A stretch of 64,000 bases of DNA from an uncultured Pelagibacteraceae bacterium (GTDB lineage Bacteria; Pseudomonadota; Alphaproteobacteria; Pelagibacterales; Pelagibacteraceae): NCBI GenBank assembly GCA_902587755.1, contig CACIMN010000003.1:124001-188000 (forward strand), written 5' to 3'. The translations under genes were made by a program, and so were the position numbers. Positions 1 to 64,000 of the stretch are shown here, piece after piece; the first letter of the stretch is position 1, and each line of letters starts with the position of its first letter. Below the pieces are notes generated by a model. That model was not told the DNA's origin. It saw nothing but the letters and a program-made list of their open reading frames with translations, and did no database searches.

Positions 1-791
1 TAAAAAATTCAGATCTTTATCAGTTACTAAAAAAAGATTTAGTTAAAAACAAATACTTTAAACAAATTAACTTAAATAAAAATTTAATATTTGATAAAAA
101 ATATAATCTCATAATAAATACAAATTATTTTAGTCCAATAGCAAAAAAATATTTTCATAAAAAAATTTTAAAAAAATATAATAGTTTTGCTTTCACTACG
201 ACTATAAAACATGAAAAAATTTTAAATAAAACTGCAAGTCAAATTTTTACTCAAAGAGGACCACTTGCATTTTTGCCTATTTCAAATTTTGAAACTTCAG
301 TTGTTTATTCTTTGGATAATTTAAAAAATATCAAAGATGATTATTTGTATAGTTTAATCAAAAAATATAATTTAAAATACAAAATCAAAGGTTTTGATAA
401 AATTCAATCAATTGAATTAATTTCGTCAAGTTTAAGATCTTATTATCATGAAAATATTCTTGCATTTGGTGATATGCTTCACAAAATTCATCCTTTGGCT
501 GGTCAGGGCTTTAATATGACTATAAGAGACATAAAAATACTTATTAACATTATAACAAAAAAAATTGATTTAGGACTTCCAATTAACTACTTAGTAAATC
601 AAGAGTTTGAAAGTAAATGTAAATCAAAAAATTATATTTTCTCTAATGGTATAGATTATGTTTATGAATTTTTTAATTTTGAAAGAAAAACACATTCTAA
701 GTTACTAAGTAAATCAGTTAAATTACTATGTAATAATTCTATGATTAATAAATTCTTTACTAGAATAGCAGATCGCGGAATTAATTATTAA
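1..791 (+). CDS. UbiH/UbiF-type FAD-dependent ubiquinone biosynthesis hydroxylase, C-terminal part (5' truncated by window edge)
   Basis: Frame of ORF 273..791 is open to position 3; motif GDMLHKIHPLAGQGFNMTIRD is the flavin-binding GD motif of UbiH/COQ6 monooxygenases. Confidence 0.85.
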   Translation, partial: KNSDLYQLLKKDLVKNKYFKQINLNKNLIFDKKYNLIINTNYFSPIAKKYFHKKILKKYNSFAFTTTIKHEKILNKTASQIFTQRGPLAFLPISNFETSVVYSLDNLKNIKDDYLYSLIKKYNLKYKIKGFDKIQSIELISSSLRSYYHENILAFGDMLHKIHPLAGQGFNMTIRDIKILINIITKKIDLGLPINYLVNQEFESKCKSKNYIFSNGIDYVYEFFNFERKTHSKLLSKSVKLLCNNSMINKFFTRIADRGINY

Positions 792-792
792 T

Positions 793-1434
793 TTATTGTA
801 AAGTACTATTATTGAAAATATCATGACTATAAGTTGCTAAAATTTCAGCTATTCTTTGCTTTCTTATATTTAAATTTTCTGCTTCTAATAATACCTGCTT
901 TTCTTCAAGTGAAAAAGGAGAGGCCATTGATAAAGCATTAATTGTTTCCTCAAGACTTTGTTTTTCTAGAGCTTTCCAATTAATTATAAATCCTTTTTTA
1001 TCAAATAAAGATTTTAAATCTTTGAAAATAAGCTCTAAATCCATAAATTTTATTTCTTGATCATCATTATCTAAATCTTTACTGAATTTACTGAAATCAA
1101 CCATAACTTCTCTGTATTTGTTATTAGTTTTAATCTCCTCAATTGTTTGAAATCTAATAATCCCCTTTATTTCAATTAAATATCTTCCATCATTTGTTTC
1201 TCGAAAACTTGTTATTTTTCCCAGACATCCAATTTTATGTAAATCAGGTTGTTCATTATTTTCGTTTTTTGATTTAACTGGTTGTATCATACCTATAAAT
1301 TTATTTGATTTCATAGCGTCATCAACCATATTTAAATATCTTTCTTCAAAAATATTTAAAGGAACTGTAGTCTTGGGGAAAATAATGAAATTACTTAAAG
1401 GGAATACAGGAATTGTTTTAGGAAAATTTTTCAT
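793..1434 (-). CDS. Standalone LON substrate-binding (N-terminal) domain protein
   Basis: IPVFPLSNFIIFPKTTVPLNIFEERYLNMVDDAM and IGCLGKI motifs typical of the ATP-independent LON domain (PF02190); no ATPase domain. Confidence 0.85.
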   Translation of the reverse strand: MKNFPKTIPVFPLSNFIIFPKTTVPLNIFEERYLNMVDDAMKSNKFIGMIQPVKSKNENNEQPDLHKIGCLGKITSFRETNDGRYLIEIKGIIRFQTIEEIKTNNKYREVMVDFSKFSKDLDNDDQEIKFMDLELIFKDLKSLFDKKGFIINWKALEKQSLEETINALSMASPFSLEEKQVLLEAENLNIRKQRIAEILATYSHDIFNNSTLQ

Positions 1435-1481
1435 AAATTTTATTTACAATAAAAATATTATTAATCTATAATATTAATACA

Positions 1482-2342
1482 ATGATTTATTGGATCGCAT
1501 CCTATCCAAAAAGTGGTAATACCTGGCTTAGAATTCTTTTATCTTGTTATTTTTATACAAAAGATGGAGTTTATGATGAAAATTCTCTAAAGAATATCCA
1601 GCAATTTCCCGAAAAGCAATATTTTCACGAATTTAATTATAATCAAAATATAATTGGAGATACAACTAAATACTGGTTGAAGGCTCAAGAAAAGATAAAT
1701 GAGGATAAAAAATTAAGATTTTTTAAAACACATAATGTTTTTGGTCTTGTAAATAATTCTCATTTTACAAACAAAGAAAATTCTATAGGGTGTATTTACA
1801 TAGTTAGAGATCCGCGAAATATATTTACATCAATCAAAAACTTTTATGAGATGGACAATGATAAAGCACTTAAATGGATGATGAATCAAAATCAATATAT
1901 TTATGACATACACAATTTTGAAAAGGATGGTTATAGTGACTTTCAGTTTATAAGTTCTTGGGACAATAATTATAAGTCATGGAAATTGCAAAAAAAAATA
2001 CCTGTCAAAATAATTAAGTATGAAGATTTGCTCGATCAAACTTTTACTGTTTTTAAGGAGGTTATAGAGTTTATAAATTTATCTATTAATAGTTCAGAGC
2101 CAATTAATAAGCAAAAAATTAAAAATGCTGTGAATTCAACCTTGTTTTCTAAATTACAAAGCAAAGAGAAGAATGAGGGTTTCTCGGAGGCAATTTTGTC
2201 AAAAAAAGGAGATAAAAAAATTCCTTTTTTTTTCTTAGGTCCAGAAAATAATTGGAAAAAAATTCTAGATACAAATGTAAAAAATAAAATTATTGATGCT
2301 TTTAAAAAAAATTTAATTGAACTATCTTATAGTGTTGATTAG
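1482..2342 (+). CDS. Sulfotransferase family protein
   Basis: N-terminal IASYPKSGNTWLR (PAPS 5'-phosphosulfate loop) and IVRDPRNIFTS (3'-phosphate binding) motifs. Confidence 0.85.
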   Translation: MIYWIASYPKSGNTWLRILLSCYFYTKDGVYDENSLKNIQQFPEKQYFHEFNYNQNIIGDTTKYWLKAQEKINEDKKLRFFKTHNVFGLVNNSHFTNKENSIGCIYIVRDPRNIFTSIKNFYEMDNDKALKWMMNQNQYIYDIHNFEKDGYSDFQFISSWDNNYKSWKLQKKIPVKIIKYEDLLDQTFTVFKEVIEFINLSINSSEPINKQKIKNAVNSTLFSKLQSKEKNEGFSEAILSKKGDKKIPFFFLGPENNWKKILDTNVKNKIIDAFKKNLIELSYSVD

Positions 2343-2396
2343 TTATTTTATTCTTGCTTATTCTAAAAAAAAAAACTAATTTTATTAAAATAATAA

Positions 2397-2471
2397 GCGG
2401 GCATAGCTCAGTGGTAGAGCGTCTCGTTGCCAACGAGAAGGTCGAGGGTTCGACCCCCTTTGCCCGCTCCA
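2397..2471 (+). tRNA. tRNA-Gly (anticodon GCC)
   Basis: GCGGGCA...TGCCCGC acceptor stem, anticodon loop TTGCCAA, GGTTCGACCCC T-arm, encoded 3' CCA. Confidence 0.97.
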
Positions 2472-2489
2472 AAAAAAAGTGAGAGATTA

Positions 2490-2834
2490 ATGAGTGATTT
2501 AGCAAGCAAAAAATGTGTGCCATGTGAAGGAAACATTCCCCCATTTAATACTGACGAAATTCATCAATATCTTAAAAAAGTTGATGGTTGGGAAGTTTTG
2601 GAGGATAAAGTTGATGGCTATCATTTAATTAAAAGTTTTAAATTTGATGACTTTTTACAAAGTCAAGATTTTGTTAATAGAGTTGGAGAAATAGCAGAAG
2701 CTGAAGGTCATCACCCAGATTTGTGGTTTGGATGGGGTTATGCGAGGATTAAGATATTTACACATGCTATAAAAGGTCTAGCAGAGAGTGATTTTATTCT
2801 TGCTGCGAAAATAGATAAGTTAGTTAATGTCTAA
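2490..2834 (+). CDS. phhB: Pterin-4-alpha-carbinolamine dehydratase
   Basis: WEVLEDK...FKFDDFLQSQDFVNRVGEIAEAEGHHPDLWFGWGYARIKIFTHAIKGLAESDFILAAKID; ATG at 2490, the listed start at 2427 lies inside the tRNA. Confidence 0.92.
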   Translation: MSDLASKKCVPCEGNIPPFNTDEIHQYLKKVDGWEVLEDKVDGYHLIKSFKFDDFLQSQDFVNRVGEIAEAEGHHPDLWFGWGYARIKIFTHAIKGLAESDFILAAKIDKLVNV

Positions 2835-4362
2835 AGTGTCTAGTTCTTGAAAAAAGAAGTACTGTATCTGTTTCGTTTGCAAATTTAATTATCTCTTTAT
2901 CTCTTATTGATCCCGATGGCTGAACCACTGCTTTTACACCAGTTTGGATTAATTTTTCAATACCGTCTACAAAAGGAAAAAATGCGTCTGAGGCTGCTAC
3001 TAAATTATTTGTGCTTAGATTAAATTTTTTCATTTTATCTATTGCTATTTGGCAACTGTCTAATCTACTCGGTTGACCAGAACCAATACCTACAGTTGTT
3101 TCGTTAGATGCTAACACTATTGCATTTGATTTTACATATCTACACACATTAAAAGCAAAAATAAGATCTTTAAGTTGTTTAAAGGTTGGTTTTCGTTTTG
3201 AAACAAATTTAAAATGTTTCTTTGAAAATATATTTAAGTCCTTGGACTGAACCATTATGTTTTGATTAAATGAGACAAACTTAAAAAGTTCTTCTGATAC
3301 ACAATTAGTTGCATCAATTAATCTCAAGTTTTTTTTAGTCTTTAATATTTTGATGGCATTGTTATCAAATCCATTTGCAATTATCACTTCTAAAAATAGC
3401 TTATTTAACTCTGCAGCTAAATTTTTTGTAACTTTAAAATTACAAGAAACTATTCCACCAAAAGCACTCACAGGATCACAAGAAAGGGCAGATTTATAAC
3501 TTTCTAAAGGATCTTTTTTAGCAGAAACCCCACAAGGGTTTGCATGTTTAACAATCACTGTTCCTCTACCTTTTGGTAAAGATTTAGAAATTGATAGAGC
3601 ACTAAATATGTCATTATAATTGTTATAACTTAGTTGTTTTCCATGAATTTTTATAAAATTCATATCTGTACCATTTGAATAAATTGCACTTTGTTGATGA
3701 GGATTTTCCCCATATCTAAGTTGCTCTATTAGATTTCCATGAAAAATCTTTTTAGTGGGAAAAATAGTATTTGTTTTTTTGTTAAAATAATTTGAAATTA
3801 TAGAGTCATAATAAGCAGTCTCAGCAAACGCTATTCTTGAAAGTTTTTCCCTAAAATTTAAAGAAGTAGATCCCTTAAATTTTTTTAGTTCTTGAATTAA
3901 TTCCTCATACTGATCTGAAGACGTTATTACAGCTACATCATTATAGTTTTTTGCAGCAGATCTTACCATTGTAGGGCCACCAACATCTATATTCTCTATA
4001 ACTTTTTGATGATTATTTGTTTTTTTAAGAGTTTTCTCAAATGGATAAAAATTAACTATGACTAAATCAATATTCTCAAAATTATTATCTTTTAGATCTT
4101 TTGAGTGAGATTTTTTTTCTCTTTTATTTAAAATTCCTGCATGAATTTTTGGATGAAGAGTTTTTACTCTCCCCTCCAAAATCTCAGGAGAATTGGTAAA
4201 ATCAGATACCTCCAAGCAATTAAATTTTAATCTTTTTATTTCTTTAAAAGTACCTCCTGAACTAATTATTTTAATTTTGAACTTTTTTAAAATATTTAAT
4301 AAAGGTCTTAAGTTTGTTTTGTCAGATACAGATATAAGAGCTGTTTTGATTTTGTTCTTCAT
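2824..4362 (-). CDS. purH: Bifunctional AICAR formyltransferase/IMP cyclohydrolase
   Basis: LISVSDKT..., EGRVKTLHPKIHAGIL, RYGENPHQQSAIY, VKHANPCGVS, KSNAIVLA motifs. Confidence 0.98.
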   Translation of the reverse strand: MKNKIKTALISVSDKTNLRPLLNILKKFKIKIISSGGTFKEIKRLKFNCLEVSDFTNSPEILEGRVKTLHPKIHAGILNKREKKSHSKDLKDNNFENIDLVIVNFYPFEKTLKKTNNHQKVIENIDVGGPTMVRSAAKNYNDVAVITSSDQYEELIQELKKFKGSTSLNFREKLSRIAFAETAYYDSIISNYFNKKTNTIFPTKKIFHGNLIEQLRYGENPHQQSAIYSNGTDMNFIKIHGKQLSYNNYNDIFSALSISKSLPKGRGTVIVKHANPCGVSAKKDPLESYKSALSCDPVSAFGGIVSCNFKVTKNLAAELNKLFLEVIIANGFDNNAIKILKTKKNLRLIDATNCVSEELFKFVSFNQNIMVQSKDLNIFSKKHFKFVSKRKPTFKQLKDLIFAFNVCRYVKSNAIVLASNETTVGIGSGQPSRLDSCQIAIDKMKKFNLSTNNLVAASDAFFPFVDGIEKLIQTGVKAVVQPSGSIRDKEIIKFANETDTVLLFSRTRHFRH

Positions 4363-5987
4363 TACAATTTACTTATCTCCCACTTTATTACCTGTTCTTT
4401 TTCATTATTCATACCTGAGATAAAAATGTTTTGGTTTTCTTTATATGAATTTTTATTACCGAAATATAAACCATTATCAATATTAATATCAAACTTATCA
4501 CAACTAAATTTCCAACCTTCCTCATCTAATTCAATTAGTATAGATTTGTTATCTTGTGTTTTCATTACTTTTGAGTTTGGATCAAGATGAAATCTAATAT
4601 CAAATTTAATTTCTTTATTTGAACTTTTTCTAAATAACTTATCATAGCCAATAAATTTCATTTGTTCTGGATAGAACTCAATTTCTCTCTCATAAATGAC
4701 ACCAAATTTAATTAAATATCCATCATGTGTACCTGATATTTTCCAATAATTATTCTCAAAAACTAAATTTTTTTTTGATACTTTCAGTCCTTTATCAACA
4801 ATCAAATTTTCTTGATGATTAACAAAATTACAAGATGAATAATCCTCAATTGTTAAAGCACAATGAAGAGATGTGCTTTTTGATAATTTATTAAATTTAT
4901 TATCTCCATCTGAGTAATAACCAGCATTTGATATTAATTTTTTATCATTTGAAAATATTTCGAATGATAAGGCACCTGCTTGATAGTCATTAGAAAAAGT
5001 TTTGTTAGGACTAGAGCCTATGTCAGCAGCAAGAATTATTTTTTTATTTTTAAAAATTGCATATCCACCAAGTTCATTAATTTGGTTTTTGAAAGTATAA
5101 CCAAACCTTTTTAAATATTGATCAAATTCTTTATTTTCAGAGGAATAATTACCATTAAAAAAAATATCTTGCTTTATATTTTGCCAAATGAAAGCATAAC
5201 TTGATCCTAAATAATAAATGGTTTCATCAATATATTCAGGAATTAAGCTCTGAGACTCTTTAAACCACTCTCTAATAATTATGAAGTATTTTAAATAAAA
5301 TATAAGTTGTCGAATATTTCTTGATTTTGGAAAGCCTTGATTATCAATTGAGGATTTAATGATATTTTTTAATAAATTTAATCCATTTGCAAGATATTGT
5401 TTTTCATTTTTATAAGCTAATCCAGTTAAAATTATTGCAGCGCATCCAATCATTTTATTTTCTACTTCTTTTGAGTTTTTGATTTCATTTAACAAATGAT
5501 TAGTTTGTTTTTGAATCAAATGATTAAAAGTAGATCTGTATTCTTGGTCACTATTTTCGTAAGTTAGTTGATGATTTGATAACCATGAAATAATTCTTTT
5601 TGCTGTTAGATCGAATTCCCAGCTTTTTTTTTGATATTTATTATTATTTGAAATCCAGTTTTTGATAACTGCTTGTGTTGTTTTTTTTGAAGATTTTAAG
5701 TCTAAGCTAAAAAACCAAAAAAAATTATTTAATTTTTCATAATCTTTTGAGTTTAAATTATTTTGCCAAATTGAATCAATAGCAAAGTCTTCAATTTTAT
5801 ATTTTTTGTTTTGGTATTTAATTATAGAAGAAAGTAAATGAGGACTTGGTTTGTATTCAAAACTATTATCAAAAGTTTTTGATATTCTTTTTTCATAAAA
5901 ATTTGAATTTTGATAAATTGATTTAAAACTTTTTTTTATATTAAAATAAAATTGACCTAAAATGCCTAAGGAATTTATATTAATCAT
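4362..5987 (-). CDS. Heparinase II/III family protein
   Basis: C-terminal GGYAIFKNKKIILAADIGSSPN...HCALTIEDYSS; synteny next to purH as in alphaproteobacteria. Confidence 0.85.
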   Translation of the reverse strand: MININSLGILGQFYFNIKKSFKSIYQNSNFYEKRISKTFDNSFEYKPSPHLLSSIIKYQNKKYKIEDFAIDSIWQNNLNSKDYEKLNNFFWFFSLDLKSSKKTTQAVIKNWISNNNKYQKKSWEFDLTAKRIISWLSNHQLTYENSDQEYRSTFNHLIQKQTNHLLNEIKNSKEVENKMIGCAAIILTGLAYKNEKQYLANGLNLLKNIIKSSIDNQGFPKSRNIRQLIFYLKYFIIIREWFKESQSLIPEYIDETIYYLGSSYAFIWQNIKQDIFFNGNYSSENKEFDQYLKRFGYTFKNQINELGGYAIFKNKKIILAADIGSSPNKTFSNDYQAGALSFEIFSNDKKLISNAGYYSDGDNKFNKLSKSTSLHCALTIEDYSSCNFVNHQENLIVDKGLKVSKKNLVFENNYWKISGTHDGYLIKFGVIYEREIEFYPEQMKFIGYDKLFRKSSNKEIKFDIRFHLDPNSKVMKTQDNKSILIELDEEGWKFSCDKFDINIDNGLYFGNKNSYKENQNIFISGMNNEKEQVIKWEISKL

Positions 5988-5991
5988 TAAC

Positions 5992-6651
5992 TTATTTTAA
6001 TTTTAATAAATTAATATTTTTCTTTATGTCTCCATCATTACTTTTAAATACTGTAGTACCGGAAACTAGAATGTTAGCACCAGCATCAATTGCACTTTTG
6101 CAATTATCAAAATTGATCCCACCGTCAATTTCTATGTCAAAAACCATCTTTTTTTGTTCTTTTATTTTTTTTAGTTCTTTAATTTTATCTAAAACTTCTG
6201 GCATAAATTTTTGACCTCCAAATCCAGGATTTACACTCATAATTAAAACTAAATCAATTTGATCTAATAGATCTAATATTAAATCAATTTTAGACTCAGG
6301 ATTAAGTGAAACTCCAACTTTCTTATTTTTTTCTTTTATCTTTTTAATTGAATTTTCTAAATTATCAGTTGCCTCAGGATGAATAGTAATTATATCCGCT
6401 CCCGCTTCAGCGTAAGCATCTATATATTTATGGACTGGTGAAATCATTAAATGAACATCAAATTGTAGTGAACAGTGTTTTCGAAGGGCTTTAATTACAG
6501 GTGGTCCTATTGTTAAATTAGGAACAAAATGACCATCCATTACATCCACATGAATCATATCAGCTCCACCTTCTTCGAGTCTTTTAATTTCTGAGCCTAA
6601 TTGGCTAAAGTCAGCTGATAAAATTGATGGTGAAATTTGTATATTTTTCAT
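5992..6651 (-). CDS. rpe: Ribulose-phosphate 3-epimerase
   Basis: SPSILSADFSQLG, MIHVDVMDGHFVPNLTIGPPV, SVNPGFGGQKFMP, EIDGGIN. Confidence 0.98.
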   Translation of the reverse strand: MKNIQISPSILSADFSQLGSEIKRLEEGGADMIHVDVMDGHFVPNLTIGPPVIKALRKHCSLQFDVHLMISPVHKYIDAYAEAGADIITIHPEATDNLENSIKKIKEKNKKVGVSLNPESKIDLILDLLDQIDLVLIMSVNPGFGGQKFMPEVLDKIKELKKIKEQKKMVFDIEIDGGINFDNCKSAIDAGANILVSGTTVFKSNDGDIKKNINLLKLK

Positions 6652-6685
6652 TGATTGCTAGATTTACTAGTATCAATTTTAAAAA

Positions 6686-7036
6686 TTAAAATGAATTAAA
6701 AAATTGATAAATTTGTCGAGAAATTTCACTCTCCAAAGGAAATGACAACATTCCCATCACCGAATAGCCCAAGATCCAAGGCATTAGATAAAATCTAATC
6801 ATGTAGAAAAACCAAGCAACATACAAGGGTACCAATGGCCCAATGATAAATGACGGTGTGATTGGTTTAAATAATTTTATTAGAGGATTAGTGTATTTTA
6901 CAAATACTCTCATGAAAAAGAATTGTGAGTCTTCTTTTTGAAAAATATTCATTGCTACTCTTCCAATCAGAGTCCACATGATGATCCCAAGCAAATAATC
7001 AATAAAATATATAAAAGGATGAAAATTTGCTGACAT
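6686..7036 (-). CDS. Small membrane protein, YggT-like
   Basis: Hydrophobic two-span protein with FVKYTNPLIKLFKPITP, resembling YggT family signature; assignment by eye. Confidence 0.5.
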   Translation of the reverse strand: MSANFHPFIYFIDYLLGIIMWTLIGRVAMNIFQKEDSQFFFMRVFVKYTNPLIKLFKPITPSFIIGPLVPLYVAWFFYMIRFYLMPWILGYSVMGMLSFPLESEISRQIYQFFNSF

Positions 7037-7064
7037 TCAAAATTTATATTGGAAAATTTATTGA

Positions 7065-7094
7065 AATAAAAGGGGCGAAATTAATCGCCCCTTT
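7065..7094 (-). terminator. Rho-independent terminator of the symporter operon
   Basis: AGGGGCG aaattaat CGCCCCT inverted repeat 7071-7092, T-rich on the minus strand, just downstream of the minus-strand symporter. Confidence 0.85.
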
Positions 7095-7104
7095 AAAAGA
7101 TTAT

Positions 7105-8916
7105 TTAGTGTGATTTACCAAGAATTGATTTACCACTCGGTACACGCACGTCATCAACCATTTTTTGAGTAGCTTTATCTGGTTCTGCAGTCATTAAACT
7201 AACTACTACCATTAAAACTAAACTAACAGCTGATCCGAAGATACCAAATGTTAACTGTGTAATTCCTAGGAATCCACTTCCACCAGTTCGTACCCAAACT
7301 AAGTACCATGCACCGGCTATTAGACCACCTAGCATACCAGCAATCGCACCTTGTCTATTAGCTCTCTTCCACCATACACCAAGTACAAGTGGGAAGAACA
7401 ATCCAGACATCGCAAAATCAAAAGCCCAGATAACCGAACCTAAGATTCCTTGAATCTCCATTGCTGCAATAGTTGCTCCAGCAAAACCAATTATTACAAG
7501 TAATACCCTTGCAACAAGTAGTCGTTTTGCAGTTTCCGCTTTTGGATCAATGATCTTATAGTAAACATCATGTGATATAGCGTTTGCAATCGCTAGAATC
7601 AAACCATCTGCAGTAGACATGGCAGCTGCCATACCTCCTGCAGCAACTAGACCTGAAATTACATAAGGTAATCCAGCTATCTCTGGTGTTGCTAATACAA
7701 CGGCTTTACCACCCATGAAGAACTCATTTAATTCAAGAGTTCCATTTCCGTTAAAGTCGCTGATAAACATTAGGTTTGCTTGGTTCCAGTTTTGGTACCA
7801 ATCTATCGCTTCCACTTCTGCAAATGTCTTACCGATAATACCTGTTGGTAAATTCGGGTCGATCAATGATAACTTAGATAATGTAGCTAACATTGGAGCA
7901 GATGAATAAAGTAGGAAGATAAAGAATAATGACCAACCTACTGATTTTCTAGCTGCTTTTACACTTGGAGTAGTAAAGTATCTCATCATCACGTGCGGTA
8001 ATGATGCTGTTCCCATCATCATCGCTAATGCTAATGAAATAAATGCCCAAGGTGTAGCGTTCACTGCAGAGTGAGCTTTAGTTATTCCTGCTAAGCCTTT
8101 AGGTACTGATTTTAGATCAGCAGCTGCGTTTTTAACAAAACCAAACTGTTGTTCTAATTCACCAATTCTAGCAACCTCATCAGCTAACATAAAGTGAGGG
8201 AAGAAACCCGCACCCATTTTGTTACTGATCCAGAATACTGGAAGCAAGTAAGCTATAATCAGTACGATATATTGTGCAACCTGTGTCCAAGTTACCCCTC
8301 TCATACCACCTAACATTGAACATAATAAAATACTTATTAGTCCAACATAAACTGCGTATTGGAATGGGATATCAAGTGCAACAGATGCAATAGTACCTGT
8401 AGCGTTAATTTGTGCAGTCACATACGTAAATGAAGCAACAGTTAAAACTACAACTGCGCTAAATCTAGCTAAATTACCACCGTATCTAGTACCTATAAAA
8501 TCTGGAACTGTATAACATCCAAATTTTCTTAAGTATGGTGCTAATAAAGATGCAACAAGCACGTAACCACCAGTCCAACCCACTAGTAGAGCCATATAGC
8601 CGTAACCTTTAAAGTAAATACCACCCGCCATTGCAACGAATGAAGCACCAGACATCCAGTCTGCTGCAGTCGCCATTCCGTTGAAGACTGTTGGTACTTG
8701 CCTACCAGCTACGTAATATGCATCTGCTTGGGCTGTTCTTGATAGCCAACCGATTAATGCATAGATGAATACAGTAAAAGCAACAAAAGCGATACCGATC
8801 GCTTTAGCTGTCATACCCATCTGTTCAGCAATTGCCATAATGATTATGAAACCTATAAATCCTCCGGTATAGATCCCGTAAACTTTAGGCAAATTATCTA
8901 TAAAATTACCTTTCAT
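7105..8916 (-). CDS. Sodium:solute symporter, ActP-like large subunit (VC_2705-type subfamily)
   Basis: SSS-family helices, YYVAGRQVPTVFNGMATAADWMSGASF, TVPDFIGTRYG; paired with DUF4212 small subunit; contains EF-hand-like loop. Confidence 0.92.
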   Translation of the reverse strand: MKGNFIDNLPKVYGIYTGGFIGFIIIMAIAEQMGMTAKAIGIAFVAFTVFIYALIGWLSRTAQADAYYVAGRQVPTVFNGMATAADWMSGASFVAMAGGIYFKGYGYMALLVGWTGGYVLVASLLAPYLRKFGCYTVPDFIGTRYGGNLARFSAVVVLTVASFTYVTAQINATGTIASVALDIPFQYAVYVGLISILLCSMLGGMRGVTWTQVAQYIVLIIAYLLPVFWISNKMGAGFFPHFMLADEVARIGELEQQFGFVKNAAADLKSVPKGLAGITKAHSAVNATPWAFISLALAMMMGTASLPHVMMRYFTTPSVKAARKSVGWSLFFIFLLYSSAPMLATLSKLSLIDPNLPTGIIGKTFAEVEAIDWYQNWNQANLMFISDFNGNGTLELNEFFMGGKAVVLATPEIAGLPYVISGLVAAGGMAAAMSTADGLILAIANAISHDVYYKIIDPKAETAKRLLVARVLLVIIGFAGATIAAMEIQGILGSVIWAFDFAMSGLFFPLVLGVWWKRANRQGAIAGMLGGLIAGAWYLVWVRTGGSGFLGITQLTFGIFGSAVSLVLMVVVSLMTAEPDKATQKMVDDVRVPSGKSILGKSH

Positions 8917-9176
8917 TATTCGTCCTCTCTTTCGCTAAAGCCGAACTCTTCATCGATTTTTTCTTGTCTATTCGCAAACCAGAAAATCAATATTACGAAT
9001 GCACCAAGAGATCCCTGACATGTAAACCAGTATGTCCATGGATAACCGAAAGGTCCTGTGACCTCGTTCATTTCAGCTCCAAAGAGAAAGATGCCAATTG
9101 AGAAAACAAACCAGATTGCCAGTGTTATAAATAACAATCCCCTGGTTTTTTCCCAGTGTTTTTGTTGATTTGACAT
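8916..9176 (-). CDS. DUF4212 sodium/substrate symporter small subunit
   Basis: HWEKTRGLL..., FGYPWTYWFTCQGSLGAFVILIFWFANRQEKIDEEFG; overlaps the symporter start. Confidence 0.9.
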   Translation of the reverse strand: MSNQQKHWEKTRGLLFITLAIWFVFSIGIFLFGAEMNEVTGPFGYPWTYWFTCQGSLGAFVILIFWFANRQEKIDEEFGFSEREDE

Positions 9177-9311
9177 TTATACCTCTCTATTTAGTTATAA
9201 CTGGTTGAAACCATAACCATTATGAGGGTTTTGAAAAGACCTAAAATTCACCATATTAGGTACTTATTTACTTACTTTTTTAAGATATAATTGGCGCACT
9301 TACAAATTTAC

Positions 9312-9935
9312 ATGGGAAAATACAAATTAACTTGGAGAGATATAAAACTTGAGGATTTTAAAACATATTTATTCGCTATGTTTAAGGCGTTTATTCCAAA
9401 GAAAAAAATAAAAACTTTAGATGAATTAGAACAATTTATTCAAACTAAATCTGCCTGGGCTACTCAAGTTACTTTATATAATTATCTAAAAACTAGAATG
9501 GGAACAAGATATGTTCTTCATTTTGATAATGATGAATTTATGTCATCAGTAAATCTTGCTAAATGGAATATTTATTCGGTTGCATTACAAGATTTAACTT
9601 TTTTTACTTTTTCATATTTAAAAGTTAATTTTAATTATCAGGATATTCATAAAGCAAACGAAATTTTCAATAAAATTTTAGATGACGAAATTTCTAATAA
9701 GATGCCGCTAGAAATTATTGATGAAGCTAGGAAAAGTTTTGATGAACGATTAGAGAAAATAAATTGGGATGTTTATTATCAAGACTTACCTTTTAATCCT
9801 AGTGCTCTTTCTTTATATAAGTGGGCTCCGATTGCAGACGAATTAAAAACTTTAGATCGAAAGATTGTTTTAAATTCGATGATTTTAAAATGGGATGTTG
9901 TTAAACAAGAGTTTAAAGATTTAATTCAGTTTTAA
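9312..9935 (+). CDS. Conserved hypothetical protein
   Basis: Long ORF with normal coding composition; ATG at 9312 preferred to TTG 9291. Confidence 0.75.
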
Positions 9936-12028
9936 ATATTTTTTCTATTATCTACTAAACTATCTACAACACTTGGATCCGCTAGAGTAGTGGTGTCTCC
10001 TAATTGACCGTGCTCGTTAGCAGCAATTTTTCTTAAAATCCTTCTCATTATTTTTCCTGATCTTGTTTTAGGAAGACCTGGAGTAAAATGAATTAGATCT
10101 GGAGTTGCTAAAGGACCAATTTGTTTTCTAACCCAAAGTTTTAGATCTCTTTCTAGTTCACCAGTTTCGCTTTCTCCTGCATTCAAAGTTACATAACAAT
10201 ACAAACCATTACCTTTAATATCATGAGGGTAACCAACTACAGCAGCTTCAGCTACTTTTGGATGAGCAACAAACGCACTTTCAATTTCAGCTGTTCCAAG
10301 ATTATGTCCCGAAACAATAATTACATCATCTACTCGACCAGTGATCCAGTAATATCCATCTTTATCTCTTCGACATCCATCGCCTGTGAAATATTTGCCA
10401 TTAAATTGAGAAAAGTATGTATCTATAAATCTTTGATGATCACCATAAACAGTTCTCATTTGTCCAGGCCATGATTGAGCTATACATAATCTTCCTTCTC
10501 CAGCTCCTTTAACTTCTTTACCGTTTTTATCTACAAGCACTGGCTTAATTCCATAGAAAGGTTTTGTTGCAGATCCGGGTTTAAGAGGAATTGCACCTGT
10601 TTGAGGAGCAATCATTATACCTCCGGTTTCTGTTTGCCACCAAGTATCTACAATTGGGCATTTAGAATTACCTACAGTTTTATAGTACCACATCCAAGCT
10701 TCTGGATTTATTGGTTCTCCCACTGTTCCTAAAAGTTTAAGTGATCTTCTAGATGTTTTCTTAACAGGTTTATCTCCCTCACGCATTAAAGCTCTGATTG
10801 CAGTTGGTGCTGTATAAAAAGTATTTACTTTATATTTATCAACTATTTGCCACCATCTAGAACTATCAGGATAATTTGGAATTCCTTCAAACATTATAGT
10901 TGTTGCACCATTCGAAAGTGGTCCATAAATAATGTAACTATGTCCAGTTACCCACCCAATATCAGCAGTACACCAATAAATATCTTTTGGTTTGTAGTTG
11001 AAAATATATTGATGAGTCATTGATGCATAAACCATATATCCACCAGTAGTATGAAGAACTCCTTTAGGTTTCCCTGTTGAACCCGAAGTATATAAAATAA
11101 ACAAAGGATCTTCTGCGTTCATTTCTTCAGGTTCACAATGATTAGGAACATCTTTAATTAAATCATGATACCAAACATCTCTATTTTGATCCCAGTTGAT
11201 ATAATTACCCGTTCGTTTAACAACAATACATTTCTTAACGTTAGGACAACTCATTAAAGCTTCATCGACTGTATATTTCAGTGGTATAGTTTTTCCACCT
11301 CTCACTCCTTCATCAGCAGTGATTATATATTCAGATTCGCAATCATTCACTCTCCCAGAAATAGAGTCTGCTGAAAAACCTCCAAAAATAATTGAATGAA
11401 CTGCACCAATTCTCACACAGGCCAGCATTAAAATTGCTAACTCTGGTATCATAGTTAAATAAATTGTTACACGGTCACCTTTTTTAATTCCTAATTTTTT
11501 TAAACCATTTGCTGCTTTAGAAACTTTTTGATGAAGTTGTTTATAAGAAATTTTTTGACTATCTTTTGGATCATCTCCAACCCAAATAATAGCAGTTTTA
11601 TCTTTTTTATCCTTTAAATGTCTATCAATGCAATTTACAGAAGCATTTAAAGTGCCATCTTCAAACCATTTAATTTTTACTTCTTTTGCACTGTATTTTA
11701 CGTCTTTAATTTTTTTATATGGTTTTATCCAAGTAATTCTTTTTCCCTCTTTCCTCCAAAATTCGTCATTGTTTTTTATAGACTGAGAATATTTTTGTTG
11801 GTATTTGCTTTTATTTGCTAAGCTACTTTTTACCCATTCTGGTTTTGTTTTAATAACAACTTCAGGAGGTGTATTTCCGTTTTCTTTTTTTGCTTTAATT
11901 TTTTTTTTTGATTTTTTAGAAGAGTTTTTTCTAACTTTAGATCTTCTATTCACCTTTTTTGAGGTTTTTTTTCTAACTTTAGACTTTTTTTTTCTTACCT
12001 TGCTTTTCTTCTTCTTTTTTTTTGGCAT
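9932..12028 (-). CDS. acsA: Acetyl-CoA synthetase with Lys/Arg-rich N-terminal extension
   Basis: [67 protein letters not shown]; first ~50 aa are almost all K/R/S/N. Confidence 0.97.
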
Positions 12029-12043
12029 AGGACAATTTTTTTT

Positions 12044-12457
12044 TTAAATTTTACTCATGTTATTTATAATTTTCCAGCTTTTATAATCAACAGGCATTAC
12101 AGATAGCCTACTTTGCTTTATCAGAGCTAAATGGCTTAAATCCTTATTTTTTTTAATACTTTCGAGCGTTATAGGCTTCGAAAATTTAGTTTTAAATTGA
12201 ACAGTCACAGCAACGAACCTTCCTGTTTTGTCAGTTTTATCTATATAAGACTCTTTGATAACCTTTACTATTCCAACTATCTCTTTTCCTATGTTTGAAT
12301 GATAAAAAAAACAAAGATCACCTTTCCTCATATTCTTTAAATTCTTTGCAGCCTGATAATTTCTAACACCATCCCAAGGTGCACCTTTAATTCCAGCTTT
12401 TTTTTGTTGATCAATTGACCAAACATCTGGTTCAGATTTCATTAACCAATATTGCAT
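12044..12457 (-). CDS. EVE domain-containing protein
   Basis: YWLMKSEPDVWSIDQ, WDGVRNYQAAKNLKNMRKGDLCFFYHSN. Confidence 0.92.
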   Translation of the reverse strand: MQYWLMKSEPDVWSIDQQKKAGIKGAPWDGVRNYQAAKNLKNMRKGDLCFFYHSNIGKEIVGIVKVIKESYIDKTDKTGRFVAVTVQFKTKFSKPITLESIKKNKDLSHLALIKQSRLSVMPVDYKSWKIINNMSKI

Positions 12458-12515
12458 TAGATTACTTTGTATTATTTTAAGGAATTTATCAATTTATTTT
12501 GGTAGTTTTATTATT

Positions 12516-13058
12516 ATGAGAGCTGCAAATTATACTTCAATGAACATATTTAATAAATCTGATATTAAAGAAATAAATAAAGCAATTAACCAAAATTTAA
12601 TTTCAGGTAAAGACAATTATGCTCAGGAATCTTTAAAAACTTCTGAGGTAAAATTCGTCAATCTTGGAAAAATTCAAAAATATATAAATCCTTTTTTAGA
12701 ATTCTGTTTAACTGCCAACAATAATTTCTTTGGTTTTGATCTTCATCCATTAACTTCGTTTAAAAAACTAAATTATAATATCTATGATGAGGGAACTGAA
12801 TATAATTGGCATATTGATGCAGTTCCCACAGACCCAGTTAGAGATATTAAACTTACAGCTTTGTTAAATTTATCTGAGGAGAGTTATGAAGGTGGAGAAT
12901 TAGTATTATTCAGGGCAAATGAAATTATTTGCAATGAGTTTAATACTCCAGGAAGTGCAATTATATTTCCCTCATATATTAATCATAAAGTAAATAAAAT
13001 TGTCTCTGGAAAAAGGCATACCTTGGCGATATGGATGTCTGGACCAAAATTTAGATAA
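12516..13058 (+). CDS. 2OG-Fe(II) oxygenase (prolyl 4-hydroxylase/PKHD type)
   Basis: YNWHIDAVP (HxD), SYEGGELVL, GSAIIFPSYINHKVNKIVSGKRHTLAIWMSGP (distal His and Arg). Confidence 0.88.
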   Translation: MRAANYTSMNIFNKSDIKEINKAINQNLISGKDNYAQESLKTSEVKFVNLGKIQKYINPFLEFCLTANNNFFGFDLHPLTSFKKLNYNIYDEGTEYNWHIDAVPTDPVRDIKLTALLNLSEESYEGGELVLFRANEIICNEFNTPGSAIIFPSYINHKVNKIVSGKRHTLAIWMSGPKFR

Positions 13059-13062
13059 CAAA

Positions 13063-14136
13063 CTAAAACTTCACACCAGCACCTTTGAGAAATACAGCTT
13101 TTTCATCTAGCGGCCATCTAGGTTTTGCAGGGTAATCTAAATTATTAAATTGTTTTAATTTAAATTTTTCCAAACCTACCATTGCAATCATAGCTGCATT
13201 ATCTCCACAAAACTCTATTGGTGGAAAAATACCTCTATAATCATTTTCTTCACATAGATTAATTAACATAGATCTAATTTTTTTATTTGCTGCAACGCCT
13301 CCCGCAACAACAAAAATTTTTTCTTTTAGTTCATTTATTTTTTCAAATTGATTAAATGCAATTTTGGTTTTTTTTAATAAAATTTCCTCAATTGTTTTTT
13401 GAAAAGATGCTGCAAGATCATATTTATCTTGTTCTGATTTAATTGTTTTGCTTATCTTCAACACAGCAGTTTTTAGACCTGCGAAAGAAAGATTGCATCC
13501 TCCTTTGCTGAAAATTGGTTTTGGTAAATCATATTTTTTTGGATCACCTTTTTTAGCTAAAATTTCTATTTGAGGTCCTCCTGGAAATTCTATCCCTAAA
13601 AGCTTTGCCGTTTTGTCAAACGCCTCACCTAATGCATCATCAATAGTTGTTCCTAATCTTTTATATTTACCAAGGTTCTGAACACTTAAATATTGTGAGT
13701 GCCCGCCTGAAATTAAAAGAAGTAAATATGGATAATTTAAATTTGTATTTAGTTTTGGACTTAAAGCATGTCCCTCTAAATGATTAACAGCAATAAAAGG
13801 TTTATTCATTGCAATTGCGAAAGCTTTACCAAAACTTAACCCAACTGATAAACAAACTATTAACCCGGGACCTGCGGTAGAAGCTACCGCATCTATTTCT
13901 TCAATTTTTCTTCCACTTTCATCAATAGCTTTTTTGACAATCCACTCAATTTTTTCAATGTGTGAACGTGCTGCTAGTTCAGGAACTACACCACCAAACT
14001 CCCTATGAACCTCCACTTGGCTAGAAACAATGTTGGATAAAACTACTGGGAATCCCTCTTCATTTTCAGTTATTAAAGAAGCTGCTGTTTCATCACAACT
14101 TGACTCTATTCCAAGAATTAAGGGTTTTTTGCTCAT
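13063..14136 (-). CDS. tsaD: tRNA N6-threonylcarbamoyladenosine biosynthesis protein
   Basis: LGIESSCDETAASLI, GGVVPELAARSHI, NHLEGH, LLLISGGHSQ, VVAGGVAANKKIR. Confidence 0.98.
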   Translation of the reverse strand: MSKKPLILGIESSCDETAASLITENEEGFPVVLSNIVSSQVEVHREFGGVVPELAARSHIEKIEWIVKKAIDESGRKIEEIDAVASTAGPGLIVCLSVGLSFGKAFAIAMNKPFIAVNHLEGHALSPKLNTNLNYPYLLLLISGGHSQYLSVQNLGKYKRLGTTIDDALGEAFDKTAKLLGIEFPGGPQIEILAKKGDPKKYDLPKPIFSKGGCNLSFAGLKTAVLKISKTIKSEQDKYDLAASFQKTIEEILLKKTKIAFNQFEKINELKEKIFVVAGGVAANKKIRSMLINLCEENDYRGIFPPIEFCGDNAAMIAMVGLEKFKLKQFNNLDYPAKPRWPLDEKAVFLKGAGVKF

Positions 14137-14190
14137 TCAAATAGTTTTTAATAATTGTACAATCTTTATACAAGTAAGAAATAATTTTTT

Positions 14191-15108
14191 ATGAGAAAAA
14201 AAATAATAATTGGATCTAGGGGTAGCAAGCTTGCCTTACTTTATGCTCAACAAGCTAAAGATAAGATTATTGAAAATACCGACCTTGGAAATGAAGATAT
14301 TTTAATTAAATCAATTACAACTAAAGGTGACGAAGTACAGGATATAAGATTGTCTGAGCTTGGTGGCAAAGGTTTATTTTCTAGTAATATTGAAAAAGAA
14401 CTTCAGTTAAAAAAAATTGATATTGCAGTCCATGCACTGAAAGATATGCCTGCTAATGAAACAAAAGGATTAACAACAGACTTTTTCCTTGAAAGAAATG
14501 ACCCTAGAGAGATTTTAATTACAAAGAACAAAAAAAAACTTAAAGACTTAGATCAAAAGTCAATTGTTGGTACCTCATCATACAGAAGAGAATTTCAAAT
14601 AAAAAAAATTAGACAAGATTTGAACTGTAAATTAATCAGAGGAAATGTAGATACTAGAATTAGAAAATTGAATGAAGGGATGTATGATGCAATTATTTTG
14701 TCTTATGCTGGTATCAAATTTTTAAAATTTGAAAATGAAATCTCAGAAATTTTTTCAGCTGAAGAAATAATTCCTAGTGCAGGACAAGGCGTAATTGCTC
14801 TTCAATGCAGGCAGAATGATGATGAGACAATTTCTATTTTAAACAAAATTAATCATGAGGAAACACATAAAAGAGCTCACCTTGAGAGAAATATTTTAAA
14901 AGTTTTAGATGGAGATTGTGAAACAGCGATTGGTGCTCATTCAGTGGTTGATGGAGATAAGATTATAGTGGAGGCTGAACTTTTTTCTTTAGATGGTACA
15001 CAAAGGTTTTATGAAAAAAAAGTTGGTAATTTGAATGAGTTTAAAGAAATCGGTAAAGAAATTGGAATACTTTTAAAAACAAAATCAAATAATTCATATA
15101 AAAGATAA
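14191..15108 (+). CDS. hemC: Hydroxymethylbilane synthase
   Basis: IIGSRGSKLALLYAQ, KGLFSSNIEKEL, DIAVHALKDMP, RGNVDTRIRKL, GAGQGVIAL-like motif. Confidence 0.97.
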   Translation: MRKKIIIGSRGSKLALLYAQQAKDKIIENTDLGNEDILIKSITTKGDEVQDIRLSELGGKGLFSSNIEKELQLKKIDIAVHALKDMPANETKGLTTDFFLERNDPREILITKNKKKLKDLDQKSIVGTSSYRREFQIKKIRQDLNCKLIRGNVDTRIRKLNEGMYDAIILSYAGIKFLKFENEISEIFSAEEIIPSAGQGVIALQCRQNDDETISILNKINHEETHKRAHLERNILKVLDGDCETAIGAHSVVDGDKIIVEAELFSLDGTQRFYEKKVGNLNEFKEIGKEIGILLKTKSNNSYKR

Positions 15109-15109
15109 T

Positions 15110-15808
15110 ATGCATATTTTGTTAACTAGACCACTGGAGGATTGTTCTGAAATGATATTAAAATTTCAATCATTAGGACATCAAGTTTCTCATCTTCCAT
15201 TAATAAGAATTGAAAAGGTTAATTATGAAGAAATTAACTTTTCTGAATATGGTGGAATAGTTTTTACTAGTACAAATGCAGTAAAATTTTTAAATACAGT
15301 AAAATTAGATAAAAAAATTAAATGCTTTTGTGTTGGAAATGCTACAGAAAATAAAGCAAGAAGTGTTGGTTTTCAAAATACAATTGCGGCTGAAGGAAAT
15401 GTTACAAACTTAAAGGAGTTAATTATACAAAGTTATGAGTCCAAAAATAAAGAATTGCTTTACGTTAGTGGTGAAACAATATCGGTTGATTTAGATCAAC
15501 AGTTATTAAGTGAAGGTTTTAAGGTAAAAAGAATTATTAATTATAGAGTAGATCATAATCAAAAATTTGATGAGAAATTTATTAATGAATTAAAATTAAA
15601 TATGCCTGATATGGTCTATATTTACTCTCAAAATAGTGCGTCAAGTTTCTTAAATTTCATAAAGATTTACCAAACCGAAAATTTATGGATGAATACAAAT
15701 TTGATGTGTATAGGCGAAAAAACCTCGTCAATACTGAACGAAATCAAATGGAAAAAGATTTTTCTTTTTAACCCTGGAGAAGAAGAGTTTTTGTTATATA
15801 AAATTTAA
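15110..15808 (+). CDS. hemD: Uroporphyrinogen-III synthase
   Basis: ILLTRPLEDC..., GIVFTSTNAVKF, position directly after hemC. Confidence 0.9.
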   Translation: MHILLTRPLEDCSEMILKFQSLGHQVSHLPLIRIEKVNYEEINFSEYGGIVFTSTNAVKFLNTVKLDKKIKCFCVGNATENKARSVGFQNTIAAEGNVTNLKELIIQSYESKNKELLYVSGETISVDLDQQLLSEGFKVKRIINYRVDHNQKFDEKFINELKLNMPDMVYIYSQNSASSFLNFIKIYQTENLWMNTNLMCIGEKTSSILNEIKWKKIFLFNPGEEEFLLYKI

Positions 15809-15810
15809 AA

Positions 15811-16896
15811 ATGGAATTAATTAATAATTTTTCAGAGATATTTTTATCAGTATGGAATAAAGGAATTCTTGGTGTTGATATTTTTCAAATTTTAATTGGT
15901 ATTGGAATATTTTTACTATTCTTAATTTTTAGAGGTCTAATAAGCAAATTAGTTATTAAAAAATTAGAAATTATCTCAAAAAGAACTACGAATAAATTAG
16001 ATGATACTTTTGTTCAATCACTTGTAGGTCCAGCAAGATTTTTACCAATTGTATTAGGATTTTTTATTGCAAGCTACTACATGACTTTCTCACTAGAAGG
16101 AAGAGAAGTGGTAGATACAATTAATAGAACGTTGATCACTATTTTAATTTTTTGGGTGATTCACCAAATCATAGAACCAATATCATACATACTTAGTGGT
16201 TTAGATAAATTGTTAACAAGAGAACTTATTGGCTGGATAATTAAATCGCTAAAAATTTTAATTTTTATTTTAGGTTTAGCAGCAGTTTTAGAATTATGGG
16301 GAATTAAAATAGGACCAATTATTGCAGGTCTTGGACTGTTTGGTGTTGCTGTAGCATTAGGGGCACAAGATTTATTTAAAAATTTAATATCAGGAATTTT
16401 AGTTTTAGTTGAAAAGAGATTTAAAATTGGAGACTGGATAGCTGTTGAGGGTATTATTGAAGGTGTAGTAGAAAAGATTGGATTTAGATCAACAACAATT
16501 AGAAAGTTTGACAAATCTCTTGCTATTATTCCCAATTTTCAATTTGCAGAAAATGCAGTTGTAAATGTAAGTGAAACCTCAAATTGGTTAATCAGTTGGA
16601 TAATTACACTGCAATATGACACTACTGTAGATCAGTTGAAAAAGATTAGAGACGAAATCGAAAGTCATATCAATTCAAGCGAGGATTATAATACCTCAAT
16701 TGGAGTTGCGGTTAGAGTTGATAAATTTTCAGATAGTTCAATAGATATGTATGTAAGATGTTTTACAAAATCAGGAAGTTGGAATAATTGGCTAGATGTT
16801 AAAGAAAGATTAGCAATCGCGATTAAAGAAATTGTTGAAAAAAATGGTGCTTCATTTGCTTTCCCAAGTCAGTCGATTTACGTTGAGAAAAAATGA
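15811..16896 (+). CDS. MscS-family mechanosensitive ion channel
   Basis: IIAGLGLFGVAVALGAQDLFKNLISGILVLVEKRFKIGDWI. Confidence 0.93.
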   Translation: MELINNFSEIFLSVWNKGILGVDIFQILIGIGIFLLFLIFRGLISKLVIKKLEIISKRTTNKLDDTFVQSLVGPARFLPIVLGFFIASYYMTFSLEGREVVDTINRTLITILIFWVIHQIIEPISYILSGLDKLLTRELIGWIIKSLKILIFILGLAAVLELWGIKIGPIIAGLGLFGVAVALGAQDLFKNLISGILVLVEKRFKIGDWIAVEGIIEGVVEKIGFRSTTIRKFDKSLAIIPNFQFAENAVVNVSETSNWLISWIITLQYDTTVDQLKKIRDEIESHINSSEDYNTSIGVAVRVDKFSDSSIDMYVRCFTKSGSWNNWLDVKERLAIAIKEIVEKNGASFAFPSQSIYVEKK

Positions 16897-17183
16897 TAGC
16901 TATTTTTTATTTAGTTTTACAAATTCTAAAATTGTACTCTTATGTTGTAATTGCCAATGTTATTGTAAGTTGGTTAATAGCGTTTAACGTTCTTAATACT
17001 CAAAATAGGTTTGTGTATGCAATTTTAGAGTTGAGTTACAAATTAACCGAGCCTTTCCTGAATAAAATTAGACGTTTTTTGCCAAATTTAGGTTCACTAG
17101 ATATTTCTCCAATCATTCTTCTTTTATTGATTTGGTTTATCGAAATGTGTATGAAGCTGTACATCGCACCAATGATTTTTTAA
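16893..17183 (+). CDS. YggT family protein
   Basis: YVVIANVIVSWLIAFNVLN...LTEPFLNKIRRFLPNLGSLDISPIILLLLI. Confidence 0.9.
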   Translation: MIAIFYLVLQILKLYSYVVIANVIVSWLIAFNVLNTQNRFVYAILELSYKLTEPFLNKIRRFLPNLGSLDISPIILLLLIWFIEMCMKLYIAPMIF

Positions 17184-17192
17184 GAGAGAAAA

Positions 17193-18038
17193 ATGATTTT
17201 AATTGATGGAAAAAAAGCAGCCGCAGAATTAAGAGCAGAGTTAAAGGAAGAAGTTGCAGAGTTAAAATCAAAACATAATAAAGTACCAGGTTTAACGGTA
17301 ATACTGATTGGTGATTTAACACCTAGTCAGATTTATGTAAGAAATAAAGAGAAGTCAGCAAATGAGGTAGGATTAAAATCTGAAGTAATTAAATATCCAG
17401 ACTCAGTTGAAGAAAAGACTGTTCTAGAAAAAATTCAAGAACTAAACAGTGATGAAACTGTTTCAGGAATTTTAGTTCAACTTCCTTTACCTAAGCATAT
17501 TGATAAGCAGAAGGTTATAGAAGCTATTGATCCCTCAAAAGATGTAGATGGATTTCATCCAATGAATGTAGGCAATCTTTCATCTGGTTATGAAAGTTCG
17601 ATACCTTGTACTCCGCTTGGATGTTATTTGTTAATAAAAAAAATTGAACCTAATTTAAGTGGTAAAAAAGCTGTGGTTGTGGGTAGATCAAATTTAAATG
17701 GTAAACCAATGACACAACTTCTATTAAAGGAAAATTGCACCGTAACTATAACTCATTCAAAAACTAAAGATTTAAAAGCTGAATGTTTAGAGGCGGATAT
17801 AATTGTTGCAGCTGTAGGTATACCCGAACTTGTTAGAGGAGATTGGGTTAAGAAAGATGCTATTGTTATTGATGTTGGTATAAATAAAACTGATAACGGT
17901 ATAGTTGGTGATGTTCATTTTGATGAAGTTTCAAAAAATGCAAAAGCACTTACACCAGTTCCAGGCGGTGTAGGTCCAATGACCATTGCTTGTTTGCTTA
18001 AAAATACGATTGACTGTTTCAAAAGATCGCAAATTTAA
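17193..18038 (+). CDS. folD: Methylenetetrahydrofolate dehydrogenase/cyclohydrolase
   Basis: SQIYVRNKEKSANEVG, GILVQLPLPKHID, KDVDGFHPMNVG, VVGRSNLNGKPM, PVPGGVGPMT. Confidence 0.98.
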   Translation: MILIDGKKAAAELRAELKEEVAELKSKHNKVPGLTVILIGDLTPSQIYVRNKEKSANEVGLKSEVIKYPDSVEEKTVLEKIQELNSDETVSGILVQLPLPKHIDKQKVIEAIDPSKDVDGFHPMNVGNLSSGYESSIPCTPLGCYLLIKKIEPNLSGKKAVVVGRSNLNGKPMTQLLLKENCTVTITHSKTKDLKAECLEADIIVAAVGIPELVRGDWVKKDAIVIDVGINKTDNGIVGDVHFDEVSKNAKALTPVPGGVGPMTIACLLKNTIDCFKRSQI

Positions 18039-18076
18039 TAATTAAACCATAAGCTGTAATCTGTTAATTTATTAGG

Positions 18077-18280
18077 ATGAAAAAACCTAAACGACCATAC
18101 AGATTTGGTATAATTTTTTTGCTTCTTACAGTTCCACCTATTGGGGCAACACAATTAGGTTGGTATTTGCATGACAAGCAAACTGGTTTTGATTATGGTA
18201 TGATTGTAGGTACTGTATCAGTAATATACGCTGCATATTTAATGTATGAAAAAAACTGGCGTGAAGAAGATGAAGATTAA
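18077..18280 (+). CDS. Small hypothetical membrane protein
   Basis: 67-aa ORF, two hydrophobic segments, tight spacing to neighbours. Confidence 0.65.
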   Translation: MKKPKRPYRFGIIFLLLTVPPIGATQLGWYLHDKQTGFDYGMIVGTVSVIYAAYLMYEKNWREEDED

Positions 18281-18283
18281 ATT

Positions 18284-18559
18284 ATGGAAAAAATAATTTT
18301 TTTTGGATTGGTTATTCCTATTATGGCTTATGTTTTATACTTAGGTGGAATGGCAATTATGAATGGTTTTAAGTCTAAGGAAGCTAATAGAGCTGAGAAA
18401 GAGGAAGCTGAAAGTGAGGGTAGGGAGACAAGCGAAACTTCTGATGAACAAAGCAGCAATTTAAGTGATGAACTTACTAAATTGAATGATTTAAAAGAAA
18501 AAGGAATTATTTCTCAAGAGGAATTTGAAAAGGCGAAAAATAAACTATTAAATAATTAA
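18284..18559 (+). CDS. SHOCT-domain small membrane protein
   Basis: C-terminal LNDLKEKGIISQEEFEKAKNKLLNN is a canonical SHOCT motif. Confidence 0.82.
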   Translation: MEKIIFFGLVIPIMAYVLYLGGMAIMNGFKSKEANRAEKEEAESEGRETSETSDEQSSNLSDELTKLNDLKEKGIISQEEFEKAKNKLLNN

Positions 18560-18570
18560 ATAGTTTAATC

Positions 18571-19458
18571 ATGTTTAATGGTTTTAAAAAAAAATTTGTT
18601 AAAGTAAGAAAGGGTAAAATTTTTTGTAGATTTAAAGGTAACGGTCCCCCCTTATTATTACTTCATGGATATCCCCAAACACATGTGATGTGGCACAAGA
18701 CTGCCCCTGAGCTTAGTAAATATTTCACTGTAATAGTTGCTGACCTTAGAGGATATGGAGATAGTTTAGTTTTACCTGGTGGTACTAATCATAAAAATTA
18801 TTCTAAAAGAGAAATGGCTAAAGATATGGTTCAATTGATGAGTAAATTAAATTTTAAAAAATTTTTTGTTGCTGGACATGATAGAGGCGGGAGAGTTGCA
18901 CATAGAATGGCAAGAGATTATAGAAATAAGATTATGGCTTTAAGTGTGTTAGATATTTGTCCAACTCTAGATATGTACGAGCATACTGATATGAAATTTG
19001 CAAAAGGATATTTTCACTGGTTTTATTTAATACAGCCAGCACCTTTACCAGAGAAAATGATAATGGCAGATCCTAAAAGATGGTTAAAAAGTCGTTTTAA
19101 TAGGTCATCAAAACGTGCGATTGGAAAAGTTGAAGATGAATATTTTAGAGCCTTTAAACAAAATAAAAGAATTCATGCAACATGTGAAGATTATAGAGCT
19201 GCGGCGACTATAGACTTAGAGCATGATAAAAAAGATAGAAATAAAAAATTAAATATTCCTATTCAAGTTTTGTGGGGAAAAAAAGGAGTAGTTGGAAAGC
19301 AATTTAATTCGATTAAAATTTGGCAAAAATATACAAATAAAAAAATCTATGGTGCAGAAATTAATTCAGATCATTTCATTCCAGAGGAAAGTCCTAAACA
19401 AACTTTAAATCACCTAAAAAAATTTTTTCTAAAAAATGTTAAAAATAATTCCAAATAA
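18571..19458 (+). CDS. Alpha/beta hydrolase, fluoroacetate/haloacetate dehalogenase type
   Basis: HGYPQTHVMWH, GHDRGGRVAHRMARD (Asp nucleophile plus two Arg), YFHWFYLIQPAPLPE, DHFIPEE. Confidence 0.85.
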   Translation: MFNGFKKKFVKVRKGKIFCRFKGNGPPLLLLHGYPQTHVMWHKTAPELSKYFTVIVADLRGYGDSLVLPGGTNHKNYSKREMAKDMVQLMSKLNFKKFFVAGHDRGGRVAHRMARDYRNKIMALSVLDICPTLDMYEHTDMKFAKGYFHWFYLIQPAPLPEKMIMADPKRWLKSRFNRSSKRAIGKVEDEYFRAFKQNKRIHATCEDYRAAATIDLEHDKKDRNKKLNIPIQVLWGKKGVVGKQFNSIKIWQKYTNKKIYGAEINSDHFIPEESPKQTLNHLKKFFLKNVKNNSK

Positions 19459-20227
19459 AAAAAATATTGGAGCAGAAATAATTGTAAATTTAAAAGATAT
19501 TACGAATAAAGATATTTCAAAAATAAAAAAAGCACTGAATAAATATGGAATGTTATATTTTAAGAGACAAAGATTAACTTCTAAACTTTTCATTAAGTTT
19601 GCAAAATATTTTGGAAATTTAGCCAACTATCCAAGACTAAAAGGTTTAAATAAAAAATTTCCTCAAATTACAGTAGTGCAAAGAAAATCAACAGATAAAG
19701 GACCAAGTTTTGGTGAACAATTTCATACAGACTCGATTTATACAAAAAAGCCACCAAGATTTACAATGTTGTTTTCAAAACTTGTACCGAAAAAAGGAAA
19801 GGCCAATACAGAATTTTGTTCTCAATATCTTGCTTATAAAGAATTACCAAGTCCAATAAAAAAAAAATTTAAAAATATTAAAGGTAAATATTCCTCTGAG
19901 GGTCCAATCTCGGTTACAACAAAAGAAAGAGTAAAAGAAAAAGGAAAAAATATTAAAGAACTTAAATCTTCACATAAAATAATTAGGAAAATCAGTACAA
20001 ATTATTCGATTTATTGCAGTCCAGGACATTTTGTTGGTTTTAGTTCAAAGATAAAAAATCAAGAAAAGTTCAAAAAATTTTTATTTAATCATCAAATTAA
20101 GAAGAAGTTTCAATTTTCATTGCCTTGGGAAAAAAATCAATTGGCTATATGGGATAATAGATCTATGCTTCATCAAGCAACACCTTTCAAAGGAAATAGA
20201 ATAATGCATAGAATAACAATCAAATAA
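19436..20227 (+). CDS. TauD/TfdA family Fe(II)/2OG dioxygenase
   Basis: GMLYFKRQ, GEQFHTDSIYTKKPPRFTMLFS, WDNRSMLHQATPFKGNRIMHRITI. Confidence 0.88.
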   Translation: MLKIIPNKKNIGAEIIVNLKDITNKDISKIKKALNKYGMLYFKRQRLTSKLFIKFAKYFGNLANYPRLKGLNKKFPQITVVQRKSTDKGPSFGEQFHTDSIYTKKPPRFTMLFSKLVPKKGKANTEFCSQYLAYKELPSPIKKKFKNIKGKYSSEGPISVTTKERVKEKGKNIKELKSSHKIIRKISTNYSIYCSPGHFVGFSSKIKNQEKFKKFLFNHQIKKKFQFSLPWEKNQLAIWDNRSMLHQATPFKGNRIMHRITIK

Positions 20228-20230
20228 TTT

Positions 20231-21157
20231 ATGTTCACAATTTTTTTAGGACTAACTCCATTTATATTTATTACTTTTCTAGGGTTTGTATTTGGTAAGT
20301 TAAAAGTTTTAGACCTTAGTCATGCTAAAATTTTAAATCTTTTTTTGTTCTATATTGCAGTTCCGGCATTGATAATTAAACTAATAGCACAAAATGAAAT
20401 TGGACAAGTAGATTTCAAACAAATTTTCTCTTATTTAATTATGCAATCGATATGCGGAATTATCGCTTACTTAATTACTTCAAAATATTTTAAAAGATCA
20501 ATCCCAGAGTCAATTATTTGGGCTTTAACAGTTGCATTATCAAACCATGTGACTTTGCTTTTGCCAATAACAGAAATATATTTTCAACAAGATGTAATTA
20601 CACAAGTTGCGAGTATTATATTAATGGATGGAATAATTTTATTATCTATAATTGCTTTTTTCCTCGAATTATCTACAAAAAAAAATGTAAATTTATTTAA
20701 TTTTATTAAAAATTTATTTTTAAACCCATTTATTCTCTCAATAATAATAGGTCTATTATTTTTATTATTAAAATTTAATATTGATCAAACACCGATTGAA
20801 TACACTTTGTCTAAACTTGCAGCATGTGTTTCACCAGTTGGATTGTTTGCAATTGGTATAATTCTTTCGTTTTATACTAAAAATGTAATTAATAAATTAT
20901 CTGTTTCTATTTCTGTTTTAAAATTAGTCATTTCTCCGATAATTTTATTGTTAATTGGATTAGTGATTTTTAATGCAGGATTACCAGCTAAAATACCAGG
21001 TGCTTTCTTTGTGAGTGTTGCGCCTTGTGGAGTTACTTCTATAGTTTTATGTGCTGCATATAATGTAAGTCCCGAAAATATAATTAAAGCAATTTTTGTC
21101 TCTACAATTGCTTCTATAGGGACTATATTTTTTGCAATTAAGTATTTAACTCTATAA
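20231..21157 (+). CDS. AEC (auxin efflux carrier) family transporter
   Basis: ~10 TM ORF with FLFYIAVPALIIKLIA and C-terminal VAPCGVTSIVLCAAYNVSPE. Confidence 0.85.
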   Translation: MFTIFLGLTPFIFITFLGFVFGKLKVLDLSHAKILNLFLFYIAVPALIIKLIAQNEIGQVDFKQIFSYLIMQSICGIIAYLITSKYFKRSIPESIIWALTVALSNHVTLLLPITEIYFQQDVITQVASIILMDGIILLSIIAFFLELSTKKNVNLFNFIKNLFLNPFILSIIIGLLFLLLKFNIDQTPIEYTLSKLAACVSPVGLFAIGIILSFYTKNVINKLSVSISVLKLVISPIILLLIGLVIFNAGLPAKIPGAFFVSVAPCGVTSIVLCAAYNVSPENIIKAIFVSTIASIGTIFFAIKYLTL

Positions 21158-22135
21158 CAATTTATCTAGAGGACTAACTTCTCCAATTTTAAAAATAATT
21201 GCATCTTCTTTGCTAAAACCATATTTTTCAGCATTATCTTTAAATCTAATTGGGGGTTCCATAATCGGCTCTAATGACAAAACAAATGTTCCCCAATGCA
21301 TTCCTAATACTTTTTTACTTTTTAGATCTTGTGCAACATTCAGGGCTTCCTCTGGTGTAGTATGATATATAGTTTTATCAAACATTGGTTTGAAATTATA
21401 AGCCCCAATATTAATCATTGTCAGATCTATAGGACCATATTTTTCACCTAGTTCTTTGTAGATTTCCCCATATCCAGTATCGCATGCAAATAAAATTTTT
21501 TTATTTTTATGTTCTATTAAAAAATTACCCCACAAAGTTTTGTTAGTGTCTGTTAAACTTCTTTTTGACCAATGAACTGCAGGAAGTAAAGAAATTTTCA
21601 AATTCTCATTTATAATTATTTGATCATACCAATCCATTTCATTTACATCTTTATATCCTTTAAAATATTTACCAAGATTTAGTGGTGCTAATACTTTTGC
21701 ACTCTTAAAAGGAAAATTTCTAATTGTTGACATGTCTTGATGATCATAATGATTATGAGTGAGTAAAAATATATCCGTTTTAGGTATCTCGTTTAATCTT
21801 ATTGCGGGATTAGTAAATCTTTTCGGACCAAAGATTAGTGGTCCGGCGTTTTTTGAAAATACAGGATCTGTTATAATTGTAGTTCCACCTAATTTTATAA
21901 GGTATGTCGCGTGACCTATCCAAGCAATATAATCATCATCTTTATATTTTTCTAAATCAGCTAATACTTTTTCTTTTTCAATCACATGTTCTTTTGGATA
22001 AGATAAATTAACATTTTTTCTCAATTTACTGAAAGTTCTATAAGAAAATTTTCCTGATCTGGATATTATTACTGGAGATCCTTTTGGATTTCTGAAAGTG
22101 CCATCAGGTAAATGATGATAAGGTCTTTCTTTCAT
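21152..22135 (-). CDS. Metallo-beta-lactamase fold hydrolase (UlaG/NAPE-PLD-like)
   Basis: AWIGHATYLIKLGGTTIITDPVFS, LLTHNHYDHQD, LLPAVHWSKRSLTDTNKTLWGNFLIE. Confidence 0.9.
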   Translation of the reverse strand: MKERPYHHLPDGTFRNPKGSPVIISRSGKFSYRTFSKLRKNVNLSYPKEHVIEKEKVLADLEKYKDDDYIAWIGHATYLIKLGGTTIITDPVFSKNAGPLIFGPKRFTNPAIRLNEIPKTDIFLLTHNHYDHQDMSTIRNFPFKSAKVLAPLNLGKYFKGYKDVNEMDWYDQIIINENLKISLLPAVHWSKRSLTDTNKTLWGNFLIEHKNKKILFACDTGYGEIYKELGEKYGPIDLTMINIGAYNFKPMFDKTIYHTTPEEALNVAQDLKSKKVLGMHWGTFVLSLEPIMEPPIRFKDNAEKYGFSKEDAIIFKIGEVSPLDKLL

Positions 22136-22136
22136 A

Positions 22137-23231
22137 TTATTTTTTTTTCTCCATTAACCATAAGCTATTTCCTGCTAGAAAATATATTTTTCCATTAACA
22201 GGTTGAACTTGTATATCTCTTATTCTCCCAATTTTATCTTTGAAAATAATTGTTTCTTTAATCTTTGATGAATTTTGAAAGTTTAATTTTCTCATTGATT
22301 TGTCTTTTAAAGAAGTAATAAGCGCTTCGCCATTCCATTCATTAAATTCTTTTCCATTATAAATAGTTATGGCACTTGCAGCTATTGAAGGTACCCAGTA
22401 TTGGATTGCTTTGGTAAATCCTGGTTTCCATTTAGGTCCGATCTTCGATCCTGAATAATTTGTTCCACCCCAACCTAAAATTTTCCAACCATAATTCTCT
22501 CCCTTTTTTACTTCACCAAACCAATCACCACCTTTTGCACCATGGTTGCTTGCATAAATTTTTCCATCAAAAGAGGAAAGTGTTAGACCTTGAGGATTAC
22601 GAACACCAATTTGATAAATTTCTGGTAACCAATTTGATTTACCTTCAAACTTAGGGTTATCTTTTGGAATACTACCATCTAAATAAATTCTGATAATACT
22701 TCCAGGATGGCTTGTAGGATCTTGAGCAATCATACCACCACCTCTTTCGCCAGCAGAAGCAAAAAGATAATTGTCTTTTATAGCCAATCTTGAACCGAAA
22801 TGATAACCAGATTCTATTGGTGGTTCAGCTTGAAATATATTTTTGAAATCTAAATTTTTTTTATTTAATTTAGCTTTTGCAATTGATGTACTAGTTTTCC
22901 AATTCCCTCTATTTTCTGAATACGAAATCCATAAGTAATTATCTTGGTAAATAATATCTAATAAACCACCTTGCCCGTGAACAAAATAATTTAAGTTATG
23001 TTCAACTTCATAAACTTCTTCAGAAATAATATTTACTATTTTTATTTTTCCGGTTTTTTCAGTGATAATAAGCTCTTCATTATTTATAAAAGATGATCCC
23101 CATGGCTCACTTAAATCAGCCAATTTTTTAAAAGTAAAATTTTCAGAAAAACTTTTTGATGAAAATAATAAAAAGAAAAATATAGAAAAAAAATATTTGA
23201 TCACTTTATGAAAGCTTAGACCTACCACCAT
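22137..23231 (-). CDS. PQQ-dependent (glucose/sorbosone-type) sugar dehydrogenase, exported
   Basis: Signal peptide, SYSENRG, GSIIRIYLDGSIPKDNP, YQIGVRNPQGL, SNHGAKGGD, GENYGWKILGWG. Confidence 0.9.
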   Translation of the reverse strand: MVVGLSFHKVIKYFFSIFFFLLFSSKSFSENFTFKKLADLSEPWGSSFINNEELIITEKTGKIKIVNIISEEVYEVEHNLNYFVHGQGGLLDIIYQDNYLWISYSENRGNWKTSTSIAKAKLNKKNLDFKNIFQAEPPIESGYHFGSRLAIKDNYLFASAGERGGGMIAQDPTSHPGSIIRIYLDGSIPKDNPKFEGKSNWLPEIYQIGVRNPQGLTLSSFDGKIYASNHGAKGGDWFGEVKKGENYGWKILGWGGTNYSGSKIGPKWKPGFTKAIQYWVPSIAASAITIYNGKEFNEWNGEALITSLKDKSMRKLNFQNSSKIKETIIFKDKIGRIRDIQVQPVNGKIYFLAGNSLWLMEKKK

Positions 23232-23916
23232 CTACGGCAATTATTTGGCCTGTAACCCAAGAACTATCTTCTGTTAGTAAGAATTTAGCAAGAGCAGCGG
23301 AGTCTTTTCCTTCGCCTAACCTTTTAAGAGGATGTGCTTTTGCAATACCTTCAGCTATAGCAGTATTTTTTAACATTGGTTCTGCTATTTTAGATTTTGT
23401 TAAACTTGGTGCCACACAATTTACTCGTATGTTTGGAGCAAATTCTGCTGCAAGAGAAACAGTCAATCCTTCCACAGCAGCTTTTGCTGACGCTATGATT
23501 GCATGATTGGTAAAACCTCTTTGAGCAGCAACAGTTGAAAATAACACTATCGTACCTTTATTTTTTTTTAAACTTTCCCGATATCCTTTAATAGCTTCTA
23601 CAGCAGAATAAAGGTTAAGTTTCATACATTTTTGAAAGTCTTGTTCATTTACCATTCTTAATGGTTTCAAATCAATTGAACCTACACAATAAGCTAGGCC
23701 TTTAATTTCAGAAATATCTGATTTAACTTTTTCTATAAACCCGTCCTCTAAAACATCTGCAACGGTATGTGAGCATCCAAGTTTTTCAGAGATAGAACTA
23801 AGTTCACTTTCATTTCTTCCAACTAAATGAATATCTTTTCCAGAGTTTTTTAATTGTTCCGCTAAACTTGACCCAATAGAACCTGTCGCACCAAAAATTA
23901 TATATTTTTCTGACAT
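23206..23916 (-). CDS. SDR family oxidoreductase
   Basis: IFGATGSIGSSLAEQL; active-site pattern is degenerate (S..NHAIIASAKAAVEG); GQIIAVDGGRS. Confidence 0.9.
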   Translation of the reverse strand: MSEKYIIFGATGSIGSSLAEQLKNSGKDIHLVGRNESELSSISEKLGCSHTVADVLEDGFIEKVKSDISEIKGLAYCVGSIDLKPLRMVNEQDFQKCMKLNLYSAVEAIKGYRESLKKNKGTIVLFSTVAAQRGFTNHAIIASAKAAVEGLTVSLAAEFAPNIRVNCVAPSLTKSKIAEPMLKNTAIAEGIAKAHPLKRLGEGKDSAALAKFLLTEDSSWVTGQIIAVDGGRSKLS

Positions 23917-23943
23917 AAAAAATTTTATTAGTTATATTTAATT

Positions 23944-25434
23944 ATGAAGTTATTTTTTATACTTGGTAATCAATTATTTCCAACAAAATACCTAGACCGC
24001 TTCAAAAAAGACCACCTATTTTTTATGGCTGAAGATAAGGGTTTATGCACTTATGAAAAGCATCATAAACAAAAAATTTTATTATTTTTATCTTCTATGC
24101 GTTCTTATGCAGACGGATTAAGAAAAAACAAATTTAAATTAGATTATTTTAAAATCGAAGATAAAGAATTTAATGATGATTATTTAAAAAAATTAAAAAA
24201 AATAATTACACAAAAAAAAGTAAAAGAAATTTCAAGTTTTGAAGTAGAGGACAAATTTTTTGAAAAAAAAATTTCACAATTTTTAAAAAAAGAAAAAATA
24301 CACTGGAATATTGTTCAAACTCCTATGTTTTTAAATTCAAGAGCTGAATTTAAAAATTATTTATCAAAATCCAAAAAACCTTTTATGGCAACTTTCTACA
24401 AGGATGTTAGAAAAAAATCTGGAATATTGATGGGTTCTGATGGCAATCCAGTTGGAGGTAAATGGAGCTTTGATGAAGATAATAGAAATAAATTACCTAA
24501 AAATATATCAATTCCTAAATTTCCAAAAATAAATGAAACGAGACATACAAAAAAATTAAAGCCTATTATTGAAAAGGAATTTAAAAATCACCCAGGGAGT
24601 ACAAATAATTTTTGGTTTGCAACAGAATACGAAGACGTAGTTAAACTTTTAAATTTTTTTATAAAAGAAAAATCAAACTTATTTGGTGATTATGAGGATG
24701 CAGTTGATCAAAAAGACAATATTTTGTTCCATAGCGCATTAAGTCCTTATATAAATTTAGGTTTAATTACTCCTGAATTTGTTATTCAAAAAGTTTTAGA
24801 CTTTCATAAGAAAAATAAAATTAGAATGAATTCTTTAGAGGGTTACATCCGCCAGGTGATTGGTTGGAGAGAATTTATGCGTGGAATTTATCAGTCATAT
24901 TCACAAGAAATGGAGAATGGAAATTTTTTTAAACAAAATAGAAAAATGAAAAGTTCTTGGTACGATGGCACCACTGGTCTTCTACCTTTAGATTATGCAA
25001 TTAAAAACGCGGTTAATCATGGTTGGTCACATCACATTGAAAGATTAATGATCTTATCGAACATAATGAACCTTTGTGAGATAAAGCCAACAATTGTTTA
25101 TAAGTGGTTCATGGAGATGTTTGTAGACTCCTCAGATTGGGTAATGGTTCCAAATGTATATGGTATGGGATTATTTAGTGATGGAGGAATATTTGCTACC
25201 AAACCTTATATTTGTGGCTCTAGTTATTTTATGAAAATGATGGATTTTAAAAAAGGTGAGTGGTGTAACACTATGGATGGTCTCTACTGGAGGTTCATAG
25301 ATCGAAACAGAAAATTTTTTTTAAAAAATCCACGTTTGTCGATGATGGTAAGGATATTTGACAAAATGAAATCTGACAGAAAAAAATTAATTTTATCAGA
25401 CGCTGATAAATTCATAAAAAAAAATACAATTTGA
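23944..25434 (+). CDS. Cryptochrome/photolyase family protein (FeS-BCP/(6-4)-photolyase-related, DPRP)
   Basis: [66 protein letters not shown]. Confidence 0.93.
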
Positions 25435-25562
25435 TGAAAAAAGAAAATTTGCCAACTAAAACATGTCCTGTCTGTAAAAGACCTTTTACATGGCGAAAAA
25501 AATGGAAGTTGAATTGGGAGAGAGTAAAATATTGTTCCAAGAAGTGTTCTAAGCTAAGCTAA
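25434..25562 (+). CDS. DUF2256-like 42-aa zinc-ribbon-type protein (not in ORF track)
   Basis: [45 protein letters not shown] overlaps the photolyase TGA (TGATG); CxxC...CxxxC. Confidence 0.88.
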
Positions 25563-25567
25563 TCTTA

Positions 25568-26287
25568 GTGAATATAATAGTATTACAACATATTAAAATA
25601 GAAGATCCAGGTTACATTAAAGATTTAATGTTGGCTGATGGATTTAAACTAACCACTATTGAATTAGATGAAGGTGAAAAAATACCAGAGGATTTAGGTA
25701 AATTTGATGGAATGTTTTGCATGGGAGGACCGATGGATACCTATATGGAACAAGAATATCCTTGGTTAATAGAAGAGAAGAAAAAAATTAAAGAATTTGT
25801 TGTAGATTTAAAAAAACCTTATTTAGGTTTTTGTTTAGGTTGTCAGCTTTTAGGAGAAGTAGTGGGCGGAAAAGTGGTTAAATCTAAACCAGCGGAAATT
25901 GGTATTATGGATATAAATTTCTCTACTGAAAAAAATTTAGATAAATTATTTTCTAAATTTCCTGACAAAATTAAAAGTTTACAATGGCATTCTTATGAGG
26001 TTCAGGGTATTGAAAATAATAATAATGTAACCTTATTAGCTTCTTCTCCAATCACAAAGTACCAAATTTTTAAATATCAAAATCATGCTTATGGGATTCA
26101 ATTTCATATAGAAATAAAAGATAGTACGGTTAATGAATGGGGGTGTGTTCCGGAGTATAAAAAAGCTTTGGAAGATCAGCTTGGTAATGGTGCATTAGAA
26201 AAGTTCGATCAATCTGCAAAAGATAATATGAAAGATATGAATAACTACTCTACAATCCTTTATAATAATTTTAAAAAACTTTTATGA
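25568..26287 (+). CDS. Class I glutamine amidotransferase family protein
   Basis: FCMGGPMDTYMEQEYPWL, PYLGFCLGCQLLG (Cys nucleophile), YGIQFHIE; GTG start. Confidence 0.93.
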   Translation: MNIIVLQHIKIEDPGYIKDLMLADGFKLTTIELDEGEKIPEDLGKFDGMFCMGGPMDTYMEQEYPWLIEEKKKIKEFVVDLKKPYLGFCLGCQLLGEVVGGKVVKSKPAEIGIMDINFSTEKNLDKLFSKFPDKIKSLQWHSYEVQGIENNNNVTLLASSPITKYQIFKYQNHAYGIQFHIEIKDSTVNEWGCVPEYKKALEDQLGNGALEKFDQSAKDNMKDMNNYSTILYNNFKKLL

Positions 26288-26505
26288 ATAATAAAATTTT
26301 TGAATGGGCAGGAGTTATAACTGCAATATTGTATTCTTTGTTTGTCGCCTCGAATATAGGGATAGAATTTTTCGGTTTTTGTTTATTATTTTTGTCAGCA
26401 ATTTTAATTGGAATTTGGGCTTATAGAGGAGGACATAAGGGAATTTTGTTTCTACAATTTTTTTATGCAACCGCTGGAATTATTGGAATGGTTCGTTGGT
26501 TTTAA
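26284..26505 (+). CDS. Small hypothetical membrane protein
   Basis: 73-aa hydrophobic ORF overlapping the upstream gene by ATGA. Confidence 0.7.
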   Translation: MNNKIFEWAGVITAILYSLFVASNIGIEFFGFCLLFLSAILIGIWAYRGGHKGILFLQFFYATAGIIGMVRWF

Positions 26506-27641
26506 TTAAAGCTTGAAACTATTTTAGGAATATAATTTTTAAAATTAAAAAAACCTTTATTACAGTATTGCCAAGCTAATTGATCAAGATTTCTATATAA
26601 AAAATCTATCTTTAAATTATTAGAATTTAAAAAATCTAAATTTTCACCTACAGTTGGATACAAACCGTAATAATTTTCAATATTTGTTAATTCACTTATA
26701 TCTATAATTTGACAATCAATGGATTGATTTTTTAATCTTTGTTCTTGGTCTTTTATTAAATGAGATTTAAATTTCACTAACTTTTCACTGAGTTTTATTG
26801 CTCTATTTTCATTTTTATTAGAAACTAAGTAAATTTTCTTGAAATTGTTTTCCTTAAAGTCAGTGATTTCAAACGAGAGATTATTTTCAAAAATTAAAAG
26901 TTTCTTATTCTCAATCTTTTGTGGGTTATTGAAATCCTGTTTAATTATTTGATAAGATTTTTCAGATACTTTTGGAGGAGCATTCTCATTTAATTTTATA
27001 TTTTGAAATCTATTGTTAGTGAATTTTTTAATATTCCATTCACTTGCAAGGTAGTGTTTGCCCTGAGTTTGAACTCCAGCCACCCATCGCCATCCAAGAG
27101 TATTTGATGCTGCATCTCCATCATAAAGATGTTGCAAAAAAAATTCTGCACCCAATTGCCAAGGTAATTCTAGAGTAAAAATCCAAATACTAGCAAACCA
27201 CATTCTTGTATGATTATGTAAATAATTATTTTCTTTTAGCTCGTTTACCCATTCATTAAAGCAATCTATTTTTGTTTTTCCTCCGATTGCTGCAATATAA
27301 TCTTTATTATCTCTAAATTCATTTTTTATTTGATTTAATTCGACAAGATAATCAGTCCAAACATTCGGTCTTAGTTCTAACCAACCTTTCCAGTAAGTTC
27401 GCCATAGAACTTCTTGAATAAACTTTTCATTTTTTGAAAAAGAAAATTTACTCAGTGCTTTCTGAACGACTTCTTGCTCATTGATTATTCCATGAGTTAT
27501 GTATGGTGATAAGCAAGATATATTGGATCTTTTTTCAGGTCCAAAATCAAAATTTCTTAATTTTGAATATTCTCCAAGATTATTCTCAACAAAATTATTT
27601 AATTGATTTAAGGCCATGGCCCTTGAAGCTTCAAATATCAT
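26502..27641 (-). CDS. Photolyase-like FAD-binding protein lacking the N-terminal antenna domain, with a C-terminal alpha/beta domain
   Basis: SCLSPYITHGIINEQEV, FIQEVLWRTYWKGWLE, NYLHNHTRMWFASIWIFTLELPW, DGDAASNTLGWRWVAGVQTQGKHYLASEWNIKKFT. Confidence 0.9.
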   Translation of the reverse strand: MIFEASRAMALNQLNNFVENNLGEYSKLRNFDFGPEKRSNISCLSPYITHGIINEQEVVQKALSKFSFSKNEKFIQEVLWRTYWKGWLELRPNVWTDYLVELNQIKNEFRDNKDYIAAIGGKTKIDCFNEWVNELKENNYLHNHTRMWFASIWIFTLELPWQLGAEFFLQHLYDGDAASNTLGWRWVAGVQTQGKHYLASEWNIKKFTNNRFQNIKLNENAPPKVSEKSYQIIKQDFNNPQKIENKKLLIFENNLSFEITDFKENNFKKIYLVSNKNENRAIKLSEKLVKFKSHLIKDQEQRLKNQSIDCQIIDISELTNIENYYGLYPTVGENLDFLNSNNLKIDFLYRNLDQLAWQYCNKGFFNFKNYIPKIVSSFN

Positions 27642-27647
27642 TTTAAA

Positions 27648-28028
27648 TTATTTTGATTTTTTTTTCTTAAGACCTAATTTGTCACTATGTCTTAATCTTA
27701 AAACAACAATTGCTCCAGCAATCAACAAAATAGCTACTGCTTCATAAACAAGTGCAGTAGGATCCATTTCTTTTCCTTGTAGAATAATAAATCGTGCAAG
27801 GGCGGTAATTGCAATAAGAAGTGGTAGGGTTATACTAATAGATTGTTGGTTCCAAAAAACCCTAACCATTGCTAGTACCTCTAAATAAAGAAACATTAAA
27901 AGCAAATCTGCTAATGTAACAGATTGATTTAAGTACATGTTTTTCATTTCAATCCCAACAGCAATAACAGTACTGATTAAGATAATAACCATTAATGCTA
28001 GCTGTAAGTTTTTTGCTATCTTGTCCAT
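27648..28028 (-). CDS. PsiE-like (phosphate-starvation-inducible) membrane protein
   Basis: VTLADLLLMFLYLEVLAMVRVFW and four TM segments. Confidence 0.75.
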   Translation of the reverse strand: MDKIAKNLQLALMVIILISTVIAVGIEMKNMYLNQSVTLADLLLMFLYLEVLAMVRVFWNQQSISITLPLLIAITALARFIILQGKEMDPTALVYEAVAILLIAGAIVVLRLRHSDKLGLKKKKSK

Positions 28029-28486
28029 TATTTACCTTTACTAAATGGGAGCCATTTTTCAAATACAGATTTAGAAGGCCCATCATAAGGAATTGAATAA
28101 GAGTTTGGATTAGGACTTGTTAAAACTTCAATTCCTTTTGAAAATACAAATATAAATACAATCACAAATACGATGACCATTATTTTAAATGGATCAAAAT
28201 TTTTTGTTCGAAATACACTTGCAGATTTTTCTTCTGCTCTATGAAATTGTTTGAAAGTTGTATAAACAGCAAATATCAAACCTATATGTGCTAAAAAAAG
28301 TCCCGCCCAACCAAACGCGAAAGTTGTATAAGAAAAAACATACAAACTAAAAACTGTTGTCCAAATAAAACTCAGAACTAATAAAATTTGCAACCTGACT
28401 GTTTTTGGAAGTGCACGCAGATCATTTTTACTATCATCAAATAAAATATTTGCTGCGTCTTTCATCCAGTTCTTTATTGATTCCAT
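28028..28486 (-). CDS. Hypothetical membrane protein
   Basis: Three TM segments, overlaps the downstream PsiE-like gene. Confidence 0.65.
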   Translation of the reverse strand: MESIKNWMKDAANILFDDSKNDLRALPKTVRLQILLVLSFIWTTVFSLYVFSYTTFAFGWAGLFLAHIGLIFAVYTTFKQFHRAEEKSASVFRTKNFDPFKIMVIVFVIVFIFVFSKGIEVLTSPNPNSYSIPYDGPSKSVFEKWLPFSKGK

Positions 28487-28543
28487 TTTTGAAGGATATA
28501 ATTTTTATCAATTTTAACAAATGTTAATTTGTCCTAAACGTGC

Positions 28544-29731
28544 CTAAGAACGAAGCTTTTTTTTGTGAAAATTGATAAATCTTTCAACGTTAGATTTATT
28601 AAACGATTTATTTTCCTCAAATGAGACTTTCTTCATTGAGTAAGCATTACTGTTAGTAATCCTTGATTGAATTGAGATATTACCTTTATATAATTTAAGT
28701 TTAACAGAGCCATTAACTTTACTTCTTTTTAAATCAACAATTTTTTGAAGTTTAAATCTTTCTTTTGAATACCAATAACCATTGTAAATTAACTCAGCAT
28801 ATCTAGACATTATTTGATCTTTTTTATGCATTGTTTCTTTATCTAAAGTAACGGATTCAATTGCTCTATGGGCATTGATCAACAGAGTTCCACCAGGTGT
28901 TTCGTATACCCCTCTAGATTTTATTCCTAAAAATCTATTTTCTACTAAATCGACTCTTCCAATTCCATTTTTTCCTGCTACGCCATTTAGCTTTGTTAAT
29001 AATTTAGCTGGAGATAATTTTTTTCCATTAATTCCAAAAGGATCTCCATTTTTAAAATTGATAGTAACAAAAGATGGTTTGCTAGGTGCCTTTTCTGGAG
29101 AAACTGTTCGCTGAAATATAAATTCTGGTGCAGAATTTTTTGGACTTTCTAAAACTTTACCTTCAGTTGATGTATGAAATAAATTATCATCCACTGAAAA
29201 AGGAGGTGCACCTTTTTTATCTTTCGGTATAGTTATGCCATGTGTTTTTGCATATTTAATCAAGTCTGTTCTAGATTTTAGTTTCCAAATTCTCCACGGA
29301 GCTATAATTTTAATTTTAGGACCAAAATAATGATAGCCTAATTCAAATCTAACTTGGTCATTCCCTTTACCAGTTGCTCCATGTGAAACTGCATAAGCCT
29401 TAAATTTTTTAGCTACTCTTATTTGATCTTTTGCAATAAGAGGTCTTGCTATCGAAGTCCCTAATAAATAAACACCCTCATAGATCGCATGTCCTCTGAT
29501 CATAGGGTAAACGTAGTCTTTAACAAAAATATCTTTTAAATCTTTAATAATTATATTTTTAACACCAAATTTTTTTGCATTAGTTATAATTTTTTTTCTG
29601 TCAATTTCTTGGCCCACATCTGCTGTATAACAAATCACATCTGCATTATAATTTTCTTGAAGCCATTTTAAAATTATAGAGGTGTCGAGCCCTCCAGAAT
29701 AAGCTAGAACAATTTTCTTTTTTGATTTCAT
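28544..29731 (-). CDS. argG: Argininosuccinate synthase
   Basis: [75 protein letters not shown]. Confidence 0.99.
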
Positions 29732-29735
29732 AGAA

Positions 29736-30248
29736 TTAACTACAAGCTTTTTTTGAAGCGTTATAAGCTTTAGTGAATCCTAGTAATGAGTAATGATCAA
29801 TAGTTTGAGAACCTTGTTGATTGTATCCAGTAATCATAATTCTTGATCCCTTTCTCATTTGTTTAATCATTTTCAATTCAATTTTATTGTCAGCAATCCA
29901 AGCAAAACCTTGTTCTTTAATATCAAACTTAAATTTATTTTTTCCTGAAGCAGCAATTACTGAATTATTTTTATTGAATTCGTATCCAGGAGTAACACTT
30001 ACTTCATTTTTAATATTGTCAGTTGGTCTGAAAGCCACAAATAATTTTGCATCTCTTTTATTTGTTTTTGGTGCTTGTAAAATTGGTACAGATTGAGCAA
30101 AGCATACTTTCCCTTCAACATCAGAAACAACCATTGCCTCCCAATCTTTATATTTACCAATTTTTTTTATCTCTTGTGCAGAAACTTGGCTAATTCCAAA
30201 TATAAAAAATATTACAAAAAAAGTTATAATTTTTTTAATCAAGGACAT
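29736..30248 (-). CDS. Invasion-associated locus B (IalB)-like exported protein
   Basis: Signal peptide, KDWEAMVV...[26 protein letters not shown] pattern. Confidence 0.75.
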
Positions 30249-31273
30249 GGATTTGGATAAATTTTTTGAACATTATTAATTTCTTTAATGACATCATCAA
30301 ATAAGTTTACATTTACACTTTCTATATTTGTTTTCAACTGCTCCATAGTAGTTGCTCCAATTATTACACTAGTCATAAAGTCTTGGATTTCACAAAATTT
30401 TATGGACATCTGACTCATATCTAGATCAAATTTTTCACTAATCTTATAATAATGCTCAACAGCATCCTCTGTATTAGGCTTTCTGTACCTTGTCCAGAAA
30501 TCATAATCTCTCTCCATTCTTGATCCTTTAGGAAAATTCTTATTTCTATATTTTCCACTTAAATATCCACTTGCAAGTGGAGAGTATGCTAAACAGCCAA
30601 TTTTTTCTCTTATGGAAACTTCTGCTAATCCAATTTCGTAGGATCTGTTTAACAAGCTGTAAGGATTTTGAATTGACATCATTCTAGGTAATTTTTTATC
30701 TTTAGATAATTGTAGATAATTTAAAACTCCCCAAGGAGTTTCATTTGATAAACCAACATATCTTATTTTTCCCTCATCAATGTATTTATTTAATTCTGTA
30801 AGAATATCTTCAAATTTATTCCATTCATTTTCCTTATGAACATAACCAAGTCTTCCAAAATTATTTACATTTCTTTCTGGCCAATGAAGTTGATATAAGT
30901 CTATATAATCGGTTTTAAGTCTTTTAAGACTGTCATTCAAAGCAGCTTCTAAATTTGGACCTGTAAAACTATTTTCCCCACTTCTTAAATAATCTCTTGC
31001 TGGACCAGCAACTTTTGTTGCAAGAATGACTTTGTCTCTTTTTTTTGTTTTTTCAAACCAATTCCCAATAATTTTTTCTGTGTCACCGTAGGTTTCCTTT
31101 CTAGGAGGTACTGCATACAATTCAGCAGTGTCCCAAAAGTTTACTCCTTGATCTAAAGCAAAATCCATTTGTTCAAACGCTTCAGGCTCAGTATTTTGTT
31201 CTCCCCACGTCATTGTACCGAGACAAATTGTACTTACTTTAATATCGGTATTACCTAAATTTTTGTAATTCAT
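30239..31273 (-). CDS. Aldo/keto reductase (Tas-like)
   Basis: LGTMTWGEQNTEPEAFEQMDFALDQGVNFWDTAELYAVPP, DYIDLYQLHWPERN. Confidence 0.95.
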   Translation of the reverse strand: MNYKNLGNTDIKVSTICLGTMTWGEQNTEPEAFEQMDFALDQGVNFWDTAELYAVPPRKETYGDTEKIIGNWFEKTKKRDKVILATKVAGPARDYLRSGENSFTGPNLEAALNDSLKRLKTDYIDLYQLHWPERNVNNFGRLGYVHKENEWNKFEDILTELNKYIDEGKIRYVGLSNETPWGVLNYLQLSKDKKLPRMMSIQNPYSLLNRSYEIGLAEVSIREKIGCLAYSPLASGYLSGKYRNKNFPKGSRMERDYDFWTRYRKPNTEDAVEHYYKISEKFDLDMSQMSIKFCEIQDFMTSVIIGATTMEQLKTNIESVNVNLFDDVIKEINNVQKIYPNPCP

Positions 31274-31354
31274 TAGAAGTATTAAGTTAAATATTTTTTA
31301 ATCTTTTAAGGTATCTTGAATAATTAGTAAAAGAATATATATATATTAGTTATT

Positions 31355-32116
31355 ATGGAAAATAATAAAAACGGAATACTAAATAGAGCAAAAGCAGCAC
31401 AACAAACAGCTGCTGTAATGGATGAGGGCCTAAGAGCCTACATGCTAAAAGTTTATAACTATATGGCAACTGGAATATTGCTAACCGGAATAGTGGCACT
31501 GATAACATTTAAAATGTCAGTTGTTACAAATGATGCAGGATCTATCGTTGGTCTAACACAGATGGGAAATGCAATTTATTTATCAGGCCTTAAGTGGCTT
31601 GTAATGCTAGCACCTCTAGGTATCGTTTTTTATATGAGTTTTGGAATTAATAAGATGAGTGCATCAAAAGCACAAACTACTTTTTGGGTTTTTGCAGCTT
31701 TGATGGGTTTATCTCTATCTTCAATATTATTAGTTTATACTGGAATGAGTGTAACAAGGGTTTTCTTTATCACATCTGCAACATTTGGCGCGATGAGTAT
31801 CTACGGATACACAACTAAGAGAGACCTTACAAAACTTGGATCTTTTTTAATGATGGGCCTAATTGGAATAATTATAGCTTCAATTGTAAATATCTTTATG
31901 AAATCTTCTATGATGTATTTTGTTATTTCAATTTTAGGTGTTTTAATATTTGTTGGTTTAACAGCTTATGACACTCAAAAAATCAAAAATATGTATGTTG
32001 CGTCAGACTCAGGTGAGTTAATGGGTAAAAAAGCTGTGATGGGTGCTTTAACTTTGTACTTAGACTTTATTAATCTGTTTATAATGTTGTTAAGATTATT
32101 TGGTCAAAGAAGATAA
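31355..32116 (+). CDS. Bax inhibitor-1/YccA family membrane protein
   Basis: YNYMATGILLTG, TAYDTQKIK, LTLYLDFINLFIMLLRLFGQRR. Confidence 0.95.
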   Translation: MENNKNGILNRAKAAQQTAAVMDEGLRAYMLKVYNYMATGILLTGIVALITFKMSVVTNDAGSIVGLTQMGNAIYLSGLKWLVMLAPLGIVFYMSFGINKMSASKAQTTFWVFAALMGLSLSSILLVYTGMSVTRVFFITSATFGAMSIYGYTTKRDLTKLGSFLMMGLIGIIIASIVNIFMKSSMMYFVISILGVLIFVGLTAYDTQKIKNMYVASDSGELMGKKAVMGALTLYLDFINLFIMLLRLFGQRR

Positions 32117-32118
32117 GT

Positions 32119-32466
32119 TTATTTTTGAAGTTTTTTCCAGTTGGTATTTTTTAATAAAATTCTAAGATCGTTGGAATTTTTAAGTATTTTACCGCTTGTA
32201 TCAGTTATTAAATATTTAAGATTTTTATTTTTAGGCTTAAAATTTTTACAAATTTTATAAAGGGCGTTTTCAGTAGCATTCCTAAAAACACTAAATCCCA
32301 CTTGTTTACTTGAGATACTTAAACCGTAATCTTTCCAAGAACCTTCGGAAACCATCTTAGCATATAAGTCTAATATAATTTTAAGCTCATCTTTTTCAAA
32401 AAAATGTTTTTCTTCGATTTTATTATTTGGATTGTTTACTACTAATTTTAAATTATTACGCATCAA
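32119..32466 (-). CDS. DUF2794 domain protein
   Basis: LDLYAKMVSEGSWKDYGLSISSKQVGFSVFRNATENALYKICK. Confidence 0.8.
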   Translation of the reverse strand: MMRNNLKLVVNNPNNKIEEKHFFEKDELKIILDLYAKMVSEGSWKDYGLSISSKQVGFSVFRNATENALYKICKNFKPKNKNLKYLITDTSGKILKNSNDLRILLKNTNWKKLQK

Positions 32467-33007
32467 TCTTATGCTTATTAATTAATGGTATTTGAAAGCC
32501 TGTAAATATTATTGTAATTGGAAGCATTCCCCATACTTTAAAATTAACCCAAAATTCTTCTGTCTGAGTTCTCCAAACAATTTCATTTAATAAAGCAAGA
32601 CCAAAGAAAAAATACATCCATCTTTTATTAAGAATTTCCCATCCAATATCAGTTAGAGGAATAGATTTACCCATAATTTTTTTAAGAATAGGTTCATTGG
32701 TAAAATATTTCCCAAAAAATAATGCAAGAGCAAACATAATATTGATTATGGTTGGTTTTACATAAATAAATATTGGATCATTAAAGTAGATAGTTAATCC
32801 ACCAAAAAAAGTAATTAAAATTCCACTTACCAAAGGCATTGGAGGAATTTTTTTTTCAAAAAACCAAACTATTGCTAATGCAACTAAAGTTGCAACTATT
32901 AGTGGAGGTATTGCTACTGATAAATTTTTACCACTATTGTAGTAAAAGAAAAAAAATATTGCTAAAGGACCGAAATCAGTAACAAATTTTAAAAAAGATT
33001 TATTCAC
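32456..33007 (-). CDS. Inner membrane-spanning protein YciB/septation protein A family
   Basis: FVTDFGPLAIFFFFYY..., NPIFIYVKPTIIN-like motif, LNEIVWRTQTEEFWVNFKVWGMLPITIIF. Confidence 0.93.
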   Translation of the reverse strand: MNKSFLKFVTDFGPLAIFFFFYYNSGKNLSVAIPPLIVATLVALAIVWFFEKKIPPMPLVSGILITFFGGLTIYFNDPIFIYVKPTIINIMFALALFFGKYFTNEPILKKIMGKSIPLTDIGWEILNKRWMYFFFGLALLNEIVWRTQTEEFWVNFKVWGMLPITIIFTGFQIPLINKHKIDA

Positions 33008-33094
33008 TCAAAAGATATTAACATATTTGCCACATCACAAAACATTTATATTTTTAGCATTGATTTTTATTTTTAAATACCCATACTGATATCC

Positions 33095-33415
33095 ATGTCG
33101 GAACAAAAAGCAAAATTTTCTATTGGAGATATTGTTAAGCACAAACATTTTGAATTTAGAGGTGTAATTTATGATGTTGATTTTGAATTTAATAATTCTG
33201 AAGAATGGTATCAATCTATTCCTAAAAATGTGCGTCCAAGAAAAGATCAGCCTTTTTACCATTTATTAGCAGAAAACGATGAGATAACTTATGAAGCTTA
33301 TGTTTCTGAACAAAACTTGCTGGTAGATGACTCAGATGAACCAATAAAACACCCTTTAATTGAAGAGATTTTTTCAGGAAAAAAAGGTTCTAGTTATTTC
33401 AAGCTTTCTAATTGA
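33095..33415 (+). CDS. hspQ: HspQ/YccV-like hemimethylated DNA-binding family protein
   Basis: KFSIGDIVKHKHFEFRGVIYDVDFEF...RPRKDQPFYHLLAE...YVSEQNL. Confidence 0.9.
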   Translation: MSEQKAKFSIGDIVKHKHFEFRGVIYDVDFEFNNSEEWYQSIPKNVRPRKDQPFYHLLAENDEITYEAYVSEQNLLVDDSDEPIKHPLIEEIFSGKKGSSYFKLSN

Positions 33416-33482
33416 GGCAACCATCATTCAACCACATTTAGCTCAAATCTAGGCCATACAAATTAGCTATATTTTTAGTATA

Positions 33483-33548
33483 TTCTGGTCAAGAGTGTTA
33501 AACGTTAATTTCAATCTTATTATCTCCCCTCTGCATTCTTGATCAGAA
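33483..33548 (+). ncRNA. Candidate structured RNA/5' leader hairpin upstream of ccmC
   Basis: TTCTGGTCAAGAGTG (33483-33497) pairs with CATTCTTGATCAGAA (33534-33548): 15 bp including 2 G-U wobbles; 180-bp gap in an otherwise compact region. Confidence 0.45.
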
Positions 33549-33595
33549 AACTATTTCATAATAGAAATCACCAAAATAAATTCTAAATATAAAAT

Positions 33596-34303
33596 ATGTT
33601 TAAACTTTTTGAACCTAACAAGATATTCAAAATTACGTCAAGAGCACCTAAGTACGTATTATTTTTGTTTATTGTCGTATTAACTGTTGGTCTAGTTGAG
33701 GCATTAATTATATCTCCTGAAGATTACAAACAAAGTGATGCAGTAAGGATTATGTATGTTCATGTTCCTGCTGCTTGGATTTCAATTGGAATATTTTCTT
33801 CTATAACTTTGTTATCTATTTGTGGCTTTGTCTTTAAAAATAAAAATTTTTTTTTAATTTCTAAAAGTTTAGCTCCTTCAGGATTTGTTTTTAACATTAT
33901 AGCTTTAGTTACGGGATCAATTTGGGGAAAACCAACCTGGGGAACATGGTGGGCTTGGGATGCAAGAATTACTTCAATGTTAATATTAGCTTTGTTCTAT
34001 GCAATGTATTTAATCGTATGGAGAATTTATGATAAGGAAGAAAAAGTCTACAAGATTTCAACTTTTATATCTATTTTAGGAATTATTAACGTTCCAATAA
34101 TAAAATACTCAGTTGATTGGTGGAATACACTTCATCAACCTGCATCTATTAATATTTTTTCAAAAAGCTCAATTCACTCATCAATGCTTTACCCATTATT
34201 GATAATGACTGCGGCATTTGCTCTTTTTTCATTGTTAATTTTCTTAATGAAATATAATACAGAACTGATAAAAATTAAAAATAAAGGCTTAGATAGATTA
34301 TGA
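33596..34303 (+). CDS. ccmC: Heme exporter membrane protein CcmC
   Basis: MYVHVPAAWISIGIF, GSIWGKPTWGTWWAWDARITSMLIL, WWNTLHQPASI. Confidence 0.97.
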   Translation: MFKLFEPNKIFKITSRAPKYVLFLFIVVLTVGLVEALIISPEDYKQSDAVRIMYVHVPAAWISIGIFSSITLLSICGFVFKNKNFFLISKSLAPSGFVFNIIALVTGSIWGKPTWGTWWAWDARITSMLILALFYAMYLIVWRIYDKEEKVYKISTFISILGIINVPIIKYSVDWWNTLHQPASINIFSKSSIHSSMLYPLLIMTAAFALFSLLIFLMKYNTELIKIKNKGLDRL

Positions 34304-34527
34304 TAAATGAATTACTTTTTATGAATGGATATGCAGTCTACGTGTTATCTGCTTTTAGCTTTACCTTATTAAGTTTTCTAGGTTTATATTTGGTAACTAA
34401 AATGCAATTTGTTAAAGAACAAAACAAATTTGTTGCTAAATTTGGATTACTTACTACTGAGCAAGCTAATACTGCAAAATCACAAAGAATAAATAAAGAA
34501 ATTTTAGCAAACGTAACAAATAATTAA
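34300..34527 (+). CDS. ccmD: CcmD-like heme exporter protein
   Basis: Single-TM small protein with NGYAVYVLSAFSFT between ccmC and ccmE. Confidence 0.8.
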   Translation: MINELLFMNGYAVYVLSAFSFTLLSFLGLYLVTKMQFVKEQNKFVAKFGLLTTEQANTAKSQRINKEILANVTNN

Positions 34528-34537
34528 CTTTTAAACC

Positions 34538-34957
34538 ATGTATGGTCGAAAAGTTAAATTAAGATTTCTGTTTGTAGTAATAATCTTAATTACTTTAATT
34601 TTAACAACATTTTTGATTTTAAAATCATTAGAGGAAAACGTTGTATATTTTCAATCTCCTTCTGAAATAAAATTACTTAATGAAATAGATAAAAGCAAAA
34701 TAAGAGTTGGTGGAATGGTTAAAAAAAACTCAATTTCTATAAGTTCAGATGAAGTTAATTTTATAATTACTGACTTTAAAAATGAAATAAATGTTACTTA
34801 CTCAGGAGCAGTACCAAATTTATTTGCTGAAGGAAAAGGGGTTGTTGCAGAAGGTTTTTTAAAAGACAGAAATTTTTTTTCTGCAACAAAAATTTTAGCT
34901 AAGCATGATGAAAATTATATGCCACCTGAAGTAAAAGAGGCATTGGGAGAAAAATAA
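34538..34957 (+). CDS. ccmE: Cytochrome c maturation heme chaperone CcmE
   Basis: [50 protein letters not shown] (heme-binding HDENY). Confidence 0.97.
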
Positions 34958-34958
34958 A

Positions 34959-36833
34959 TTGATTTATAGTCTTGTTGGATACTATTCACTAATACTAGGA
35001 TTAATTATTGGATTATCGTTATTTTATTTTTCATATAAGAATTTTAATAATTCGAACTTATTAGATACTAAGATTTTATCTTTTACATTCTTACAATTAC
35101 TTTTTGTTGTAATTAGTTTTTTATGTTTAATCTTTTCTTTTATTGTTTCGGATTTTAGTAATGAAACAGTATTTAATAATTCTCACACGACCAAACCATT
35201 ATTTTACAAAATAAGTGGAACTTGGGGAAATCATGAAGGTAGTTTATTGTTATGGTTACTTGTTTTAACTTTATTTATCTTCATATTTTTAGTAAGGACT
35301 AAAAATCAACCCGTAAAATACAAAATTTTAACTTTAGTTTTTCAACAAATAATAATCATTGGATTCTTTTTATTTTTAATCAAAACATCAAATCCATTTA
35401 ATTATATTTTTCCTATACCTACTGAAGGTCTAGGATTAAATCCAATTTTACAAGACCCAGCTTTAGCAATTCATCCACCTATTTTATATTTAGGCTATGT
35501 TGGTTCTTCAATAATTTTTTCATCTGTTTTGGCAGCAACAAGTTTAAAAATTATTTCTACCAGTTGGGCATCACATATTAAAAAATGGGTATTAATTTCT
35601 TGGATTTTTTTGACTTTAGGAATATTGCTTGGATCAATTTGGGCTTATTATGAATTGGGCTGGGGAGGTTTTTGGTTTTGGGATCCAGTTGAGAATGTTT
35701 CTTTAATGCCGTGGCTTGCATTAACCACTCTTTTACATTGCATTTTAGTATTAGAGAAAAAATCTATCTTAACTTCATGGGTAATAATTCTCTCTATTGC
35801 AACATTTACGTTAAGTATGTGTGGAACATTTTTGGTAAGATCAGGAATACTAAATTCAGTTCACACATTTGCCAATGATCCTGAAAGAGGGCTGTTTATA
35901 TTAATTTTTTTATTCATTTTGATTTTTTTATCTATTTTAATTTTTTTCTTTTTTCACAAAGATAATAATAAAAAGTCTTATAATTTATTTTGGTTAAGCA
36001 AAGAAACTTCAATATTAATTAATAACTGGTTTATGATGTATTTTTTATCGGTTGTATTAATAGGAACTGTTTATCCAATTTTTTTAGATGTAATTTCTTC
36101 TCAAAAAATATCTGTCGGACCACCATTTTATCATAAATTGATAATTCCATTTTTAATTCCATTTTTATTTATGATGGCGATTGGTCCAAAATTAAGTTGG
36201 ATCAAATCTCAACTAGAGGATAAGATTTATTTAATTTCTTTTTTGATTATCTCAATTTTATTAGCATTTTTAGTATTAAAAAATTTTAATCAAAATATTT
36301 TAATAAATACAATTTTAATATCGAGTGCGCTTTATTTATTCTTTATGACGTTGAGAGATTTTTTTATAAAAAAATATAAAAATATTTCACAAAATATTGC
36401 TCATTTTGGATTTAGTTTATTAATCCTAAGTATTTTATTTAATAATTTATTTGCAAGCGAAATTATAACAAATCTTAAGGTTGGTGAAACTTTTGAAAAT
36501 TCAAAAACTAAGATAGTTTTTAAAAGTGTTGATCAAAAAAAAGAGCAAAATTATGATGCTATTATTGCCAATTTTTCAATAAGTAATTCAGATGGTGAAG
36601 AGGATAGATTTTCACCAGAGCTGAGAATTTATAATCAACCTATCATTGCCACAAGTGAAGCTGATATTAAAACAACACTTATGTCAGATAAATTTATTGT
36701 AATTAATTTGGTTCAAAATCAAGATTTTTTCAACGTAAGATATCAAGTTAAACCATTTATGTTATGGATCTGGTTATCAGTAATTCTAATATCTTTTGGG
36801 GGTATTGTTAGCTTTTTACAAAAAAGATCATGA
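34959..36833 (+). CDS. ccmF: Heme lyase CcmF/NrfE family
   Basis: KISGTWGNHEGSLLLWLLVL, WAYYELGWGGFWFWDPVENVSLMPWL; TTG start. Confidence 0.97.
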   Translation: MIYSLVGYYSLILGLIIGLSLFYFSYKNFNNSNLLDTKILSFTFLQLLFVVISFLCLIFSFIVSDFSNETVFNNSHTTKPLFYKISGTWGNHEGSLLLWLLVLTLFIFIFLVRTKNQPVKYKILTLVFQQIIIIGFFLFLIKTSNPFNYIFPIPTEGLGLNPILQDPALAIHPPILYLGYVGSSIIFSSVLAATSLKIISTSWASHIKKWVLISWIFLTLGILLGSIWAYYELGWGGFWFWDPVENVSLMPWLALTTLLHCILVLEKKSILTSWVIILSIATFTLSMCGTFLVRSGILNSVHTFANDPERGLFILIFLFILIFLSILIFFFFHKDNNKKSYNLFWLSKETSILINNWFMMYFLSVVLIGTVYPIFLDVISSQKISVGPPFYHKLIIPFLIPFLFMMAIGPKLSWIKSQLEDKIYLISFLIISILLAFLVLKNFNQNILINTILISSALYLFFMTLRDFFIKKYKNISQNIAHFGFSLLILSILFNNLFASEIITNLKVGETFENSKTKIVFKSVDQKKEQNYDAIIANFSISNSDGEEDRFSPELRIYNQPIIATSEADIKTTLMSDKFIVINLVQNQDFFNVRYQVKPFMLWIWLSVILISFGGIVSFLQKRS

Positions 36834-37348
36834 AAAATAAAATATTACCTTTTTCAGTTATTATTATTTTTGGAATAATATTTTTTATTTTTTATAAAGG
36901 TTTAGAAGATTCAAAAATATACACTCCAGACGTTAACACAAAACAAGAGATACCATTGTTTAATACTAAAGAATTTTTTTCTGGAGAAAATGTGAAATCA
37001 CCAAGTATCTTTGACCCAGATAAAGTTTATTTATTAAATATTTGGTCATCTTGGTGTGTACCATGTCGACAAGAGCATCCTCTTTTGATGAATTTAAATT
37101 TAGATGATAAATTAAATATTATTGGGATGAATTATAAGGATAATTTAAAAAACGCAGAGAATTTTTTAAAAGAGCTAGGAAACCCTTATAAAGAAATCTT
37201 TATTGATTTAGATGGTACAATTGCAATTGAGTGGGGAGCTTATGGGGTTCCTGAGTCATTTTTAATTTATAATAATGAAATTATTAAAAAATATATTGGA
37301 CCTCTTAACCAACAATTAACTGATGAAATTTTTTTATTAATCAAATGA
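36830..37348 (+). CDS. ccmG: Thiol:disulfide interchange protein DsbE/CcmG
   Basis: LNIWSSWCVPCRQEHPLL, GVPESFLI. Confidence 0.95.
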   Translation: MKNKILPFSVIIIFGIIFFIFYKGLEDSKIYTPDVNTKQEIPLFNTKEFFSGENVKSPSIFDPDKVYLLNIWSSWCVPCRQEHPLLMNLNLDDKLNIIGMNYKDNLKNAENFLKELGNPYKEIFIDLDGTIAIEWGAYGVPESFLIYNNEIIKKYIGPLNQQLTDEIFLLIK

Positions 37349-37707
37349 AACTTTTTATATTTTTTTTATTTTTTATATTATTTTTCCCTTTAAGTATCCT
37401 TAATGCTCAGGAAAATGATAAAAAAAACGAAATAACTAAAAATTTACGATGTTTAATTTGTCAGGGTCAATCAGTTTACGATTCAGATTCTGAATTTGCA
37501 AACAGTTTAAAAATTGTTGTTGATAAAAAGCTTGAAGAAGGTTTGTCTGAAGATCAAATATATGAATATTTTAAAACCAAATATGGAGAATGGATACTTT
37601 ACGATCCTGGTTTAAATAAAAACACATATATTCTCTGGTTATTGCCGATATTGATATTTTTAATTGGAGGTGCAATAATCTACAAAAGCTTTATAGTTAA
37701 AAAATAA
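37345..37707 (+). CDS. ccmH: Cytochrome c-type biogenesis protein CcmH
   Basis: LRCLICQGQSVYDSDSEFA (RCxxCQ), FKTKYGEWILYDP. Confidence 0.96.
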   Translation: MKLFIFFLFFILFFPLSILNAQENDKKNEITKNLRCLICQGQSVYDSDSEFANSLKIVVDKKLEEGLSEDQIYEYFKTKYGEWILYDPGLNKNTYILWLLPILIFLIGGAIIYKSFIVKK

Positions 37708-37718
37708 ATTAATTAGCA

Positions 37719-38231
37719 ATGAATTTAAAAAAAATTTTAATTAATCTTTTAATAATTACTTTCGCATTTTCTTCGACTGCAGAAGAAAAAATTTTAAAAG
37801 ATCAAAATACAGAATTTAGTTTTTACACAGGAATGTTTGATTTTAGCGATGATGGAAAAAGATCAACTTTAATTGGTTTTCAACATCAAAATGAAAATTT
37901 AAATAGAGATACCTTTTTGGGAAATCTTTCTCCTATAACTGGAGTCTTATTTACAGCTGATAATGCAGGATATTTTTATACAGGTGTTCAAGCTCAATAT
38001 AAATTAGGGGCACTAAATTTAACCCCCAGCTTTACACCAGGAATATATCATGAGGGAGACGGTAAAGATTTAGGCCATTTAATTGAATTTAAAAGTGAAC
38101 TACAAATTTCACTTGATCTGTCAAAAACAAGTGAGTTAGGTTTTTCGTATAATCATATATCTAACGCAAGTCTTGGAGATAAAAATCCTGGGGCAAATAG
38201 TTATATGTTTAATTTCTTTAAAAACTTTTAA
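37719..38231 (+). CDS. PagL-like lipid A deacylase/acyloxyacyl hydrolase
   Basis: Signal peptide, beta-barrel pattern, C-terminal ELGFSYNHISNASLGDKNPGANSYMFNFFKNF. Confidence 0.82.
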   Translation: MNLKKILINLLIITFAFSSTAEEKILKDQNTEFSFYTGMFDFSDDGKRSTLIGFQHQNENLNRDTFLGNLSPITGVLFTADNAGYFYTGVQAQYKLGALNLTPSFTPGIYHEGDGKDLGHLIEFKSELQISLDLSKTSELGFSYNHISNASLGDKNPGANSYMFNFFKNF

Positions 38232-38243
38232 AAAAGATACATC

Positions 38244-39395
38244 ATGAATATAAATGACTGTTATAATTTTGATGATTTTCGAAAATTAGCTAAAAAAAAA
38301 TTACCAGCTCCCATTTTTCATTATATTGATGGTGGAGCAGATGATGAAGTCACTTTAAATAGGAATACAGATGCTTTTAATGATTGTGATTTAGTTCCTA
38401 ATATTCTCAATAGTGTTGGTGAACCAGATTTATCCACGACTGTTTTTGGAAGAAAAATTAGTATGCCATTATTTTTATCTCCTACAGCTATGCAAAGTTT
38501 GTATGATCCTGAGGGTGATAAAGCTTCAGCAAGAGCTGCAGAGAAGTTTGATACAATTTACAGCATGTCTACAATGGCATCTTTTTCAATTGAAGAAGTT
38601 GCAAATATTTCTAGTGGGCCAAAACTTTTTCAACTTTACATTCATAAAGATAAATCAATCACTGATGACTTGATTGAAAGATGTAGTAGAGCCAATTTTG
38701 ATGGAATGTGTATTACTGTTGATACACTTGTTGCTGGGAATAGAGAAAGAGATCATAGAACTGGATTTACTACGCCACCTAAATTTACTTTGAATAGTTT
38801 ATTGAGTTTTGCAATGAGACCTGGTTGGGTTTTTAAATATTTTACTAATAAAAAATTTGAATTAGCAAATATTAAAAATAAAACTGATAAAGGTACCAAT
38901 ATTGCGAAATCAGTTATGGATTATATTAATGAACAGTACGATCCAGCAATGAATTGGAAGGATGCAGAGTACTGTATTAAAAAATGGAACAAACCAATGG
39001 CTCTTAAAGGTGTAATGTCAGTAGAAGATGCTAGACGGGCAATAGATATTGGTTGTACTGCAATTATGATTTCAAATCATGGAGGAAGACAACTTGATGG
39101 ATCAAGATCTCCATTTGATCAAGTTAAAGCAATTTCAGATGCTGTTGGCGATAAATTAGAAATTATTCTTGATGGTGGTGTTAGAAGAGGAACACATGTT
39201 CTTAAAGCTTTAGCTGCAGGAGCAACAGCTTGTAGTTTTGGAAAAGCATTTCTTTTTAGCTTAGGTGCAGGCGGACAAAGAGGTGTTGAGAGACTGTTAG
39301 AAAACATGCAAAAAGAAATTAGAAGAAATATGATTTTAATGGGATGTAAGTCTGTTAAAGACCTTGATGCGTCAAAAATAATATATAGAGACTAA
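38244..39395 (+). CDS. FMN-dependent alpha-hydroxy acid oxidase (LldD/glycolate oxidase type)
   Basis: FHYIDGGADDEVTLNRNTDAF, FQLYIHKD, ISNHGGRQLDGSRS, LDGGVRRGTHVLKALAAGA. Confidence 0.96.
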   Translation: MNINDCYNFDDFRKLAKKKLPAPIFHYIDGGADDEVTLNRNTDAFNDCDLVPNILNSVGEPDLSTTVFGRKISMPLFLSPTAMQSLYDPEGDKASARAAEKFDTIYSMSTMASFSIEEVANISSGPKLFQLYIHKDKSITDDLIERCSRANFDGMCITVDTLVAGNRERDHRTGFTTPPKFTLNSLLSFAMRPGWVFKYFTNKKFELANIKNKTDKGTNIAKSVMDYINEQYDPAMNWKDAEYCIKKWNKPMALKGVMSVEDARRAIDIGCTAIMISNHGGRQLDGSRSPFDQVKAISDAVGDKLEIILDGGVRRGTHVLKALAAGATACSFGKAFLFSLGAGGQRGVERLLENMQKEIRRNMILMGCKSVKDLDASKIIYRD

Positions 39396-39500
39396 AATAT
39401 AAGAATTTTAAGCATTTATTTGATAAATTAAATTTTTAAACTAAATAGACAAAAAACTAATTTTCGTTTAGTTTGGCGATTTTAATTTTAAAAAATTATT

Positions 39501-40664
39501 ATGGAACTTGCAAAATCATTGAATAGGCTTGGAACTGAAAGCGCTTTTTCTGTTTTAGCTGAAGCAAAGAAACTTGAGGCACAAGGTAAACCTATGATTC
39601 ACTTAGGTCTTGGTCAGCCAGACTTTAAAACTCCAAAGCATGTTGTTGAAGCAGCAAAAAAAGCTTTAGATGATGGTCATCATGGATATGTTCTTTCAAA
39701 CGGTATTTTAGAATGCCGACAAGCAGTTACTAGATGGATAAAGAAACGTTATAGTGCAGACGTAGATCCTGAAAGAATTATAATTATGCCAGGTGGAAAA
39801 CCAACTATGCATTATGCAATTCAGTGTTTTGGTGAACCAGGGGCAGAGATAATTCATCCTACTCCAGCGTTTCCAATATATGAGTCAATGATAAATTATA
39901 CCGGTTCTACAGCAGTGCCTTATGATTTAACTGAAGATAAAGATTTAAAGTTTAGTGCAGATAAAATTTTATCTCTCATTACTGATAAAACTAGATTATT
40001 AATTTTAATTAATCCAAACAACCCTACTGGAAGTTTTGTAGAAAAATCAGAAATAGATAAGTTGGCTGAAGGTTTAAAAAAACATTCTCATGTTACAATA
40101 TTAAGTGATGAAATTTACAGTAGACAAATTTTTGATGATAAGGAAATGCCAACATTTTTTAATTATCCTGAATTAAGAGAAAGATTAATAGTATTAGAAG
40201 GTTGGAGTAAAGCTTATTCCATGACAGGCTGGAGGCTTGGTTGGAGCTTTTGGCCAGAGAATTTAGTTGAGCACGTAAATAAATTATTAATTAATAGTGT
40301 CTCATGTGTTAATGCTTCTGCTCAGTTTGCAGGTATTGCTGCTTTAGACGGACCAGACGACTCAATTGATGAGATGATGGAAAAGTTCACATTAAGAAGA
40401 AAATTAATTCATGAAGGTTTGAATAGCTTACCAGGTGTTGAATGTAGTTTACCTGGTGGAGCTTTTTATGCATTTCCAAAAGTTATTGGAACAGGTATGG
40501 ATGGTTCAGAATTTTGTAAAAGAGCTATGCATGAAGCAGGTGTAGCTATAGTTCCAGGTACAGCTTTTGGTAAAACTTGTAAAGATTATGTAAGATTCAG
40601 CTTTGCTGCATCTCGAGATAACATTTCTAACGCATTGGAAAATATCAAAAAAATGTTAGGTTAA
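39501..40664 (+). CDS. PLP-dependent aminotransferase class I/II
   Basis: GQPDFKTPKHV, LINPNNPTGSFVEKSEID, LSDEIYSRQIF, EGWSKAYSMTGWRLGW. Confidence 0.95.
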   Translation: MELAKSLNRLGTESAFSVLAEAKKLEAQGKPMIHLGLGQPDFKTPKHVVEAAKKALDDGHHGYVLSNGILECRQAVTRWIKKRYSADVDPERIIIMPGGKPTMHYAIQCFGEPGAEIIHPTPAFPIYESMINYTGSTAVPYDLTEDKDLKFSADKILSLITDKTRLLILINPNNPTGSFVEKSEIDKLAEGLKKHSHVTILSDEIYSRQIFDDKEMPTFFNYPELRERLIVLEGWSKAYSMTGWRLGWSFWPENLVEHVNKLLINSVSCVNASAQFAGIAALDGPDDSIDEMMEKFTLRRKLIHEGLNSLPGVECSLPGGAFYAFPKVIGTGMDGSEFCKRAMHEAGVAIVPGTAFGKTCKDYVRFSFAASRDNISNALENIKKMLG

Positions 40665-40667
40665 GCT

Positions 40668-42164
40668 ATGTCTGAATTAGCTTTACCAAAAATTGATAAC
40701 TCAATTTTAAATAGAAAAATTGAAATAGTAAAAAAACTTTCAAAATTAACCGATAAAGAAAATGTTCTTAGCGAAGCTGATGAATTGAGACCATATGAAA
40801 CTGATGCTCTATCGGTTTATACACAAACACCTTTAGCAGTAGTACTTCCAGAAAATACTGATGAGGTAAGTGAGATATTAAAATATTGTTATAGTGAAAA
40901 TATTAAAGTTGTACCAAGAGGAGCCGGCACAGGATTGTCCGGAGGTGCATTACCTCTTCAAGACGCTATTCTTCTTGGTCTAGGAAAATTTAATAAAATA
41001 CTTGAAATTGATTATGAAAATAAATGTGTTGTGACTCAGCCTGGAGTGACAAATCTTGGAATCACTCATGCAGTTCAACATAAAGGGTTTTATTATGCGC
41101 CAGATCCTTCTAGCCAATTAGCTTGCTCAATTGGTGGAAATGTTGCTGAAAATTCTGGTGGAGTTCATTCACTAAAGTATGGAACGACTACAAACAATAT
41201 TTTAGGCGTACAAATGGTTATGATGGATGGAACCATTTGTAGATTTGGAGGAAAATCTTTTGATCAAGAGGGATATGATCTTATGGGTTTAATTTGTGGT
41301 TCAGAAGGTTTATTGGGAGTTGTTACTGAAGTTACAGTTAAAATTTTAAAAACACCAGAAGTAGTAAGAGCGGCTTTAATAGGCTTTCCATCTATAAAAG
41401 AAGGAGGAGATGCGGCCTCAGAAATTATTTCAAGTGGAATAGTGCCAGCAGGAATGGAAATAATGGATAAAGCTTTAATTGAGGCGACAGATAATTTTAG
41501 TAAAGCAGGATATCCACGAGACGCAGAATTATTATTAATAGTAGAACTTGATGGAACAAAGTCAGAGGTCAATGAATTAATTAGAAAAGTAGAAGCAATC
41601 TGTAAAAAAAATAATTGTTCTAGTCTTAAACTTAGCAATAGCGAGAAAGAAAGACTTTCTTTCTGGGCTGGAAGAAAAGCAGCTTTTCCTGCGTGCGGAG
41701 CTATGGCCCCTGATTATTATTGTATGGATGGATCTATTCCAAGAGGTAAGCTTGCAGAAGCATTATTAGAAATTAAAAAATTATCAGAAAAGTATGAATT
41801 ACCAGTTGCAAATTGTTTTCACGCAGGTGATGGAAATTTACATCCACTTATTATGTTTGATGGAAATGACAAAGAACAACTAAGAAAAACAGAGGAATTT
41901 GGTTCTGAGATATTAAAAACATGTGTAAGACTTGGTGGAGTAATTACAGGTGAGCATGGTGTTGGTATAGAAAAAAGAGAACTTATGTGTGAAATGTTTA
42001 ATGATAACGATATACAACAACAACTGAGTATTAAAAAGTCATTAGATGAAAAAAATCTATTAAATCCTGGAAAAGTTTATCCTATACTTAGAAAATGTGC
42101 AGAGGAAGGAAGGGTTCATGTCCACAAAAATAAAGATAAATTCCCAGATCTTCCAAGATTCTAA
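40668..42164 (+). CDS. glcD: Glycolate oxidase FAD-linked subunit GlcD
   Basis: VVPRGAGTGLSGGALPLQDAILLGL, PDPSSQLACSIGGNVAENSGGVHSLKYGTT, HAGDGNLHPLI, GEHGVG. Confidence 0.96.
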   Translation: MSELALPKIDNSILNRKIEIVKKLSKLTDKENVLSEADELRPYETDALSVYTQTPLAVVLPENTDEVSEILKYCYSENIKVVPRGAGTGLSGGALPLQDAILLGLGKFNKILEIDYENKCVVTQPGVTNLGITHAVQHKGFYYAPDPSSQLACSIGGNVAENSGGVHSLKYGTTTNNILGVQMVMMDGTICRFGGKSFDQEGYDLMGLICGSEGLLGVVTEVTVKILKTPEVVRAALIGFPSIKEGGDAASEIISSGIVPAGMEIMDKALIEATDNFSKAGYPRDAELLLIVELDGTKSEVNELIRKVEAICKKNNCSSLKLSNSEKERLSFWAGRKAAFPACGAMAPDYYCMDGSIPRGKLAEALLEIKKLSEKYELPVANCFHAGDGNLHPLIMFDGNDKEQLRKTEEFGSEILKTCVRLGGVITGEHGVGIEKRELMCEMFNDNDIQQQLSIKKSLDEKNLLNPGKVYPILRKCAEEGRVHVHKNKDKFPDLPRF

Positions 42165-43398
42165 TAACGTCTATTATCCTAAAGATGAGGTTGAAGTTTC
42201 AGATTTAATTCGGGAATTATACAAAAAAGATTCTCCAACAGAAATTATTGGAAATAACTCAAAAAGTTTTATTGGAAACAAAACTCAATCGGCTAACACT
42301 ACATCTTTATCTAAAATTTCTGGTATAATCGATTATAGACCTGAAGAATTGTACATTAAAGTAAAGGCCTGCACACCAATTAATGAAATCGAGAAGATCT
42401 TAAGTGAAAATAGTCAAGAGCTAGCTTTTGAACCAATAGACTTCGGGTATATTAAAGATGGCAAATCAAATAAAGGAACAATAGCAGGATACTTATCTTG
42501 TAATTATGCAGGTTCACGAAGATTTAAAGTTGGTAGTGTACGAGATCATGTCCTGGGTTTTAAGGGAGTTAATGGGAAAGGAGATATAATTAAATCAGGA
42601 GGTACTGTCGTTAAGAATGTTACAGGTTATGATTTGTCAAAACTTATAGCTGGTTCGTTTGGTACACTTGTTGCTTTGACTGAAATTACATTAAAGGTTT
42701 TACCAAAAAAAGATTCTTCGACAACTGTAGCAATTTATCCTAATAATTTTGAACAAATTTATGATTTGTTTAATAAATTATCTAGTTCAAGTAGTGAAAT
42801 TTCTGGTGCTGTCTTTATTCCAGAACAATCAAATGACAAAGATTTTTCAGGTAAAAGAAATACTGTTTTTAAGTTTAATGATCTTCAATCAAATGTTTCG
42901 TTTTTAGCATTTAGAGTTGAGGGAGATAAAATTTCAATTGAGGAAAAAATTAATAACTTAAAAAAAGAACTTAAATTAAATAATTCAGATATTTCTACTC
43001 TTGATGTTTATCAATCAGAACCATTTTGGGAAAAAATAAATAATTTAGAAGTGTTCGAAAAGACTAAACACAATTTAATACGAATGGTAATACCGCCAGC
43101 GAATGGTTCAAAATTATGCAAATATTTAGAAAATAACCATAATTATTTTGTTGATTGGTGTGGGTCGTTATTCTGGATTGAAGTTAATAGTAAAAAAGAG
43201 GAAAAGATTAAAAATTTAAAAAAAATGGCAAACGATTTTGGAGGTTATTTGACAGTGATTAAAACTTCATCCGAATATGATTATGGTGAACCTATTTTTA
43301 CTGTTGATAAAGTACGTTTGATGATTTCTCGAAAAGTAAAACAAAGTTTTGATCCAAAAAGAATTTTAAATCCAGGTAAAATGTATAGAGGTGTTTAA
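42118..43398 (+). CDS. glcE: Glycolate oxidase FAD-binding subunit GlcE
   Basis: Second FAD-binding-4 protein after glcD; KSGGTVVKNVTGYDLSKLIAGSFGTLVALTEITLKVLP; ATG at 42118, overlapping glcD by 47 bp. Confidence 0.93.
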   Translation: MSTKIKINSQIFQDSNNVYYPKDEVEVSDLIRELYKKDSPTEIIGNNSKSFIGNKTQSANTTSLSKISGIIDYRPEELYIKVKACTPINEIEKILSENSQELAFEPIDFGYIKDGKSNKGTIAGYLSCNYAGSRRFKVGSVRDHVLGFKGVNGKGDIIKSGGTVVKNVTGYDLSKLIAGSFGTLVALTEITLKVLPKKDSSTTVAIYPNNFEQIYDLFNKLSSSSSEISGAVFIPEQSNDKDFSGKRNTVFKFNDLQSNVSFLAFRVEGDKISIEEKINNLKKELKLNNSDISTLDVYQSEPFWEKINNLEVFEKTKHNLIRMVIPPANGSKLCKYLENNHNYFVDWCGSLFWIEVNSKKEEKIKNLKKMANDFGGYLTVIKTSSEYDYGEPIFTVDKVRLMISRKVKQSFDPKRILNPGKMYRGV

Positions 43399-44688
43399 TG
43401 CAAACGAAATTTACTGAAGAACAACTTAGAGATCCAGATAATTTTGCAAACGAAAAAGTTTTTAAAAAGTGTGTGCATTGTGGAATGTGTAATGCTACAT
43501 GCCCTACGCATCAACTTTTGGGTGATGAGCTAGATGGACCTAGAGGACGTATCTATCTCATTAAAGATATGTTGGAAAATAATAGGAAGCCTACTGAAAA
43601 AGTTGTAAAGCATATCGATCGATGTCTCTCATGTTATAGCTGTATGACTACTTGCCCAGCTGGTGTAAATTATATGCACATAATTGACCATGGAAAAAAA
43701 TATATTGAAAAAAATTATCAAAGATCATTCTTTGATAAGTTAATAAGATATTTTTTATCTATCACTCTTCCAAATACAAAAGTTTTTAGATTATCAAGTT
43801 TATTAGTAAAATTATCGAAGCCATTTAAATTCTTAATGCCTTCAAAAATTAAGGACATGATCGAGTTAATGCCAACAAAATTTCCTAAAAAAAACTTACC
43901 AATTAAAGAAGTTTACAAATCTTCTATAAAAAAAAAGAATTGCTAGAGTTGCTCTTTTAACAGGATGTGTACAAAAAGAAATATCTCCTCAAATTAATGA
44001 AGCAACAATAAGGCTATTAAACAGACACGGCGTAGAAGTGGTTGTACCAAAAAAAATTCGTTGTTGTGGATCTTTAAATCATCATCTTGGAAAAGAGGAG
44101 GATGCACATCAAGATTTTAAAAACAATATAAACACTTGGTATGAGGAGCATCAAAAAGGAAATTTAGATGCAATTTTATCAAACACATCGGGTTGTGGGA
44201 CAACAATGAAAGATTATGGATTTATTTTTCGTGAAGACAAAGAACTAAGTAAAAAAGCAAGAGTGATATCAGATCTTACAAAAGATATATCAGAATATAT
44301 ATTTGAAAGTTTAAAACTTGACATTAAAGATAAAGAAAAAAAATATAAAGTTGCTTATCATTCTGCGTGTTCAATGCAGCATGGTCAAAAAGTTCATTCC
44401 CAGCCTGTTTCTTTACTTGAGAAAACTAAAAATGAAATTATGGAAATTCCTGAAGGACATATATGTTGTGGATCAGCTGGTACTTACAACATATTGCAAT
44501 CAAAAATTGCAAAACAATTATTGAGGAAAAAAGTAAATAATATTGAGAGTTTAAATCCAGATTTTATTTCTACTGGAAATATTGGTTGTATTACCCAAAT
44601 CGCACATGGTACTAAAGTTCCTATATTACATACAATTGAAGTTTTAGATTGGTACACAGGTGGACCAAAACCTGAAATTTTAAAATAG
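43398..44688 (+). CDS. glcF: Glycolate oxidase iron-sulfur subunit GlcF, interrupted by a +1 frameshift in an A9 tract (ORFs 43398..43946 and frame 3 downstream)
   Basis: N-part CVHCGMCNATCPTH and CLSCYSCMTTCPAGV; C-part RVALLTGCVQKEISPQINEATIRLLNRHGVEVV...CCGSLNHHLG; parts join if one A of 43928-43936 is removed. Confidence 0.9.
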
Positions 44689-44693
44689 AAATT

Positions 44694-45647
44694 ATGAAAA
44701 AAGTTTTAATTACAAGACGCTTGATAAGAGAAAGTGAAGATAAAGCATCTAAGTTATTTGATGCTAAATTTAATTCTAATGATGAACTTTATTCACAAAA
44801 AAAAATTATTGAAATGAGTCAAGGATTTGATGGCATATTATCTTCACTAACTGAAAAATTAGATGCTGAAACAATCAATAAATTACCAGATACTATAAAA
44901 ATAATTTCTAATTTTGCAGTAGGATTTGGTAACATTGATTTAGAAGCAGCAAAGAATAGAGGTATAGCAGTAACAAATACACCAGAAGTTTTATCAGATG
45001 CTACAGCAGAGATTGGAATTTTATTAATTTTAGGAGCATGCAGAAGAGCTTCTGAAGGAATAGAATCTGCAAAAGAGGGTGGATGGAAATGGTCTGCTGA
45101 CTATCTAATTGGAAAACAACTTACTGGAACAAGATTAGGAATTTTAGGTATGGGTCGTATTGGCCAAAAAATTGCAAAAATTGCAAAATCTCTGGGTATG
45201 GTTATTCATTATCATAATCGTTCAAAATTAAGTGAAGATAAAGAGCAAGGTGCAACTTATCATGATAGCATAAAGAGTCTTTTTTCAGTTTCAGATGTTT
45301 TATCAATTTGTTGTCCAGCAACTAAAGAAACAGAGAACTTAATAAATGCAGAAACTGTTGAGTATTTTCCCAAAGGTGCTGTGATAACCAATGTAGCTAG
45401 AGGCGATATAGTTGATGATGAAGCTTTAATTGATGCATTGAATAGAAGAAAAATTTATGCAGCTGGATTAGATGTTTATAAAAATGAACCAAATTTAAAT
45501 CCTGGTTATTTAAAAATCCCAAGCGCTTTTGTTTTACCTCATCTCGGGAGTGCAACAAAAGATACAAGAATTGCAATGGGAAATTTAGCAATTGATAATT
45601 TAGACGAGTTTTTTAGAACTGGAAACTGTATAAATAAAGTAAATTAA
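44694..45647 (+). CDS. D-2-hydroxyacid dehydrogenase (glyoxylate/hydroxypyruvate reductase type)
   Basis: GTRLGILGMGRIGQKIAKIAKSLGM, NVARGDIVDDEALIDAL, LPHLGSAT. Confidence 0.95.
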   Translation: MKKVLITRRLIRESEDKASKLFDAKFNSNDELYSQKKIIEMSQGFDGILSSLTEKLDAETINKLPDTIKIISNFAVGFGNIDLEAAKNRGIAVTNTPEVLSDATAEIGILLILGACRRASEGIESAKEGGWKWSADYLIGKQLTGTRLGILGMGRIGQKIAKIAKSLGMVIHYHNRSKLSEDKEQGATYHDSIKSLFSVSDVLSICCPATKETENLINAETVEYFPKGAVITNVARGDIVDDEALIDALNRRKIYAAGLDVYKNEPNLNPGYLKIPSAFVLPHLGSATKDTRIAMGNLAIDNLDEFFRTGNCINKVN

Positions 45648-45648
45648 A

Positions 45649-46563
45649 ATGTCTAAATCGATAGCTTTCATCGGTGTTGGCAATATGGGTTGTCCAATGG
45701 CTGAAAACTTAATGAAGGCGGGTAAATCTGTAAAAGTTTTTGATGTCTCAAAAAAAATGCTTGAGATTGCAAAAGATAAAAAACTTGAAATATTCGAAAA
45801 TTTAGATGATTTAATTACAGCTAATGTTGAAACAGTGATAACCATGCTTCCAGAGGGTAAGCATTCTAAGGATGTTTATTTAGGAGAAAGCGGAATAATA
45901 AATAAAGTTTCAAAAGATTGTCTTTTAATTGATTGTTCAACAATTGATATTCAAACTTCTGTTGAGATTGGGAAAAAAGCTTCGGAATTAGGAATAAAAA
46001 TGATTGATGCACCAGTTAGCGGTGGAGTAATGGGAGCCCAAAAAGCAACTTTAAATATAATGGTTGGTGGATCTAAAGAAGCATTCGATAAAGCTCTTCC
46101 TTTGTTAAAAATCATGGGAAAAAATATATTTCATGCAGGTGATTTAGGTAGCGGGAATGGTGCTAAGATTTGTAACAATATGGCCCTAGGCATTGCAATG
46201 ATTGCTGCTTCAGAGTCATTGATGTTAGCAAAAAGATTAAACATCGATATTAAAAAAGTTCATGAAATTATGAAAAATGCATCAGGTAATAGTTGGCCAA
46301 TTTCTGTTTATCCGCCTTTACCTGGTTTAATTGATGGCACGCCTTCAAATAATAATTATCGTCCAGGTTTTTCTGCAGGAATGATGAATAAAGATCTTAA
46401 ACTTGCAAATGATTGTGCGAAAAGCGTAAATGCTGAAACACCATTGGGAAAAATGGCTCTAGAAATTTATGATCAATTTTGCAAAGAAGGAAATGACACT
46501 AAAGATTTTTCAGCTATTTCAAAAGTTATCGGTGGAAGTGCTTGGGATTATCCAATTGATTAA
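45649..46563 (+). CDS. NAD(P)-dependent 3-hydroxyisobutyrate dehydrogenase family
   Basis: IAFIGVGNMGCPMAENLMKAG, DAPVSGGVMGAQKATLNIMVGG, GSGNGAKICNNM. Confidence 0.94.
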   Translation: MSKSIAFIGVGNMGCPMAENLMKAGKSVKVFDVSKKMLEIAKDKKLEIFENLDDLITANVETVITMLPEGKHSKDVYLGESGIINKVSKDCLLIDCSTIDIQTSVEIGKKASELGIKMIDAPVSGGVMGAQKATLNIMVGGSKEAFDKALPLLKIMGKNIFHAGDLGSGNGAKICNNMALGIAMIAASESLMLAKRLNIDIKKVHEIMKNASGNSWPISVYPPLPGLIDGTPSNNNYRPGFSAGMMNKDLKLANDCAKSVNAETPLGKMALEIYDQFCKEGNDTKDFSAISKVIGGSAWDYPID

Positions 46564-46667
46564 ATTTTTCTAGAATCAACTAAGGATTGTAAAAAAATTT
46601 AATTTAACGTTTATAGTGACAATCTGTGCCTCTTTTTAGAAAGACTCTAATTTGAATATATGTTTTA

Positions 46668-46698
46668 CTTCTCTCCAGTTAATTAACTAGAGGAGAAG
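46668..46698 (+). promoter_or_regulatory. Candidate RBS-sequestering hairpin before the first TRAP dctP
   Basis: CTTCTCTCC AGTTAATTAACT AGAGGAGAAG folds over the AGGAGAAG ribosome-binding site (one bulge, one mismatch). Confidence 0.45.
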
Positions 46699-46700
46699 AA

Positions 46701-47858
46701 ATGATTAAAAATAAAAAATCATTGAAGGGTTCTAAGACTCCTTCAAGAAGAAAGTTCTTCAAAGCCGCAGCAGCAACTGGTGCAGCAGCAGCAACAGCTG
46801 TAGCAATGCCAAATGTTGCTTTTGGTGCTCCGCAAACATTAAAGATGCAAGCTGCATGGCCTTCAGGTGCTAACATCTTTTTTGAAATGGCCGGAGACTA
46901 TGCCAAAATGGTTGGAGACATGTCAGGTGGAAGTCTAAAAATTGACCTTCAGCCTGTTGGAGCAGTTGTAAAAACTGGAGAAATTGGACAAGCTGTAAGT
47001 GATGGTGTTCTTGATATGGGACATTGGGTTACTGCTTATTGGTATGGAAAAAACCCTGCCGCGTCTCTTTTCGGAACTGGCCCATCTTACGGTCTGTCAT
47101 CTCAAGAAGTAATGGCTTGGATGGAAGAAGGTGGTGGAAGAGCATTGTATGAAGAAACATTAGCAAAAGTTGGATACGACTATGTTGGTGTTTTTGCTAT
47201 GCCTATGCCAGCTCAACCTTTTGGTTGGTTCAAAAAGAACGTAACTAAAGTAAGTGACGTTAAAGGAATGAAGTATAGAACAGTTGGTCTTGCAACTAAC
47301 GTTCTTACTGCAATGGGTATGGTAGTTAGACAATTACCAGGTGGTGAAATTCAGCCAGCTATGAAAACTGGTTTGATTGAAGCTGCCGAGTTTAACAACC
47401 CTACTTCAGACTCTCAATTTGGTATGCAAGATGTTTCTAAGCATTATCACTTAGGATCTTTCCACCAATCACAAGAGATGTTTGAAATACCTATTAACAA
47501 AAAAACATTTAATAGCTTATCTCCTGCAAACCAAGCAATATTAAAAAATGCTTCTTATGCAGCAAATACCGCTAACTACTTTAAAGCTTTGGTAAGATAC
47601 TCAGCTGATTTATCTAAATTGATGAATGAGCATAAAGTAAACGTTTACCAAACTTCAGATGCAATTTTAGCAGAGCAGTTAAAAGGTTGGGATAAAGTTG
47701 TAGGTGATTTCTCTTCTAAAGATCCATTCTTTAAGAAGATTGTTGATTCACAAAAAGCTTATGCGAAAAGAGTAATGAAATACTTACTAATGAATCAACC
47801 TAACTACAGACTTGCTTACGAAAACGAGTTTGGACCGTTAGCGAAAGTTAAAATCTAA
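46701..47858 (+). CDS. TRAP transporter substrate-binding protein (DctP family) with Tat signal
   Basis: PSRRKFFKAAAATGAAAATAVA Tat signal; GVFAMPMPAQPFGWF, KGMKYRTVGLA, LPGGEIQPAMKTGLIEAAEFNNP. Confidence 0.95.
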   Translation: MIKNKKSLKGSKTPSRRKFFKAAAATGAAAATAVAMPNVAFGAPQTLKMQAAWPSGANIFFEMAGDYAKMVGDMSGGSLKIDLQPVGAVVKTGEIGQAVSDGVLDMGHWVTAYWYGKNPAASLFGTGPSYGLSSQEVMAWMEEGGGRALYEETLAKVGYDYVGVFAMPMPAQPFGWFKKNVTKVSDVKGMKYRTVGLATNVLTAMGMVVRQLPGGEIQPAMKTGLIEAAEFNNPTSDSQFGMQDVSKHYHLGSFHQSQEMFEIPINKKTFNSLSPANQAILKNASYAANTANYFKALVRYSADLSKLMNEHKVNVYQTSDAILAEQLKGWDKVVGDFSSKDPFFKKIVDSQKAYAKRVMKYLLMNQPNYRLAYENEFGPLAKVKI

Positions 47859-47879
47859 GGTTTAAATATATAAAAAATT

Positions 47880-47907
47880 AAGGGGGCTTTTTAGCCCCCT
47901 TTTTTTT
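47880..47907 (+). terminator. Rho-independent terminator after TRAP dctP
   Basis: AGGGGGCT tttt AGCCCCCT followed by T8. Confidence 0.95.
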
Positions 47908-47947
47908 AATTGAATTAATTAAGAAAATTAAGATAAGCTAGTAAAAT

Positions 47948-48532
47948 ATGTACTCTTATATAAAATTTGCAGACACACTTAGCTCCTCAATGGGTAAAGC
48001 CTTCTCATGGTGCATAGTTATTTTAATGGGCGGAACATGTTACGAGGTCATAATGGCTTATGCATTTAATGCACCTACTTTATGGAATTTTGATTTTAGT
48101 TTACAGATGTACGGAGCAATATTTATGATGGCTGGAGCATACACTTTGGCGACTGAGGCTCACGTGAGAGGAGATGTTATTTACAGGTTGTTCCCAACTA
48201 AAGTTCAAGGATGGATTGATTTAATACTTTATTTTATCTTCTTTTTTCCAGGGGTAATTGCACTTGCATTTTATGGATATGAGTATGCAGCTAAAGCATG
48301 GATGGTAAAGGAAACAAGTTGGAATAGTCCAGCACAAATTCAAATTTATATGGCAAAATCACTGATACCTTTATCCGGAATGCTTCTTACTCTCCAAGGA
48401 ATTAGTGAAGTTTTTAGAGCAATTATTTGCATTAGAACGGGACATTGGCCAGAGAGAGATGCTGGTGCAGAAGAAACAGAAAAAATTTTAATGAGAAAAT
48501 CTAAAGAGGAAGAAAAAATAGATGTTGTTTAG
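47948..48532 (+). CDS. TRAP transporter small permease (DctQ)
   Basis: Four TM, LATEAHVRGDVIYRLFPTKVQGWIDLILYFIFF. Confidence 0.92.
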   Translation: MYSYIKFADTLSSSMGKAFSWCIVILMGGTCYEVIMAYAFNAPTLWNFDFSLQMYGAIFMMAGAYTLATEAHVRGDVIYRLFPTKVQGWIDLILYFIFFFPGVIALAFYGYEYAAKAWMVKETSWNSPAQIQIYMAKSLIPLSGMLLTLQGISEVFRAIICIRTGHWPERDAGAEETEKILMRKSKEEEKIDVV

Positions 48533-49883
48533 TCTAACAAATCCAGAAATTGCAATTTTAATGATGGTGATATTTCTGTTTGCTGTATTACTAGGATTTC
48601 CTATTGCATTTACTTTAATGGCAATGGGTCTAGGATTTGGGTATTACGCATATTTTGATCCGTCAAGAATGGATCATCTATTAGACAATAGGATATTTAA
48701 TTTATTTGTTTCAAACACCTACTCTGTGATGGATAACCATGTCCTCACCGCCGTACCTTTATTTTTATTTATGGGCTATTTAGTTGAAAGAGCAGGTATA
48801 GTTGCAAGATTATTTTATGCGATAAGACTTGCATCTCATTCTCTTCCTGCATCGATGGCTGTCGCCGCTCTTGTTACTTGTACTTTATTCTCTACAGCAA
48901 CAGGTATAATTGGAGCAGTTGTGACTTTAATGGGTTTGCTTGCTTGGCCTGCAATGGTGAAAGCTGGTTATGATAAAAAATTTGCATCAGGAGTAATATG
49001 TGCTGGAGGATGTTTAGGAATTTTAATTCCTCCCAGCATTATGCTTATTGTTTATGCGGTTATAGCTCAATTATCCCCGCTAAGATTATTCGCTGCAGCA
49101 ATATTTCCTGGTTTGATGTTGGCGGGTTTATATATTTTATATGCGATTATTTTAGCTTACTTTAATCCATCAGTTGCACCCAAGCCTCCTAAAGAAGAAA
49201 TTCCCCCAAGATCAGTTATCTTAAAAGAAGTTTTGGTTTCATTCTTACCATTATTTTCATTAATCATTTTAGTTTTGGGAAGCATACTTGCGGGTCTAGC
49301 TACCCCGGCGGAAGCTGCAGGTGTTGGAGCTTTTGGAGCATTAGTTTTATCTTTTTTTTATAAATCTCTAAAATGGAAAAATTTTAAAGAGTCTGTATTT
49401 CTAACCGCAAAAACTACTGCAATGATTATGTGGTTGTTTATTGGATCTTGGACGTTTGCGTCAGTGTTTTCATATTTAGGAGGACATGAGGTATTTGAGC
49501 ATTTTTTTAAATCAATGGATATAAAACCTTGGCAATTTTTAGTAATTACACAAATTATAATTTTCTTATTAGGCTGGCCATTAGAATGGACTGAAATATT
49601 AATTATATTTGTTCCAATATTTTTACCTTTAGTAGAATTTTTTGGAGTGAACCCTTATTTTTTTGCAATGTTAATTGCTTTAAATTTACAAACATCATTT
49701 TTAACACCCCCCATGGCCATGTCGGCTTATTACTTAAAAGGTGTACAATCTAAAAATGTTGAATTAATTGAGGTATTCAAAGGCATCATGCCATTCTTAG
49801 CAATTGTTATTTTTGGAATGGTTTTAATGTATTTATTTCCAGGTATAGCTCTGTGGTTACCTGATCAATTATTTGCAAACTAA
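48522..49883 (+). CDS. TRAP transporter large permease (DctM)
   Basis: AVPLFLFMGYLVERAGI, ICAGGCLGILIPPSIMLIVYA, ATPAEAAGVGAFGAL, LNLQTSFLTPPMA. Confidence 0.96.
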   Translation: MLFSLTNPEIAILMMVIFLFAVLLGFPIAFTLMAMGLGFGYYAYFDPSRMDHLLDNRIFNLFVSNTYSVMDNHVLTAVPLFLFMGYLVERAGIVARLFYAIRLASHSLPASMAVAALVTCTLFSTATGIIGAVVTLMGLLAWPAMVKAGYDKKFASGVICAGGCLGILIPPSIMLIVYAVIAQLSPLRLFAAAIFPGLMLAGLYILYAIILAYFNPSVAPKPPKEEIPPRSVILKEVLVSFLPLFSLIILVLGSILAGLATPAEAAGVGAFGALVLSFFYKSLKWKNFKESVFLTAKTTAMIMWLFIGSWTFASVFSYLGGHEVFEHFFKSMDIKPWQFLVITQIIIFLLGWPLEWTEILIIFVPIFLPLVEFFGVNPYFFAMLIALNLQTSFLTPPMAMSAYYLKGVQSKNVELIEVFKGIMPFLAIVIFGMVLMYLFPGIALWLPDQLFAN

Positions 49884-49887
49884 TTTA

Positions 49888-51225
49888 ATGAATGAAATTG
49901 TAAATTATTCTGTTGAAGAATTAATAAATAAAATTTCAAATTCTCAAATTACTTCTGTCGAAATATGTGAAGCCTATATTGAGAGAGTTAATAAGTTTGA
50001 AAAAGATATAAATGCTTGGGCTTTTTTTGACAAAGAATTGTTATTGGAAAAAGCCAAAGAGTCAGATGCTTACAAAAAATCTGGAAAACCAACTGGACCG
50101 TTACATGGTATTCCTGTAGCTGTTAAGGATATTGTTGGTACTTTAGATATGCCAACAGAATGTGGAACGCCAATAAGAAAAGGGAAATCATATTCACAAA
50201 ATGCGGAAATAATTGATTTATTAACATCTTCAGGGGCTATTGTGATGGGTAAAACAGTTACTACAGAATTAGCATATTTAAATCCCTCTAAAACAAAAAA
50301 TCCACACGATTATTCACGAACACCAGGAGGATCATCGAGTGGTTCTGCTGCAGTTATTGCATCTTATATGGCACCACTTTCAATTGGATCACAAACTGGT
50401 GGCTCAATAATTAGACCAGCATCTTATTGTGGTGTTGTTGGATACAAACCTTCATTTGGTCTTATTTCTAGAAATGGAGTATTAAAGACTTCCGAAAAAC
50501 TTGATCATTTAGGAGTTTTTGGAAAAACAGTCGAGGACATAGCTTATTTAGTTAAAGAGTTAATTAAAAAAGATTCCCATGACCCTGCTACTGTATATTA
50601 CTCTTCAAGTAATATGGTTGATGCTGTAAAAAAAGGTCCTTTGTATGAACCAAAATTTATTTTTTATAAAACTGAATTTTGGAAAACAATTGACAAAAAA
50701 TCTAAGGAAGCTTTTGAATATTTTATAAAGTCATTTAAAAAAAATATTGAAGTCCATGATACTCCTTCTTATTTTAAAGATATCCATAAATATCATCAAA
50801 TAATTTACGAAAGTGATTTAGCTAATAATTTTAGTGATTATTATAAAAATTATAAATCGAAACTTTCAAAAATTATGCAAAATGCAATTGCAAATGGAAG
50901 AAAACATACTGCAAAAGAATATGCTGAAGCAATAGATTTTATGAAAAGAAGTTATGACTCTTATAAAGAAGTATTTGAGGATTATCATGGGGTTTTATCC
51001 CCATCCAGCCCAGGCGTTGCCCTAAAAGGTCTAAAGAGTACTGGATCAGCAGATTTTAATAAAGTTTGGTCTTATTTAGGAACTCCTTGTATTTCACTTC
51101 CTTTACTTCAGGGTGAAAATAATTTACCATTAGGAATTCAAGTTATTGGAGAGAGATATGACGATAATCGTTTCTTAGGGGTTTCCAGTTGGCTTGAAAA
51201 GGAAAGCGAAAAATTTAATGAATAA
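49888..51225 (+). CDS. Amidase (AS family)
   Basis: GPLHGIPVAVKDI, DYSRTPGGSSSGSAAVIASYMAPLSIGSQTGGSIIRPASYCGVVGYKPS. Confidence 0.95.
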   Translation: MNEIVNYSVEELINKISNSQITSVEICEAYIERVNKFEKDINAWAFFDKELLLEKAKESDAYKKSGKPTGPLHGIPVAVKDIVGTLDMPTECGTPIRKGKSYSQNAEIIDLLTSSGAIVMGKTVTTELAYLNPSKTKNPHDYSRTPGGSSSGSAAVIASYMAPLSIGSQTGGSIIRPASYCGVVGYKPSFGLISRNGVLKTSEKLDHLGVFGKTVEDIAYLVKELIKKDSHDPATVYYSSSNMVDAVKKGPLYEPKFIFYKTEFWKTIDKKSKEAFEYFIKSFKKNIEVHDTPSYFKDIHKYHQIIYESDLANNFSDYYKNYKSKLSKIMQNAIANGRKHTAKEYAEAIDFMKRSYDSYKEVFEDYHGVLSPSSPGVALKGLKSTGSADFNKVWSYLGTPCISLPLLQGENNLPLGIQVIGERYDDNRFLGVSSWLEKESEKFNE

Positions 51226-51394
51226 ACTTGTAACACTAATAGGACTTTCTTTTGCAATCTTTTTTCTTTTAGGTTTAGCAACAACACTTACAAGATCTAT
51301 GATGATAGGTTTTCTTGATGTATTACCAGTTTATATATTAATGATACTTGCGATATCGATGATGTTATACGAAGCCTTTTTTGACAAAAAATAA
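51218..51394 (+). CDS. Small two-TM hypothetical membrane protein
   Basis: Short ORF overlapping the amidase stop; MNKLVTLIGLSFAIFFLLGLATTLTRSMM. Confidence 0.65.
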   Translation: MNKLVTLIGLSFAIFFLLGLATTLTRSMMIGFLDVLPVYILMILAISMMLYEAFFDKK

Positions 51395-51522
51395 ATTTAA
51401 TAATTCCTAAATTTACTACCTCTGATTGTATTATATTCTTTCAATAGGAATTTTAGTATAGACTTAAACGTCCAATTGTAATTTAATCTGTGCAGTTAAT
51501 TAACAAAGAAGAGGAGATACTA

Positions 51523-52656
51523 ATGATTAAAGAAAAAAAATCATTGAAGGTTTCTAGATCACCTTCAAGAAGAAAGTTCTTTAAAACTGCAGCTGCAACT
51601 GGTGTTGCTGCTGTTGCAGCATCATCTTTATCTGCTCCAGCTGTTGCCAAAGAGAGAATAGAAGCTTCTATGGTAGCTACTTGGCCAAGAGATTTTCCAG
51701 GCCTTGGAACTGGTGCACAAAGACTTGCTCAAAGATTGAGTGATATGAGTGATGGTAGAATTCAAGTTACTTATTATGCTGCTAATGAAAGGGTAAAAGC
51801 ATTTGACTCGTTTGATGAAGTTGCTTCAGGCAATTCCCAAATGTATCACGGTGCTGATTACTACTGGGTTAAAAAACACCCTGCATTTGGATATTTTACT
51901 GCCGTTCCATTTGGTTTCACATATGCTGAAATGAATGCTTGGTTAAAATTTGCTGGTGGACAAGAGCTGTGGGATGAATTGACTGACGATTTCGGAACTC
52001 AAAGTTTTGCTGCTGGTAACACTGGAGTGCAAATGGGTGGTTGGTTTAACAAAAAAATTAGATCAGCTAATGATATTAAGGGTTTAAAAATGCGTATGCC
52101 TGGTTTAGGTGGACAAGTACTTGGAAAACTTGGTGGTTCTCCAATTTCACTTCCAGGTGGACAAATTTATGAAAACCTTGTGTCTGGTGCAATTGATGCA
52201 ACGGAATGGGTAGGACCTTGGAATGATGAGGCTTTCAAATTTTATGAAGCAGCCAAGTATTATTACTATCCAGGAATGCACGAACCAGGATCAACCCTAT
52301 GTTGTGGTGTAAATAAATCTTGGTTCACAAGTCTAACAAAGTCAGATCAGTTGATTATAAAGACTGCTTGTGACTGGGCTGATACAACTACTATGGCAGA
52401 ATATAATGCAAAAAATGGAGCAGCATTAGATCGTTTAGTAAACGAAAATGGAGTTAAACTTGAGAAGTTTAACGATAAAGTTTATGACGCTTTTGCTAAA
52501 GGTGCTGCAGAAGTTTTTGACGAAGTTCAGCAACATAGTGCCCTTGCTCAGAAAGTGCATGCTGCTTTTGTTAAAGGACGAAAAGAAATAGGTGCTTGGA
52601 CAAACTTGTCTGACTCACCGTACATTTCTCAAAGAAATAGAGCATTAGGAGTATAA
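51523..52656 (+). CDS. TRAP transporter substrate-binding protein (DctP family, second system) with Tat signal
   Basis: SPSRRKFFKTAAATGVAAVAA; ATWPRDFPGLGTGAQRLAQRLSDMSDGRI; LPGGQIYENLVSGAIDATEWVGPWND. Confidence 0.95.
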   Translation: MIKEKKSLKVSRSPSRRKFFKTAAATGVAAVAASSLSAPAVAKERIEASMVATWPRDFPGLGTGAQRLAQRLSDMSDGRIQVTYYAANERVKAFDSFDEVASGNSQMYHGADYYWVKKHPAFGYFTAVPFGFTYAEMNAWLKFAGGQELWDELTDDFGTQSFAAGNTGVQMGGWFNKKIRSANDIKGLKMRMPGLGGQVLGKLGGSPISLPGGQIYENLVSGAIDATEWVGPWNDEAFKFYEAAKYYYYPGMHEPGSTLCCGVNKSWFTSLTKSDQLIIKTACDWADTTTMAEYNAKNGAALDRLVNENGVKLEKFNDKVYDAFAKGAAEVFDEVQQHSALAQKVHAAFVKGRKEIGAWTNLSDSPYISQRNRALGV

Positions 52657-52675
52657 TTTAATTCTAATTAATACT

Positions 52676-52703
52676 AGAGGGCCCTTAAATGGGCCCTCTT
52701 TTT
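52676..52703 (+). terminator. Rho-independent terminator after second TRAP dctP
   Basis: AGAGGGCCC ttaaat GGGCCCTCT followed by T-run. Confidence 0.95.
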
Positions 52704-52727
52704 ATATATCATTAAAAGTTTTGTCAT

Positions 52728-53711
52728 ATGATTGAGAAAAAAAACTTATCTATTTTAATAAGAATATTTAGTTATTCTATCTTAACATTAACATTAATTT
52801 TTTTAATAAATAATGTTTTAACAGTTTGGTTTGATTGGCCAGGAGTTAAAAAACTTTTTTCTCACTATGAAATATTTGGATTTAAAAAATTAAATGAACC
52901 TTTAGAGGGACTTGCGATGAGTCTGTCGTATATTCAATTATTATTTTATTTTTTATCTTTTATAGGAGTTATAATGCTTGTTTTAAAATCTTTAAAACAA
53001 ACATTACAAACAGACTCAGAAATACTAAAAAAAATAACAGCATATATTATTAGATCTTCATTCTGGGCAGTGCTAATTGTTGGAGTAGCAGATTTTTTAA
53101 TCTCATTTATGGTTGTAGAAAAATTGGTCGAGCCAATTTTTGGGGAACAAGTTAAAATTAATTTAGTAAAACCTGCTTTCAGAATTTCATATATACATTT
53201 CCCACTTATATTAGCTTCTTTTGTAATTGGTTATTTCACAAGATCTGTAGGATTTATTTGGTTAGCAGTTTTAGTAGTTGGAAGTGAATTCTTGATAGTT
53301 GTATCAAGATTTATATTTCAATATGAACAAGCTTTTCAAGGAGATCTTGTTCGTTTTTGGTATGCTGCACTTTATCTTTTTGCAAGTGCATATGCATTAA
53401 TTCACGAAGGTCATGTAAGAGTTGATGTTTTGTATGCTAATTTTAGTGAGAGAAAGAAGGCATGGACGAATGCAATTGGATCTCTCATTTTAGGCATTCC
53501 TTTATGTTTGATAGTTATATTTTTGGGTATGGGTGGTAAAGCTAGTATCATTAATGGTCCAGTAATTTCATTTGAAATTACTCAGCAAGGTTCAAATGGA
53601 TTATATTTACTTTATTTAATGGCAGTTTACTTAGCAGTATTTGCAGTAAGTATGTTAACTCAATTCACAAGTTATTTTATGAGTAGTAGTCACAAACTTT
53701 TAAATAATTAA
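52728..53711 (+). CDS. TRAP transporter small permease (DctQ, large variant)
   Basis: QGDLVRFWYAALYLFASAYALIHEGHVRVDVLYANFSERKKAW, extra N-terminal TM helices. Confidence 0.9.
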   Translation: MIEKKNLSILIRIFSYSILTLTLIFLINNVLTVWFDWPGVKKLFSHYEIFGFKKLNEPLEGLAMSLSYIQLLFYFLSFIGVIMLVLKSLKQTLQTDSEILKKITAYIIRSSFWAVLIVGVADFLISFMVVEKLVEPIFGEQVKINLVKPAFRISYIHFPLILASFVIGYFTRSVGFIWLAVLVVGSEFLIVVSRFIFQYEQAFQGDLVRFWYAALYLFASAYALIHEGHVRVDVLYANFSERKKAWTNAIGSLILGIPLCLIVIFLGMGGKASIINGPVISFEITQQGSNGLYLLYLMAVYLAVFAVSMLTQFTSYFMSSSHKLLNN

Positions 53712-53714
53712 ATA

Positions 53715-56367
53715 ATGGAACATTTATTTTTAGCTTTACTGGTAATTATAATGATTGGAGCTTTGGCATCTGGTTTTCCAGTAGCTTTTGCACTACCTGG
53801 ATCAGCAATAATTTCAATAGGACTAGCTGCTTTTTTCGGTTATTTATTTGCAGGAGACCCCAGTGCTTATTTTGCTGTTGATGGGCCTAAAGAATGGTTA
53901 ACCGCTGGTATTACTAATTTTAGGAGTAATTATTGGGATGTAGAAACTGACACCTTAATTGCGATCCCATTGTTTATCTTTATGGGGATAATGTTGCAAA
54001 AATCAAAAATTGCAGAAGACCTTTTAGTTACTATGGGACAACTATTTGGACCAATTCCAGGAGGGCTTGGTATTTCCGTTATCTTTGTTGGTGCATTACT
54101 TGCAGCGACAACCGGAATAGTTGGAGCAACAGTAATAGCAATGGGACTAATTTCTTTGCCCACAATGTTAAATAATAAATATGACAAAAGATTAGCAAGT
54201 GGAATTGTTTGTTCCTCTGGTACACTTGGTCAAATTATACCTCCTTCAATTGTCTTAATTATCATTGCTGATCAATTGGCAAGTGCCGCTGATGTTGCAA
54301 ATACTATGCGTCAGACTGATTATAAAATTTTAACTGGCGAATTTAATATGCCTGGAGAATTTAGAGTAGGGTCTACTTCAGCTGGAGATATGTTTTTAGG
54401 AGCATTATTACCAGGATTAGTTTTGGTTGGATTGTATATGCTTTACATATTTGTGTATGCAAGATTAAACCCAAAAGCAGCTCCTCCTGTTCCATTTAAA
54501 GGAAATTTCGATTCTAAATTTTGGATCAAAGTTATTTTAGTAATTATTCCACCACTTGCTCTAATCTTTGCAGTTTTAGGATCTATACTTATGGGTATTG
54601 CTACAGTAAATCAGGCTGGATCAATAGGTGCTATTGGTGCAACAATGATGGCAGGCTATCGATTGCATCAAGGTAAAAAGAATGCATACTATCCAATAAT
54701 AATTTCAATCGTATCTTTAATTCCAATTTATTTTTTATCTAAAAATTATAACTTAAATATTAAAGCTGTTGACACTAGAGACCTAGGCGCAATATTAATT
54801 GCATTATTTTTTACAATTACATTCTTAGCAAGTGTCGTATGGAGTTTTTGGAGAGCATTTAAAATAGATGATGTTTTAAAAGAAGTTGTTGTAGAAACTT
54901 GTGTAACTACCTCAATGGTTTTTTATAATTTTACTCGGAGCAGCAATGTTAACCTCTGGATTTAGGGCATTTGGAGGTGAAGAGTTAGTAAGAGACTTTC
55001 TTCAAGATTTACCAGGAGGGTTTTGGACTCAGTTCGTTGTTGTAATGGTAGTAATTTTTTTATTAGGTTTCTTTCTTGATTTTATTGAAATAGCTGTAGT
55101 TGTTGTTCCTATTATTGCTCCTATATTATTAGCAGAACCAGGTGCGAATGTAAGTGCAATTTGGCTTGGTGTTATGATTGGGGTAAATTTACAAACTTCA
55201 TTTTTAACCCCACCATTTGGATTTGCTTTATTTTATTTAAAAGGAGTAGCTTCAAAACTTGTTACTACTTTAAATATTTGGAAAGGAGTTGTTCCGTTTA
55301 TTATTTTACAATTGATAGGTCTTGGAATTGTTGGTTTCTATCCTTCATTGGTAAATTATTTACCAGCAAGAACATATCTAACTTCTAATGTAGCTCCACC
55401 ACCAATGAATCCAAAACTACAATATTGCTTACAAGAATATAAATTTGCAATTTATAATAATGAAGAACAAACAATTACAAATGCAATTAAGAATATGCAG
55501 AAATTAATTCCAGCAAATCTTCCAGTAGATAAATTAGATATCTTTGAAGAGCATTTTGATAATGCTTTAGGAACTTTTGCTATAGTTAAAAAATTACAAA
55601 AAACTGAGCAAGAATATGATTTATTTACAAAAAATTATAAAGATCTTCATTTTAATGTAAGAAAAATTCAGAAAAAAGTTAGAAAAATTGACCAAAAAAT
55701 AAAAAAGTTAAAAGCTGAAATTAGAAACTTAGACGAAGATAATTTATCAGCTAAAAATAAATTAGAATTAAAAATTGAGAATTACGAGCTAGAAATTAAA
55801 GAACTTCAAAATAAAATTCCTGAAATCTGGAAAACTAAAAATGGAGAGTTTGAAATATTACATAAAGCAAAAAACACAAGAACCAAGAGATATAGAAAAA
55901 ATGTAGATGAAGCTTATGAAACTTTAGATCAAATTGTATTGTTTCTAAATGATCATGAAAAATTAAAAGAACTTTTACCAGAAATAAAAGAATTAAAATA
56001 TAGCGTTGATAATAAAAATTTTGAAAAATCTATTTCAATAATTGATAACCTTTTTGAAAAATTAGGAGAAATTTCTGGAACTGAAGAATTTGCAAATAAA
56101 CTAGATGACTTAATTTCTGTCATAGATAACGATGAGATTGATGAACAAAAATTAATTGAAGTAAGTTCAGAAACTTTCAATCTTTTCAATTTAGAAGTTT
56201 CATGGAGAGATGATGCTAATAAAAATTTATTACCTGAATTAATTAAATATAATGATGTAATTAAACACAATATTGGACTAAGACTTCAAAGTAGATTAAC
56301 TAAAGAACAAGCTAAATTTGTTGCAAGATGTAACTCAGTTCACCGAGATATATCTTTAAACTTTTAA
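53715..56367 (+). CDS. TRAP transporter large permease (DctM) with long C-terminal coiled-coil extension, interrupted by +1 frameshift in a T6 tract (ORFs 53715..54965 and 54946..56367)
   Basis: N-part GIVCSSGTLGQIIPPSIVLIIIADQLAS; C-part FLDFIEIAVVVVPIIAP...GVNLQTSFLTPPFGFALFYLKG; removing one T at 54919-54924 joins them as MVFIILLGAAMLTSGFRAFGGEEL. Confidence 0.9.
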
Positions 56368-56406
56368 TTCTTTGGAATTTGTTTTTCAATCATTCTTCAA
56401 TGAGAA

Positions 56407-57990
56407 TTAATATCCTTTTGCATATCCATCTTTTCTAGGATCTGATCCACCTAAGAGATCACCTTCACTTCTATTTATTTTTATTGCTTGGCCCCCACCA
56501 TGTGTACCATCAAAATATTCTACATTATGACCTATTTCTTTGAGTCCATAGAAAATTTCTTTATCAACAGTTTTTTCTAGTTTGTAAATATTATTAAAAT
56601 GAAAAGCTCTCGGAAAACTCAAAGCTTCTTGTGGTCCCATTCCAAAATCAATCATATTATTTAAAACATGAACTTGTCCCACTGGTTGATATTGGCCTCC
56701 CATAACGCCATAACTTAAAGTTGCTTTGTTGTTTTTATCAATAAGCATACCAGGAATAATAGTATGTAAAGGTCTTTTTAAGCCTGCTATACAGTTTGGA
56801 TGCCCATTTTCTACTCTAAAATTTGTACCCCTATTATGTAAAAGTATTCCACTTTTATTTGTTGTAATACCTGATCCGAATACATAACAAACAGAATTGA
56901 TTATTGATACACTATTTAAATCCTTATCTACTACTGTTAAATATATTGTTTCTGGATGAGCTGGAATATTTAAGTCACCAACATCACTGCACGAATTTAA
57001 GTAAATTTTATTAAAAATTTCCTTAATATTTTTATCACTTAAAATTTCTTCTAAATTAAGGTTAACAAAATTTGGATCGCCTAAAATAGTTTCTTTAACT
57101 TTATAAGCTTGCTTTGTAACTTCTGCTTCAAGATGGAATCTTTCTGTACTATTTAATTTATAATTTTGAATATTTAGTTTTTCTAATAACTTCATCATAA
57201 TCAATACTGTAACACCAGGACCATTGGGAGGGCATTGATGAATAAAATCACCCTTATAATTAGATTTGATTGTATCTGATCTTATTGTACTCTGTTTTGA
57301 AAAATCCTCAAAAGTATGTACACCACCTAATTCATTTAAAGTTTCAATTATATCTTTTGCGATTTCTCCTTCATAAAATTCTTTACTTCCTTTTTTGCTA
57401 ATTGCTTCAAGTGTTTCTCCTAAAGCAATATTTTTCATTAATTCATTTTCTTGATAAGTACGACCATCTTTCAAAAAAATTTTTTTTGAATTTTCATTAC
57501 CATTAATTTTATTCAAACTATTTTTCCAAGCATTTGATACGACTTTTGTAACTCTATGGCCATTCTTTGCTATATCAATTGCACCTAAAAATAATTGTTC
57601 AAAATCTAGCTTACCAAATTCCTTATGAATTTTTTCCCAAGCATTAAGTGCACCAGGAATTGTGACTGAATGTGGACTAGTTAATCCAATTTTATCAATA
57701 TTCCTATCATTAAAAAAATTGTAATTTAATTTTTCAGGCGCTAAACCTGATCCATTAAAAGACACAGCATCCTTGTTATCCATCTTAACTATTGCAAAAC
57801 AGTCGCCACCAATACTCGTTGCATTAGGCTCTACTACAGATAAAACAACCGAAGCAGCAATTGAAGCATCCACGGCATTTCCACCCATTTTGAGTATTTT
57901 TAATGCTTCCTCTGTAGCTAAAGGATGTGAAGTTGCAGCCATTGCATTTGAAGAGCGTGCATCTTTATCTTTTGTTGACTGATTATTCAT
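56407..57990 (-). CDS. Gamma-glutamyltransferase family protein
   Basis: ATSHPLATEEALKILKMGGNAVDASIAASVVLSVVEPNATSIGGDCFA, YLTVVDKDLNSVSIINSVCYVFGSGI. Confidence 0.95.
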   Translation of the reverse strand: MNNQSTKDKDARSSNAMAATSHPLATEEALKILKMGGNAVDASIAASVVLSVVEPNATSIGGDCFAIVKMDNKDAVSFNGSGLAPEKLNYNFFNDRNIDKIGLTSPHSVTIPGALNAWEKIHKEFGKLDFEQLFLGAIDIAKNGHRVTKVVSNAWKNSLNKINGNENSKKIFLKDGRTYQENELMKNIALGETLEAISKKGSKEFYEGEIAKDIIETLNELGGVHTFEDFSKQSTIRSDTIKSNYKGDFIHQCPPNGPGVTVLIMMKLLEKLNIQNYKLNSTERFHLEAEVTKQAYKVKETILGDPNFVNLNLEEILSDKNIKEIFNKIYLNSCSDVGDLNIPAHPETIYLTVVDKDLNSVSIINSVCYVFGSGITTNKSGILLHNRGTNFRVENGHPNCIAGLKRPLHTIIPGMLIDKNNKATLSYGVMGGQYQPVGQVHVLNNMIDFGMGPQEALSFPRAFHFNNIYKLEKTVDKEIFYGLKEIGHNVEYFDGTHGGGQAIKINRSEGDLLGGSDPRKDGYAKGY

Positions 57991-58019
57991 AGTACAGATT
58001 AATCCTCAAAAATTTATAA

Positions 58020-59232
58020 ATGATTACTAAAGTAAATAAAAGCATTATCATATTCTGTATTTTTGCCTTTGGTTTTTTATTATCTAATCTAGTAAGATCC
58101 ATCACAGCAACATTGACACCTGTCCTCACATATGAATTCGATTTAACAGCTGGAAATTTAGGGCTATTAGCTGGAGGTTATTTTATAGGTTTTTCAATAA
58201 TGCAAGTTCCAATAGGACTACTCTTGGATAAATTTGGTCCAAAAAAAGTAGTTGGATATTTTTTAATTATAGCATTAGTAGGAACGATTTCGTTTGCATT
58301 AGCAAAAAGCTTCTCTGGATTACTTGTTTCTAGAATATTTATCGGTATTGGCGTGAGCGCTTGTATGATGGGACCACTGACAGGATACAGAGTTTGGTTT
58401 GCTGAAAAGTATCAACAGAGAGCAAATTCTTGGATGTTAATGGTAGCAAATATAGGGTTTGTCTCTTCGACTTTACCTGTTCAAATTTTATTACCTTACA
58501 TGGGCTGGAGATGGATTTTTATATTAATAGCTATACTCATCCTAATAAGTATTATTCTAATATTCTTATTTACACCTAATTGGGAGCAGACAGAAAATTC
58601 TACAATTGATGCAGAAAAAAAAAAGCCTAGCTGAAATCTGGAAGAATAAGTTTTTTATAAGTATGGTCCCATTAGCATTTATTAATTATGGCGGTATCCA
58701 AGCAATTCAAACGCTTTGGGCTGGACCTTGGATGTTAAATATAACTGGATATTCACCATTTCAAAGTGCTACAGGGTTATTTTGGATCAATGTAACCATG
58801 TTGGCATCATACTTTTTATGGGGCTATATTTTGCCTAAACTTTCTGATTACGGCATAAGCAGTATCAAATTAATTAAATTTGGACTGCCCATAAGCTACT
58901 TTGTTTTTTTTCTGATAATATTCCTTGGGACTAAAGCTGGAGCATTATTATTTGCAATATATATTATGACTTCAATAGTGATTTCTCTTACACAACCAGC
59001 AATAGCTTTAAATTTTTCACAAAGTCTTGCAGGTAAATCACTCACCTCTTACAATGTATTTATTCATTCAGGAACATTTTTTATGCAATGGGGAATTGGA
59101 TTATTTATAGACTTATTTAATTCAAAAGGATTTGATATATTAAGTAGTTATAGAATTTCTTTTTCGATTTTTTTAATTCTTTGTATATTAAGTTATATTT
59201 TTTTCATTTATCTAAATAAAAATAATGATTAA
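58020..59232 (+). CDS. MFS transporter split by +1 frameshift in an A10 tract (ORFs 58020..58634 and 58606..59232)
   Basis: N-half GGYFIGFSIMQVPIGLLLDKFGPKKV; C-half six-TM continuing from IWKNKFFISMVPLAFINYGGIQAIQTLWAGPW; joins if one A of 58615-58624 is removed. Confidence 0.88.
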
Positions 59233-60040
59233 TAAAAAAATGACATTAATAAATATATTTTTTTTTATATTTACAATTTATACTTTGATTTGTATTTTTC
59301 TTTTTTTTTATCAAAGAAATTTGATGTACCATCCAAATGAGAATAATTATTCTGGAGACAATTTAGAGGTTAAAATTGAAAAAGTAAGTATCCAAACATC
59401 AGATAATATTAATCTTTTAGGCTGGTTTCATAATAAAAATTTAAAAAGTTATAAAACAATAGTTTATTTTCATGGAAATGCTGGGACACTTGAAAACAGA
59501 GTCCATAAATTAAATCATTTTAAAGACATGGATGTTAATTTTTTAATTATTGCATGGAGAGGGTTTAGTGGAAATAAAGGCAAACCAAGTGAGGAGGGTC
59601 TTTATATAGATGGTACTAGCGCAATAAACTGGCTAAAAGAAAAAGGTCTGAAAGAAGAAGATATAATTATTTATGGAGAGTCATTAGGTACTGGAATTGC
59701 TACAGAAATTACTCAGAATAAAAATTTTGCAGGATTAATATTGGAAACACCCTTCACATCAATGATAGAGGCTGCGAAAAATTTTTATCCATATATTCCG
59801 GTTGGTTTGATTTTAAAAGATAAGTATGAAAATAATGAAAAAATTAAAAATATTAATATTCCAGTATTAGTAATGCATGGTGAGGCTGACCAAATAGTTC
59901 CATTTTGGATGGGTAAAAAAATTTTTAATTTAGCAAGTGAACCTAAATATTCATATTTTACAAAATATGACGATCATATGATGGAATATGATGATAAACT
60001 TGTATTAGCCCTAAAATCGTTTGTTGATAGTTTAAATTAA
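59225..60040 (+). CDS. Alpha/beta hydrolase (BEM46/ABHD13-like), N-terminal membrane anchor
   Basis: TIVYFHGNAGTLENR, IIYGESLGTGIATEI, VLVMHGEADQIVPFWMG. Confidence 0.92.
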   Translation: MINKKMTLINIFFFIFTIYTLICIFLFFYQRNLMYHPNENNYSGDNLEVKIEKVSIQTSDNINLLGWFHNKNLKSYKTIVYFHGNAGTLENRVHKLNHFKDMDVNFLIIAWRGFSGNKGKPSEEGLYIDGTSAINWLKEKGLKEEDIIIYGESLGTGIATEITQNKNFAGLILETPFTSMIEAAKNFYPYIPVGLILKDKYENNEKIKNINIPVLVMHGEADQIVPFWMGKKIFNLASEPKYSYFTKYDDHMMEYDDKLVLALKSFVDSLN

Positions 60041-60088
60041 GCCATAATCTAAACAAAGATAATTCAAATTTTTTTTTTAGGTTGATCT

Positions 60089-60652
60089 ATGAAAAATTTT
60101 TTCTTATTTTTTATTGTTCTTTTTTCTTTAAATAATTTATCAAATGCCAAAGAAAATTTAGCATCTGTAGACAGCCTTTTTCATATTGATCAAATGAATT
60201 CGCACGATGAAAATTTTGCATTATATTTTAAAACCCGTGAAAAAGCTGTCATGGCTCGAGGAGAAAATTCAAATTATATTAATGATTTTCCAAAAGATCT
60301 TTATATTTATAACTACAAAACGAAAGAGTCCTTGCCATTAATTTCTTATGAATGGTTTCCCAAAACAGCAAAATATTTTTTGCAAGAGTATGATTTCCCA
60401 GTTTTTCCAGATGATTTTGCATATTATCTTTTAAAAGATAACAAAACTCTGGTGATGATTAGTGCTATAAAAAGTCTAAAAGCTAATTTTAAATTTGATA
60501 TTGTTGAAAAAAAGTTAGAGCTTTATCCTGTAAATGGAAAATTTGATTTTATTATTTCTTCGATAGCTAAAAATTGTGGACACTATGAATTTAAAGAACA
60601 TTATAAATGTAGTTTTTATAAACCTCTAATTTCCAGTACCTTAATTAATTAA
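60089..60652 (+). CDS. Hypothetical exported protein
   Basis: N-terminal signal peptide MKNFFLFFIVLFSLNNLSNAKE; no recognised domain. Confidence 0.7.
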   Translation: MKNFFLFFIVLFSLNNLSNAKENLASVDSLFHIDQMNSHDENFALYFKTREKAVMARGENSNYINDFPKDLYIYNYKTKESLPLISYEWFPKTAKYFLQEYDFPVFPDDFAYYLLKDNKTLVMISAIKSLKANFKFDIVEKKLELYPVNGKFDFIISSIAKNCGHYEFKEHYKCSFYKPLISSTLIN

Positions 60653-61562
60653 TTTGAGTAAATGCTTCTGCAAATTTTTCAGCCTCAAAAATTTGTAAAT
60701 CATCTTCTTTTTCACCTAATCCAAGTGCAATAATTGGTAGTTTATATTTCTTAGCAACAGCTAGAAGAATACCTCCTTTTGCTGTGCCATCTAATTTTGT
60801 CATAATAAGACCAGTTATTGGAATAATTTTATTAAATTCTTCAACTTGATTCATAACATTTTGCCCCGAGGTTGCGTCCAAAACTAAAATAACATCATGT
60901 GGAGCATCTGGATCAATTTTTTTAGTAACATTTGCAATTTTTTTATATTCCTCCATCAAATTTTTTTTATTTTGTAATCTTCCAGCTGTATCAATTAAAA
61001 CTTGGTCAAAATTATTGTTTAATGCTTCATCAATAGCTTTGTAAGCAACTGATGCAGGATCTGAACCTTGGGATGATTTTGTAATTTGAACATCAACTTT
61101 GTTTGCCCAATTTTCTAGTTGCTCTATAGCTGCTGCTCTAAAAGTATCTGATGCAGCTAACATTACTTTATTTCCATTACCCTTTAATATTTTGCTTATT
61201 TTTCCAATAGTAGTTGTCTTTCCAACACCATTAACACCTGAAATTAATGTTGCATTTAATTTTTCTTTTTTTTTGAAGAATTCAATATTTTCTAAAGGTT
61301 TCATAATTGAAATAATATAATTTTTTAAAATATTATTTATTTCGTCAGTTAAATCTTTATTGGGATCAATTTTTCTTTGAGAAATTATTTCTCTTATTTC
61401 TGAAGCCGAAACAATACCAACATCGGATTGAATTAAGTAATCTTCAATTTTGTCTAATGTTTTGTCATCAATCTCTTTTTTTACAACTATATCTCTTAAA
61501 CCCGTTGTAAAAGCTGAGGCACTTTTTTTAAAACCTGATTTAAATTTTTCAAAAATTCCCAT
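60645..61562 (-). CDS. ftsY: Signal recognition particle receptor FtsY
   Basis: GVNGVGKTTTIGKIS, AASDTFRAAAIEQLENWA, DTAGRLQNKKNLMEE, MTKLDGTAKGGILLAVA. Confidence 0.98.
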   Translation of the reverse strand: MGIFEKFKSGFKKSASAFTTGLRDIVVKKEIDDKTLDKIEDYLIQSDVGIVSASEIREIISQRKIDPNKDLTDEINNILKNYIISIMKPLENIEFFKKKEKLNATLISGVNGVGKTTTIGKISKILKGNGNKVMLAASDTFRAAAIEQLENWANKVDVQITKSSQGSDPASVAYKAIDEALNNNFDQVLIDTAGRLQNKKNLMEEYKKIANVTKKIDPDAPHDVILVLDATSGQNVMNQVEEFNKIIPITGLIMTKLDGTAKGGILLAVAKKYKLPIIALGLGEKEDDLQIFEAEKFAEAFTQIN

Positions 61563-62386
61563 TAAATTTTAAAATTTATCTCCTCGATATCTGAAACTGG
61601 TCCTTTCATATGAATACTATTGTTTTCATCAATTGAAATTGTCAATCTACCTGTAGAAAATTCAATATCCACTTTATCATTTACCAGTCCATTTTGTTTT
61701 GCAGCAAAAGCTGTTGCACAAGCTGCTGTACCACATGCTTTAGTAAGTCCAGCTCCTCTTTCCCACACTCTAACTTTAATCAATTCTTTGTTAACAACAG
61801 TTGCTAAAGTAACATTACATTTTTCTGGGAATAAAGAATGGTTTTCAATTTCTGGTCCAATTTTTTTAATTTCAAAATTTTCGTTATTATTAACAAAAAA
61901 AACTACATGTGGGTTTCCAACATTTACAGCAGTTCCACCAGAAAATTCGTTATTATTTTTGTCAATAATTTTAATTCCTAAATTATTAGTATTTAATTCT
62001 TTAGACAACGGAATCTCATCCCATTTTGTTTTTGCAACACCTATTTCTGTAGAAACTATTTTTTTTCCAACAATATTAGATTTTAATTTGCCAGATAAAG
62101 TTGTTAGAACAATTTCTTTTTTGTTGTTTTCCTTGCCTAATAAATCAGCAATACATCGTGTACCATTTCCACACGCGCCAGACATTCCTCCGTCTGAATT
62201 ATAAAATTCTAGCGAAGCATCTGAAATATCATTTTTTTTAATCAATATTAGTTGGTCACAACCAATAAATTTTCTGTCACAAATCTTTATTATTTGCTCT
62301 TTCGTCAAATTTGTAATTGTTTGTCTATTATCTATGATGACAAAATCATTACCTAAACCGTCCATTTTAAATGCTTTAATATCCAT
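61562..62386 (-). CDS. dapF: Diaminopimelate epimerase
   Basis: KMDGLGNDFVIID, MSGACGNGTRCIA, GNPHVVFFV, ERGAGLTKACGTAACA. Confidence 0.98.
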   Translation of the reverse strand: MDIKAFKMDGLGNDFVIIDNRQTITNLTKEQIIKICDRKFIGCDQLILIKKNDISDASLEFYNSDGGMSGACGNGTRCIADLLGKENNKKEIVLTTLSGKLKSNIVGKKIVSTEIGVAKTKWDEIPLSKELNTNNLGIKIIDKNNNEFSGGTAVNVGNPHVVFFVNNNENFEIKKIGPEIENHSLFPEKCNVTLATVVNKELIKVRVWERGAGLTKACGTAACATAFAAKQNGLVNDKVDIEFSTGRLTISIDENNSIHMKGPVSDIEEINFKI

Positions 62387-62442
62387 ATATAGATATTTAA
62401 CTTATTTATTGACTTTTTGAACCTCTATTATAGGTTGTTGCC

Positions 62443-62523
62443 GTTTCCGCAAAAACATTAACTTTGCGGTGTCTTTGGAAACAAAGAGATCGACACTAGT
62501 CAGCGAGGGTTCGCCCACTAGTG
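62443..62523 (+). ncRNA. Structured leader RNA upstream of ffh (three consecutive hairpins)
   Basis: CCGCAAA/TTTGCGG (62447-62469); TCTTTG-GAAA-CAAAGA (62472-62487); CACTAGT...GGG-TTCG-CCC-ACTAGTG (62494-62523). Confidence 0.75.
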
Positions 62524-62546
62524 CGTTACTGCTATGCGTAATAAAT

Positions 62547-63905
62547 ATGTTTGAAAATTTAACAAATAAATTTGAAGAAATTTTTTCTTCTCTGAAAAAA
62601 GCACCTTCGCTTGATGAAGCTCAAGTAGATGAAGGTTTAAGAGGTATTAGACAAGCCTTACTTGAAGCAGATGTCTCTTTGGATGTTGCAAAAGATTTTA
62701 TTGAAAAAGTTAAGCCAAAAGCATTAGGCCAAGAGATAATAAGGTCTACCTCTCCTGGGGATATGGTTGTTAAAATTGTTTATGATGAGCTTGTAGATTT
62801 ATTAGGTGCAACGAATAATGAGATAAACTTAAACGCAGTACCGCCTGTGCCAATGATGTTAGTTGGGTTACAAGGTTCTGGAAAAACAACAACAACAGCA
62901 AAATTAGCAAAATTTTTAGAAAATAATAAAAAGAAAAAAGTAATGATGGTCAGTCTAGATATTTACAGACCAGCTGCACAAGAACAACTTAGATCTTTAG
63001 GAGAACAAAATAATATTTTAACTTTACCTATTATGGAAGGTCAGCAACCTGCTGATATTTGTAGAAGAGCAATAAGTGCTGCTAATTTAAGTGGAGCTGA
63101 AATAATTTTATTTGATACTGCTGGTAGAACTCAAATCGATTTACAAATGATGAGTGAGATTAAGCAAATTGAAGCTGTAATTAATCCAACAGAAACTTTC
63201 TTAGTTGCAGACTCTTTAACAGGTCAAGTTGCTGCCTCAGTAGCAAAAGAATTTAAAAATACAGTTAATTTATCCGGAATTATTTTAACTAGGGCTGACG
63301 GTGATGCAAGAGGTGGAGCCGCAGTGAGTATGAAATATGTTTCAAATGTTCCAATTAAATTTTTAGGTATAGGAGAAAAAATAGATAATCTTGAAGTATT
63401 CCATCCAGATAGAATTGCAAACAGAATACTTGGAATGGGAGATATCGTATCTCTTGTAGAAAAAGCTGCACAAGATTTAGGTGAAGAGAATATTAAAAAA
63501 GCAGAGGAAAATTTAAAAAAAGGTCAATTCTCTATGGAAGATTATTTGTCTCAATTAAGACAAATGAAAAAAATGGGTGGTATTGAGGGAATTATGTCTT
63601 TTATGCCAGGAGTATCTAAAATTAAATCTCAAATGGACTCTGCAGGTATTGATGAAAGTATAATATCAAAAAATGAAGCTATTATTCTATCAATGACAAA
63701 AAAAGAAAGAGAGAATCCAAAAATAATAGATGGTTCTAGAAAAAAAAGAATTGCTAATGGCTCTGGCACAGATCCAGCCACTATCAATAAATTGCTTAAG
63801 CAGTTTAAAATGATGTCTGAAATGATGAAAAAGATGTCAAAAGGAAATCTGAAAGGTATGTCAGATAAAGGTATACCGCCAGAGCTATTTAACCAATTAA
63901 AGTAA
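62547..63905 (+). CDS. ffh: Signal recognition particle protein Ffh
   Basis: MFENLTNKFEEIFSSLKK, GLQGSGKTTTTAKLA, SLDIYRPAAQEQL, DTAGRTQID, TRADGDARGGAAVS, M-rich C-terminal domain; ATG 62547 preferred to GTG 62469, which lies in the RNA leader. Confidence 0.98.
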   Translation: MFENLTNKFEEIFSSLKKAPSLDEAQVDEGLRGIRQALLEADVSLDVAKDFIEKVKPKALGQEIIRSTSPGDMVVKIVYDELVDLLGATNNEINLNAVPPVPMMLVGLQGSGKTTTTAKLAKFLENNKKKKVMMVSLDIYRPAAQEQLRSLGEQNNILTLPIMEGQQPADICRRAISAANLSGAEIILFDTAGRTQIDLQMMSEIKQIEAVINPTETFLVADSLTGQVAASVAKEFKNTVNLSGIILTRADGDARGGAAVSMKYVSNVPIKFLGIGEKIDNLEVFHPDRIANRILGMGDIVSLVEKAAQDLGEENIKKAEENLKKGQFSMEDYLSQLRQMKKMGGIEGIMSFMPGVSKIKSQMDSAGIDESIISKNEAIILSMTKKERENPKIIDGSRKKRIANGSGTDPATINKLLKQFKMMSEMMKKMSKGNLKGMSDKGIPPELFNQLK

Positions 63906-63919
63906 AAAAAGGAGAACAA

Positions 63920-64000
63920 ATGTTAAAATTAAGATTATCAAGAGGTGGAACAAAAAAACGTCCTGTTTATAAGGTTGTTGTTGCCGACAGTCGTTTTGCA
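63920..64000 (+). CDS. rpsP: 30S ribosomal protein S16 (3' truncated by window edge)
   Basis: MLKLRLSRGGTKKRPVYKVVVADSRFA, preceded by AGGAG. Confidence 0.95.
   Translation, partial: MLKLRLSRGGTKKRPVYKVVVADSRFA

Follow-up and report, generated by a model that had tools for sequence, protein, structure and literature searches.

A probable NewPHL-class photolyase with inverted domain order and an antenna-like C-terminal domain in SAR11 bacteria

Results

The gene and its neighbours

The window (i.e., the whole 64,000-nucleotide stretch analysed here, from a genome of the Pelagibacterales or SAR11 group) carries at 26502..27641, on the minus strand, an ATG-start ORF encoding a 379-aa photolyase of putative NewPHL type. 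The plus-strand frame at 26502-27641 contains many stops. Since the open frame begins only 2 codons 5′ of the ATG and the gene on that side codes for a PsiE-family membrane protein, neither a frameshift nor an antenna domain overlooked further upstream accounts for the layout; the Pfam search of the protein found no N-terminal antenna domain (PF00875/PF04244).

Of the 36 genomes sampled from the genus, 22 carry full-length orthologues, with 65–97% identity within the genus, as do two more genomes of the order; many of these genomes are incomplete, and two partial copies were seen besides. A further 80 genome loci were retrieved with 82–97% identity to the window protein, and the nearest named relatives, Candidatus Pelagibacter ubique and single-cell genomes of Pelagibacteraceae, place the window in SAR11. 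Against 16 relatives, the FAD half has a median dN/dS of ~0.10 and the C-terminal half one of ~0.15 (with synonymous sites near saturation), so that both halves are maintained by purifying selection. At the sequence level, the orthologues, the class-wide full-length homologues and the purifying selection in both halves confirm that the ORF is not a chance one.

The genome holds three photolyase-family genes: a class I gene (475 aa), the NewPHL gene and a BCP-type (6-4) photolyase homologue at 23944-25434 on the plus strand. The latter is convergent to the NewPHL gene, lies ~1 kb apart from it and recurs in the flank of 72 of the 80 retrieved SAR11 NewPHL loci; none of the neighbours of the NewPHL gene points to another function. 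When compared to the Agrobacterium enzyme, the BCP-type protein lacks all four Fe-S cysteine positions (P, gap, gap, N), and the cysteines are also missing in two other rows of the comparison (L155, from Persicobacter, and L198). Prochlorococcus PromaPL likewise lacks the Fe-S cysteines (PMC9426592). A zinc-finger-like DUF2256 protein of 42 aa (E 9e-20) is encoded at 25434-25562 on the plus strand, its start codon overlapping the BCP-type photolyase stop codon (ATGA-type), and is a predicted translationally coupled small partner of that photolyase gene. Note that in another alphaproteobacterium (G095:C1:123835-130140), NewPHL, BCP and PF00875 genes are all found within ~6 kb.

Domain layout and catalytic residues

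The earlier note had described a photolyase with its FAD domain first and an alpha/beta domain last at 26502-27641, and Pfam, the ORF and AlphaFold2 agree on this layout. The N-terminal catalytic FAD-binding domain (residues 1-205; 27027..27641, minus strand) contains the sole Pfam match of the protein (FAD_binding_7, residues 74-198, E 2.7e-16). In the phmmer search against the PDB, residues 7-197 align only with the catalytic domain of E. coli photolyase (its residues 204-395), and no PDB chain aligned by sequence past approximately the FAD domain. The two motifs quoted in the earlier note are located here, NHTRMW at residues 143-148 and DGDAASNTLGWRW at residues 174-186. A linker (residues 206-243; 26913..27026, minus strand), with little conservation of either length or sequence among family members, leads to the C-terminal alpha/beta ‘Z-domain’ (residues 244-379; 26505..26912, minus strand), which was delineated with AlphaFold2, Foldseek and hhalign and ends in the family motif W..(A/C)..GFF.FK..IP.

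The FAD and CPD-contact residues were mapped through the phmmer alignment to E. coli photolyase, whose residue roles (FAD contacts, CPD contacts and tryptophan chain) we take to be established. Y25, S42, E77, W80, R81, N143, R146, M147, D174, D176, N180, W184 and W186 are kept, and the CPD-contact residues are invariant in the family. W184, in the triplet W184-R185-W186 (27084..27092, minus strand), aligns with E. coli W382, the tryptophan closest to the flavin in the electron-transfer chain, and W161 (27159..27161, minus strand), the second of the pair, aligns with E. coli W359 and is invariant in the family. The third position, E. coli W306, is replaced by F109, and no family row of the alignment has a tryptophan in this column or in the adjacent ones. 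The tryptophan chain of the SAR11 protein thus reads as a dyad, W184 plus W161. No Fe-S cysteine cluster was found in the window protein, which has four scattered cysteines (43, 127, 310 and 360), none of CxxC type.

Family membership

Homologues with the same domain order and similar length, 32–60% identical, are spread across Alphaproteobacteria, including plasmid-borne copies in Ruegeria TM1040, Asticcacaulis, Novosphingobium, Niveispirillum and Peteryoungia that are either annotated only as ‘FAD-binding domain-containing protein’ or left unannotated. They were detected in ~20 of 288 sampled alphaproteobacterial genomes (full-length ORFs included), and in the Pseudomonadota sample the full-length matches were all alphaproteobacterial among the matches listed. 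Most members of the family are 33–45% identical to the window protein. The viral contigs scanned with the family alignment yielded no relatives, and no phage record covered 80% of the window protein.

In the FAD-domain tree (IQ-TREE, 62 rows, in which the SPL-type rows were assigned by kind and are not authenticated SPL sequences), 22 FAD-first alphaproteobacterial rows form one group (100/99), with the window protein inside among its SAR11 orthologues. Class I (99/100) and BCP (100/100) each form one group, both apart from the NewPHL-type group, and the SPL-type rows are also separate from it; how NewPHL, SPL-type and class I branch relative to one another is not resolved by the 62 rows. The window protein lacks the PF00875-then-FAD order of class I, falls far under the NCBIfam cut-offs and stands separately in the tree. 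Its FAD domain comes first, a small domain is C-terminal and there is no N-terminal antenna domain, as in NewPHL.

The C-terminal Z-domain

The proposal that the C-terminal region adopts a Rossmann-type fold held up, since its ~140 residues, modelled alone (residues 238-379, 37 close relatives), gave an alpha/beta fold with pLDDT 76 and pTM 0.72 and the element order b-b-a-b-a-b-a-b-a-a; the whole-protein model (31 close relatives) had a pLDDT of 43. By its model, the Z-domain alone appears Rossmann/HUP-like. The Foldseek search against the PDB, a check that the earlier note had called for, placed PhrB, an Fe-S (6-4) photolyase, at rank 1 (E 0.018, prob 0.95), with PhrB again at ranks 7 and 18, Rhodobacter cryptochrome B at rank 33 and other Rossmann-like or HUP-like folds among the matches. 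None of these Foldseek matches passes E 0.001, TM-scores are ~0.45, and the match to the PhrB chain (matched part not indicated) is by itself only suggestive of an antenna.

Profile-profile comparison with hhalign, run without secondary structure, gave a probability of 75 for the Z-domain against Phr5-type domains (51 with query and template swapped), 43 against the class I antenna and 34 against the BCP antenna. The controls reached 2.6 (Usp), 0.2 (ETF, response regulator and TrkA_N) and 0.1 (own FAD domain), the best of 100 column-permuted BCP alignments 5.6, and reversed alignments at most 7.2. For comparison, the antenna domains of class I and BCP match each other at only 6.3. The class I antenna matches Usp with a probability of 75, and therefore the method also detects the wider HUP class. 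The case is thus for a HUP-type, antenna-like domain, short of proof for direct descent.

Discussion

Our results suggest that the gene very probably encodes a NewPHL, an inverted-topology photolyase. NewPHL was reportedly described by Emmerich et al. in 2020 (Nucleic Acids Res 48:12845), with the proteins A8LJA9 of Dinoroseobacter shibae and M7YZC8 of M. mesophilicum. The membership proposed here draws on the architecture, the clade, the published features and the close-family relatives rather than on alignment to these two proteins, the nearest proxy for D. shibae NewPHL in the comparison being that of Ruegeria TM1040, from the same family Roseobacteraceae. The W184/W161 dyad with F109 and the kept Asn match the published ‘a mere Trp dyad’ of D. 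shibae NewPHL (PMC8948257) and the conserved Asn near FAD (PMC12083526). FAD-first order, a small C-terminal domain and an alphaproteobacterial host are shared as well; the SAR11 protein differs in its AT-rich streamlined host genome, in its length (379 aa, towards the lower limit among the homologues) and in an activity that is only predicted. The domain order is already that of a described family, namely NewPHL (PMC13274461, PMC9426592), a case that the earlier note had listed as counting against its reading, and the SAR11 protein adds a member to this family; the evidence that the C-terminal domain is antenna-like is a modest addition.

The antenna-profile matches together with the top match to PhrB point to a genuine inversion of the domain order, in which the antenna-type domain is reduced, rather than to an antenna-less form. 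Among the two readings first proposed, ‘permuted’ is therefore the better one, and the ‘antenna-less short class’ was not borne out, since the window protein lies outside the SPL-type rows and its antenna-like domain has moved. SPL is reportedly a short, antenna-less photolyase (Xu et al. 2021), and some authors treat NewPHL and SPL as synonyms. It is extremely unlikely that the window protein is such an SPL with an unrelated C-terminal add-on: it does lack an N-terminal alpha/beta domain, but its FAD domain is outside the SPL-type rows, it has no Fe-S cysteine cluster, and its C-terminal domain matches antenna domains with probabilities of 34–75 against at most 2.6 for the five controls and at most 5.6 for the 100 column-permuted alignments. 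The description in PMC9649867 gives SPL no alpha/beta domain and an Fe-S cluster, whereas the window protein has the former at its C-terminus and no cluster of cysteines for the latter.

Other inverted photolyases offer further comparisons. Phr7 of Prochlorococcus has an N-terminal FAD domain and a C-terminal Z-domain without Fe-S cysteines (PMC9426592), as does the SAR11 protein, and both hosts are open-ocean bacteria; Phr7 is however cyanobacterial and was compared by description only. Phr4+Phr5 and Phr6 are photolyases with inverted domains (PMC9426592) and share with SPL-type proteins and ours the FAD domain first and the antenna-type alpha/beta domain last (often in a second ORF), although many of them have Fe-S cysteines and they occupy separate rows in the FAD tree. 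PhrB (FeS-BCP or prokaryotic (6-4) photolyase, PDB 5kcm/4dja), whose chain ranks first in the Foldseek search with the Z-domain, differs in its opposite domain order, its lesion and its very distant FAD domain.

By analogy with characterised relatives, the N-terminal helical domain would bind FAD, and blue/UVA light would excite the fully reduced flavin, which would pass an electron to the cyclobutane pyrimidine dimer; the dimer would split and the electron return to the flavin. Oxidised flavin would be re-reduced through the two-tryptophan chain W184 and W161. The C-terminal alpha/beta domain, of shrunken antenna type, would pack on the catalytic domain and close the FAD site; Emmerich et al. 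2020 reportedly state that the NewPHL C-terminal domain seals this site. The substrate would be CPDs in single-stranded DNA, beside the class I photolyase and the BCP-type (6-4) homologue of the same genome. Light-driven CPD repair, chiefly of single-stranded DNA, is thus the most likely function. Architecture, family membership, residue conservation and C-terminal antenna similarity come from sequences and models; FAD binding, CPD repair and single-strand preference are expected from the relatives, conserved CPD residues being no proof of activity or preference.

Two other functions were weighed. A cryptochrome-like light sensor that lost repair is very unlikely, even if other photolyase-family lineages became photoreceptors and two further photolyase homologues are present in the genome. 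Indeed, the CPD-contact residues are kept and family-invariant, no signalling gene is adjacent, and characterised NewPHLs repair CPDs (PMC13274461). A NewPHL that also repairs double-stranded DNA, or (6-4) lesions, and is thus not single-strand specific appears improbable, though less remote: the specificity is known only from other, distant alphaproteobacterial members (family identity being mostly in the range given above), but the residues are of CPD-enzyme type and the gene next door already encodes a separate BCP-type (6-4) homologue.

Beyond the window, all eight SPL-type FAD-domain genes inspected from alphaproteobacteria (L121-L128) are directly followed by a same-strand alpha/beta ORF. 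Six of these eight ORFs match the C-terminal domain of L138, a Deinococcus protein in which the two parts are fused (phmmer E 4e-11 to 3e-20), those of L121 and L122 matching it more weakly, and a Persicobacter protein (L139) is likely a second fused case. A hand-picked set of the alpha/beta ORFs matches the class I antenna profile with an hhalign probability of 96 (E 6e-9), compared to only 43 for the Z-domain. Because the adjacent ORFs are antenna-like, each ‘antenna-less’ short photolyase may be one half of an inverted photolyase that is split in two, an arrangement already described for phr4/phr5. We tentatively suggest, as a possibility that is somewhat less than even, that the Z-domain is an antenna domain that was moved and reduced, that NewPHL and SPL-type proteins (the latter with their alpha/beta half in the next ORF) share the FAD-first order, and that both come from an order-inverted two-domain enzyme, neither being a primitive antenna-less ancestor.

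Altogether, the evidence for an antenna-like Z-domain is relevant to the proposed origin of the superfamily from short or inverted photolyases. SAR11 bacteria rank with the most abundant cells of the sunlit sea, and the gene occurs in most sampled genomes of the genus; therefore, the predicted single-strand CPD photolyase, although of an already known enzyme class, would be a common UV-defence enzyme, widespread in nature.
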